Below are positions 1 through 64,000 of a stretch of DNA of 64,000 bases, piece by piece. The stretch lies in the NCBI GenBank assembly GCA_964036295.1, contig OZ038464.1, positions 25,896,508 through 25,960,507 on the forward strand, given 5' to 3'. Position numbers and translations under genes: made by a program. Each line of letters begins with the position of its first letter. Within the stretch, counting starts at the first letter, position 1. The notes under the pieces are model-generated. The model was not told the origin of the DNA. It saw nothing but the letters and a program-made list of their open reading frames with translations, and did no database searches. This DNA comes from Plumapathes pennacea. Lineage: Eukaryota > Cnidaria > Anthozoa > Antipatharia > Myriopathidae.

Positions 1-275
1 TTTTCCATATCCTCACTAGTGAGGATATCATTGGCATCATTTCCCGCTTTTGCACGGTTGTTTGTGCAATTTCTCGTAAAACACTCGTATCTAATATAAT
101 AAAAAGAAAATTACACGGCGGCTTGAAGATATGACTTTTATTTTCGAGTGGTTAAAACAATATTTTACTCACTCGCGAAGCGCTTGTTCGTAAAATATTG
201 TTTTAACCACTCGAAAATAAAATTCATATCTTCAAGCCGCCGTGTAAATAGTAAAACACTCGTGTCTATGTAATA
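1..275. repeat. MITE-like inverted repeat, family A (copy 1, cut by window start)
   Basis: The motif ACACGGCGGCTTGAAGATAT occurs near 113 and, inverted, around 225-245, flanking a self-complementary core (AAAATATTGTTTTAACCACT and its complement). The same sequence with the same flanks recurs at 6528-7240 and 33643-33943, so this is a dispersed non-coding element. No transposase frame is visible. Confidence 0.8.
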
Positions 276-325
276 ATATCCTCCATTAAGATATGTCTCC
301 AGAAGTAAACAGCGTGAAAGTGTTC

Positions 326-362
<37 letters not shown>

Positions 363-885
363 AAATTGGCGTGATCGAATGCTTCACAGTTCCCGCGCCA
401 TTGCTTTCGCTGTGAGCGGACTAAATTTGAAGGATAATAAAAAGACAGTAAACTACTTTTGGTCTTCGGAAACGTGCATGGTTGTTTGTCCTTGGACATT
501 AATATCTGTTCTTCGAAGCTATAATACATTATTTATAAATCCGCACGACACATCAATTAATCAATCTTACAAATCTTAATGCACAATCATGTTACCCCTG
601 GATGGCACGATGCTGATTGGTTAAACTGCTATGTGGTGCAGTCTGGAAAAAAATGCTAATTTAGTCCCATACAATTATAAATTGCGTGAGCTCAATCTGC
701 TTAGGGGAGGCGGTGACTTGAATTAGTCATTCATTGTTTTGTTACGAGTTACACTAAGACATCTCGCTGTCTCGAAGAAACGTCCGTCATTTTTTTTTTT
801 TTTTGAAAATCGCACGAGATAATTTCGCGACTTGCTGTTGGCAATTGAACTGAATAGAAGTGATTTTTTGATAAGCCGAGCTTTT
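276..885. other. Non-coding upstream region of Ig-TIR gene 1
   Basis: This stretch holds a poly-T run (about 327-360), a shorter T run (about 789-804) and a block at about 601-645 resembling blocks upstream of the two other Ig-TIR loci (53341-53400 and 61519-61580), including an inverted CCAAT core (GATTGG). I see no coding exon here; the short frames look like chance. Confidence 0.5.
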
Positions 886-1031
886 GAGTTGATACGGCCC
901 ATCCATCGTTCATGAACCTCCAACTGTCACTCAATTTTGATGGATTCTGGCGAGTGGAAATTTCCGCATGGATCAAAACACTTGTAATGTACAGCGACGA
1001 AGAACATTCAGTGACACATGCACAGTGCAAC
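886..1031 (+). promoter_or_regulatory. Conserved proximal promoter/5' UTR of Ig-TIR gene 1
   Basis: The text just before the start codon (cores ATATGGCC-like and CAATTTTGATGG) is repeated with changes at about 54268-54438 and 61755-61905, each directly upstream of a matching signal-peptide exon. That makes it a duplicated promoter/5' leader rather than random flank. No TATA box is evident. Confidence 0.5.
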
Positions 1032-4000
1032 ATGATTTGGGTCCTTGTGATATTCATGATAACCGCTTCTTCTGTTCGAGCTGGTAAAGTACGCTCTTTT
1101 TTTATTCATTTTAAATGCTCTAAATATCTGTAAAGGCTTTCCTCGTCACAAAGAACATTGACTTTTCCGATGCCACAGTTTTTTGACTAGTTAGGCAATC
1201 GATGCTATTATATTTCTGATTGAAGCAATATAGTGTGTTTCTATTGCTGTTTCTATCTTGCTCTGATTTTTCTCCATATAGTTCAGCGTGTCTTTCTTGG
1301 TGCCGCTTGTATGACATGTCATTCTCTGTCTGAACTGTCTCTGTGCACACAATTTTAGCTATAAAACTAAACTGAGGCGGCTGAAATTTTAGGTGCATGA
1401 AGCATTTGAAATGCCGTATTATGTTCCTTTTTCATGGCCATTAGTCCCTTCTGGCCAACATCATGAAAAACAAACGGAAAGAATATAGCTCTTCGATAAC
1501 TTCCTGGTTATTTTTATGTTCTTTCTTTGCGCCATCTTGAGCAGCTGCAGCTGGAAGCAGATTTCCAGTAGATTGTATAAAGCCTGGCGGAGATATCATG
1601 CTGAGCTATATTATGATAGCATCATGCGTACTAAAAGCTCTGCGCATTTGACTTGACAAGTTTTGTCTGGTTCTTATATGTTTTTTGCTAAAAGGTCTAA
1701 GTCCGTTGGTAGTTGGACGTTTTAGCTAAAAGGTCTAAAACATTGATATATTAGATTCTATTTAAGTCGGCTTCGTTTTGAGCTTCTGGTGCCAGCTTAA
1801 TTGTGAGTCTCATATTTGTCAGTCTGCAGTAGCAATGGTACCTAGCGACTACTTGATTTAGAGCTTTTTTTTTCAACAAGGTTTAGCAACTATTTATCTC
1901 AGCGATTTCTTCGATCTCAAATGCAACTTCTAATTTGCCGAGGAAACCACGGCTGATGAAATTGCCACCGATCGACGAGCAATTATTTTCATCAAAATTT
2001 GTGCAGGCATAACAAAGAAGTAGTTTCGATTTTTAAATTAACCGAGTTAAGTAACCCCTAAAAATAGTAACCAAACAAAGTCCTCTAACTTTGAGTTTTT
2101 CGTGCCACCCCTCCCCTACTTCAATGTTGAATTGCGCATCTTTCAGCTCTGAACCAACATTGATCGGGGGGAGGGGAGGGCGGGTGCCTTTTTGTCTAAC
2201 TAGGCCAGCCAGAGTGGGTGTTATCAACGAAATAGCACCATGATCAGTTGTCCAGGATTGTCTGAATCTCGTGTTAGTTTGTAGGATCATAAAATGCTTC
2301 CCATTCTACGTTTTTAAACGAAACTTGGTATGCACAGTGAACTTGAGGGGTGTAATCAAATCAGTTACTTGAAGTTGGTTAGCTCACACATTTCAATGAC
2401 GTCATAATAATGTTGCAAATGTGATGTAAATCAGCGACGTCATTTATCGATCACACCGATAGCACCATTCGACTCAGCAGCCAAAAAATACCTACTGGTG
2501 GACTGTCTTGTGCAATTTAGGGCATAATCTTGAGTAATTTGCAACGGTTTACCATTGGTAAACTGTTGTGTAAAGAGAATATGCTAATTACTCTATTTTC
2601 TAATATCAACGGTTTACCAACGGTAAACCGTTGGGAATTACGCGAGATTACATAAAAAGGCACGCCAAGTGGCGCATGTATCTTTGTCTGCTGAGTTCAA
2701 TGGTGTGGTCAGCTTGGCCACTAAAAAGACAGATTTTGTCCTCATTCTTATTTTCTTCTTGTCAGTGTTAATTCTCGTCTTGTACTAACTTTTTTCCCAT
2801 TTCTTCTTTTTAACACTTAAAAATTTACTTCCATTTTTACTCATGAGCAAAACTAAAATACCTCTTGCAGATGTGCTTACAGATGACATCACCTGCAAAA
2901 TCATCCCTTTGTTTTCTGCTCCCTTCAACAAGTTACGTTGTGATCTCTCTGGGGATGTTCCTCCTGGTACAGTCAAATCTCTTACCTGGTCATGGAAAGC
3001 GAAACATGTTGAAACAAAAACGTGCAATGTGACCAGTTTTGTTCCGGAGCTTTGTGAATTACTTCTTTTTAATACAAGTGTTAGTCAAGTCAATTGCACT
3101 ATTTCTGCTTCCAACAGCCGAGCAACGTGTGGAGTCAATTATGGTAAGGACACAGTGTTGGTATGTGATCTTTAACATCCCTCTCGTTGATCGAGAGATG
3201 TGCTCCTTTACTGGCCCATGTCTCGAGTGCTACATGTTGTTAACATCGACGTTGAAACGTTGTCAAGCTTCCCGGGTTTTGGAGCACTCGGCCGAATCGG
3301 TCGTTGGGAAATGCTTAAATTCTTCAACTCGATACCGGCGGCCATATTGGATTTTTATGTTCGCCTGTTTGTAACGTACGTGCTATCTACTATACGGGCT
3401 GACGAAGAAGAGGAACCAATAACAGTGTTAAGAAAACAAGTCACTTGTGTCATGTGTTACTGAAGTCAGTCCGTCAATATTCTGAATATATCCTGAGTGT
3501 TTTTTTTTTTTTTTTTTTGCTCCCCAGTTGCTCCGACCGTAAGTGTGAACATTACGTTGAGACCAATGCCCATAATAGGAGGTGAAACAGTTGTATTTCG
3601 CTGCACAGCTGATGGATGGCCGAGACCAACGATCACGTGGTTTAAAGATGGAGCTCAAATAAAAGGCGATGACAAACTCAATGAGATGCGTTTAATAACC
3701 CAAAAAACAGTCAACAAAATCGAGCAAGTCGTTGATCTCAAAGTTTGGAATGTGACCAAGAAACACAAGGGCAAATACGAATGCATAGCCACCAACATCG
3801 CTGGAAAGAAAGGAACTGAATATTCCACATATGTATCTTGTAAGTTTTACCACTTTTTGTCGTAGGCTGATTCACAGTCGAATGCTGCAGTACGCCTACC
3901 ATCTTAGCCAGCTGGGACAGCGGACAGCCACGGAGCTGACATCAAACTTTTTACTTATGGCATCTCAGTCTCATAGAGAGTTACTTCTATTTCCAACCTT

Positions 4001-5483
4001 TGCATACCATTCCGCTATAAGCCACTTTCACAGTCATGCGCAGTTCGTAGCAAATAGGATACTTTTTACTAAAGGTCTGCATAAAAAAGTGTATGATAAG
4101 TAAAGCTCTCTGCTGAGTTTGGTTCTGTTTCGGTTATAATCCCCGAGCAAAGCGAGGGTAATAATCACGACGCTAATGCAGCAAAATCGCCTTATTTGAA
4201 GACTCCAAGCGTGTCGCCGTCTCGAAATTTAATGTTCGTGTGTGTGTGTGTCATACGACCTCGTCCCAAGACCCTCCGCGTCTAGCGACCAATGCAGGCG
4301 AGGCTACATCGGCAGCTAACTGTGAACCGCCATTTTCTTGGTGACATTCGGTAGAGTACGAACTGAAGTGATTTTGTACAACAAGATGCAGATACAAGGC
4401 CAAGCAGTTCGACGGACGGCTGTAAATTGCCCGGATATTTTGCCAGTGCATGGGAGGCAAGCTTTACTAGCCGTAAAACGGATTCTTTAAGGCACAACTG
4501 GTCGACCTGAACACAATCCCAGACGCCAGTATTGTGTTAAAACGCAGACACTTCTTCAGAAAAGAATAGCAAAATACAGTCGGTGGAAATCGAACAATCA
4601 CCGTGGCAAATTTCACCTTTCGCAGTAACAGGAATGCAGTTTTCAGAATCCAAGTTTGACAAGATGACGACACAATACAATGGAAAGTGAAATTTTCGTA
4701 CTGTATGAGGACTGCTCTATACAGAGTATTTTGAAATCATTGAAGACGTAAACAATAGTGTTTTGGGTTTTGTTTCCTTTGCTGGAAAAGAGCTAAAGCT
4801 ATGGCTTTCAGGAACCGGTGAGTTTTGAAAATTTACATCAATTAACGTACAATACGTTTTTGTTAAACGATGGTCGTGTTATCATTATGGTATTTCAACA
4901 ATTGCCGTATATTTTGTCGTTTGATGCCCCGGGAACTGTGATGAAGGCCAAGTAGGATTATACTGTGATCTTTTCGCTGGTTTTCAAAGCTCTTTCAGAG
5001 TGCCTTCGTGCAAGATTGTGTCATCCGATTCCTGACATGTTTGCATAATTTCACTGACAGTCTGACAGATGCTGTGAAGTTTTGTCGCCGCGTTTGTTGG
5101 CACACTGTATTCAAGGATGAAATGTAACCGGCTTGAAGTGCTTTTGCTTTTTGAAGGCTATTAAAGTAGAAAATATCCGGCCACTGCTTTCCAAATTAAA
5201 CAGTATGTCTACTAGCGGGACCCCCGTAAGATACTCGCTCAACACAATCGGACCTTGTATTATTTAGTGACCGGGTTTGCTCGCTCAATAAAATCGGACC
5301 TTGTACTATTTAGTGACTTGATTTCTCTTTTTTGTCAAAGATTTTAAAATCGTCAAACGCAGTTTGAAAAGTTGTTGTGTTCAAAATTGAATCCCTGCCA
5401 AAATTCACACGGTTCCGAGACTTCGAAAGCTTGTAAACAAGCGACTCGCTTTGACGGTTCTAAATTTGTCACACTCAAAGAAG

Positions 5484-5516
<33 letters not shown>

Positions 5517-6236
5517 CATACACGTATGCTCCGAACGGAAAATAAACAAGAATGCCGCTTTCCAAAAACCCACTACTGAGCGAGGGAATATCTGCGATTA
5601 CTGCAGGTAAATATATACTAGAAATACGATATGAGCCCCTGAAAACGGTTCTTCAGTCCGCCCGCCACGTTTTGTGATCAGGGAGCTTTGTGAAAGTGGC
5701 TTATTGCTGACAATGTAATTTGTCTCAAATGCTCTCCTTGGTCAGTGCGTCAACAACTGATCTGAATTGTATGTTTCTTTAATATTATGTATCTAAATAT
5801 ATTGATATTTAGTTTTTTTTTTTGCTCTCATCAACGGATTTTTTTTTTTTCTACATGCTACATAGGTCCCTATGAGTTTTCCAGGTGTGAAATACGACGG
5901 ACTTCGCCCATGGTTCTGATAGCGCAGAAGGGGGAAAATGTGACACTCAGTTGCTCTGCCATCTACCCAGATTATTGCGACGATCCAGTATGGGAACCAA
6001 ACGTAAACGGTTATCAAGAAATGTTTGCAGATGAATTTGACTGCTACCGTACGCTCATGACAAGAACAATTTACAATGTGTCTGAGGTAGATACTGGAAT
6101 GTATACTTGCAGTATAATTTGTGTGGACGAAGCTGAGACGCTCAAAACCATAAAGAATTCATCGATATCTGTCCTCCTCAAAAGCCAAAGTGAGTCGATC
6201 GTCTTTCCTCCAGTATTGGCCCATTACACGGTCTTG

Positions 6237-6267
<31 letters not shown>

Positions 6268-9200
6268 TTGCTTGTTCACTTTATGTTGGCAAATGCCGTT
6301 TTAAATCAAAGTGGATTCGTGTCACTCATACTGGGCCTAACACGTGACAACACGGATTATCGAATGTACATGTAAAAGTGCCCTCCGTATGAACTCGGGC
6401 AAAAATGCCTGAATATCTTAAAATTTGCTTAACATTAGGATTTTTGCTCTTTAGTACTTCATCTCGGTTTTTTTGTCTACTGTGTAACTGCTTATTATTT
6501 GTACTTAGTCATAAATAATATATATAGAGGATATTACACGGCGGCGCGAAGATATGAATTTTATTTTCTCGTGGTAAAAACAATACTTTACGAACGAACG
6601 CTTCGCGAGTGAGTAAAATATTTTATTATATACATACTGAGACATACTCACGAAAAAGCCATATCGTAAAATTTCGTACGCAAATGAGTTCTAGCCAATG
6701 AGAGGCCGCGAACGACGCTTTTCACACGTGAAAAAAATCGTTCGTCCAATCACAAGCTGCAAACGACGATTTTTCACTACTTTTAAAGGGTTTCCCGGTC
6801 CCATCATAAATGTCTCAGTATGTATATAATAAACAGAAAACATCATGGAAAGTGCTTTGTACAGTTTTTATTCACTCGTTGTTTCGTATCATAAAACTCA
6901 CTCGCTCGCAAAGCCTCGCTCGTTCGTTTTATGATACTTCACAACTCGTGAATAAAAACCGTACGCGCGCACTTTCCATGAAGTAATCTCTATGTTTTTA
7001 CCACGAGAAAATAAAATCCATATATTCAAGCCGCCGTGTAATTTTCTTTTTATTATATTAGATACGAGTGTTTTACGAGAAATTGCACAAACAACCGTGC
7101 AAAAGCGAGAAATGATGCCAACGATATCCTCACTAATGAGGATATGGAAAATGTACACCACTCGGGTCCCGGATGAAGTTTCGTATGGATTTTACGCACG
7201 GTATATTTTCCAGTAAAACACTCGTGTCTATATAATAGATTAAAATATGTATCTTCTTTTCATTTCAGGACCCTTTTATCGCTTGTTGGCGGGGCAGGAG
7301 ACAGTTTCAGCACTGCCAGGATCAGATGTATATTTAAAATGCGAAGTTAAATGTTTAAAGTTTCTTTTAATACATGTGCGAACGTTTTGGAGGTTCAACG
7401 GCACAACTATTAAAACCGATGACCACCGCCACGAGTTAAGTTGGCATTTTGGGTTAGACGGCAGAACGATGTTTTCCCTGAAGATACGCAATGTTAGTCC
7501 CTACGATTCAGGACTCTATAGCTGTGGCATGAATGAATCGATAACTGCTGAAACACTACTCAAGAACATATCTCTAATGGTCACTCCAGAACCCCCTCAA
7601 AGAAACGACAGCCCAGAAGGTATGCAAAATTCTGTTATTACAAGTGTTACTATTTTATAAGGCTGGGTTCGATTAAATTTTCACCGAAGTTGTTGCTTGT
7701 TCTGGGGGAACTTTTATTCGACATTGTGTTGAAAGCCCTTATTTTGAAAAGCTTCCGATCTCAATCTTAATCAGTTCTGAAGCAAAGACTGTTTTGCTGA
7801 TCAGCAGTCCTTTTCCGGGAAAGATCCAAATGAACGAGACCTAAGTGTTTGAGTTCCGAGAATTCCCCTAAGCAAAAAAGAACTGATTTCCTCAAGTAGA
7901 GACAAAAGTCAAATGTTTTCTTCGGCCTCTGGTGACAAGTTTTCGTCAAGCCCAGTCTTCCTATATATACTTTCAACGGTGAAATTTTCGCAATATAGTT
8001 AAATTGGACAGAATCCTTCTACATCAGTTTTACAGTGGATCTAACCTATGATGACTGCCGCGATAGGAAAATAAATTTGGATGACAATTAACTGACGGAG
8101 CTTACAAAGCACTATCGTAGTTGTAAACCGAGATTCCTCAACTGTTCTCAACCAGATAATCAATTTAGTACTCAAAACAGTTTATATTCAATTGCAGGAA
8201 ACGCCACACATACGATTATTTTATTGCTCATATTGCTGAGTTGTACAGGGACTGTGGGGTTTGCTGCTCTGGTGTTGTATCAAATTTTCAAACGATGGAA
8301 AGCCAGAAAAAGCTGTAAGTATTCACAACAGGTCCATTAGTCCTTTTCCAAAGTTCTGACTTACTATTGCCGAACTCAAAACAACTTAAATCAGATAACA
8401 GCTTTACCCGATAGAAGTGTGTATGTAGACTGGCTCATACTGACGACATAACGATGACAGAATCAGGACTTATGAGTTTGTTATGTTCCACTGCAAACTA
8501 CCAAACATACAAACATAAGAACATGAAAGAAAAGGAAAGTTATGGTTCACGGCCTGTCGGCAAATTGGATGCAGTCTTGAATTTGTACATGACGTCATGA
8601 AAGTTCGCGCCCGCGATTTGGCCGCGGTTGCCAGTATAATAACTATGGCAACAAATTGCTCCGCGCGAAATATAAAAAGTAAACTTTTCAACATCTTGTG
8701 TGGTGTTGTGGTTTCGATTCTTCTTGTCGTCTTTCGATGCTGCATGGTTCGGATTCACGTAGAAGAAACGCACGAACTAGTTGAACGTAAATCGAAATGG
8801 AAGGTAGAGGAAACTATTCACTGTGTTACTTTCACCACCAGAAGCAAACTGGATAAATTTATTAAGACATTGTCGTTCCATAATTACAAAATTCTAAAGT
8901 TTGCCACTAAAATTTTGCCTTTTAACAACACGACACTTCATTTTGCACCTTTTCAAACCAAAATTCTGAAAACAGAAACGATAACTTTCTTTCAAACAAG
9001 ACTTACTTTACATATCATCAATCAAAACGATGCTTTAATTTGTCTCCGTGACGCTATTTAGCGTGAAAATATCGACCGCTTTACGGCCAAATGCTCGCGC
9101 TATGACGTCATGCATAATTAACTTCGCATAATTTATTATTTAGGTCTCAGCCTTCGGCCGTGAACCATAAAAGTTGCTGTGATGCAACAGTTTCCCATAC

Positions 9201-10102
9201 AAATCTTCTTAATATTGCTGAAATTTATAATGCTGTCAAAGTCAATCTATAATGCTGTGAGCCTGAAATGTTTCAGTTCTACATACTTTTTCACGTTCTT
9301 TCTATTTCTGGCACTCAAAAAGCCTTTGGTGATGAATTCAGTCACATGGTGGATTTTGGTCATGTGACCAACCTGGTTCAAAGGGCCTATTGGTCCGATT
9401 GACTGAAAACTATGAGTAAAGATTGAAATAACGTACGCGTCAGCATGCTGTGTTGAAGCACGCGGAAGTTTATAAGAACACGCCAGAGAAGTGTGGAGAA
9501 GCACGTGACTGCATAAAGTGGTTCTACCCACGTTTCGAGTGTCCTATATCATATTAATTAATCATATTCTAGAGTAAGTGCATGATTGGTTTTAATTATT
9601 GTCAATAAATCTTCTTTCCAAAGACTCTTGGCAAATCGAAATGGAAGAGTTTAAGAGCGATGTCTTCGTGACGTACAGCAGTAAGGACTTTAAATGGGTG
9701 GACGAAGAACTAATTCCGGTTCTTGAAGAAAACCACGTGAATTACATCATTCACTGCAGAGATTTCGAGTTGGGAAAACCAATTGTCGAGAACATGGCCG
9801 AAAGCATCTACACAAGTCGTAAGATTATCGTGATACTTTCTAGAAACTACATAGCAAGTCGCTTTTGCCTGGAAGAACTGGAAATGGCTCTGCGAAGAAA
9901 CAAGGTTGGGATCGACACACCCATAGTTGCAATCCGTCTGGAGAAACTTAAGCGAAATGAAATCCCAAAAGGTTTAAGACGAATAACCTTCTTGGATTAT
10001 GCAGACAAAGAGGAAAGACAATTCTGGAAAGAAAGACTAACGAAAAAGCTGACTGCATGTCAAATGAAGGGAACACTGAATGAATTTGATACATGGATCT
10101 GA
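1032..10102 (+). CDS. IL-1R-like receptor 1: signal peptide, four Ig-like domains, TM, TIR
   Basis: Exons: 1032-1083, 2871-3143, 3528-3839, 5866-6189, 7269-7619, 8198-8314, 9624-10102; 635 aa. Every intron is phase 1, the usual phase for Ig-domain exons, and the joined frame is open. Residues 1-17 form a signal peptide (MIWVLVIFMITASSVRA). Residues 18-109 are a cysteine-rich, Ig-like first domain; 109-213 an I-set Ig (WPRPTITWFKDG, YECIATNIAG); 213-321 and 321-438 two more Ig domains (DTGMYTCS, DSGLYSCG). One helix lies near 444-468. The TIR domain spans about 485-620: box 1 DVFVTYS, box 2 RDFELGKP, box 3 FW. Many NxT/S sites suit an extracellular region. By family it is an innate immune receptor signalling through TIR-TIR contacts at the plasma membrane; the ligand is unknown. 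Introns carry several mobile elements. Exon 2 is the least certain as an Ig fold. A candidate poly(A) signal AATAAA is at 10551. Confidence 0.87.
1084..2870. other. Intron 1 of Ig-TIR gene 1
   Basis: No exon is recognisable. Near the 3' end a foldback block (about 2463-2707) has ends CACCATTCGACTCAGCAG and CTGCTGAGTTCAATGGTG in inverted orientation and two internal palindromes around GGTTTACC. The rest is AT-rich single-copy DNA with short chance frames. Confidence 0.5.
2463..2707. repeat. Small foldback element with internal palindromes
   Basis: The ends are imperfect inverted repeats of about 18 bp. Inside are near-perfect palindromes of the type AACGGTTTACC...GGTAAACCGTT, one at about 2540-2566 and one at about 2608-2632. 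No coding capacity is seen; this is a probable MITE. Confidence 0.55.
4137..4760. mobile_element. Partial copy of the large STPR-associated element (intron 3)
   Basis: The left boundary (TAATCCCCGAG...GCGAGGG, then AATAATCACGACGCTAATGC) matches the outer ends of the 45991-52509 structure, as does CTCGAAATTTAATGTTCGT a little further in. A further shared block (GTGGAAATCGAACAATCACC, about 4585) also occurs at about 47300 and, inverted, near 51780. The STPR part is absent. The right limit is approximate. Confidence 0.6.
5215..5322. repeat. Element-end fragment plus ~45-bp tandem duplication
   Basis: CTAGCGGGACCCCCGTAA at 5214 equals the terminus of the foldback element at 56884-57288. It is followed by two direct copies (about 5234-5271 and 5280-5318) of a unit containing ATCGGACCTTGTA and TATTTAGTGAC. 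The feature lies in intron 3 of Ig-TIR gene 1. Confidence 0.55.
6528..7240. mobile_element. Family A element containing two nested foldback elements
   Basis: The outer element has the ACACGGCGGC...AAGATAT ends of family A. Nested at 6629-6829 is a second element with terminal inverted repeats TATATACATACTGAGACAT / ATGTCTCAGTATGTATATA. Nested at about 6843-6983 is a third hairpin (CATGGAAAGTGC... and its complement). All of it sits in intron 4 of Ig-TIR gene 1. No transposase was seen, so these are non-autonomous. Confidence 0.75.
8537..9172. mobile_element. MITE-like element with a 154-codon open frame (intron 6)
   Basis: The ends are inverted copies of TTATGGTTCACGGCC, and a TGACGTCATG palindrome lies inside each end. 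The + strand between them is open for 154 codons (8597-9061) with one hydrophobic segment (ILCGVVVSILLVVF). I do not recognise the product; composition is AT-rich and it may be an untranslated by-product. It is not part of the receptor, whose TM exon ends at 8314 and TIR exon starts at 9624. Confidence 0.6.
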
Positions 10103-11278
10103 TCATCCCACGAACAAGTGGAAAATAATGAATTTGCCAGGGCAACACCCTATGACGTGGAATTAACGAATCGTCTAGTTTCTTGATTGGTTTGACATAT
10201 GGAGACAGAAAAAGAGTCAGTGGTGCATGGAATGTTATTCTACTCAGGAACTTGCTAAGAGACCTGCAACCTTTGCTTGGGAATTACATTTGCCGCGGCA
10301 GTTCGAAATTTTTAAGCGGAAGCATCATCCTCGTTGCGGAGCGCTTAACGTGTGATACTGCAAATTATTTTGGCTCCTGGCTATTATACTCTCTCGGTAG
10401 CTCATAGTCAGCGACGAAGAACGAGTTATGGAAACGTCAAGAAAAGCTGCATTCTTTACGACGTTTAGCGTATCCACCTCGTGCAATGCATTGATACACA
10501 CGTTTTACTACGCATGCGCCGACGCAGAGCAAAATTAGTTTTTTTTTTTCAATAAACTGTTTACTGTTTAGTGGTTCAATATTCGGACGTCTTTTGTGGG
10601 AAATTGACTCCGAAAATTTGCCATAAAGTCGGACAGTCAAGATTTAGTTAGAGGTATCTATTTCTTAACTCAAGGAAATGTTGTAGGAAAAGCTATATAA
10701 AGTAACAAGACTTTTCCCTCAGCCACAAATCAAAGGAACCGTACGTACGTTTGTGCCTGATTGAATACATGTAGGTTCGCTTAAATGTACGAAAAACTCG
10801 TTATTCATCCTTCAAATTTTCCTAAAGTACGTATTTATTCAGACGAAAAATAAAAGAATTGCATCCACCTTTCTCAAAATATCACCTTACGGATTTTATA
10901 ATTTTTTTCCCCACCGATTAATTTCTCAGGTGAAGAATATAAAATTAAGAACCAGAATTATTCCACTTCCCTGAACCTACCTAGCCGTTATAACAAAGAA
11001 AACTAACCAATAATTACACAATTGCTGAGACCATTGTTTATGAATATTTAAACAACTGTTTCGTTGAAAGAAGGCGTATCCAGCAAGAATGAAGCTCTGA
11101 AAATCTAAATTAAATATAATAATTATTCCGAAGATGTACGAAGAAAGGGACGGTCTTCTCATATAGTCGAACAAAGAGAGGTATGCAGAAAGAGTAAATA
11201 TGTCGAATTATCTGTCAGTAATTATGTAAAGATAAAGGGAGACATAATTTGTAAGGAAAGCCTCGTGTACGGTGTAAA
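10103..11278. other. Intergenic: 3' UTR of Ig-TIR gene 1 and promoter of the PAN/fibrinogen gene
   Basis: An AATAAA at 10551-10556, about 450 bp after the TIR stop, is the best poly(A) candidate. No exon with splice sites or recognisable homology was found in the rest. Confidence 0.5.
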
Positions 11279-13334
11279 ATGGACCTTAGAACTGGGTTGT
11301 TAGTAAGACTGGTGGTGTTATCATTTTTGAGTGTGGAAGTTGCCCTCGATGCTTCTCGGCATTCATACTTCGTCATCAACAAAGGGCAAGATCTTGCCGG
11401 TCGGAAAATCAAATCTCTTGCCAGTGACGATTTAGTGTCTTGTGCATTAACTTGCAGAAGACACGAACTGTGTCAGAGCGCGTCTTACAATCACGAAACT
11501 CGGACTTGCACATTGTATAAGGACAACACCCATTCAAGTCCCTGGACACCAGAACGAGATCCAAAATATGACTTGATTGAAATGGTAAGCCGGAAACGAA
11601 AACAGTCACTGCGACATCCCTTAATATGTTTTCTGTAATTTTTTTTCTGGGGAAGAACAAATTTATAATACCACACTTCGTGGACTAGCGAATTTTCTAC
11701 ACTGTAATTCTAGGCGTTTTTATCCGTTCTAGCAATGCTGTGATACTCAGATCTTTATCAATATTGATATTTTAATGTCATGGCAGCATGATGATACCTT
11801 CTAACGTTGCAGCTGAATAACCACCTAAAACGTAATGTTGTGCCAGAATTCTAAACTCTGATTAAGAATAGCGTAGTATGTTCGTTCATTTTTGTCGGTG
11901 CCAGTCACTAGCCAAACAAATTAGTTATTCAAAGAAAAAGGTAATTTACGTGAGCTGACTTTTAACCCAGCCACAAGTCCCAAATAATTAGTAAAGCTGT
12001 AAAATCTGAATCACCCGGAGGAAGAGTGGCTAACTAATAAACACTTGTTTGTTGCTTCTCCGGCAGATCGGTGACACTGACGCAGGTATGTGTAACGCTT
12101 CAAACACTAAAGACATCTCTTCTCCCTGGTTACGCTTCCCATCCCTCCAAATCTCTTCCCGTGACGTTTGTGCCTTGTCGCGCGACTTTCTTGTCAATCC
12201 TCATTATCTTATCAGTATAGAAAATTTACGTTCATGTTAATTAGGGTATTTGAAAATTAACACGACTTAAATTAACGCGGATTAGAGGGAAAATTACTTC
12301 CTAACAAAAGAAATTAACGCGAAAAAGGAGGCTCATTCTCAGCTAAAGCGGTCGTCACTGTCTCACGACTTTAGTACCGAACGATTCTTTTTCTGGATAT
12401 CTTTTTTCAGGTTTTTACTTTCTTACGGAAGCTTTGCACTCAAGGGAGAAAATTGATGATAGTTTCCGGAGGCAAAACACCAATAATCTTGAACTATAGA
12501 CCATCAAGTCACCCAGAGTAGGCGAAAAACCCAGCTGTCTCACCAACAGCAAACTAAGGGGATTCATTTCGAAACAATAAGTTCCAAAGACCCGGCTGAC
12601 TAGTCCGGCAGTCGAATCAGCCATTTAACGTCGTCCTTCATTTATTCCTTTATAATAACCGTGCAGGTTTGTCGAGAATTACCGCAGTTAGGTCCTGCAA
12701 GGAGCTTGCTTCACTTCGTCCAAAAAGTGTTTCCGGAGTTTATTGGATAAAACCTGACAGCAACAGCGATGCGTTTCAGGCTTATTGCGATCAAACGACA
12801 GAAGGTGGAGGCTGGACTTTAGTGTGGAGTTACACTTTCACAAACTACAAAGATTTCTCCTCTCAATCAAACGCGGTTACCCCCAGCCCAAGATGGCCCC
12901 CAGTCGGCAGCTGTAGTGGTGGGTCCAGCGTTTCCACAGACGCTCCACTCAATGAAACGCAATACGACGCCATTGATTTTCGGCTTTGGAAGACTATCGG
13001 AAGACAGTTTCTGATCAAGAGTAACATAAATAATTGGTTTGTCTGCGATCCTCAGAAGGGAAGTCTTACCGAGTGGAGTTCGGGAGATGTGAGTTGCAGG
13101 AAAGTTAAAGACGTGGCCGGGCACGTTTGTACAAACGCACCGGCAGCACCGGGGTTCTTTATTGCAAATTCGTGCTTTCCAGAGTTAAGGCATAAGGCCG
13201 GGCAAGGAATTTTCTTTAACTTCATTGGCAATTTAACTGCCCTTGGATGGCCTGTAAACGATCCTTGTGGCGAATCTAAGCCAAGGTTTGTAAAAAATGT
13301 ACAGAATCCCCATGGAAATATCCTGATAAGATAA
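11279..13334 (+). CDS. Secreted PAN/apple plus fibrinogen-like domain protein
   Basis: Exons 11279-11584, 12067-12085 (a 19-nt microexon) and 12667-13334; 330 aa with the frame kept across both joins. Residues 1-24 are a signal peptide (LLVRLVVLSFLSVEVALDA). Residues about 27-102 form a PAN/apple module (LVSCALTCRRHELCQSASYN, then CTLYKD). From about residue 112 comes the start of a fibrinogen C-terminal-like domain: RSCKEL, SGVYWI, FQAYCDQTTEGGGWTLVWSY. The classical calcium-site tail is replaced by a cysteine-containing C-terminus ending HGNILIR. The same order is found in many cnidarian secreted proteins, including, as I recall, some skeletal-matrix ones. A role as an extracellular lectin-like or matrix protein is inference. 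It is tail to tail with the homeobox gene. Confidence 0.82.
12331..12546 (+). repeat. Dispersed repeat, copy in intron 2 of the PAN/fibrinogen gene
   Basis: This block (GCTCATTCTCAG ... GTGGCTGTCTCACGAC-like core ... CACCCAGAGTAGGCG) recurs in the opposite orientation at 43036-43252 with moderate divergence. No terminal repeats or coding frame are apparent. Confidence 0.7.
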
Positions 13335-14265
13335 ACAGAATGTAGACTACAGCTACCAAGGAATTGTGCCTCCTTTTCTTAAGGAAGAAACTAAAGTGGC
13401 TTGTCGGCATTTATTAGAAATGGTCAGCACATATGAATGTTACATATTTAGTACTCAGGGAAAATTATACAGTTCCGTAAGCGCAGAGAAATTATCGTAC
13501 TACAGTGTAACTTGATTCTTTTCCATTGTGAAGTATACATTTCATCAGAATTGGAAGTAAAATAGATTTAAAAAAAACTCGGGGGTCTCATCAGCTGATA
13601 TCTTCCAACCATACTACAGTACGTATAATATTTTGGCGATATACAAGGCTATATGATGCTTTAGACCTTTCTTTAATTGAATAACTGGTCATGAGGCCAC
13701 ATCAACTAGCAACAAGTCGCCTTTTTGTCCGTCTCATATTTCTGTTTATTATTTAGGCACAAGTTAAAGTGTGTGGATTAATGTTGTTTTGTGATTGTTA
13801 GAGATTGTGAATGTGCAATTAATTGAGCCTTTGTTAAAAGAGCTATTGTTTAAGGCGCTGCTTGGCAAAACAAGATGGAGAAGTGTTGCCTCCGGGTTAT
13901 GGGGCGCGCAGATGAGGGGAGAGTTCAACAAGGCATAAGCAAAATATATGGAACACGATAACTAAGGCAAGAGCGTTAACGTTACTATTTATTAAAATCA
14001 AGGAGATATCATATTACAGCTTATGTGTGCCAATTATTTGGAAATACAATTTATAGAATATACATGTACCAGGAGACAATTATTACAGCCCATAAATAGT
14101 CTTACAACTACGAAAATTATACATTTGTTGTAGCGTTTTTGCATGTGGTGTGTACATGCTGAAGGAGGTCACGGATCATGTATCAGTTTCTTCCTAATCT
14201 CACAGTATAATCATAGCTTCAGGTGTATTTTTTATTTACACATAGTTTAATAATATATAGAAGTC
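13335..14265. other. Intergenic between convergent genes
   Basis: This holds the 3' ends of the PAN/fibrinogen gene (+) and the homeobox gene (-). On the minus strand AATAAA (14231-14236) lies 30 bp past the homeobox stop and is a good poly(A) signal. No other gene was seen. Confidence 0.6.
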
Positions 14266-16291
14266 TTAGACGTACGACCAGCAGGTATACTTTACTCTGG
14301 ATCGACTCGTGAATGGCTGTTCAGGACCTTGGTAAATTTCAGGGTATCTGTAGGGCTGGTATCTATGGAAACCACGCAGACGAAGTGGTGCTGATTGTGT
14401 GTTGCACACCTCGCGGTTTCTGTGAACACGATGGCGTCGCTGGTCATCAGGACTGTACGTCGTTTGCTGCATCATGGGTGAGTGATACTTAGGCGCTGTC
14501 TGGCTCGCAGGTTTTTCCATTGGTGTTTCTTGTTCCTCACAATGCGACCAGCTCAATTGGTTTGTAAACTGGTTTAACTCGTCGAGTTCTCTCTTATGCT
14601 TTCCACGACGATTCTGAAACCAGGTCTGTAAGGATTGAACAGGTGAAAGGCAAACAGTCAGTTAGAAAAGAGCGGCATATTATTGGCAGCTACCAGAAAC
14701 CGAGATTGCTAAAATTGTCAGCTACCTTCTCTCCCCTCTCTCTGTTTAATGTTGTTTAAACAAATAAAGCGCACAGTTACATGCATTTTTCACTGAGTTA
14801 TAATGCTCACACCAATTAAATTGTCCATAGTTTCTACCTTTATCTATGTATTACTTATCTAGTACTTACTAGTCCAAACATTAATTGTCACTAACTTTCA
14901 TATAAATGCCAGTTTCTCAAGGGCTTTGTTACCGAATGTGAATATTGGGACGCTTACAATTATCAAACAACATAAACTAATTTTTGAACAACGAGATACA
15001 ACAAGATATTTTAACTCTCACACTGTTTTCGCAAGGCACGCAGAAAATCGTAAATTGCCAAATCGATATAGAAAAGATTGAAAAGAAAGTCGACTCACCC
15101 TTATCTGTCTGTTCGTGAGTTCCAGACGTTTGCTAAGTTCATCTTCCGTTGCATATGACAAGTACGACGACAAGGCGAACGCACACTCCAACTGTCGCAA
15201 CTGCTCGGCTCGGAACGTCGTGCGGTTTCGTCGCTTCCTCGGCGCCTTTTCGCGTTCGCTGGCCTTTCTCGGCTCTTCGTTCTCGGAGCTTTGATCGCCG
15301 GATAACGATGGTGAGCCGAAGGAACTCGTAACGCTTTCGTCAGACAACGAGGATGAAGACGGCCTTCGACCTGTGGAAATGATGATTGAACATTAACGTT
15401 AATATGAGAAAGCAATACTGTTTGATAGAATGTAAGAAACTCCGACATTCCTAAGATTGCGGTAACATAATTCCCTCATAATCAGTGAGTATACACAGTT
15501 GCTCTAAATCAGATTAAACTAAAGTTATTTGTTTACAATTACTACTGTATACGATCAATATTAAGTAAATATATACGGACATGACGGAACGTACATATAG
15601 TCAAAAGAAAGCATGGCTTGCACAAATCGACTTTTGTCTATTTTTCTAATAGTACTGCAGGGCTGAACTAAATGCTTGATCTATACTATATTATACTATA
15701 TTATACTATATTATACTATACTATACTATACTATACTAGTGTCTCTTGTTGAATACGGACATCATAACAAGTACAACGTAAGAGTGATAAGGGGGAAATT
15801 ATCAGAAATAACAACACAGAAAAAACAGGATCAGATTTTCAAGCAATATCGAAATTCCTTACTTAATATATATAATGTTTCGTATCACTGAACCCCAGTG
15901 AAGAAGTAAAGAGTTTGAAAAGACCTCTTTAGTCGGTATAGCACCATAGCACTCAGATACATACTTTCACTTGACAATTTGAGCTTTCGAAATTATACTT
16001 CAAAAATATGATTTTGCAAAATTCTTAAACAGGTCTAAATCATAAACTAAGATTTACAATTTACAAGCGAATAAAGTCAAGACGAGACGTATGAAAGCGC
16101 CGTATCATTCACTTACCTAAACGAGGTGGAGAAAACGGTGTTTCTTCCAGTCCAAGGATTTTACTGATGGAGAACGACAAGGTAGTTGCAGCACATGGTA
16201 GAGGTTTCAACCCTGGCCGATTACGAGCATTGACTGATTCTTTGTGTTTGATCACACTGCCGAACTCCTTGACCTCTGCAGAACGTGCCAT
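14266..16291 (-). CDS. Paired-like homeobox transcription factor with EH1 motif
   Basis: Minus-strand exons 16117-16291, 15099-15370 and 14266-14625; 268 aa. Residues 38-50 contain an Engrailed-homology-1 type motif (LSFSISKILGLEE), which in this class recruits Groucho/TLE co-repressors. The homeodomain is about residues 104-163: RNRTTF, LRQLECAF, then TWFQNRRGKHKRE with the invariant W48, F49, N51 and R53. An intron splits it between positions 46 and 47, a site common in PRD-class genes. No paired domain is present and position 50 is Q. T47 and G54 are unusual for the class. The tail is Q/P/Y-rich and unrecognised. It is a nuclear DNA-binding protein, probably a repressor. I cannot name the orthologue. 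Confidence 0.9.
15683..15737. repeat. Microsatellite (TATACTATAT type)
   Basis: Tandem ACTATATTAT/ACTATA units in intron 1 of the homeobox gene. They have no coding meaning. Confidence 0.85.
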
Positions 16292-17238
16292 GGTATCTTG
16301 CTTGAACTTGCTTTAACCGTGCGTAGAACTGAATGATTCTGTAGAGAAACACACAAGCTCCGTTTTATCTTGCCCTCTCTAAGTACTGCTCGCTGATTGG
16401 TCAATACTGTAAAAGCGGCCCGCCATACTTTCGGCGCGTCAGCCGCCACGACTTCTGCGCGGCAATGTTGCCAAGCAAGCGGCCGCTGCGGATCTTCTTT
16501 TATCTATTTCCCTTTTATGTTCCGTTGCACTGTTTTGTTAATGTATACCATGCGGCATAAAATGTTAGCGGGATCTAATTTTCGGGGATTTCACGGTTTT
16601 CCAGCGATCCGCGAAAATAAACTCCCGCAAAAAATAAATATACGAAAATTTACTCCATTTATTTATATTACTGAATTGCAATTAAATTGACTGCAAAGAA
16701 TATTATGACCTTCTTCTTTACAACTGCAACATAACAAACAGTCTCTACGAGTCTCTGGGAACATTTGGAAACGAAAAAGCGAAAGAAGCCGCATGAATTG
16801 TACCTGCCACAACAGTAGTTGAACTGGGTACAAGTGAGTCACAAAGCAGACGCGCATCTATTCATACGTGGACAAATACTTCATAAATAAAAATATATAA
16901 TAAAATGTTGCGGAATCAGTTACTGCTTTTTAGTCTTTTATCGATCAGCTTCACGACGCTATACGACGTCATATAAGAGGATATCATCAAGCACTTTACC
17001 CCTTGCTGTTATAATACAGTCTTATATTTTTTATTTTTTATGTCTTTTGCAACGCGCGTGACATTTACTTTGTAACTTCTTTCGAATGCTGCATGTTGTG
17101 AGTGTTGCGAGACAAGTTGCAGGAAACACTTCCTCGTGTGGCATGGCCTTTAGTGTAGCAACAAGATTAATCTCCTGAATTCTTCCAGTCTTCAATCACT
17201 AGATGCATTGTGTGTGGTACTTGTCCATTCTTGTTGAG
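16292..17238. other. Homeobox promoter region and dispersed repeat
   Basis: The first 200 bp are relatively CpG-rich (around 16410-16490) and probably hold the homeobox promoter. About 16545-16730 resembles 62445-62625 (CGCGAAAATAAACTCCCGC type segments and GACTGCAAA.AATATTA.GACCTTCTT), so it is a dispersed repeat. The rest shows no gene up to the C2orf76 stop. Confidence 0.5.
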
Positions 17239-19323
<2,085 letters not shown>

Positions 19324-19333
<10 letters not shown>

Positions 19334-21478
19334 GCATCTCACAACCCAGAATTCCTGTTGTAAATAACGTCGTTTCAGACGAGCAACTTGATGGTATCCA
19401 AAACGAGGGCTTGGTACGTATAAAATTCCCAGTTTAAGGGTTATTTTTCCTTTGTAAATGGGCTTCTAACGGCTTGGTTTTGTGCAACACAGGCAAGCAA
19501 GTCAGTCACCGTGTCGAAGGTTCACCGACTTCTGACCGATACACATTCGGTTAGTACGGCGTGATTTATTCAAATATCAAAGTCAACGAAGTATAAATGA
19601 TATATTTAAATGTATTTTAAAGTGTCTTGTTGCATTTAGAGCGTTAAAGACGTGACAACACTATCATGGCTTGGGAAAGACCAATTTTGCTATATTTGTA
19701 CAATTCTTAACGATGTTTGCTTCGCTTTAATTTATTATTTTGTGCATGTTAGTTATTACTTTACCGTAATGAAGATTGTTTACGAGTGATTACATGAATT
19801 TGACAAAGTCGTGGTTTATCCAAGGTCGACCGAGGATTTCGGGAATTTATATGATCGTGTAAATATTAACTAGACCTGACCTGGTTGAGCAAACGTTTTT
19901 GCTTCTGATCAAGCGAACATGACATATATATGTATCTGTTTCTTAGTATCACACCTGCTGGTAAATTGTTTGTACTAATAGTTATACAGACTTGAGCTAA
20001 AATATCCTTGTTCCACAGAGTGGGTTGACTGAGAGACATGTACGTGCTATTCACAGATTGACGAAGTATTTCAGTAATGGATTTGTATCCTTTGTTGAAA
20101 CTCCAACATTTAAGGTTTCAATTTTGAAGTAAGCTGTATATTAGACATGATGTCTGCATGGGGTGCTTTTCTTAGAGAGATATGCAGTGCACTCCAAAAA
20201 AAGTAATTATTATTTTTTATAAATACTTATATTATTCTTCTGGGTGATGAAATTGGTCAGGTGTGAAATGCAGACTGCGCACTGCACTGCATACTTACAC
20301 TTCTTGTGTCATATACTGTTCACTGGTAGTGCTTCTTAACATCTGTTAGTTTATGAGGGATGCAACCTTGGTGTGTGAAGTATTACTGGTGTGTGCCACA
20401 AAGCTTGAGACAGATGAGCGATACGAGAAGCCTCTTTGTCAATTGACAGCAGTCTGTGGGTAAGTTGGCTTGTGCAGTACCTGGGCATTTTCCATTTTAC
20501 CATCAGTCATTCCGGAATTTTCAAACAAAGAGGACAACCTCAAGAGGTTGTCCACAATTTCCAAAATTTTCTTACCAAAAACTTGCAGTTCCATTTGATT
20601 TTTCCCGGAATTTCCGATGTTTTTGGTCAAGTGGAAAGCGCCCCCTGTTTCCTTATGTACACTACTTCTGTGGTGGAATACTCCATGGCATGCAGCTGCT
20701 TTCCTGGATAGGCCCCAAACAGTCCCCAGCTATTGGTATTTGACAGCACACCTTGGCCCGGGGAATGCGTCTACCCTCCAATGGCTTCAATGCAATATTA
20801 GAGCATGCACAGTAGATGTCTGATCTCATTGTTTTTAAACCTGATCTTACAGGCAAAAATTCTTGAAGGAGAAAGCTTCTGATGAATCTGGATATGCACA
20901 ACCCCTTACTAACCTGTTGACAGAATTAGGTGAGTTTTTACACAATTATTGTTGCGTGGCAGGCAAACTCTTTGTTACCAACCTTCTTTGTTTTTGGCAG
21001 AGAAATCTGGCAATAACTGCCTTTATCATTACTGCTACAGTAGCTGCAGTATATTGTAATATTGTTTATTACTGATGCTACAGCTGGTGTGACAGTATTG
21101 AATAAGTTTACATGGTTGCACTTATCAATAATTTTTGACAATATTATTCACTCTGAATAATTGGGAGAATTTGTATTAATAGCCCAGTAGTACATGAAAA
21201 AGGATTAGAAACATATTAGAAACATATCCCCAAAAGAATTTATTGCAAAGAATATATAAAGATTGAAGAAGTGAGTTAATTGATACAGTGTTTATTGATT
21301 GTTTCTTTGTTGCAGGCCATATCATGAAGGTATCCTCTTCACCGGTGAGGCTGCAAGTGACAGAATCCTTGATGAACTTTTATTCAGAAGACCAAAGTCT
21401 GGGAAGAAATGTAGAAGGTACGTTCTAAAGTACAATACAGTATGTAATATTCTGAAAAAGAATATCATAAATTATGTA

Positions 21479-21551
<73 letters not shown>

Positions 21552-21565
21552 GTTGTTATTATTAC

Positions 21566-21628
<63 letters not shown>

Positions 21629-21629
21629 G

Positions 21630-21680
<51 letters not shown>

Positions 21681-24600
21681 AAAAGCACATTGTCTGACAT
21701 TGGCATGCAACATTATATGGCTTCTTGAGGAGATTGTTAATGTGATTGCAACCAAATTGGTATGACCACTATACATAAACATACTGGCCGAGTGCATGCG
21801 TTTTACAGTTTTGTGTTATAATACAGTTTTGTGTTATAATACAGGTTTTCAATCTGCCAGCTCAGCATACAACAGGGAATTAGTGGAAAGAAGTGGTGTA
21901 GCAAGATCACTTGTGGAGGTGGGTGTGAGTTCACTGTAAGAAATCTTTGGTAGAGATGTTACATAAGGGATCATGCATATAGTCTCTTCTTGTTCTCGTT
22001 TTTGCTGTTCGTTTTTTCGGGAAAGTGGCCAACCGTGAACAGGTCAGCTGCCCTGCAACTACAAAAGACGGAGAGCACCTGCACTCCTTCGACTGCCTTT
22101 TTGTTAGAAACTCGTTTGCTCTTACAGTACGACGAAACGTCCATCAAACTTTCAAAGCTTTACAGCGGAGAAAACGCTTGAAATTTTGAAAAAAAAAAGC
22201 AAAACAAAACAAAACAAAAACAACAAAAAAAGAAAATTGGGAAAATTCTTGAAAGACGGTTCCGAAACCAAGAAATGAGGGTACTATAAAAGGCCATGTC
22301 ACACAAGGCAATTTTTTTGCAGCTTGCAACGCAACGCCAAAACAAGTTGCAAAAGAAACAAAAGAAACTACAAGTGTGACACCCCCTCGCAACGCTTTGC
22401 GAGTTGCGATACCATGCAGGGAACATCCATCGAACGAAATTCCAACTGCGTGAAATGTTGCACCGTGTATCTCGGCCTTTAGTGTCCTAGTACTTTGCGT
22501 CCAGCTCAGCCGTGTATCGGCCAATTTACATACTGCTTTGTTATTATTTGTAACTGGTTCTTGGTTTGTGTTCCTTACTTTAGTGTTTGCAGACTGTAGA
22601 GGACTTTGATGTTAGGTTAGCTATTCTGAAAGTTCTGCAACAGTTCTCCTTCTCAGGTTCGTATTGTGAACATTTTTAGACAATTATTCACTTTGTGACT
22701 GAACTTCCGTTATTGCCAATAACATAAGACGTCGACGGTGAATTATGCGAATGGTAGCTGTAGACCAAATGAAACTAATTATTTTTCAAACGGCTCAAAT
22801 GCAGGTGGATAGCCAATTTCTTTCGACTTCCGGGGCCCTGATAGTGGCGAACCTCTCGTAGCGCCTAAGAACGTTTAGTTTGTCTTGCTTACTGCTTTAA
22901 AATGTCCATAAGAGTTTGCAAGTAGTTGTCTCTTCTGCTACTTAACTGCACTGACCAGAAGCATTCTTTAGCGCAGGGCAAAACGAGGACACATTGTGGA
23001 GGCAACGTTGTGTCCTTCGATGTTTCTAGAGTGGCAAAATGTGCAGAAACATTGTTGCGTTCAGCGCGGACACAGCATATATTTCTGATGTAAGGGCCCG
23101 GTTGCACTAGGAAGTTTAGTCGATAATAACTCAGCATCGAAAGCAATACGACGGCTTCTTCAGTGTTTGGTAGCAAGTTGCTGACATATATTTCTGGTGA
23201 CAAGCGCTGTTTGCACTTTAAATGATGCAAATGTTGATACTAATGTTGTCAAAGTTACGAGTGCGACCGAATCCTTAGTCAGAAACATTTTTTTGTGTCC
23301 AGGATCCACAACAGATGTTTTGCACGTGACAAAACTGGGCAACATTTGGGGAACATGGGCTCTAGCAATGTTGACGCACAATGTGTTTTGCCAGGCCTTT
23401 AGTGGGATGAATACGACAACACGAACGTGTCTTTGTAACATTTCCCCGGTCTTCTTTTCTTCTTTTCCCAATTTTCGGAAAACAGTCACACTCTTCAATA
23501 TTAGTTTTCAAGAAAATTCAGTAACTATGCAATGAAAACAAATTGTTTGACAGTTTGGCACAACTGTAAGTTGTCATCCGTTGAATTATCTCTCTCAATA
23601 GACTGAGTGCCAGGTAATTAATTGTCCTCTTCAAGACGTTCCTGTCTGTTGTTGTCAGTGCATGTTATTGTATAAACACTTCCACTTCCCTCAGCTCTCA
23701 ACTGTGATGACATCTTATCCGTGAGTGGAGCTGGTTTGCTGTGTGCATCTCTCAATGTTCCAGACCCTACTGGAAGGTAAATCATGAACTCGTGAATCAA
23801 CCAGTTAGAGCGGTTAAGACTAAAACTAAAGACTTACAGCCGGAGACTGTAAGAAAACACATTCTGCGTACCAGAAGTTTGAGGGAAAGAAAGACTTAGT
23901 ACAAATACAAGCGGTTCGTGATTTGCATGCGACGCCAGCAAAAAAATACCATAGGATTTTGTTCTGCATATAGATGGTCAATGTGGATTGTTTTAAACAA
24001 GAAATTCTGGTTGTAAAAGCTTCAGGGATCAAAATAATCGTCAAGGGCTTGAAGAATGCACTAACCTGACGACCGCAAGGCTAGCACAAGTAGAACGAGT
24101 AGAATGCGTACAACGCGTTTTCGGCTGCCTGTTAGCTGGGAATTCTAATTTGGAAACATTATTATTTGTTGTACTTTCAGAATGATATTTATCTGTGTGG
24201 AAACTCTTTGGAATTTGTTGGAGTACGGTTCCAAGCAACTGGTCAGTAGATAACTTTCTCCTATTTGAAGTCACTCAGGATCTGTTTGTCAGATTGGAGT
24301 ATTACTCACGGAAGATTGTTTCACTTGTATTGAAGAGCTCCAGATTATTTAGACTTTTAGCTACTGCATCCCTCGGCTTTTCTCTTTCCTCGAATGAGTT
24401 GCTTGTATCTGAACGGGAAACTGACGTGCTGTATTTCAATACATAATAAGCTGCCCAAATACAATCATACATACACTATAGAAATGCAACCTAAGTGACG
24501 TCGTTTTCACACACGGAGATGTAAAGGTGGTGTTACACTGGTCGATTTGCAACAACGATTTGCAACGCCGATTTGCTCCAAACTCACGCAACGGTGTTGC

Positions 24601-27600
24601 AAGTTTTTGAATCGCTTTCAAAAACTTGCAATGCGTTGCAGCACTGCAAACATTGCGAAAAATCGTTCGCAATGCCGTGTTACACCTCAACGTTTTTTAG
24701 CACAAAATCGCATCGTTGCAAATCGTTGCAAATCGACCAGTGTAACACCACCTTAAGACCACGTCGTTTGTTCTTGGTTTTTGGCGTTTGCTGCTCTCGT
24801 GTTTCTGTTTAATGTAGACGTTTCTTGTAACATTTTCTTCCCATCACAGGTTGCTGAACAGTTGAGTTGCACTGAGTGTATATCGTAAGTATTTTTCTTT
24901 ACACTGACTTTGTATTTATTAAAGATGCAACTTAATGTACTGGAGAACTTTATCTTATTGTACAGTGACCGTTGCGAGCAACATAAACAAAACAATTTTA
25001 TCTTACCGCTATAACCGGAACAGTTACTGCAGTTTGTCACTATAGTTTCGAGACCTTTTCCAGGTGCAGAATGCTGCACATGTAAATGGCTCCCAGGATA
25101 ATGCATTTTAGTTTGTAAAGCCTGCGCTTCCAAAATCAACGCAACCATGAAACTAGTTTATCGCTTTAATCCTGCATCTTCGCTTAATTCATGGACAAGG
25201 TGTTTTAAGTTCTAATGTCGTTATCTTTTTATGCTTGGTAGTGCCTTGAAAGATGCGTTTGTTTGCCAAATCAAAGAAGGGTACAGTCATGCTGACAGAC
25301 AGCTCAGGTAAAGCACAGTACAGCGCGAAGCTTTAACTCACGACACAAATTTCCATAGAAGCTGCATGTTTCATCTGAGAAACGTATTGGACTCTCTCTT
25401 CAGTACTGTGGACAGGTGCTAGAAATGTTTCTTGGTGACTAAAAATTTCTCTCTGTTTATCTGTCGGCTTTAAACACTGCAGAACAACAGTCAGTTTGCT
25501 TAAGGACTTTTTAGTATATTCACACCTAGACACGATGAGTAGTTGTCAATCATTAATAGTAATAAAGTATATTATATTATGTCAAAGTCAGAAATTAGCA
25601 AATTTTAACAAATTGTACCCGTCAGCCCAGCTGTTGAATCAGACCAGGCAAACGCCTGCACCCAGTTACGTGACTTCAGTGTCATTTCTTGTAGAAAACG
25701 TTTATCAGTGAGCATGACAAGTGATGTGTGCACAGCTGACCACCGCTGGGGTACTGCGGGCCTTTGACAATTTACTGTTGTCGAATTCTTCTTAACACTT
25801 AGACCTCGTTTTGAAGAAAGGCATCTCGGAAGTTGCGTATTGGCGTGTCAGGAACGTTGCATGAGCACATTTCCTTACTATTGCTTTGTACAGGAATGAC
25901 TTGCTGATCGTCACCAGCTTGGTAGCCACCCTTTGCCCCAGTGCTCCTCTTGTGGTAAGTTTCTGTTCGAAGTTGTCATTGAAAGTCTCTACTACAATGC
26001 TTTGCGCAAATAGTTTAGATACAAACAAACCATACGTAAGGTTGATGTGGAAATGTTGTTCTTGAGCTTATTCCATTGTCCTGCAGGTATAAAGTTAACA
26101 AACCATGCTAAGGTGTTATGGACTTTGTTGTATTTATCAGGAAACTGGATTCACGAAATTAATCGTTCTTCTGGCAACGTTCTCTGAAGGTAAGCATTGT
26201 ATCGGGTTATATTTCGCAACATCAACACCAAGCTCATCCTCCTTCTGAAGAATCGTATGTTAGTCTGAAGACTTGCAAGCATTCGTTCTAAAAAAGCGAA
26301 AAAAAAAGGGAGGATACAAAATACATATAAAAGGATACCTTATGCAACAATTAGTACCTTTGGTAACTAACAGTCGAAAATCTCATCTTGCAGTGAAGAG
26401 TCACAACGAGCTGGTCAGGGATTTCAAGCTGTACCAGGTAAATCATTTTGCGTGATCTTTTAGATTGTTTAATATGAGTGATGTATTACGATTGTTTAAT
26501 ACGGCAATGTTTTTAAAACAGAACCATGAAGATTTTGAGCTGAAGAAGCTTCTATTCAGTGCACTAGTGGTCGTCACCAAGGACTCTGCGTCACATCAGG
26601 TAGGCACTTGTGTAGCGAATAATTTTGCCTGCACCAGCTTCAAGAATTACATGGAAAGCCGTCGCTGCTGCAGGACCAGTGTAATTAACAATTCACCTCA
26701 ATACATCAGGCTCTTTTCCTCCTCTGTCTCGCGTGATAATGAGCTGCAACCCGACTGGATGATACAAACGTAGCTATTTGGAAACATTGTTTTTCGTTAT
26801 ACGTTACTTGGTATTCTTATACTAACACACTTTGTGTGTCTCGGCAGATTTTGTCTGAAGCACACGCTTTGCTTGCCCTGTTTGCGTATGTGCGCTCCAA
26901 CGACAGTGCAGTGTCTGTAGAGTGGTCACCAGCGCAGTTTGAAGAACTTCAGTTGCAGGTTTGTACACAACTTGTGAACGTATCTTTTGTCTCAAGTTCC
27001 CCATTCTGTATGACTATTTTGTTTAAAATGATGACATCTGTATACGCGCGGTCGGACGTTTTTTCTTTTTAACCAATCAGATTACTTGGTTGCCGGTCAA
27101 TATATATTTACAGGCCGCCAATTATTTTTGCCGCGCGCGTAAATCTTAAACAAGAAACTTCAGACTGCAAATTTTTCATACCTAAAGACGATTACGGGCC
27201 CGTCCTGTAGTTACGTGATTTTATTTATGAACGAAGTGCCAGCTAACTAAAGACTGAAACAGTACAAACGAAAGCACCAACTTTATCCGAGCAACTTCAT
27301 GCAGAAAGACTGACTGTACATTATCTTGGCGGTGAAAACGATGAAACACTACGAACACATCTGATAAGATTTGTTCATCTTTCGTTACTCACAGGCACTG
27401 GAGAGTCTGGCCACTATAGCCCCCTTGTGCCTGGATGATTACATGACCTGCCAGGGAAACACCCGACTTCTAATGTTGTTGGAGTGGTGCATTGGAGAAG
27501 GTATACCTATGAACTTGGTGACACACTCCGCTGTTACTTTCATTTGGCTCACTAAGTTGTTTCTTAGTTGGCATGTCGGGTTATATTTGTGTCCCGAAAT

Positions 27601-30600
27601 CACGTCAAATAAGTTTCGTGTTACAAGACAGCACTCGGTGATTTTCCCGCGGAAGCAAGCGAGTAGAGATGGCGCTTTCGTGCACTGCTGATTGATTTCT
27701 TTTTCAAAGTAAAACCAAACCCGAATTACTTTGGCTTTTGGTTGGTTGAAACTGTTTCCTTTTGGCCTTTGTGACTTGGTTTTGGAAAGTCATTCGAAAC
27801 CGCTCTTAGTATTGCATTATTTTCATCTATGGCGTTCACAGAGTTTATATTTTCCGGTTTCCGTTGTTTCCAGCTGACTATGGTGGCCATGGAAACAGTT
27901 TCTATGGCAGTGGTGGGCGTGGCAACAAGCGTGCTCAAATGCGTTACTGCGTGCGCCTACTGCGAAGCATGTGTTCCCTTGGAGACGATAATGTCAACCA
28001 GGACCTTGTCGACCAGGGAGCGATTCATCAGATTGTGGGTGAGATGCCTAACAAAACGCAAGATTTGTGTCAAATGTTTGAGGCTTTATAGTGAATGTTG
28101 TGCTTGGGTTATGACCCAGAATATGGTCTCCATCTGATGAAATATTTCTTTTGTTAAGGGATTCTTCTGAATGCGAGCACCAGTGCTGATGACAACGATG
28201 CTATTGATGTGGAGATGCAGTGTGACATGCTGTTTATTGTGTCCACTTTGTGCGAGGGAGACACCCACAGAAAGGTATCCATCGTTTCGAAACTCTGGAA
28301 TGCTAATTCTTGTGAGAACTGTGCGTTAACGATTGAAATGTACGGCGTTCAGATTTCCCACTCAACCTTGTTTCTCGTTGCGTTTCAACTATCTCTTTTG
28401 TGGCACTACAGTAATCTTTGCCCAGAAAGGTTCATTTCATGCTCGCATAACATCTTCCTATTGCTCATTGGGCGTTCCCAGTGTCCAATAGGCCTTTCGC
28501 ATCAACTGATCACGTAGTAGGTTTCCCCATATCATCGCCACACTGGGTTGCAAGCGAACCAGTCCTTTTATAGTTACAAGCGTGAGATCGTGCGTGATAG
28601 CTTTGACCTTTAGGGACATCTTTTATACTCTGCAAGCGATTTACAAAAGTATAGAAGTTCCTCAAGATCAAAGCCATCACGCACGATCTCAGGATTCAGA
28701 CCCCGTAATTCAGATAAGTGCGGTATCCCTGGTTTGCCATACTTCCACTTCTATTTGAGAGTGTATGACGAAGTGAAGAACGACAAGGGTTTTCAGACCT
28801 CGGAGTTGGGATAAGTGCGAAATCTCTGGTTTTTCCATACTTCCAGTCCTGTCTGAGAAATGTAGAACTATGTAAGGGCTAGAATAAGTGTAGAATCCTT
28901 ACTTTACGATACTATTCTGCAATTTGTTAAAGAGAAATGTAGAACTAAGTATGAATAAAGAAAGTAAGGATCTGTGGGCCAGCACTGGACATTTATGTGC
29001 TTGTTCGTAACTATAGTAGGACTGGTTCGCTTGCTGCCAGCATGGCGTTGCTATGGGGAAATTACTACGTGATCAATTGATGCAAAAAGCGTATTATTGA
29101 CCACTTTTGGATCCTTTTTTGGTCGTTATGCTGCCGAAAACGGCTCAGATTTTACTTGCGTGGTATCCTCCCAATGCACACTGAACCTTCTCTCAGCGAA
29201 TCAGAGTGTGTCAACGTACGAATGCAGTATTAATAAATGTGAGACGCGTCAGCCCTTCACCGCCGAGCAACGTCTCCACTGTCCATACTACAAAACTGTT
29301 TTGGTCAGTATGATCGACTTGATATTAAATGCATTGTGTTTTTAATAGGAACTGTTTGGCTCTGAAGGAGTCCAGGTTGTTGTGGAATACCTAAGAAAAG
29401 ACCCTCAACAAATCAACAGTCCCCTGGGACACCATAAGCTCTTGCTGGCTTCTGTAGACTGCGTGTGGTGAGTGTCCAACAGCTTTTTGTTGTTGCCAGA
29501 TGTTGATATTTGCTCCGTTATGATGCACAACTATTCGTCTTCATACCGCAACGAGCTAACTCTTTTGTGCCATACAGGTCTAGCGTACTGGGTTGTTACA
29601 TTAACGAGCAGAGGTTCTTGGAGAGTGAAGGAGTGTTTCTTCTCTTGGACCTTTTGGAGGTAATACTATATATGTGTGTATGTATCTTTCTCGGTCGTTT
29701 TCTTCTTTCTGCTTGTATTTGTTTGTTTTTGTGCATTGTGTTCTCTCTACAGACTCAGGCTGCTTTAACGCGGATGCGTTTTAACCTCTCCGTTTTACTC
29801 TTTATATACGAAAACAGAAACCGGAACGTTTTGAAAACGATCAACTTTTGGCTGCGTTTTCAAATCAATGCGTTTTTATCGCCGAATTCGATCGTTTTCG
29901 TTTAAACGGGAGGTGAAAATGCACCCGTGTAAACGCAGCCTCAATGGCATTGTATTTGTACGGTAACTCCAATATGCTGGTACTGTATTAGTATGGATAA
30001 ATATGAGTTTAGAGTACATCAGGCTGTCTCCTGATATTCGTGTATTTTGATGCGTGCGTGCGTGTTTGATGGCATATTGCTCTGGTTGCCCATACCTGGC
30101 TTCAGGCAAATATTCTATGGTATTTTAAAGTATCTCGATCACACTTACTGTATTTAATGGACAGAAAAACAAAAGCCTCTCTACAAGATATTAGTTTTTA
30201 GTATAATTTTGATGTTGTTTGTTTGTTTGTTCGTTTTCTGCCCTCCTAGATTTGCCCCAGCACCATGCAGAACGTTGTACTGGGTTGCTTAGTCGACTTG
30301 TGTGAGAGCGGCAAGGTGAGTTTGCTTGTACACTCTTCAACTTTATTTATTTATTTATTATTCTCTACTCCTGCACGCCACTACTTTATTTTATCTAATG
30401 TGTGATTCGCAACCGCCTCAAATGTTTTTCTTCAACAATTTCATTCATACTTACTGTATAGCCTATGCCGTTTAAGCCTCTGGCTTTGGCCCGTACTACA
30501 ATTGTATTTTAAAATATTTATCAATTTATAATAAAGGCGTTGTTGTTGTTGTTAACTGTTAACTGTTTAACAGCAGAGTCAACTTAATCACTCTATTAAC

Positions 30601-33600
30601 CAGTCAGCCTGAGTCTAATAGTCGCTCAATCAAGTAGTCACTCATTCAGTCAGTTTGTCCATTCAGTCAGCTCCGAATAAGGCCTGACGATCGAAATGTT
30701 ACTTCTTTAACGGCGTATAGCTTTCCCACATTAACTTTTAACTGATTTATCATACGGTGTATCTCCACGCCGACGTAGTCCAAAACTAGTGTGCACTGGC
30801 CTTCCTCCTTGCAGGCGCTGACTCACGTATCCAGCTGGCGTGGGAAAAAATCCACCACAGTGGGTAAACTTCTGGTTGAATTGTGGAAGAAGGAGGAGGA
30901 TTGTATGGCAGTTCCTCGTGACAAAACTGGCGCAATTACAGGTTTTTACAGTCTGTTTGAGTCGTGTGATTGGTAGTTTTCTCCTGAGATTAAATGTTAA
31001 GTGTACTGCACATCACTGGAGTTCCATACACATGGCGGTCAACCACTTTTGACAAGCATGCATCAGATTTAACGTTTTAGAACGGCTGCGCGGTTCCAAT
31101 TCCTTTGATTTTAGACTGCAAGATTTCCTAAATTTCTCCCAATTCAAAGCAAAATCTGTTTTATAATCCTAACCCTAACCTTTGCCTGGCTTTTGCGGTA
31201 TTCAAGTCCCGTCATATATCAGGCGACTTGTCGAAGGTTTTGTCCTGTATTTTTCAGCGCCTTCAGCTCGGATCGTTGTTATTCTTTTCCCCAGATATTC
31301 ACAAGCCTCTGATTGGTCACATACAAGAGCGCCAAGGTGTGATCCCTTTGCCGGCCGATCGTCCAAGCCAAGCTGTCGTGGACGTGTCGGAAAACATGCG
31401 AGCGAAGATTTACTCCATGTTCTGCAAGCTTGGTAAATAGTGACTTAGATGATTGTCTATCTCCACGTGCAGAAAGATTCTCACTGCAGAGATACTTTTG
31501 GATGCTTTTGCTGTTCTTGCCGGCAGACGTAAAAAATGGATTATCATAATCATTTTTTTCCGTCTAGCCGCAAGAACAGCAAAAGTGATTTCAGGCGTTT
31601 GGTGTGAGGGGGCGTTGCCTGGCTGTTGCATTCAATCATATAATATTTAGTCCAGTTTTAGGGTGAAAACTTCAATTGTTTATTTTCATGTGAAGTAGCA
31701 GCATGCATTTGGGTACAAGATATGACAGCATAAATACCCCTGCGAGAAAAGGGCTTTCCTTCTGTGCATGGACACAGATACTCGAAGCATTTTGTTGTTG
31801 TTGTTTGTTTGTTTGTTTGTGTGTACTTTTAGGTATTCATATTGTCACATAAACCATATAGTCCCTTACATAGTGCACCCTGATATGATATCAAATTGAG
31901 AATGTACCCTTTAGAAGGTACGGATGCGAGGTATTAAAACGTAGATACAGGTGGTTTCATTGTGAAGAATGACTCAAGAAGAAGTACTACCGTTGCTGCA
32001 GTGAGAGATGCCTTGTCTTTACTGGTTAATATTAAGAATCTTGCTGTGTTTGTTTCAGGTTTCAACGCGGTGCCTGGTCTGACCACTGCTGACTACATCA
32101 CCGTTTCAGTTATAGAGAAGTACATCGACTTTAAGGTGAACACTGATTGAGAGGTTCAGTATGGGGGAATATTGATTGACTGCTTTGTTTCATTTTACGT
32201 GCAGTAACACATGACGTGATATCAATGTGTTATACTTAATATAAAACTTATACGAAACGAGCTCCAAGTGGAATATTTATGCACTCGCTTTGTTCGCAGC
32301 CAGATTCTAGCTGTTTTTACTAACACAATTAAGAGACTTGGATAAACTACGGAACTATTTAACTGCTGGTGTTGCTGCAACTGCTGCTGCTGTTACCACT
32401 ACTGCCGTTGACGTGCTTGTGTTTGGTCCACAGATGGCTGAGGTTTGGAGAGAAATCAAGATTGAGCTGGAGCAAGAGAACATTCGTCCAGTATCGCCTG
32501 ACGCGGAGTGTCTCAATGAAATCACGAAGATCTTTGAAGACCAAGCCGCGGGAGTGCTGTCCACTCAGGTGCGACCTGAAGCAACTACGGCTCTCTCTCA
32601 TGTCGGGTTTATATCTTAGCGCAACCCGGCGCTGTTCTCTCGCTTGGGTATACTGCGTTTGATATACAAATCGCTTGCACGCATTGGTCGTCAGATTCCT
32701 TTTTCCATTTTCCTTTTTATGCTCAAGTTAAAACACCGAATGTTTTTTACCATTACTTATATATCTTATCGTTATCTATCTGTGTCGCTATGACCATAAT
32801 CACCAGAACTATAATTTTTGCATGGTTAGGTACTGCCTTCTAGTTTACTTTCGATTCAAAGAAGGCATCCAGCTGCCTTATTTCTTTTTTCTTTGTGAGA
32901 TGTGATTAATATCCGCGGTCTTGCTCCTCCTGACAGACGCAGCTGTTGCAGGCCCAGCGTAACCAAGAACTGATTGAAGAAGAGGAGCATTATGAAAAGG
33001 TAAGGCGCTAGCGGGTTTGCAATCTACATTCATCGGCTTAAAAATACGATTAAGAAAGCGAGCTCGACACATTACAATCTGGACAAGACGGCAATACCCG
33101 TCATTAGTGTCGTTTACCTGTCTTGAACGCCAAGCGAATAAAGTTCCGGTACTCGTGCCATTTCCGATTTCTGTTGTCTCTGTTTCAAAGCAAGGCCTGG
33201 TGCGAAATCTTTTTTTATGAAAGTTCGTTGCAAAAAGCTGCGACTGACTTCGAGTGCGGATTTTGTTGTTCAGTGTAACATTCGTAAAACCCTATAGGAC
33301 CCAAAACTCAAATGGAAGTTAGTTCAATGCATTTTCTATGTCATAAATTAGACACAAGAAAGAATGGGGCTTCCACACGAGGTGAAAATTTACCTAGAGT
33401 TATACCGAGTTACATAGTAAAGTCGAACGCTTAAAAACCACAACGACATTTGTTGCTATGTTTTTGTGGACATCTAATTTACTTTTTGAACTTGTTTTCT
33501 CTGCAGATAAAGGAAAGTCACCGCCAAGAAGAGAAGGCTGTGGGCGATTTCATGGATTTTGTCAACAGAACGTCGGAGTATAGTGTTCTCAAGGTCAGTT

Positions 33601-35524
33601 TTCACTTCAAGTCTGCGTGTTATATATATATATATTTATTATATTATAGACACGAGTGTTTTACTGAAAAATATACCGTGCGTAAAATCCATACGAAACT
33701 ACATCCGGGACCCGAGTGGCGTATTTTCCATATCCTCACCAGTGAGGATATCGTTGGCATCATTTCCCGCTTTTGCATTGTTGTTTGTGCAATATCTCGT
33801 AAAACATTCGTGGCTAATATAATAAAAAGAAAATTACACGGCGGCTTGAAGATATGGATTTTAATTTCTCGTGGTAAAAACAATATTTTACCACTCGAAA
33901 CTAAAATTCATATCTTCGCGCCACCGTGTAATATCCTCTATATATCAAACTATTTCCACGCAAGGGGAAACATTTGTTTCTAGTAGGTCTTTGTCAAACG
34001 CACCTAATTGCTTTCTGTTCTTCAAACGCTTAAAAAAACTTGGACAACCGAGTCGATTTTTGAACGAGTACATTGCAGTATACATTGCTACGTTTCTTAG
34101 TCGGCTTTTATTAATTTGTAAAGTATCGAGGAAGGCCTGTCAAAGACATGGTAATCTGGAGCGAAGTCTACAGATATAAATCTGTCACCCGGAGTTCTTT
34201 AGCTTTCCGTCGCCATTCCATCGGTCGTCTGCTAACATGTTTGTCTTGTTTTATTTTCTTTCCGTTAGTCCGTTTTATCATATTTTATAAACGTGTTTCT
34301 TTCCAGGCGTCCAAACAGAGGCAGCTCAGTGTTATCGAGGCATCTCGCCTCGAAGGGCGAGTCTTAAGCGGGTCAGTACTTGTTCGTGGAGTCAATTCAG
34401 GACGAGTCACATTTGAAAGAGACGTGTATAGAGACTAATTCTTTTACTCTCAATTTAAAGGGAACTGAAGCACGAAACTCTACAGGATAATCTCCAAACA
34501 ACGGTAAGTGAAGAATGCGTGTATTACACAATGCCTCTCCCAGTTTTTGTATTTTATCTTTGGGTGGTTTGGTTCTGGGTAAAGAATTGCAGTTGAAGTC
34601 GAGCAAGCACAGCAAAAAAAACAGTGAATTGCCATCCTCAAATTAGTCGAGAACTACCGGCAATTACCTCATTCCGGACTCTCACTCTGTCAATTTCGGT
34701 GCAAATTGCCGATAATTGGAACTTGCTGTCTTTTCCGTGTAGACATTCTGTGGCCGCAGAATTGCAGTGGAGAGCACGCCACTAGAACTCACAAGACCGC
34801 TGATCGACCATATTGTTGGCGCAGAGGAAGACAAGAAACACTTGCTGGTGACGGTACGCGTTACATTTGACTTTGTGTATCACGTGTTTTTTGCCGCTGC
34901 TCGTTGTACCTCAGTGCGTGTAACTATCAAGATCATTCTAAGTTACCTACAGCAACTTTTTTAGAGCGGCTTTCGGGTGACTGTCGAAGTAAGAGTGAGA
35001 CTGGATTGTTTCTGCGTTTGTCACGCTTTTGGATTAATCTAATGAAGTTTGGCATCATTTACATACTCTATTTGTCGTGTACATCTTAGTCACTTCCCTT
35101 TGCAATTACTTTGTTCCTTTCTCTATTGAGTGCTAAGCAAAGGTCACACTTAAATTGGAGCCTCGCTCTGTTGTGTGTGCCTTACCACTTCGAGTGGTAG
35201 AAGCTAAGTAAATATGTAAATAGATAAATATAAAATCGATGCAGATATAAGTAACACGAAGTCAGTGACTTAACGTTGTGGTAGCTGAATGACTAGACGA
35301 TGTTATAGAATAATCCAAATTGTGCTTTCCACGCACATCTCATGTAATTTTTGAAGTTTGCTTGTAGCTTCAGTATAGCAGCCAGTTAACCTGCCACCCT
35401 GCTTCAAAACTTCAAACAGTTGCAAAATTGTTCAGTCCCGTACCAGTCCTCACTCTGCCTTATCATTTCACGGCTGTCCTTCTGCAGAACTGACACTTGT
35501 TTTCTTTATTTTTCCGCGCAGTAA
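19324..35524 (+). CDS. cfap69: Cilia- and flagella-associated protein 69
   Basis: Exons: 19324-19413, 19493-19549, 20019-20084, 20350-20459, 20853-20929, 21316-21417, 21845-21918, 22584-22656, 23695-23776, 24181-24241, 24850-24884, 25242-25307, 25894-25954, 26141-26189, 26394-26437, 26522-26599, 26848-26958, 27395-27500, 27874-28038, 28159-28274, 29349-29467, 29578-29659, 30250-30315, 30815-30941, 31295-31432, 32059-32135, 32434-32568, 32937-32999, 33507-33593, 34307-34371, 34461-34503, 34743-34853, 35522-35524. Phases agree throughout; 912 aa (human about 941). The match to remembered CFAP69 runs end to end: EDFELKKLLF, GNSFYGSGGRGNKRAQMRY, WRGKKSTTVGKLL, LPADRPSQAVVDVSENMRAK. The body is armadillo-like helical repeats with a charged coiled-coil tail. 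In mammals it is needed for sperm flagella and affects olfactory cilia; here an axonemal/ciliary role is inferred. The last codon before the stop ends an exon, so the final exon begins with TAA. Confidence 0.95.
21480..21680. repeat. (ATT)n microsatellite, about 200 bp
   Basis: Nearly pure ATT triplets with a few interruptions in intron 6 of CFAP69. All six frames give homopolymer-like products (Tyr, Ile, Asn), which explains several spurious open frames here. Confidence 0.97.
22275..22485. repeat. Probable degenerate foldback element (CFAP69 intron 7)
   Basis: AAAGGCCATGTCACACAAGG at the left and CACCGTGTATCTCGGCCTTT at the right are imperfect inverted ends. The inside is rich in TTGCAACG-type words like the clearer element at 24524-24754. 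No coding frame is supported. Confidence 0.5.
24524..24754. repeat. MITE with long terminal inverted repeats (CFAP69 intron 10)
   Basis: AAGGTGGTGTTACACTGGTC begins the element and its exact complement ends it; the match extends through GATTTGCAAC. The inside repeats CGTTGCAAATCG-type words in both orientations. It is about 230 bp and non-coding. Confidence 0.88.
28499..29083. repeat. MITE with inverted ends and internal hairpin (CFAP69 intron 20)
   Basis: The ends GCATCAACTGATCACGTAGT and its near-complement continue into TTTCCCCATA. Inside, GAGATCGTGCGTGAT.GCTTTGA is paired with an inverted copy about 100 bp later. It is about 585 bp with no transposase. Confidence 0.82.
29757..29941. repeat. 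Small MITE (CFAP69 intron 22)
   Basis: AGGCTGC.TTAACGCGG at the left pairs with CCGTGTAAACGCAGCCT at the right, with further inverted CGTTTT-rich segments inside. It is about 185 bp. The open frame across it is not a gene. Confidence 0.65.
31505..31585. repeat. 81-bp near-perfect hairpin (CFAP69 intron 25)
   Basis: Arms 31505-31538 and 31551-31585 (CTTTTGCTGTTCTTGC... and its complement) flank a 12-nt loop, with only a few mismatches. The size would suit a short MITE or a pre-miRNA-like hairpin; nothing in sequence alone decides this. Confidence 0.6.
33643..33943. repeat. MITE-like family A, copy 3 (CFAP69 intron 29)
   Basis: It has the same end and core words as the copies at 1-275 and 6528-7240, including GACACGAGTGTTTTAC, TATCCTCACCAGTGAGGATA and TTACACGGCGGCTTGAAG. 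It lies wholly between CFAP69 exons. Confidence 0.85.
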
Positions 35525-36374
35525 CGGCCCCAGGATGGAAGCTAATATTTCCCGAAATTTGGGCAAGGACTGATCTGTAAATAATCTAAGATGCGTAGGG
35601 TGTACATAGTGTATTTAAATCTTTGTTTGTTTAAACTACACCTATTTGGTGGAAAGTATCGACCCTCTTGCTTGTACATAGTTTGCATTCATATTGTAAT
35701 TTATTCGGCTTTAGCTTCTCGTCTTGTGTTAGGTTTGGAATGGAAATATAGATAATGAGGCAGTCGATTTGAACACTCGTTTATTTGCATTTTTCAAAGT
35801 AAAGCAACTCATATGCGTTGAAGTGCAGTAGCCATGTAGTTCTGAATGCGCATTTTGACTTCGTACTTGTCTATAAACACATTTTGTACTTAGAAAGCTC
35901 GATTCAAGACTTAGTTTCCACGGAAAGCGACATTCGGATTTGATCCGGAGAATAACTTTCCAGTGGCTAGAACACCTGATCTGATCTGGGAAATTAATCC
36001 CGGGACACACCTATTTTAACGAAAGGCCGAGGATTTGGTTCTGCTGAACATCGTCAAAATGTGCTGGCTGATGCATATGTTTCGAGTATTATAATTTCTC
36101 TGATGAAGGGACACTGCTCGAAATCATTGCCAACACGGTCCGAGCTTTTACAGCGTTCATCCAGCACGGCCACGCCAGCCTTTCACTACATGATACAATG
36201 TTTCGAGTTTCCACCTTACACCTGTGCAAAAAAACAAACTAGTTCTTACAGCTGGGGCTTTATTGCTTGAGATGTGGACGACAAGAAGATCCAGCGATCC
36301 ATTGTAGTTTATTTATATAAAGTGATTTGTCGGACGTGAAGCGAAATCCTGTAACGAAAGTGTTTAAAAAGTGA
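35525..36374. other. CFAP69 3' UTR and gap to convergent gene
   Basis: This follows the CFAP69 stop. No further exon is seen. A TGATGAAGGGACACTGCTCGAAA-type dispersed word occurs near 36100. It is otherwise unremarkable. Confidence 0.45.
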
Positions 36375-37376
36375 CTATGTAAACGATTCCTTCTTAACTG
36401 CTCGTTTTGCCAGCATTTTTTTTCTGTCTAATGTACAACGAATCAGTTTGGAAGCGAGGACAACGGAGCCAATCTGACGAAATTTGCTTTTTAAATTGAT
36501 GACGTCTAGCATGTCTGTGTTGCTATTAAAGCCATGGCTTGATCCAGACGCCATGCAGTGGAACCTTTCGTCCGATTTTCGACACATTACATCTGGTGAA
36601 TTTAACATTCCACCTTGCGACGAGCTTTGTGGCTTGTTGGCCAAATGTGGAGTAGTTGTCTTCAGACGAGCAGCGCTCAAACTTGGCGATTCAGCATCAT
36701 GGCAATTACTCACTGCGCGGCTGTCCCCGCAGCCTCGACTCGATAAATGAGAGACCAGACCACCGCTCGCGCTTCTGACCAGCGGGGTCTGTTCAATCTT
36801 GGGTAAACTCGCGCTTTTGTTCATGGGAGACTGAGGAACGCTGTAAGGAGGACAGTTAAACTGCGTTTTCATGTGGCTGCTTGGGAAGCTGCGAGCCAAC
36901 TCGCTAGTGCTTTTACTTCTGAAATTATTTGCTTTCTGCTTTCTTTTACTCAGAGTAGAGCTTCCTACAGACTCACCAAGTTTGTGCATGAACTTTACTT
37001 CTGTTTTTCTGCTAACCTTGCGTTCACGTCTGCCATAAGATGGTCCTACATCATCAGATATTTCTCGAAGAATGTTCTCCGCGCTTTTTGCTCTTCTTCC
37101 CTCTTCGTTGTCCCGTGTGATCTCTGCAGTGGGCAATGCTCCTCCAGCAATTGATCTTCTTCGCATGATTTGCTGTGAATTGGCCTGATTCAACTGCTCC
37201 AGACCTTCCATCAAGCTTCTCTTGGCTTGCACAATACGTTGTAGTTCTTTATCGACGTACCTCTGTTCTTTCGTGTATAGATTCAGTTGGCGCTGTAACT
37301 TTTTCTCCTCCAGGGTGTTTTGAGTCTGAACTCTTTTTCGTTTATCTGTCTCTGTTGCTGAATTACGCAGTGACAT
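36375..37376 (-). CDS. Unrecognised basic, Ser-rich protein with N-terminal coiled coil
   Basis: A single 333-codon open frame with an ATG start and no introns needed. Residues about 8-68 are charged and heptad-like (EEKKLQRQLNLYTKEQRYVD, KELQRIVQAKRSLMEGLEQL), suggesting a coiled coil. The middle is rich in Ser, Arg and Lys with short repeated-looking pieces (SKSTSELARSFPSS, NKSASLPKIEQTPLVRSAS) and looks disordered. The C-terminus returns to order (NLKSKFRQIGSVVLASKLIR). No signal peptide or membrane helix is present. The length and base composition argue for a real gene, but I recognise no family. It ends tail to tail with CFAP69; any ciliary link is speculation. Confidence 0.65.
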   Translation of the reverse strand: MSLRNSATETDKRKRVQTQNTLEEKKLQRQLNLYTKEQRYVDKELQRIVQAKRSLMEGLEQLNQANSQQIMRRRSIAGGALPTAEITRDNEEGRRAKSAENILREISDDVGPSYGRRERKVSRKTEVKFMHKLGESVGSSTLSKRKQKANNFRSKSTSELARSFPSSHMKTQFNCPPYSVPQSPMNKSASLPKIEQTPLVRSASGGLVSHLSSRGCGDSRAVSNCHDAESPSLSAARLKTTTPHLANKPQSSSQGGMLNSPDVMCRKSDERFHCMASGSSHGFNSNTDMLDVINLKSKFRQIGSVVLASKLIRCTLDRKKMLAKRAVKKESFT

Positions 37377-38656
37377 TGTCCAACAACCTCAAAAACGTGC
37401 GTGGCTTGGTGTGGCGAAAATCAAAAAGTGAAAATGTCTACTGAATTCGGTGGCCTTTGGTGATAAAATTTCCATACGAAACAAACCTTCATTATATTGA
37501 TATGTTGAAGCTTTTGCCTACCCGAATCCCAAGGGAGAAGAAAACTGGTGCATTCGTGGAAGAAATCACTTTACAAACTTCGTCGACGTCTTATAATTCA
37601 TGAAACCTAATCTTCTCAGTGTAACCCAGGACAGCCACGAAGCTAGTCGGCTGTTTTTGTGAAACAACTATAACCAGCCAATAAACCGCGGCTTTGAGTT
37701 TAATGACAACAATCAATTTATAGACGTATTTAATTAGTTAAAGAGTGGCTCAACCGTCTTAGCAATGCGTCACGTTCGTTACGAAAGGCAAAAGTCAACC
37801 GTATGCATACCTACGCGTACGTAGTTTTCTGCCAAGAAAATGACGAACGGAAGCAAAGACAAATAAAGACGCAAGTTTATTGATGATTGGAAAACTAATT
37901 ACCTGGAAAAGAATAAAGTCCAAATGAAATATCTAAATATTCAGTTTCCACGACAACCACTATAACATTGCATAACATTTCCAATATGCTTGTTACCTCT
38001 GTTTCAATACGAGGCCTAATGCGAAACCTTTTTTATGAAGACTATAATTTGATTTGCATGTTTTGAAACGGTGGCAACAGTACAAACTATAATTGACAAC
38101 GTAAAAGATTATTTTTTCATGCAATTTGCTCCTATTCCTGCTGCTGCAGTAGTTCACCACTGGTTTGAAGGAAGCAGCTCTTTATCACAATGTTGAGTCT
38201 TGATAAGATAAATAGCTTGGAATATTTCCCATGCAACTGAATGTATATAAGCAATATAAACTCTTCGCCGACTCTTCAGAAGATCCGCTCAATGCAACAT
38301 ATTAGTTGGACTATTAGTTACTATAGAAGTTTACTATTATCGAGTTACTGTTTTCCAAGTACTAATATCGCTCTCAGAAAGACGGGGGTGGGGTGGGGAA
38401 CGTCCACCGGAATGCCTCTGTTAAAGCCCGTGCTTTTGACCTCTAAAAGATACGACGAACATCCCCGCCCTTTTTATCTGGGAGTCCTGATCTAACACGC
38501 CTATAATGATACCCCGCAAATTCGATCTTTGTAGCCTCTATCCTCATTTCTTGGCTTTTCTCTAAATTATTTTTCGATTTTCTATCATAACCCAGCAAAG
38601 CGGTCCAAGCCAAAGCACACAAGTTCTCAGTCATCTTGTAAATCAGTCACTCCATG
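37377..38656. other. Intergenic
   Basis: This lies upstream of the coiled-coil ORF and downstream of the zinc-finger gene. No exon, RNA gene or clear repeat was recognised. Confidence 0.45.
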
Positions 38657-40374
38657 TCATTTCCTTTGACTGTATAATACTAATGGTACGAATACTGAAC
38701 TTCGTTTTGGCAAATTTGGAATGCTAAACGTTTGGCTCAAACCTTCGCTGTCTCGTTCCCCAATTTGCATGGTGTCACTGCTTTTTCGAAAGTAAGACTG
38801 CACTTTGAGAGTGATAGACTGGTCATCGTTACTTAATGATGCAGGGGGGTACGTGAGAGGTATCCCGATAGTTGTGATCTTAGGAATGCTTAAATTTCGC
38901 AAATCCCGTTGTGGTTCTGAGTTCTTGGAAAGAGGAGTGCAGTAACATTGTACTGAAGGGACTGCACCGAACTCCGTGTTATGTGCTACTACATGCTCTT
39001 CATTTGTATGTTGTGTTAACTGAGATTTGAAAGCAAAGCGCTTTTCACATTTCGAGCATTTGTAGCGCTCCTTGTCCTTGTGAACGATGCGTAGATGCTT
39101 TAGCAGATTGCTTTTCTCAGTGAAGCTACCCATACATTTGTGGCACTGATAGGGCTTCTCGCCCGTGTGTACGACCATGTGTTTCACCACACTTCCCTTC
39201 TGGGTGAAGCCTTTTCCACACAGTTCACAGTGATACGGCTTTTCCGTGGAATGGGTCACTAGGTGTCTCTTCAGAACACCCTTCCTGCCAAATGATTTTC
39301 CACACTCTTGACAAGTAAAAGGCCTTGCACTGAAGTGAGCTAAATGGTGCTTCTTGAGGACGCTTGGGGATGAGAATGTCCTCTCACATACATGACACGT
39401 GGTGGACTCGTCAAGCGAAGCTATTGCGAGGCCTGACGCATGAGAGGTATTGGTACCGTAATAGCTGCGGGCATCTAGAGATCCGCCTCCATCACGGCAG
39501 TGTCCTGATACCAAGAAAAGGAGAGATTACTTGTGACATTTTTAGAAAAAGAAGTGAACGTTATGTCATCATAATGCAATCTGAGATACCGCAAATTCCC
39601 GGTTATGAGCTCCCTTCACCTCTCCTCATTCTCACCACTTCACATAAAATTAGACTTGGAGAACACTGAAACAAAACTAAGGACGGTTCATTATCGTAAT
39701 GTTTCGTGCGGACACCTTGATTGCAAAATCATGGACGTGACAGTAAGACTAGACAGGCTAACTTCGGTCTTCAGAACCTAATTTTATCCAGAGTTAAGTC
39801 CTCTTCGCTTCTGGGCCTCCTCAAAGCTAACAGATCGCAGTTATTAAATTGAGAAAACAATATACACGAACCATTGTAACATTTCTATTTATATCCAAAT
39901 ATGTCACATTCGGTACGAGTAGAGTTTTCTGAATCAAATGAAACTTTACTGGTGGACGAACAAAGGTCCACAATTCACATTGGACGTGACGCGTCAGGCG
40001 GTAGCGCGTTAAAGTTAACTTTCAGTTAAAGAAGAAACTGCTAAAAGAAACTCGATGCGATATGTAGATAAAATTTGCTTATTCAATATTTCGATTCACA
40101 CACAAAGCGGAGCGTTAGGTGACATATCGACAACTCAGAAAGACACCACAGATGAGTACAGACTGTACAATTGATTGTACTGAACAGGCAAATCATTCCA
40201 AAACGACACCTCGATGTTCAGTCAGTCACGGGGTTGCGTCGCCCCCCAAGTCGCCTGCCTAACTCGGCTTCCATTCTTAGTTCAACACAATGCACCAATA
40301 CTTGAGCAGCAACATCCACTCAATAATTATTCAGCATTCTTTATCTTACCGCTGTCGTTTATCGGCTCCGACAT
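38657..40374 (-). CDS. C2H2 zinc-finger protein, five fingers
   Basis: Minus-strand exons 40350-40374 (MSEPINDSG) and 38657-39504 joined in phase 1; 290 aa. The long open frame itself has no ATG before the fingers, and a clean acceptor at 39505-39507 joins to the short first exon, which fixes the start. Five adjacent C2H2 fingers follow: CHVCERTF, CQECGKSFGRKG, CELCGKGFTQKG, CHKCMGSFTEKS, CSKCEKRFAFKS. Linkers include the canonical HTGEKPY. The C-terminal third is non-finger, Ser/Pro-rich and unrecognised. It is probably a nuclear sequence-specific DNA-binding regulator; targets are unknown. Fingers 2-4 have the closest-to-consensus spacing. Confidence 0.87.
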
Positions 40375-40978
40375 CGGGACTTGTCAGATTGTTGCGCCAG
40401 TTTTTCAAGAACCTTCCTTATTGTTCAACCACCTGTTCAAAATGAATAAATCGTACCATCGTCAGTATGTTGATTTCGCGTTTATGCCCTTGGGTTATTG
40501 CCCTCGGGAAATACACAATTTAATGTTACCATGACTGCATGTTCGTTCGCACGTTCTGCAACTTGTACATACTTTTCACGACAGGTTTTAATTTGCTTTG
40601 CAGCCCAAAACAATATTTAACGATTTTCCTCCCACGGTTTTGACCGATTGTGTCCGAAGCTTTGACGGCCACGACCAAACCGTGCTGTGACGACAATGCG
40701 TTGTTTTTTGGAAAGTGAAGTCAAATTGATGGCAATGCAGGTCATGTGTTAACAAGCAGCGCATACATCTGACTCATGCAGTCGGGGGGCTCGTTGATTA
40801 TCTATAGCACCAACTTGAAAGTATTGAAAGCGTGCCCAATGGAGTCTAACTCATTATCTAAAGAATTTTCGGAAGGACAAACAAGTCTAGGAGAATGATG
40901 CACACGCTTCGCAATCCTTCAAAACGAGATCACAAAGATCTCGCTGTGCTCATGACCGTTAGATAACCTAACCATGAC

Positions 40979-41064
40979 CATAACCTAACCCTAATCCTAA
41001 CCCTAACCCTAACCCTAACGTAATCCTAACTCTAACTCTAAACCTAAACCTAAACCTAACCTCC
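40979..41064. repeat. Interstitial telomere-like repeats (CCTAAC/CCCTAA)n
   Basis: Runs of CCTAACC, CCCTAACCCTAACCCTAA and CTAAACCTAAACC follow one another with decay. TTAGGG is the animal telomere unit. The flanks AACGAGATCACAAAGATCTC and GTGATCTCGTTTTGAGAG are inverted to each other, so the array lies inside a small palindromic unit. Confidence 0.8.
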
Positions 41065-43035
41065 CTTAGCGAGGCGAAACTTCGGTGATCTCGTTTTGAG
41101 AGATTGCGTAGCTCGCTCACCTGAGAGAATGTGCGGTAAAATCTCAGGGTTCGTTTTATATCAAGGGACCTCTCATCTTCACTGTAAAAGAACTTGCTGT
41201 TAATTCATCAACCCTGGCATGATAAGTATAGATCTTCCATTGAAGCGTGAACACTGAATCTCACAAACAAAACGCGCTGGCTCAGTTTGGCATGTAGCTC
41301 CCGCGATTAGTATGGAGATCAACAAACATCGATCGATTAATATCGGCAATCAAGCTAGAACAATACGCAACGAGCATTGTAAAATCTCTACCCCTCGCAT
41401 AGAGACAGATGAGTTACTCACAATGCATTCAACTTATCATTATTGAGAAAAATATGTGATTGTTTCGCAAGGCGGGAATCATATTGGCCTTATAAATAAC
41501 ATCTGGCGGTTGCACTGAGCCTGCGTCTTCTCCCAAACAGTGATTTTACTGAGTTATCTAACAAGCGAAGCAACTCTAAGCTAGTGCATATGAAGGATTG
41601 CTAATTATGATCAAGTCAACTGCATGCACAGTACTACGTCAACAGGACGCAACGTTCTCGCTTTTCGCAACAAGAAGACATCAAATAAGATCGGGTCGTC
41701 TTTAGTGAGCAGAAGTATAATGCAATAACGCGTCGTTTGTTCAGGCGCACTTTGGCTTTTTAGCGGCTTGTCCTTCCGTGCCGAAGGAGCAACTCTGAAC
41801 ACTAACTTCTAAAAATTCATCAAAAACTCTCTCAGAGTCTCAGGTCAGTTCCCTGGCAGATAGAACACGGAACATACCTGATGAGAGGGCAGAATTAGCG
41901 CTAAGCCCATCTGTATGCAAACCCTGTGCTGAGCAGATCTGGCATCATGTCGGAAGCGAATTTCAATGCGTGATGCTTCGATGCACTTTTCTACCGCTTT
42001 CAATTAAACGTATTGACAAAGAAATGCAAATCAGTAATTGTTATGTTGTCCGCCAAACAAGGAGCACATTGTTTTTTTCAATTTTTCGATTTGAGCCATA
42101 CCACTTCCACACTTCACAACCGGCTGTGCATTGATTTTTGCACAATGCTTGAAAAAGGTGCTTAAAATAGTAAGTATACTTTAGTTAGTAAGTTGGCGAT
42201 GCATGAGTGGTAAATGCGATTGTTTACTTCGTTTTGTTGTTTTCATGTGACGGGCATTTGAATCAAATTTATGAAGCTAACACCGATAAAACACTTAACA
42301 GGTCTCGGGAATTTAGTTTCATCGAAATAGAGCTCCTTAAAGAAATTTTCTCTCTCAGCAAAACAGCTTATACAAGCCACGTTTACAGTGATAGAAGCGA
42401 AGTAAACACTGGAGAGGTATTGTAACATCGAAATCACTCAAGCTGCAGTGAGAATTGTGAACTTTCACGTGCTCAACGCGTTAAAAACGACTTTCATTTT
42501 CGGTATAGGTTACATTTAACACCTTGTTCGCGCTCTTTGTTGAATACTAACCTTTCTATTTTTAGAGAAATACGCATTTTGGTGTCCCTCTTGGGTCCTT
42601 TTGTCAAGGCAAGATCTTTCAATAATTTTGGACAAAGCGTCTGGGAGAAACATGGTAATGTATGTTACACGGAAAAAGCGTCACGTTTGAGTACCTATCA
42701 TAAAATCGCTAATATTAAAATATCTGTAAAAATGAGTGGAACCAGTCGTGGTATTTAATAAATCTAGGTGAACCATAAACCATATAATACTTGAAGGATA
42801 AAGGAGACAGTACAAACAGCGAAAATATTGACGTCTCTATATATTCGATGGTAACGTATGTTACAAAATTGTGAGACACGTGTTTATCAGTCCATGCTTC
42901 AGCAAATAAAATGTTCAGCGATGATTTTCAAGCTTGAAACAAACTATTGCCATACGGGTCCGGCAGGGAAAATACAAACTACCTCCTGTCCACAGAATGA
43001 AAAAAGAAATTGACGATGTTTCCATGAAAATCTGT

Positions 43036-43252
43036 CGATGAGACAGGGGTTTTTCGCCTACTCTGGGTGACTTGGTGCTCCATAGTTCAAAATTATTAGT
43101 GTTTTACCTCCGGTAACTTTCACTAATTTACTCGCTATAATGCAGAGCTTCCTTAAAGCAGTAGAAACCTGAAAAAAACATATCCAGAAAAAAATTCTTT
43201 CGGTACCAAAGTCGTGAGACAGCAATTGGCCACTTTAACTGAGAATGAGCCA
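43036..43252 (-). repeat. Dispersed repeat, inverted relative to 12331-12546
   Basis: It reads in complement the same text as the copy in intron 2 of the PAN/fibrinogen gene, from GAGACAG.GGTTTTTCGCCTA to CTGAGAATGAGCC. The copies differ at many positions, so they are old. Confidence 0.7.
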
Positions 43253-43542
43253 TACATACAATTAAATGCAGATCGTGAAAAAACGTCGCGGCTGTTGATG
43301 TTAAAATCGCAAGATCAAGTTTTTATTGATAATCATCGCAAACTTTATTTGAATTAGTAACGTAAACAGTGCAATGTTTTATTAAAATACAATAGGTTCT
43401 AACTCAATCTGAAAACTCCCCAAAATATTACAGATAATATGCCCCACTCTAACTCTTTCTTGTATTACCTTCTACCAAAAAAATTAAAATAAAGTTTGAT
43501 CAGCAATCAACATGTCCGTTTTACCGGGTTGTCCAGGGCTTG

Positions 43543-44439
43543 TTATTGGGAGCAAAGATAAGCGATTAAATTGAAGAGTTCCGAAGTCTTCTTTATCCCT
43601 GCGAATACCATTTTCGTTCCAGGCACATATTTCTTAGGATTTTGCAGGAAAGTGTACAAATTCAACGCATTCCATACTTTACCTCTGTACCTCTTCATTC
43701 CACTGGTGTATGCATAACCAGGGCAAGTTGCAATATTTCTGTCACAAATTCCGTTTAAATTGGGTCCAATTTTGTTTGCACCCCCTTTGTCGATAGTGTG
43801 ACACTGAGCACCCCTGCGGAGGAAAACCCTCCTACCGATCTCCACATCGCCACACCCTGCAATCTCCTTAGCTGAGATAGTATTGTCATAGAACATGACG
43901 GCCTTCGCAAAATTGATTACAGAGCTACTTCCAAGACTTAGTACTGAGTTGTAGTATATTTTCCAGTACTTCGCTTGGTCAGATAAATCAGTAGGGATGG
44001 CAGCAGGTTTATTGCGATAGTAAAGTCTAGCCGCGATGCCAGAGTACAAAGGCTTGCGTAAGTCCACGTATTTGACCTTGTTCCAATCTATTCCGAACTG
44101 ATTCTGAATGAGCTGATGTGCTGCCAGTAAACCTGGGTGACTTTTCACGTCTTGAGTATCAAGAAAGACCGTTTCTTCCACTTGCCATATTCCTCCGTGA
44201 TAACCATCTCGGTAGGTTCTCGCGGCACTCCCAAACTTTGTTTCAACCAACGCCGTTCGTTCAAGAAGTTTCTTTGTTGATCCCACGGTAGACTCCACAA
44301 GCTTGACGACTTTCAGGACTATTCCTTCACCATATTTTCCAGGTGTTGTGAGTTCTTGGTCTATAAACTGTGTATGAACGGTATAACAGCATAAGGCCAC
44401 AAGAATCGCCGCTAAAATCTGCAGAGGAGCTGTAGTCAT
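43543..44439 (-). CDS. Secreted two-domain protein: lysozyme-like region fused to a cytochrome c domain
   Basis: A single-exon frame of 298 aa from the ATG at 44439; an upstream in-frame ATG at 44520 would add 27 residues, but the inner start gives a good signal peptide (APLQILAAILVALCCYTVHT). Residues about 24-190 contain ALVETKFG, YHGGIWQVEETVFLDTQ and DLRKPLYSGIAARLYY, reminiscent of lysozyme/transglycosylase-like folds (inference). Residues 197-298 are a full-length cytochrome c: GDVEIGRRVF, QCHTIDKGG, GPNLNG, NPKKYVPGTKMVFAGIKK. In domain numbering C17, H18 and the axial Met are present, but position 14 is Gly, encoded GGT, not Cys. Four extra cysteines (AGCGD, ICDRN, ATCPG, YLCSQ) suit a disulphide-bonded extracellular protein. 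Mitochondrial cytochrome c has no signal peptide, so this is not the respiratory carrier. Confidence 0.85.
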   Translation of the reverse strand: MTTAPLQILAAILVALCCYTVHTQFIDQELTTPGKYGEGIVLKVVKLVESTVGSTKKLLERTALVETKFGSAARTYRDGYHGGIWQVEETVFLDTQDVKSHPGLLAAHQLIQNQFGIDWNKVKYVDLRKPLYSGIAARLYYRNKPAAIPTDLSDQAKYWKIYYNSVLSLGSSSVINFAKAVMFYDNTISAKEIAGCGDVEIGRRVFLRRGAQCHTIDKGGANKIGPNLNGICDRNIATCPGYAYTSGMKRYRGKVWNALNLYTFLQNPKKYVPGTKMVFAGIKKTSELFNLIAYLCSQ

Positions 44440-45990
44440 GATTATTAGTGAAGCGTTGTGGCATCTCAGCTTGTAGCATTGGCAAATACAGCTGAGCCTA
44501 TGTAGACTGACAGTTGTCAATCAACGTCACGAGATCGATCAATCAACACAAGATCAGTAAATTTCCCGCAGAATAAATACATTTTTTAAAAGAAAAAATC
44601 ACAAATATTCTGGAGCTTTAAAATGAATATGACCATTTGGTTAATGAAGACTGCGAAAAATTCCTTCAATTTTTTCCAAGATTGTGTGAGCGAGCGCCAA
44701 AGTTGAAGGGTCAGGACGCGCGGAAAATGGGACGATGAGATCTGCTTGTTTTGCGTGACTGAGTAAGTCTTGCGTATTACTCAAAATGCAATAAAACTGG
44801 CAATCATGATTGTGCTAGAAGTGAGGCAGAAGTGCTGCAGATACGCGTTGGAGGATTACTCAGCAGATGCCGAAGGGAAACTGCATACTATAACGAACAC
44901 TGATCATTATGTTGCGTTCATTAGTTGTGATTACACACGGCAATATGCTTGAATCACAACTCAGACATCTTTGGAAAACCCGTTCAGCACAATGCTTCCT
45001 TGATTTTTTCCTGTGAAGAGAGCATTTCATTATTGTTTAGCCTTTTCCCGTAGTCTTTGCGTTATTTATGTAACTACAGCACATTCCACAGGCTGTACTT
45101 TGTTCTCGCGACGCGGGAAGATTGCTGAGTCGCTCATTGCGTTCGGATTGTTCGTTCGTTATTAGTATCGTAGTGACTTGTTATCTTATTGAGGGCTAAA
45201 ACGGAATTTTATCTGGAAAACACGCTCAACTAATACGCTCTTTACATCGTACAAAGTCAAACAGAAAAGGAGAAACGCGCGTTTTCCCTTTTCGAAGAAG
45301 CCCATCCCAGAATGGACGCATGAAATGTTTCGCGTTCAGTCGAAACTAAAGTTATGATTTCGTATATTGATTGAAAATTGCCAAAACGCCGGTTCGCATA
45401 CGTCAGGCCCCATGTGCTCCGGGTACACAGCCCAACAACCAACTGAATTTGAGGAAGTCTGGGGACAAATAAAACGAGGAAACCTGGGCACAAGATACAA
45501 TGCATTGATTTGGCGGCCATTTTGAAACTCGTTTGGGAGTTTGGTTTGCTGTACAAGTCCGACTTTATCGTAGAAGATTCACATAACTGAGAGGACATCC
45601 TTGAGAGAATATGGAGATGAACAGGAAACTTCTCATCGAGCGTCTAAGATGTCGTACAAGATAAACGTTTGCCCGAGGAAGCCAGAAGGTAAAAAGTAAT
45701 ATTAAGTAATTGTGAGAGTGACCCTGAAGGTCATATGGTGGGCATTTCAGTTTAAGGTATGTGAAATTAAATCACTTCACACACGGATAAAAATAATGCC
45801 GTATCGATGTTAACTGCTGAAACTCGCATCATCTTGTTTTAATTTCGGCTGCTGAAATGATTTCAGCTCGCTGTTTTGTTCCTATTTATTCAACTCTCGA
45901 TCTGCCCTACCGGTAACCAGTCTTTATACTGCTCGTGGTGTTTTACAACTTATTTCGTGTTGTCCCAGTCATCCCAGGTGTTTAGTACAT
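44440..45990. other. Intergenic
   Basis: This lies upstream of the cytochrome c fusion gene and includes its promoter. I see no convincing exon or repeat before the large inverted-repeat complex starts. Confidence 0.4.
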
Positions 45991-46251
45991 AATCCCCGAA
46001 CGAAGTGAGGGAAATAATCACAACGCTAATGCAGTAGTATCGCATCATTCGGAGACTCCAAGCGTGTCGCCATCTCGAAATTTAATGTTCGTCTGTCAGT
46101 CTGTCGTACGACCTCGCCCCCAGTTCCTATCGCTGCTTAACCAATAACAAAGGCCGGATCGATCACGTGTGGCCCTGTAGTTTTACTCGCAGTAAGAGAA
46201 ATTAGATACAGTATATTGTAGCTGTGTTTACGAAAATGGAAAACTGGAAAA

Positions 46252-46509
46252 CTTGAAACACAACAGTCTCGCGAAGCTCGTCTTCAAAAGAGAAGGAAAC
46301 AGGCACGGGCAAGGCGAAATCGTGAAACGATCGAACAGCGCCAAATCCGTCTAGAGAAAAGACGACACTCATGTTATAACCGATAGCATCATGGACGGAA
46401 GCGTGCCGAAGAAACGGCTCCGCAAAGGGAACAGCGCTTGAAAGCAAATCGGGAGCTTCAGACGCCGTTTTGTGTTTGCCAATTTTACTTTCCCCCACGG
46501 GCACAGTAA
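46252..46509 (+). pseudogene. Decayed STPR (23-residue repeat) coding fragment, left arm
   Basis: One frame reads repeats of about 23 residues such as REARLQKRRKQARARRNRET and KRAEETAPQREQRLKANREL, the pattern of STPR (score-and-three-peptide repeat) DNA-binding arrays. An in-frame TAG at 46384 breaks it. The inverted copy is at 51830-52196. Confidence 0.65.
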
Positions 46510-47612
46510 AATGAAGTTAATGGAACCCGAGCCAGCATGACACGGGTCAAGTTTGCGTGCGTGTCCAAAGGTCGTTCCTTATCGCTATTCCTTTATCCTA
46601 TTCTTGTCTGGCTTTCGTGCCTTACATTGGTCAGTAGCTTAGATAGCAATCTGTGTGAAGCATTCATGTCGCTTCAATCGTGCACGTGTTGTCTAGGTCT
46701 ACTTTAGTACAGCCACAAGCATTGGCTAGTTCAAGCTACCTATTGAGCACCTGTCTAAATATAAAAGCCAGTAATCATGTTATAGTTCATATTGTGCAAG
46801 CCTTGCTGCTCAATAGATTATTGCAGTACAAACTTTTTTCCCTCCCACCCTCCCTAGTCATTGGGTTGTTGTTGGATTTAGTGGATTGTAATTAGAGTTG
46901 TTATCATTCTAATAAAATGGGGATTCCCCTTTGGTTGGCGGTTTAGTCTGTCTGGCGACTTTCCCAAGCGTATTTGGCTGGTTAGCATGCTGCTAATGTC
47001 ACAGCTATGTCTTTGCGTTCGACCTGCCAATACCCTTGTCCGATCCAGCACGCGGAGTGCTGGGGAGATGAGTGAGGCTTTAAAAGGTCATATTGTTATT
47101 GCTGCTAAGTTTTGCACAAATGGGAGTCGTCGGGCTTCGCCGCTATCTGTTGGGCTCATTCCCCCAATCATGTGCCACAAATGCGTGTACCGTTTCGTTG
47201 CTTAAATACAAGGGGTTAGGTAGAAGCTGCGAGGAGCAACATTAAAAAACTCAGATACTTATTTAGAAAGGACAAGCAACAAAGGTTAGTCAGTGGAAAT
47301 CGAACAATCACCGTGATATATTCTATCCCGTATAGCTTGTAACTCGATCACTTCAAGAATGTATTAAAATCTGTATGCTAATCATTTTCCCTCGAAGTAT
47401 TGTTTTACTACGCTTCTGTCGCCAGTTTCGGCTACCGTATTCCGTGGGTATTCCGTCCATTCAATTTTCGTATAAATTACAAAATCAAAAATTGAATATT
47501 GAAGTTTCCAATTTTCATATTTTATCGTTTATGCGGCAATGAAAATTTGAAATTCCTCTTCGACTTTGCATCGATGTATATTTTCAACAATTCAAAGTTG
47601 AATTTGGTTTTC

Positions 47613-48493
47613 CGATTTCTCCTTTCCGATGTGTTAGAAATCAGAAATCTAACCACCAGTTTTTCCTTTTCCATCCGCTGAAAAGTGACAAAAACGGACA
47701 CATACTTCGTATGATTCGAACGGGAGATCAATTTTCAATTTTCGTACATACGAAAATTGAAACATCGAATTTTGACAAAATTTCCCGAGGGGGAGGGTAT
47801 GGGTAGTCTGTTTCGGCTGCTAGTTTCCCGAGCGTGAGGGAACTTGGTTCTTCGTTTGTCAAGGGGAGGGGACACGGGATTTTCTGGACCACTCTTAGCC
47901 CGAAAATGGCGGCGCGCAAGAGGTTTAATTTGTGAAGACGACGAATTGATGTGAGATTGCCTGAGTCTACAAAGTGTGGTAATGACTGTGGAATAGAAAC
48001 GCCGAAGATTAGGCGCCGATGTGGGCTAAGTATGGCCGCCGAACGTCGTAATGACAGGTAAGAGACCGAACTCGTGAGTTTATTTCACCTTGCTAGCTAT
48101 TGGGTTTTTCTTTTTACAACGTTCGGACTCGTTTAGACTCAGGCAATCGCACATCAATTCGTCGTCTTTACAAATTAAACCTCTTGCGCGCCGCCATTTT
48201 CGGGCTAAGAGTGGTCCAGAAAATCCCGTGTCCCCTCCCCTTGGCAAACGAAGAATCAAGTTCCCTCACACACTCGGGAAACTAGCAGCTGAAACAGACT
48301 ACCCATACCCTCCCCCTCGGGAATTTTGTCAAAATTCGATGTTTCAATTTTTCGTATGTATGAAAATTGAAAATTGATCTCCCGTTCGAATCAAACGAAG
48401 TATGCATCCGTTTTTGTCGCTTTTCAGCGGATGGAAAAGGAAAAACTGGTGGTTAGATTTCTGATTTTTGAACACATCGGAAAGGAGAAATCG
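47613..48493. repeat. Large palindrome, arms about 360 bp
   Basis: Left arm 47613-47969 and right arm 48134-48493 are complementary with scattered differences and enclose a loop of about 165 bp. Shared words include GGGAGATCAATTTTCAATTT, CCTCGGGAAATTTTGTC-type text and AAAATGGCGGCGCGCAAGAG. The open frames on both arms are mirror images and have no recognised domain. Confidence 0.88.
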
Positions 48494-48573
48494 CCGACCA
48501 CAAGGCGTAAAGTATTAATAGCGTGACAGTGACGTCATTACCAACTCACTGCAGAACAGGCTACAAACGACCA

Positions 48574-48690
48574 GGGCCCAGTTGTTCAAAGAGCGGATAG
48601 CGCTATCCACAGGAGAAATTCTTATCCAGTTGATACTATAAGGCTAAATTTTAACACTTATCCACTATTCACACTTTGAACAACTGGCCC
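48574..48690. repeat. Short MITE with GGGCCCAGTTGTTCAAAG ends
   Basis: GGGCCCAGTTGTTCAAAG at the left pairs with CTTTGAACAACTGGCCCC at the right; about 117 bp. An element with similar ends (GGGCCCGGTTGTTCAAAG) lies at 55520-55733. Confidence 0.8.
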
Positions 48691-49702
48691 CAAGAGTTAA
48701 ATTAAGTCCTTCGCGTGACTGTGACATCAATTTTATTTATATACTGTTTTAAACATAAGCTGTAATATGACCGGCTTATCGGGTGTCCCCGAGTCTGAAA
48801 AGTTTTACTAAATACAATCGACTGCCGGGACTTTGCTGTGCAGCATTTGGTAGTGATTCAGAATCATCACTTTCGGCGTCTGACTGCAGCACCTTTCTCA
48901 CGTTTCTGTTCAGTTACTGAAATTCTGCATCGCCAGAAATTTCAGACATCCGATTGCGCCATCTCGGAAGAGGCATCAGGTTTCACGCTGACAGCCGCTC
49001 AAGAAATAACAAAGAAATGTATGGAATCTGATAATAAATTGCGCTTTTCGCTTAACTGAAGCACGTTCGTAAAAATGTCTGGGCAGCATTCGGAAGAGGG
49101 AAGCTTCCTAAACACAACAGTACAAAAAATATTTATCTCCGGTAAAATTCGATGTGTACTTTTTTGAATTTGAAATTTCGGCCGACGTAAGAAGGGATTG
49201 ATAGCAGAATACGCTCAAAACCGGCTACTGTCACTTTTTAAGCTGCATTTAATACAAGAACCTTGGGTAAAACGCAAAATGTCTACCCCGTACCTGATTG
49301 TCGAAGGATTGAACATCTCCTGTGAAGCCTCAGTCAGTCCCCTGGAGCAAATTCGATGTGTACTTTTTGTGTTTGAATTTGCAGTTCACAGCCAGCCATG
49401 GCGAATACCTCCCGTGAAATACGCTGACTTCGGATGTTGATATTTTGGGCTGGGAAGCTCCAAATCGCATGAAAATTGCACCAAACGAAAGCTAATTTCA
49501 ACTAGGTCGTTCAGCGGCACGTCTCCTAAACGTAGCAGTCTCTTTTTGAACCGGAGAAACCCATCCCTCCCCCACCCCACTGAGGCAAAGTACGTAACAA
49601 TGTTGAATGTGTGAATGGCGCATGCTCATACCGCACGCCGCTGGGAAAGACCGGAAGCAATCGTGGACGCAAAATGTCTGGAATTTCTGGCGATGGTTCT
49701 TC

Positions 49703-51029
49703 CGCCGGTTCCCTATTTACTTTCCACGTCGCCGATAGTAATAACCTCCACGTCCTTCACTCCAGTGTTAGGTCTTTTCGTTGTCTTACTTTGGTCGTAC
49801 TTTTTCGGAGTAAAATCTTTCCGTTTTTTTATCCGGACTTCCATGGCAAGAGGACCAGAAATGCAAATTTTTTTGACATCTCAGCAGCCTTATCTCTGCG
49901 ATCAGCCAATCATATGTAGGTTCCCACGCCATGTGAATTTAGTGAGCAATTCCCACGACTTAATTAAAAGAGCCAAATCTGTTCGGTAGGGTCACGAGTT
50001 TGAGTTAAATACAGCACGCTGTGTCACGTTGTCTACAGCCGACGCTGACACGTGATTCGTCACACAAGGGACATATTTGTGTGTACTTTACGCCTTGTGG
50101 TCGGCGTTTTCTTCAAAGTGTTTGTTTTTTAAAATGACGCTAGTGAAATTTTTACACTTTATCATGGGTGCATGATATTGCGTTTTAAATTTAAAATGAC
50201 AATAAAATGACGTTACAGCACGTGAGGAGCTTATTTTGACTCGTGGTCATTCGTGGTCACTCGTGGTCACTCGTGGTCATTCGTGGTCACTCGTGGTCAC
50301 TCGTGGTCACTCGTGGTCACTCGTGTGTTCTTTTAGTCACTATCACTATTAGGTTAGGATAGTGACTAAAAGAACACACGAGTGACCACGAGTGACCACG
50401 AGTGACCACGAATGACCACGAGTGACCACGAGTGACCACGAATGACCACGAGTGACCACGAATGACCACGAGTCAAAATAAGCTCCTCACGTGACTGTGA
50501 CGTCATTTTATTGTCATTTTAAATTTAAAACGTAATATCATGCACCCATGATAAAGTGTAAATTTTTTACTAGCGTCATTTTAAAAAACAAACACTTTGA
50601 AGAAAACGCCGACCACAAAGCGAAAAGTACACACAAATATGTCCCTTGCGTGACAAATCACGCGTCAGCGTCGGCTGTAGACAACGTGACACAGCGTGCT
50701 GTATTTAATTCAAACTAGTGACCCTGACAGATTTGGCTTTATCAGAGAAATTTGAGTCTCTTTTAATTAAGTCGTGGGAATTGCTCACTGAATTCACATG
50801 GCGTGGTAACCTACATATGATTGGCTGATCGCAGAGATAAGGCCGCTGAATGTCAAAAAAATTTGCATTTCTGGTCTTCTTGCATGGAAGTCCGGATAAA
50901 AAAACGGAAAGATTTTACTCCGAAAAAGTACGACCAAAGTAAGACAACGAAAAGACCTAACACTGGAGTGAAGGAGGGGGAGGTTATTACTATCGGCGAC
51001 GTGGAAAGTAATAGGGAACCGGCAGAAGA
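49703..51029. repeat. Giant palindrome, arms about 640-680 bp, with 10-bp tandem arrays at the centre
   Basis: Left arm 49703-50338 and right arm 50352-51029 are complementary almost throughout, with a centre near ATTAGGTTAGG. The central ends are arrays of the 10-mer TCGTGGTCAC (about 50240-50323 and, inverted, 50381-50465). A frame starting at ATG in both arms encodes the same basic peptide (MEVRIKKRKDFTPKKYDQSK...), ending differently in each; whether it is used is unknown. Confidence 0.9.
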
Positions 51030-51050
51030 GCAGAATTTCAGTGAGGACTG

Positions 51051-51275
51051 CTAGTGAAATTTTTACACTTCATGAGAGGGTGATTTTACATTTTATATTT
51101 AAATGATATTAAAATGACGTCACAGTCACATGAGGAGCTTATTTTAACTCATGGTCACTCGTGGTCACTCGTAGTCACTCGTGGTCATTCGTGGTCATTC
51201 GTGGTCACTCGTGGTCATTCGTGGTCATTCGTGGTCACTCGTGGTCACTCGTGTGTTCTTTTAGTCACTATCTAT
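51051..51275. repeat. Third copy of the array-bearing segment
   Basis: This repeats, in direct orientation, the text of about 50138-50340 (GTGAAATTTTTACACTT, GAGGAGCTTATTTT) and carries its own TCGTGGTCAC array (about 51150-51253). The palindrome therefore has one and a half units more than a simple inverted repeat. Confidence 0.85.
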
Positions 51276-51603
51276 TTAATTGTACTGCCTATGAATTCAA
51301 AATTGGAAAATCAATTAAATAGGCTTCCTGTGCGATTTGTTTTCACTCTGGATTGCATGCTCCAGACTCAGACATGCATATTTAATGAGCTTGAATTGTT
51401 TTGTATGTGAACCCACTCAAAACAGCATGATTTCTTCCACAATCAAAGCAAAACTTGAACGGTTTACTTCAAATTATACACGGGCTTCAGAGCTAGTCAT
51501 ACTTCTAAGGGCTTGTGAACGATTCTCGCTGCAAATCACCGCATATCAGATTACAGCATTTGTTACAGTTTTAGTCTTGAAAGAAAAAAGACATCTGACT
51601 AAA

Positions 51604-52196
51604 TCATTCAAGACTCCAAGTTCCGATTGCTCTGAGCGAATACGGTAGCCGAAACTGGCGACAGAAGCGTATTAAAACAATACTTCGAGGGAAAATGATC
51701 AGCATACAGATTCTAATACATTCTTGAAGTGATCGAGTTACAAGATACGGGTAGAATATATTTGTCACGGTGATTGTTCGATTTCCACTGACTAACCTTT
51801 GTTGCTTGTCCTTTCTGAATAAGTATCTGAGTTTAACACAAAACGGCGTCTGAAGCTCCCGATTTGCTTTCAAGCGCTGTTCTTTTTGCGGAGTATTTTC
51901 TTCGGCCCGCGTTTGCTTCTGACGCTCCCGACTTGCTTTCAAGCACTGTTCTCTGTGCGGAGTATTTTCTTCGGCCCGCTTTTGCTTGTGAAGCTCCCGA
52001 TTTCCTTTCAAGCGCTGTTGTTTTGCGGAGTCGTTTCTTCGGCACGCTTCTGTTCATGATGTTGTCGGTCATAACATGATTGTCGTCTTTTCTCTAGACG
52101 TATTTGGCGCTGTTTGATCGCTTCACGGTTTCGCCTTGCCCGTGCCTGTTCCCTTCTCTTTTGAAGACGAGCTTCGCGAGACTGTTGTGTTTCAAG
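51604..52196 (-). pseudogene. STPR repeat coding remnant, right arm
   Basis: Read on the minus strand from 52196, the frame gives REARLQKRREQARARRNREA and similar repeats. A one-base loss near 52018-52024 shifts the frame, after which ELHKQKRAEENTPHREQCLK and ERQKQTRAEENTPQKEQRLK continue to about 51836. A less regular stretch follows (LRYLFRKDKQQRLVSGNRTI) to the stop at 51604. About four to five 23-residue units are visible. STPR arrays bind DNA in the insect protein FMBP-1 and occur in some mobile-element proteins. I infer a degenerate element gene. Confidence 0.65.
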
Positions 52197-52509
52197 TTTT
52201 TCAGTTTTTCAGTTTTCCATTTTCGTGAACGCAGCTACGATATATTGTTGCTTCGTTCAAATCTAAATGCTTCGTTCAAATCTAATTTCTCTTATTCCGA
52301 GTAAAACTACAGGGCACACGTGATCAATCCGGCCTTTGTTATTGGTTAGCAGGGTAACCGCGCCTAAAGTCGTACGCCAGACTGACTGACTGACAGACGA
52401 ACATTAAATTTCGAGATGGCGACTCGCTTGGAGTCCCCAAGTAAGGCGGTATAAGGCGGTATTACTTCATTAGTGTCGTGATTATTTCCCTCGCTTCGTT
52501 CGGGGACTA

Positions 52510-54267
52510 GCTGGATCCCCGGGAAATCTCAAGAAAGCCAAATTCAGTGGATTGATTATATTGTTGGAGGGCCCTCTGCCTTTTAACACATCAAAAACCC
52601 AAGCCAAACTGTATTAGTGAACTATAAACATGAACTCGAGTCACGAATCATTTTCGAAAGTGGCAACATTTGAATTCAGTACAATTTCAATACAGTTTCA
52701 AGCATTTTAAATTTACCATCAATACATTCCGGGAATACATTTTACAGTGGACCAGAATTTACCTGACAGAAATACACGTTTCAAACAAAAGTCACCTTCA
52801 AACTGCAGCCCGGTAGAAATCGTAGCGATTGTAGAATTACGTTCTTTGGGAGTTATTAACCATAGTCAAAGATCATGTTTTGATATGTCCACTCCGCTGG
52901 AAATTTTATCTGTCCGACAGTTTTGAAGGAATCGGAAATACTTAGCAAAGAGGAACAAATACTAGACAAAGGCCGTTTTTATACTACAGACGCGTCTCTG
53001 TCGCAGAAATTTTTGTCAAGCGATCGGGACGATTATATGGAAACACTCTTAGGATTGTTTCAAACGATTCTTATGTCAGAAGCGACTCGATTGTCCCGAT
53101 AGAACCATGTTCTATCCTTGCGTCGGAGACGACTGGAAATGCAGAGACGATCCTTACGTCAGAGACGATTATATGGAAACCAGGCTTAAGTTCGACTGGT
53201 ATAAAAACGAGTCGGAGAACTCGCTCCTTGCACGCTGCTTTTTTGCCGGGATTTCTTGCCTCGTGCAGCCATCTTGAAACTCCCTGACCGTGATGGGCAA
53301 TTAACATATGTTAAGTTAAAAATGACTGTGTTACCGCCAGAGGGCTCGATCTTGATTGGTTAGGCTGCTATTTAGTCAGGGCAGCTGTCGTGCTGTACGC
53401 AATGTATGTCAAACCTGGCACGATATAAGAGTTTTAAATATTTTGCATATATATATTTTTAAATGCTCTAAACATAGCCCGAAACCCAGCCCTAACCCTA
53501 ACCCTAAACCCTAGGTCTAAAAACATAATAATAATAAATCACAAAAAGAATTGCATGCTAACAAGGCCAATATAGAAAACTCTTATATCACGCCATGGTT
53601 GTCGCAGGGTGTCTCGTCAGTCTAAAAAATGGTTAATTTTGACGCTACACATTTAGTGTGTGTGCATGGGCTTTATTTTTGTTTTTATGGAGTGGGGGAG
53701 GGGTGTGACATGATTGTTTTATCTCCTTTTGAAAAAGATCGGCTCAGGTCGGGAAATCGAATCATGAGGTGCTGTCTTGTTTACTTTGAAATTATTCATT
53801 GTTACTTCCGTTTCATTCAGTTAATATTTTATCACCTCGAGAACTGTGACTATATATAGACAAAATTCTTGTGAGCTCGCGTAGATGATGCATTGAGTTC
53901 AGATCCCCTCAATGCAACCTGCCGGGTGAAGTTAAAGCAGGTGCGGGCCCAAATACAATGTGCCCGAGGAGCATCCGCCATGATTTATTCATTCTCTTTG
54001 TGATGCGTCTATTGCACGTCTCTTTTTACTTATTGTTTTTATCAACAATCAGTGTATTTAAAGTTATCGTGTGGGGGTCGTAACTTCCGAGTACAAAACA
54101 TCATAACATTATACTTTTGGGCTGTCTAAACGAGGTAATATAACTGGGTTGAACAGACCCCTCACTGACCCTCACTGGTTTAAGGAAGTCCTGATTTGTA
54201 TGGTGTAGTTAAGTTATGCTCTCAAGCCGGACACCACTGTAGACTTCCAAGCTATTAAGAGTCATGA
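52510..54267. other. Intergenic and distal upstream region of Ig-TIR gene 2
   Basis: It contains the upstream block shared with the other Ig-TIR loci (53341-53400), a short telomere-like run (about 53490-53512, CCCTAACCCTAACCC) and three consecutive predicted stem-loops at 53890-53966. No exon was recognised. Confidence 0.5.
53890..53966. other. Three consecutive perfect stem-loops (possible structured RNA)
   Basis: Stem 1 GCATTGAG/CTCAATGC (53890-53897 with 53908-53915), stem 2 CCTGC/GCAGG (53918-53922 with 53937-53941) and stem 3 CGGGC/GCCCG (53944-53948 with 53962-53966) follow within 77 nt. I match it to no known RNA family and it could be a repeat remnant. Confidence 0.25.
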
Positions 54268-54438
54268 GTAGTTTTAATATGGCCTAGTCATTGTTAATAA
54301 ATAAACTGTGACTGTCATTCCCTTTTGATGGATTCTGGCAAGTGGGAGCACGATAGTGAGCCATAAGAGAAGATGATAAACTCGGTATGGTGCATCAAAA
54401 CACACCGACGAAGAACCTTGACACATGCACAGTGCAAC
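54268..54438 (+). promoter_or_regulatory. Conserved proximal promoter/5' UTR of Ig-TIR gene 2
   Basis: AATATGGCC, CTTTTGATGGATTCTGGC.AGTGG and ACACATGCACAGTGCAACAT are shared with 886-1031 upstream of gene 1; a weaker match is upstream of the third locus. Confidence 0.55.
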
Positions 54439-57400
54439 ATGATTTGGAGCCTTGTGATATTCATGATAGCCGCTTTTTCTGTTAGAGCTGGTAAAGTACT
54501 AACTTCTTCTCTGATTCATTTTAAAAGTGCTTGCTTTAAACTGCTCTTGTTCGTCATTTTGGTTTATCGTTTACACGGCCGTGCTATATAATCACATAGT
54601 CAGTCAAAATCTCCTTGGTCTGCCCGGGTTTGTAATTCGGTGACCGAATGTTTAGGAAGTATTTTCACCTAGTTGCCCGTTCACAATGGCGCTGTCAATG
54701 CCATGCACTGTTTACTGACAGCCGTGACCCAATCAAAGATGTATTTCTTATTATCTCTGTCTCACTGTTTTCACGATTCGTTATTAAACTCGGTCTTACA
54801 GTTTTTGAGGCAATTTTTTCGTGGCCCATGTTGTTACCTGTATCCACAGTCAATTTTTTTTTAGTTTTGGGTTAGTCCCGAATTTAGATTCATATCTTTG
54901 TTTTACTTTCAGCCAAATCACAATGATGTACCTTTCTGTCAAAACAAACATACGAAACAATTACAGCATTAAAGTCCGTTCGACAACAACGTTAAACGTG
55001 AGCTGAGCGTCTAATCATTCATTTGATTATGGGATTGGCCTCATCTTCAGAATTTAACTTTTAAATAGATATGAAGTTAAAAGTGACAGTAAAAGCTGGT
55101 AGTCTTAAAGGGGCCCCTTCAAACACAGTCCTTTGCGCGCCGAAATCCTTGGTTCCGCTATTTTTGGGGCCCCCGAAAGTCGAAAGATGAATAGCAATCG
55201 GAAAGCAATCCACTTCCATTCGACTCGTTTGAGGAGAAGATTAGTTTCTTTTGATCTAAAAGTGCTACTAACCTATTTTTCTTTTGATTAATTACGTTCT
55301 TTTTGTGTTGGGAACCAAATTCATCCTTGGGTTTTCCAGATGTAAACAAGAACATTGAAAAAGTTGAGAGGGCCCCTTTAACTTTGTGATGATTTCAGTT
55401 TTGGTTTGGGTCAGATTTATTGGCACGGAGAGCTTTCAGTAAAAAAAGGAAACAGATATAGAAAAGAGAGCGAGAGAAAATGTACCGTCGACAACTGCTC
55501 TACCTATACCACTATTTCAGGGCCCGGTTGTTCAAAGCACGGTTAGTTGTCATTTTGGGCCTAAAGTTGCAAACCTTTCGTAAACAAAACATTTTCCTAA
55601 CTAGGTTTTGCGCTATAACAAACATTTTGGTAAGTCTTTGATCAAAACTCAGCAGTTTGTTGGCCAAAATAACGAGAGGCAGAATTTCGTTAACCGTGGG
55701 TTAGCTTAACCGGACTTTAAACAACCCAGCCCAGATGTCCAAGATATGCTTTTATTGTTTGTTTGTTTGTTTTCTTTTTGAAAAGTTAAGGACTAGAAGT
55801 ATTAGCAGATCAGTAGATTCGACGCGGCGGTGCCATCTGCTGCGATTACCAATGGCTCTGCTATAGTGACGCCATATTAACGTTTGATTTATTTCCAAGG
55901 TGTGGCGTTTTCTCGAATTACTGCTAATAATCTCAGTACGACAAATTTTTATAGCTTTCGCACTGAGTCATGGACTACTAAACTTGCAGCTGTTTCTCTT
56001 TTTTTTTTTTTTCTTTTTTTCTTTTTTCTTTTTCACGACAGCATTGCTTGCGCTGAAATAAATAAAGCATATTAAATAACCAGATGAAAATTTATTGGGG
56101 AGCCGATGACCTGCATTACACAGTATTATATAGCTATCGTCGTTTGTCAGGAGTGAGCAATCATCAACAATTGATAATGACTTCCATGGACATATCGCCG
56201 ACTCCTGGTCACTCGACGTATTCATTATCTTTCCTCGTTTTCTCTCCTGCAGATCATTGTCCTCGTTCTTATTTTCTAGTTAATTCTAGTTAATTGTTTT
56301 GTTTCGTTTTGTTTTGTCCTGCACCAGCTGTTTTATTTTGTCGGTTTTGATGTCTTGCATTCAGTTTTAGAGGGTTTATAGAGGTTTTGCAAGGCAGCCA
56401 TGTTGCATGCCAGGAACAATGAATTTTTTGCACAGCAGTAGCTCTTTTTTCCCAGAGGAACTAAATTCTGTTGTTCCCGGCATGCAACATGGCTGCCGTA
56501 CAAAACCGCTACTAGCCAGTTATTCATCGAAAAATATATACCCTCTTGCAGATGTGCTTACAGATGACATCACCTGCAAAATCATACACTTGTCTTCTTC
56601 TCCCTTCAACAAGTTACGTTGTGATATCTCTGGGGATGTTCCTCCTGATGCAGTCAAATCTCTTACCTGGTCATGGGACTCATGGGATACGAGCTATGTT
56701 GAAAAGAAAACGTGCAATGTGACCAGTTCTATGCCATTGGATTTCTGCCAATCACTTCTTTTTAATACAAGTGTTAGTCAAGTCAACTGCACTATTTCTG
56801 CTACCGACAGCCGAATAAAGTGTGGAGTCAATTGTGGTAAGGCACAGTTGATCTTTAACTGTCGCTCAACTTAACTGTAAGCTACTAGCGGGACCCCCGT
56901 AAAATACGGGTGGCATCCCCTTTTTACCCTTTTGAAATGAACAGTGGCATGAGAGGCCATATTTATATTTTCTTTTGCTCCCTTTTGGCCGCCATATTGG
57001 ATGCTTTTATGAGGGAGCTGGGGAAAGAGCGTAACACACACGTTGGAAAAGATATTTTGTGCTGCCTAGCCGTTATTATGAGGCAAGTCAATCAACCACA
57101 GAAAGCCTGGTGAAAGTTAGAAATTGTTGTGACGTTTTACAGGGACGAACAAACTCACTCATTCAACAGTTATTGGGATAGAATAATTTGTTTCCGTAGC
57201 CAAGTCCAAAATAAAGCCACTGTCTGCTAGTTCTTATCAAATCGCAAACCAGGGAAAACCTAACCGTTTTTTGCGGGGTCCCGCTAGTCCCCGATCCCTG
57301 CGAGGGTAATACTCAGAGTGTTTTTCTCTCTACCCAGTTTCTCCAACCGTGGTAATAAACAATACGCATACTATACAGAAATGGTACGGAGGCAGAAGAC

Positions 57401-60381
57401 GTGTATTACGTTGCATAGCTCGTGGATGGCCGAGGCCAACAACTACTTGGTTTAAAGATGGAAAACAAATCAAGGGCGATACCGTACTCAATAGGATGCG
57501 TGTCATAACCCAGAAAACAGTGAACAAAAACAAGCGAATAGTTGACCTCGAATTTCTGAATATAACCAGCATACACATAGGCAGGTACGATTGCATAGCC
57601 ACCAACATCGCTGGGAAGACTGCAAGAAGTCTTGGGATACATGTGGGCTGTAAGTATCTCATTTCTCTACATGCCACCTCTCCCCGCCACACACCCCCAA
57701 CATCCCCCCCCCCCCCCCCCCCCACCTCCTCCCCCAAAAAAGTTGACTGCAACAAATGAATAAATATAGTCAGAGGTCTAGTTGTTTCAAAATAATATGT
57801 TCGATTGATACCAAACATTTGAGGCGTTATTGCGTAATCAGTGAAGTCACAGATCTAGTATTTTATACATTAATATTCCTCAGTATTTAGCCAATTGGAA
57901 TGCTCTCGTTGATGCTCTCGTTGATCAAGGCGTTAAAACTTGATCCAATTTAGAATGTTTCTTTTTTCACCTAAATACCTATGCTGTGCTATAATGTAAA
58001 ACCTATTGCTCTCAGTAAACTAATTTTGTTCTGATACATAGGTCCCTCTCCACGCAAGTGTGAAATACGACGGACTTCGCCCATGGTTCTGGTAGTGAAT
58101 AAGGGGAAAAACGTGACACTAAAATGTTCTGGCCGGGAACCCGCATTTACCCCGACTCTTGCAGAGTGGATACCAAATATACTTGTTTCCCGACATAGGT
58201 CTCAAGATGAACTCAGATGCTTCAGCAGAAGCATTACAGGAATAATTTACAATGTGTCTGATGCTGATACTGGAATATATACATGCAGCGCCCACTGTTC
58301 GACGTTAGAAACCAAGAATTCGTCAATGTATGTTCTTCTCAACAGCCAAAGTGAGTTGAATTTTTGTCCTTGAAACTTATACACTATAACAAGAAATTAT
58401 CATTACTCTCTGTGTTTATTACGGACCCAACTTGATTTTTAACTGGACAAAAAGAGACTTACTTACAGACGAATGTACGAAACTATAATGTCAGTTAACA
58501 TTTATTTTGCTTGCAGGGCCATTTTACCGCTTGTTGGTGGGGCAGGAGACAATTTCAGCGCTGCCAGGATCAGATGTATATTTAAAATGCGAAGTTAGGT
58601 CTTTTGAGTTCCTGTTAAAATTTGTGCGAACATTTTGGAGGTTTAACGGCACAACTATCATAAAGGCCGACCAACGCTACGAGACAAGTTGGCATTTGAA
58701 GTCAAACGATACAATTATACTTTCCCTGAAGATACGCAATGTTGGTCACTACGATGCAGGACTTTACACCTGTGGAATGAATGAATCGATAAGTGCTGAA
58801 ACATTACTCAAGAACATATCTCTGCTGGTCACTCTGGAACCTCATATCAACAACAACCCAAAAGGTACAGTGAACAACTCGTTTGCAATTTAAGTTTAAT
58901 CGCTTAAAAACACTGTTTTGGGAGACTTGCTCCTAAATGAGAAAGAGTGCCTGCATGTGGATTAAAACATCAATGCCATGACGCGGCAGTGTAAACTGCT
59001 AAGAGTTAAACAAATCCAGAGACAAGAACTGAAGAAGAACGACTCATTCAACGATATAGTACACTGTGCGCTTACATCTCTGTTGTGGTAGCGTATATTA
59101 TGTGAAAACAATTTTGAAGTAGTTTTAAATCGCAATTGGCTGGGCGCACAAAGCGTCAAAATAATTGAAATCAGACACAGCGGAGCTTCCCTTAAGGGGA
59201 CACCCTCAGGAGAAGGAAACGTGTCCCCCAGGTGTCCCTTGAATGGAGGTAATCAATAGAAGGATTATATGAGCGTTTTTTTTTTTCGGAAGAAGGAGAG
59301 GTGTCCCCTTAGGTGCCCCAAAGTAAAGGTTCCACTGTAATCTTTCCTAATTTGCAGCGAATGACACCTTTTCCAGTATGGAGCCGAGCATTTTAATTCT
59401 TATATTGGTTGGCTGTACTGTAATGGTTGGGTTTGCTGCGCTGGTATCGTATCAAAGTTACAAAAAGTGGACCTCGCCAGCCAGAAAAAACTGTAAGTAC
59501 TGAATACTGTAAGTTTACTGTAGTTGAGAGGACACTTTAACCGAACATTGGCGGTCAAGCAAGGCTAAGGTTAAAAGAGTGTAAAGAAAAGTATGACCGA
59601 CCCTATTTGGTTGATTTAGTTTGGTTAATTGGCGTTTAAGTGATATAGATAAAATAGGAGCGGCCAATCTTTATGGGCATTTACAATGGCGAGCTGCTTG
59701 TGAAATGAAGGAATGACATGTACACCTGTACAGATCTTTATGAAAAGTTATGCATACTAATCAGTACGGCAACAAATATTTATAAAAGTTAGAATACTGA
59801 TAAATAACTCATCAGACTTTTATTGGCATTTACAAAGTGTGCATGTGACTCAAATTCTGAGCTCGTATTGGTTTGCACACTTATGCATTATTAATGAATT
59901 TTACGATATTCTTTCCAAAGATTCAGGCGGAACCGAAATGAAAGAGTTTAAGAGCGATGTCTTCGTGACGTACAGCGGTAAGGACTTTGAATGGGTGGAC
60001 AAAGAACTAATTCCGGTTCTCGAAGAAAACCATGTTAATTACATCATTCACTGCAGAGATTTCGAGTTGGGAAAACCAATTGTCGAGAACATGGCGGACA
60101 GCATCTACACAAGCCGTAAGATTATCGTGATACTTTCTAGAAACTACATAGCAAGTCGCTTTTGCCTGGAAGAACTGGGAATGGCTCTGCAAAGAAACAA
60201 GGTTGGGAGCGACACACCCATAGTTGCAATCCAGCTGGAGAAACTTAAACGAAGTGAAATCCCAAAAGATTTAAGGCAACTAACCTTCTTGGACTATGCA
60301 GACAAAGAAGAAAGACAATTCTGGAAAAAAAGACTGATGAGAGAAATCTGTGCCGTTGAATGGAACAAACTAAGGCCTTAA
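54439..60381 (+). CDS. IL-1R-like receptor 2: signal peptide, four Ig-like domains, TM, TIR
   Basis: Exons 54439-54490, 56552-56836, 57338-57649, 58042-58350, 58517-58864, 59358-59492 and 59921-60381; all phase-1 introns, 633 aa. The exon order and most lengths copy gene 1. It has a signal peptide (MIWSLVIFMIAAFSVRA), a first domain with LTWSW and paired cysteines, an I-set Ig (WPRPTTTWFKDG, YDCIATNIAG), two further Igs (DTGIYTCS, DAGLYTCG), a TM exon (ILILILVGCTVMVGFAALV) and a TIR (DVFVTYS, RDFELGKP, FW). By hand count the TIR differs from gene 1 at about 14 of 134 residues, while exon 3 differs at about 45 of 104. Exon 2 is four codons longer and the TM exon six codons longer. By family it is a plasma-membrane innate immune receptor, ligand unknown. 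A separate function from gene 1 is inferred from the diverged ectodomain. Confidence 0.88.
55107..55380. repeat. MITE with AAAGGGGCCC ends (intron 1, Ig-TIR gene 2)
   Basis: TTAAAGGGGCCCCTTC at the left and GAGGGCCCCTTTAA at the right form inverted ends about 270 bp apart. There is no coding content. Confidence 0.65.
55520..55733. repeat. MITE with GGGCCCGGTTGTTCAAAG ends (intron 1, Ig-TIR gene 2)
   Basis: The left end pairs with CTTTAAACAACCCAGCCC at the right; inside, GGTTAG.T and its complement recur. It resembles the smaller element at 48574-48690 at the ends only. Confidence 0.65.
56393..56507. repeat. Small foldback element just before exon 2 of Ig-TIR gene 2
   Basis: GCCATGTTGCATGCCAGGAACAA is mirrored by TTGTTCCCGGCATGCAACATGG across about 40 bp. 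The right arm ends about 45 bp before the exon-2 acceptor, so it replaces most of the local intron sequence seen in gene 1. No coding role. Confidence 0.7.
56884..57288. repeat. Foldback element with ACTAGCGGGACCCC ends (intron 2, Ig-TIR gene 2)
   Basis: ACTAGCGGGACCCCCG starts it and CGGGGTCCCGCTAGT ends it, about 405 bp. Just beyond, CCCCGATCCCTGCGAGGGTAAT resembles the outer edge of the 45991-52509 complex. A fragment of the same end sits at 5214 in gene 1. Confidence 0.8.
57700..57723. repeat. Poly-C tract
   Basis: A homopolymer run of about 20 C in a C-rich stretch directly after exon 3 of Ig-TIR gene 2; length in the assembly may be unreliable. Confidence 0.8.
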
Positions 60382-61754
60382 ATGTGACGGCTCTGATTAT
60401 GGAATGCCGCAGTTTATTAATTCCTGCGAACCAAAAATGATAGGAGGATCTTTGACTTGCAATTTATGGACTCAGCCGTTTATAATGGGTATAGAGATAG
60501 GACTGGTTGCAGGTGGCTACCTCAGAATTCGTTAGGGCGTATTTGTACAATCGTTACAATTCTACGCCACGCTTCACGGATCGACACACCCATAGTTGCA
60601 ATCCGCCCGGAGAAACTTAAGCGAAATGAAATCCCAAAAGATGAATCAAGTGAATCAAGAGGTGTCGGCCATGTTGGATTCCAACAGACATCCATATTTC
60701 AGCATTAAATAACTTTTAATGCAAAAAGCGATTCAAGAGATAGACTCAAAAGGGAAAGACCTTTCTTCTCAGTAATTATTTCAGAAAATACGGCACAAGG
60801 ATCAGTTCGAAATAGCGGGGAGTTCGAAATAACTGATGGTAAATGACTGAAAAAATGACGGTAAATCCAAGGGGATGCGACTCGACTTCGAAATATTGGG
60901 GACTTCGAATTAACCGAGTTCGAAATAGCGGGGTTCGGCTGTATACGTGTTGATGAAACTAGCGCTAACACTGAAAAATGACCAGGATGCTTTAATATCT
61001 CGCGAAGGGTGCCGGGAATTATTCCTATTGTCGGTTCAACTGTCGAATGAAATTATAAAAACAATGAAACTGAAAAATAGAATAAAAACAAAGGCAAAAA
61101 AAAAAAAAAAAAGATCAACTCGATGTAATCGATTTTTTTGTCCAGTCGGATAAGCTAACGCAGAAAAACTGACGTATTCGGTCACTTCAGCGCTTGGTTT
61201 ACAGAATTTAGAATTTTTAAGAACCGACGATCCACGACAATGAAAATCAAACTCTGCATTCTCCAGTTTTCGGATTTTCGGTCTCAAAGATGCTCCGGAA
61301 GAAGCCCACGTCTCAAATACAGTCAAAGTATTCACGCAATTGTGGCAGTTTCATGCACTGAATATCCGTTCAGCTATCAGGCTCATGCAGTGTTGTGTTG
61401 TTAATCAATGCGCGGAGAGCTTGTTTACAAGATAACAATTTAGTCTTGGCTGATTCAAATGTTGTATTATTAAGTACTTTGCGCGGACCACCCGCGTGTT
61501 ATTGGGAGGTCACTTTAAGGGCTCGATTTTGATTGGTTTAGCTGCTATTCAAGCCCAAGGCAGCTGTCTTGATGCACGCGATGTGTCTGCAGTCTGACAA
61601 ATTGTCGATTCAAACTCCACATATTTTCTAAAGTGTGTGGACTCTGTTGGTTTTAGATAGGCGATGAGCTGTTTTAATAATCCACTCACTAGATTTGTTA
61701 CAATACGTCCCTGTATAATAACCATATAGATGCATGGCTCAATAATAATAACAC
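60382..61754. other. Intergenic between Ig-TIR loci 2 and 3
   Basis: It contains the TIR fragment (60578-60642), a repeat-like stretch with recurring TTCGAAATA words (about 60800-60945), an A run near 61098 and the conserved upstream block at 61519-61580. No complete exon was seen. Confidence 0.55.
60578..60642 (+). pseudogene. Isolated TIR-domain fragment
   Basis: About 65 bp read DTPIVAIRPEKLKRNEIPK, nearly identical to the TIR region before LRR.TFLDYADKE in both receptors. It matches gene 1 better than the adjacent gene 2 (IDTP and KRNEIPK, against SDTP and KRSEIPK). Both flanks are unrelated, with no splice sites, so it is a leftover of duplication or conversion. Confidence 0.8.
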
Positions 61755-61905
61755 GAGTTGTTTTGATATGGCCCATTCATTACTAATGAAGGTCAGCTGT
61801 CATTCAATTTTGATGGCTTATGGCGGTGGTATTTCCAAGTCAAGATCAAAAGACTTGCAACAGCGCCGGAAAACCACTATGTGTTGGTGACATGTACGAT
61901 GCAAC
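61755..61905 (+). promoter_or_regulatory. Conserved proximal promoter/5' UTR of Ig-TIR gene 3
   Basis: ATATGGCCCATTCATTA, CTGTCATTCAATTTTGATGG and TGGCGGTGG correspond to the leaders at 886-1031 and 54268-54438. Confidence 0.55.
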
Positions 61906-61954
61906 ATGATTTTGGGTCTTGTGATACTCGTGGCTGTTGCTGCTGCTCGAGCTG
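61906..61954 (+). CDS. Signal-peptide exon of a third Ig-TIR receptor (incomplete)
   Basis: It encodes MILGLVILVAVAAARA followed by a phase-1 donor (G|GTAAAG), matching the first exons of the two complete receptors in length (49 against 52 nt), sequence and upstream DNA. No second exon resembling DVLTDDITCK is visible in the remaining 2 kb; since intron 1 is about 1.8-2.1 kb in the other two genes, it probably lies beyond the window. It could also be a dead start. Confidence 0.65.
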
Positions 61955-64000
61955 GTAAAGTGCTATTTCTCTTCATTGCAAATGCTTGCTCTGATGCAGT
62001 ATTCTGCTTTATTAGCTGCCGTATATTGAAGATTTAGCGATATGGATCATTGCTTTGACTTGAATATAGAATTGGTGTTCCTGTTTCTCTGATCAACATA
62101 AGGCATTGTTGTAATGGCAACTCGGTGACTTCGCTGCAAAATGGCGCTTCATTAGATGTATATTAAACTACAAAGCAAACGGAAAACCAATTTGCAAGTG
62201 AAAGTGACCAGACTGACTAAATTGCCATGGAGTTTTGACTTCACCAAAGATAACTGGCCGCCGGCCAAACAAACCTGCCAACAGTTCGTTTTCCATTCTC
62301 GATCAGCTGAATCGTATTTGCTTTTTATGACACCAAATTTATGCAAAACAAAATTTCTCGTGGCGATATCTTTGACGACATAACGGTTGATACAATTCGC
62401 CAAGCGTTTACCGAAAATGGAAGCCGTTCTCTGCTCGCCTCGACTATTTAGATTACAGAATTTTAATCAAACTCGACTGCAAACAATATTACGACCTTCT
62501 TTGCAACTGCAATATAACGAAAATCTAAAATCTAATTCACGAAAATTTGTTACCGCGAAATGCAAAAAATGGGCAATCCGCGCCATTAAACTCCCGCGAA
62601 AATTTCATGCCACACGGTATTCATGTATTCACGGTATTGAGTTCATTTTGTGAGATCAAATAAGACAAACCGTTCTCCCGATCTAAATCACAGTAATGTC
62701 GCCACTTATTTTAAAGAAAAAGCACTAGTTTCGGGCAACGGTCATCTCTTCTTAGACGGATAACTCTCTAAGACGGACCCCTGGTGCTGGTCCCTGACTT
62801 TTCTTCATTCATTTCTAATCTAACTCAGTGATCTCTCTTTGGACGGATACCTCTCAAATGGACAACGGCGTTTTTCAAGTAGATTTAATGTAAAATGCCT
62901 CTCGAAGATGCTATATAAATTACTCCGGTTTTGGTACAGACATTAGGCCCGGTTCAGACGCCGCTCCTGACATGCGCCGAACCTAATAGTAATAGATTCG
63001 ACCCTGGTTCGACATAGGAGCGACTGTTGATTCAAACGGCGAACTTCTCCTGCCGCACCAAATACACAATAGTGATTATGTTTAAGGATACATGTTTTTA
63101 ATTCAAAATAATTTAAAATAATTCATGCAGTAGATACGGCACATGTGAAGAGCGGCGTCTGAATCAATGTCGCTCCCACGTCGGATTATGCGACAGCGTC
63201 AGTCGAACCTAATACCGCTGCCGTACCTAATTCAAATATGCCGAACCTAATTGATTCAGACGCCGCTCTTCTGCCGTACTTAATTCAAGCATTAGGTTCG
63301 GCGCATGTCAGGAGCGGCGTCTGAACCGGACCTAATTGGCACACCATTCAGCTTATCTGTCTTCCTACTGCCGTAGGTTTTTTTTATCTCAGCATGTACA
63401 TCTATATCTCTGCTTGATCAACTTTCCCGTCTCCGTCTCTGTCTCTTCACACGATTCGCTATAGAACTACTGCCTCAAGCATACGGTTGAGTTGTCAGTC
63501 GTGCAGCACCTCCCTGTAATATTTTCATCCGGCAACTGCTGCGATTCCCATTAAGTACTTATTCGGCGGAGTATGCAAATTATTTTTAAGCCAAAAACAT
63601 GACTGGAAACCCCGGAGAAAAGCCGGCTTTTTGAGCCTAAAAATAATCGAAAAAGTACCGTAACAGTCTTATGACATAACCACCATTCTCAGATTTTCCG
63701 ATTTTCCAATTTTCTTTTTCAGTGCCAGCGGAGATTCTTTTTGCAAATTCTTCTATTTAATGATTGTTGTTCACGGGCCTAAGTGCTCTGTTTTCAAGCT
63801 TCCACCTTACAGACGCCATAAAGTTCGCGTTACGTACATCTGATTCAGCAAAGGCTATGCTGACACCAGAAATGCACTTCAATTGATCTATTTCCATATA
63901 TTATATTAGAGGGCGAACTCAGTTACGGATATTATTTAAAAGCGGCGTATTGCCGGAGGCCAAGCTTTTATTATATCAGGGGGCGAACTCAACGGATATT
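61955..64000. other. Putative intron 1 of Ig-TIR gene 3
   Basis: It holds a dispersed repeat (about 62445-62625, shared with the homeobox promoter region), an element at 62942-63336 and a terminal repeat pair (AGAGGGCGAACTCAG at about 63910 and AGGGGGCGAACTCAA at about 63977). No coding exon was recognised. Confidence 0.5.
62942..63336. repeat. MITE with >40-bp near-perfect terminal inverted repeats
   Basis: ATTAGGCCCGGTTCAGACGC... at the left is complemented by ...GCGTCTGAACCGGACCTAAT at the right, the match running through CATGCGCCGAACCTAAT with a single difference. Extra inverted copies of GACGCCGCTC lie inside. About 395 bp, non-coding; the high similarity of the ends suggests recent activity. 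Confidence 0.9.

Follow-up and report, generated by a model that had tools for sequence, protein, structure and literature searches.

The genome of the antipatharian Plumapathes pennacea contains a gene in which a signal-peptide-like segment, a lysozyme-like domain of the phage endolysin type and a full-length cytochrome c domain are joined in one open reading frame, and in which the cytochrome has lost the first of its two haem cysteines. The gene lies on the minus strand at 43543..44439 of the window, by which we mean the whole 64,000-nucleotide stretch of DNA that was analysed, and it has two paralogues of the same layout elsewhere in the assembly, one of which has lost both haem cysteines. 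The explanation that we prefer, tentatively and with less than full conviction, is that these genes are expressed as exported bacteriolytic proteins whose cytochrome module would hold haem mainly without thioether bonds.

The coding region of the gene in the window (C3) consists of 298 codons and a stop, running from an ATG at 44439 to a stop codon that ends at 43543, and aligns end to end with both paralogues; the plus strand of the same interval has 11 stops. An earlier note on this DNA had described a signal-like N-terminus, a middle domain and a full cytochrome c in one exon; both that description and its coordinates hold, the single exon for the coding region only, where there is one open frame of 298 amino acids. 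Residues 1-23 (44371..44439, minus strand, as for all features of C3 given below) form the putative signal peptide, with a hydrophobic 11-mer starting at residue 8 (mean Kyte-Doolittle value 3.18) and no Lys or Arg in residues 1-25. N-termini that are signal-like, as judged from hydrophobicity and charge only, are found in all three fused genes and set them apart from mitochondrial cytochrome c, which has no secretory signal; that of C3, being hydrophobic and uncharged, is also unlike a mitochondrial-type presequence. We infer that the C3 product enters the secretory pathway. About 85 nt 5' of the ATG (44440..44524) can be aligned with the paralogue C5a and are probably 5' UTR, and a possible polyadenylation signal AATAAA (43378..43383), a pattern match only, lies 160 nt 3' of the stop. 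Within the 5' flank a 21-base run, picked by eye, has a single difference from C5a and C5b, which in C3 creates an upstream out-of-frame ATG.

The fused gene is flanked by two Ig/TIR receptor-like gene copies, one near each end of the window (5787-10102 and 57349-60381, both on the plus strand), in which Ig-type domains are followed by a TIR domain (TIR_2, E 1e-20 and 1.3e-19). The window also holds an ORF with a fibrinogen-like N-terminal part (12669-13334, plus strand; Fibrinogen_C E 1.2e-6, COLFI E 1.2e-6), which by eye is intelectin- or ficolin-like, and a C2H2 zinc-finger ORF (38657-39514, minus strand) about 4 kb from the fused gene.

A six-frame search of the 290 Mb, 24-contig assembly identified the two further fused genes, C5a (L024 4518-5366) and C5b, which have the same layout as C3 and are 57% identical to it over residues 2-297. 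A chance open reading frame or an assembly artefact is ruled out by these two paralogues, and so is the join between unrelated sequences that the earlier note had named as its possible undoing, the order of the parts being the same over nearly the whole length. Each paralogue is one intronless open frame; they lie 18.8 kb apart on a contig other than that of C3, within a local duplication that is 92% identical over 1.7 kb and has further pieces at 95% and 99%. One such piece of 1.04 kb, 3' of C5a (L024 8861-9901) and of C5b (L025 6161-7202), is 99% identical as against 92% for the genes, which may be the trace of a recent event, either a mobile insertion or a conversion. The nucleotide alignment of C3 with C5a falls into two pieces, extending from 85 nt 5' of the ATG to 4 nt 3' of the stop, with nothing detectable beyond. 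The linker between the two domains (residues 166-196, 43852..43944) is poorly conserved among the three genes; that of C5a contains a compensated frameshift relative to C5b, with the frame restored before the cytochrome domain and cysteines added, and the linker is free to vary.

Both parts of the fusion also occur separately in the same assembly. Three stand-alone genes encode a signal-like N-terminus and the middle domain with no cytochrome; all are on contig C1, where two of them, about 10 kb apart, each have one phase-0 GT-AG intron after GGIWQ, and the third, more distant in sequence, is intronless. The sole canonical cytochrome c gene found in the assembly, on contig C11, has the motif CSQCH and three coding introns. 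The Pfam model Cytochrom_C gave at least five matches over the assembly, a lower bound since scoring was exon by exon and for the best candidates only: the three fused genes, exon 1 of the C11 gene (below the cut-off) and a match at C3:2398711 that was rejected as a gene, being a nonsense reading with four stops. Four introns found in the separate parts (three cytochrome, one lysozyme-like) are thus missing from the fused genes. This loss fits the retrogene, or processed copy, origin suggested earlier for at least part of the gene, with the caveat that one stand-alone gene is intronless too. A poly-A remnant or target-site duplication is unlikely to have survived given the age of the genes (dS about 0.6, C3 versus C5). 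Bacterial contamination is ruled out because GT-AG introns interrupt related genes of the same assembly; in addition, none of the 16 phage and 654 plasmid records with a match covers 80% of the protein. The best phage match has 45% coverage and 36% identity, the plasmid matches across both domains are of low identity (the two examined fall in or near cytochrome c genes or in unannotated DNA), and a whole-protein pattern scan of viral contigs gave seven pattern matches and no relative.

The middle domain of C3, as matched over residues 41-165 (43945..44319), belongs to the phage protein family phrog_3108 (E 7.9e-13), which is listed as being of unknown function. When 12 members were aligned, six from this genome and six from phages, 11 matched phrog_3108 individually, and one Glu, one Gly, one Arg and one Trp were invariant in all 12; the Glu, residue 66 of C3 (44242..44244; E43 of the domain), is a candidate catalytic acid. 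The phage proteins stop after the domain, whereas the animal-type genes also encode a putative signal peptide and, in three cases out of six, cytochrome c. For none of the 12 members did a Pfam or NCBIfam match improve on E 0.03, nor did a search of PDB chains with the family profile give anything below E 0.6; matches to oestrogen receptor, Transposase_32 and SpoIIE were set aside as chance-level. The domain therefore differs from the g-, c- and i-type animal lysozymes, with which it would share a presumed muramidase role, in matching no curated family model.

The function of phrog_3108 is suggested by the company that its genes keep. In Pseudomonas phage PSA28 it has the small terminase gene on one side and on the other a holin (phrog_785), which is followed by an Rz-like spanin (phrog_89; L002 3902-5210), and in the closely similar phage S6a it adjoins an annotated holin. 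Its neighbours in phiKO2, L027, L028 and L031 are small proteins with no lysis annotation; in Shewanella phage 1/44 a baseplate gene and one for a tail chaperone are close by, and in B8b it is beside genes of unknown function. As a side observation, phiKO2 Gp60 (L003 6271-6633) is recorded as holin-like, although the PHROG families that it matches best are HNH endonucleases (E 8e-42). Judged from a single clear lysis cassette, that of PSA28, and its counterpart in S6a, phrog_3108 is likely to be an endolysin family, which would cleave peptidoglycan, and family and phage gene context together lend support to the earlier description of the middle region as lysozyme-like. A scan of GTDB with two short peptide patterns gave 87 pattern matches, among which there was one relative, a gene of a deltaproteobacterial MAG (L066, 810-1394) that is 35% identical, has a signal-like N-terminus and shares 66 of 153 aligned residues with the stand-alone gene C1b. 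It groups with the phage sequences in a small tree at a support of just 0.144, so that any transfer may have run in either direction.

The cytochrome c domain occupies residues 197-298 (43546..43851), and over residues 197-295 its best PDB matches are other cytochromes c (E 1e-32). Matches to 4dy9 (E 2.7e-25) and 2yk3 (E 1.4e-25), which we take to be kinetoplastid proteins, are also present, and the Pfam Cytochrom_C model barely passes its cut-off (21.6 bits against 21.3). The domain has one residue inserted relative to canonical cytochrome c; identity to the canonical C11 protein is 50/101 for C3, 59/102 for C5a and 56/102 for C5b (50-59%). The codons CGC AGG GGT GCT CAG TGT CAC encode RRGAQCH, so that in the C3 haem motif GAQCH (residues 210-214, 43798..43812) Cys14 is replaced by Gly while Cys17 and His18 are kept. 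The motif is AAQCH in C5a and AAQSH in C5b, in which Cys17 is replaced by Ser and there is no haem cysteine at all; the CXXCH of c-type cytochromes is thus absent from all three fused genes, and the arrangement with the first cysteine lost and the second kept is seen in C3 and C5a and not in C5b. Both axial ligands, His18 and Met80 (Met277 in C3, 43609..43611), are retained in all three, as the earlier note had read from C3 and as the codons and alignment confirm, and so are Pro30, Leu32, Arg38, Tyr48, Thr49, Trp59, Leu68, Thr78, Lys79, Phe82 and Leu98.

There are 15 positions at which three canonical sequences agree and all three fused genes lack the canonical residue. They include Cys14 (Gly, Ala, Ala), L35I, F36C, F46Y, Y67F (Phe264 in C3, 43648..43650) and Asn52 (Met, Leu, Leu; Met248 in C3, 43696..43698). 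That these positions have changed in all three genes, several of them to the same residue, indicates a single fusion event. All three fused genes encode Cys at position 99, where both canonical sequences that reach it have Lys. The four added cysteines noted earlier are all present in C3 (196, 232, 239 and 296), but the three genes have in common only the pair at cytochrome positions 36 and 99, which may perhaps form a disulphide; the mature proteins have five, eight and four cysteines in C3, C5a and C5b, respectively.

The main rival to non-covalently held haem, which we regard as possible though somewhat doubtful, is that the domain carries no haem and serves as a cationic module for membrane binding. 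Disulphides and newly acquired hydrophobic residues would stabilise it, and it would tether the exported lysozyme-like domain to anionic bacterial membranes, much in the way that cytochrome c associates with cardiolipin. The net charge of the domain is +11, +8 and +8 in the three fused genes, although the canonical C11 protein is equally cationic (+11) and the charge may be mere inheritance. Lys72, Lys73 and Lys87 are kept in all three genes and Lys86 in two, and these four lysines belong to the A-site of cardiolipin binding (PMC7193304); Asn52, however, the residue proposed to hydrogen-bond cardiolipin at the C-site, has been lost. The loss of both haem cysteines from C5b and the hydrophobic residue at position 52 in all three genes are in keeping with a haem-free module, whereas the axial ligands, both retained, and a haem crevice preserved in good part argue for a haem site. 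Apocytochrome c is described as generally unfolded, folding on the accepted view only once the thioether bonds form, with exceptions (PMC3884852); if the scaffold is indeed conserved, this favours the presence of haem, and it disfavours an easy non-covalent binding.

Selection on the two domains was compared using omega. In the middle domain it is 0.33 for C3/C5a (p=2.9e-5), 0.38 for C3/C5b (p=4.8e-4) and 0.74 for C5a/C5b (p=0.56), and between two stand-alone genes on C1 it is 0.10. The corresponding values for the whole cytochrome domain, 0.60 (p=0.10), 0.70 (p=0.25) and 0.75 (p=0.53), are none of them significantly below 1. When the domain was divided according to conservation in three canonical sequences, a split made after the whole-domain test had failed and giving comparisons that are not independent and p values that are uncorrected, 71 scaffold sites had omega of 0.35 (p=0.0035), 0.44 (p=0.021) and 0.39 (p=0.093), and 25 variable sites 1.9 (p=0.11), 2.7 (p=0.024) and 2.0 (p=0.18). 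Canonical scaffold positions are thus under purifying selection, and the scaffold is apparently being maintained amid rapid change at other positions; diversifying selection at the canonical-variable positions is possible, omega exceeding 1 with p=0.024 in one of the three comparisons.

For 29 residues that we assume to make up the haem pocket, omega is lower than in the rest of the domain for C3/C5a (0.31 versus 0.79, p=0.007) and C3/C5b (0.41 versus 0.92, p=0.015), the difference for C5a/C5b not being significant (p 0.2). Compared with other scaffold sites, the full list gives no significant difference (p 0.14-0.21) and a stricter list one in a single comparison of three (p 0.36, 0.18 and 0.039). 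Canonical residues are retained at 16 of 23 pocket sites and 22 of 50 others (p=0.037), or at 16 of 25 and 22 of 48 when Cys14 and Cys17 are counted (p=0.11). Because the pocket signal weakens against other scaffold sites, we claim selection on the scaffold and not on the pocket alone.

These values bear on the view that the cytochrome domain is a passenger, acquired through an accidental fusion and now in slow decay, with the work left to the lysozyme-like domain. The higher omega of the whole cytochrome domain relative to the middle domain, the omega of about 0.75 in both domains of C5a/C5b and the compensated frameshift in the C5a linker are all in its favour. We nevertheless consider it improbable: the scaffold omega is 0.35-0.44 in the two deeper comparisons, and the frame is open to the last helix in all three genes, whereas a simple neutral simulation left the domain without a stop in 31% of runs at 0.1 substitutions per site, 7% at 0.3, 4% at 0.45 and 2% at 0.6.

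Least probable is covalent attachment of haem through Cys17 alone in the copies that keep it, as in Euglenozoa, by a haem lyase acting on a mitochondrial fraction of the product or by a slow spontaneous reaction, since C5b has AAQSH, the N-terminus is not of the mitochondrial type and we know of no haem lyase in the secretory pathway. What speaks for it is the resemblance of GAQCH and AAQCH to the euglenozoan motif AAQCH (PMC8262978), the maturation by yeast HCCS of AXXCH and not of CXXAH (PMC4158909) and the count of five cysteines in mature C3, an odd number that leaves one free. As a mechanism for the whole family, the Euglena-like single thioether raised in the earlier note fails because C5b has neither haem cysteine. 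In animals, HCCS attaches haem to cytochrome c at the mitochondrial inner membrane, on the intermembrane-space side (PMC3884852, PMC8262978), and because the haem lyase is mitochondrial, haem bound non-covalently, or no haem, would be likelier than a Euglena-like link, and any haem would be held mainly without thioether bonds.

Precedents for parts of such a protein exist. Tyr67 and Asn52 are members of a hydrogen-bond network at Met80, replacement of Tyr67 by Phe is stabilising (Tm 90 °C, against above 80 °C for the wild type), and Phe67 is the natural exception named for Euglena c-558 (PMC4161393); the same replacement lowers the potential, to 208 from 235 mV (PMC12248545). The fused genes share with the euglenozoan single-thioether cytochromes the loss of the first haem cysteine and the presence of Phe67 (PMC8262978, PMC4161393), although the euglenozoan proteins are mitochondrial, not exported, and keep the second cysteine, which C5b lacks. 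That C5a has exactly the euglenozoan AAQCH together with Phe67 is a double coincidence, and one that may be adaptive. A variant of Hydrogenobacter cytochrome c552 with AXXAH, a class I fold without haem cysteines, folds around haem as a b-type cytochrome with stability below that of the wild type (PMC4451467); it is a laboratory product derived from a thermophilic bacterium, whereas the fused genes are natural and their haem binding is predicted. Cytochrome 579 was discarded as a precedent lacking CXXCH, since it does carry the motif. Compared with the animal mitochondrial protein, whose full length they preserve along with His18, Met80 and a good part of the haem crevice, the fused genes have one or no haem cysteine, replacements of Asn52 and Tyr67, a signal-like N-terminus, a position behind another domain and no introns. 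Among the literature matches listed there was no cytochrome c-lysozyme fusion and no exported animal cytochrome c without CXXCH.

The preferred explanation, in which haem is held mainly without thioether bonds, would run as follows. A processed copy of mitochondrial cytochrome c would have been joined in frame, once, behind the coding sequence of a secreted lysozyme-like protein, and the resulting fusion is now present in three intronless copies. The product would enter the secretory pathway with its N-terminal domain acting as a peptidoglycan hydrolase of the phage endolysin type, and its cytochrome domain would meet no haem lyase there. In an exported copy the haem cysteines would no longer be useful, and an unoccupied CXXC pair might become oxidised to a disulphide in the ER; the first cysteine would have been lost in all copies and both in one, while the His18/Met80 site was kept. 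Judged from the genetic code, Cys14 to Gly to Ala and then Cys17 to Ser could have been single-base steps. The changes at Asn52 and Tyr67, positions of the water network of the haem crevice, perhaps with a 36-99 disulphide, would favour non-covalent holding of the haem, which would be b-type, with one thioether at Cys17 conceivable in C3 and C5a. The protein would then likely be an enzyme exported for antibacterial action or for digestion, with a haem module that captures haem or provides peroxidase chemistry at the bacterial surface.

The points in favour of this explanation are the paralogues, their shared changed positions, the kept ligands, the scaffold omega, the precedents of Y67F/Phe67, AAQCH and c552, and the PSA28 lysis cassette; against it are the non-significant whole-domain omega, a pocket that is not clearly more constrained, the view that folding depends on thioether bonds, and a c552 precedent that is thermophilic and less stable. 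In its fullest form, which we hold more tentatively still, the family would be a natural b-type cytochrome of cytochrome c fold in the secretory pathway, freed from the haem lyase and arriving independently at the Euglena arrangement of Phe67 and a lost first cysteine, with one copy then left without any haem cysteine, serving as the haem-capturing or peroxidase module of a phage-type lysozyme.

With or without haem, the partner domain suggests action on bacteria, in defence or digestion, and an endolysin-type hydrolase function is suggested for a phage family whose function is listed as unknown. If the preferred explanation is true, a natural family with one and with zero haem cysteines and an intact His/Met site, beyond the reach of the haem lyase, would offer a direct test of the purpose of the thioether bonds, and cytochrome c would have been recruited into an exported, probably antibacterial, protein.
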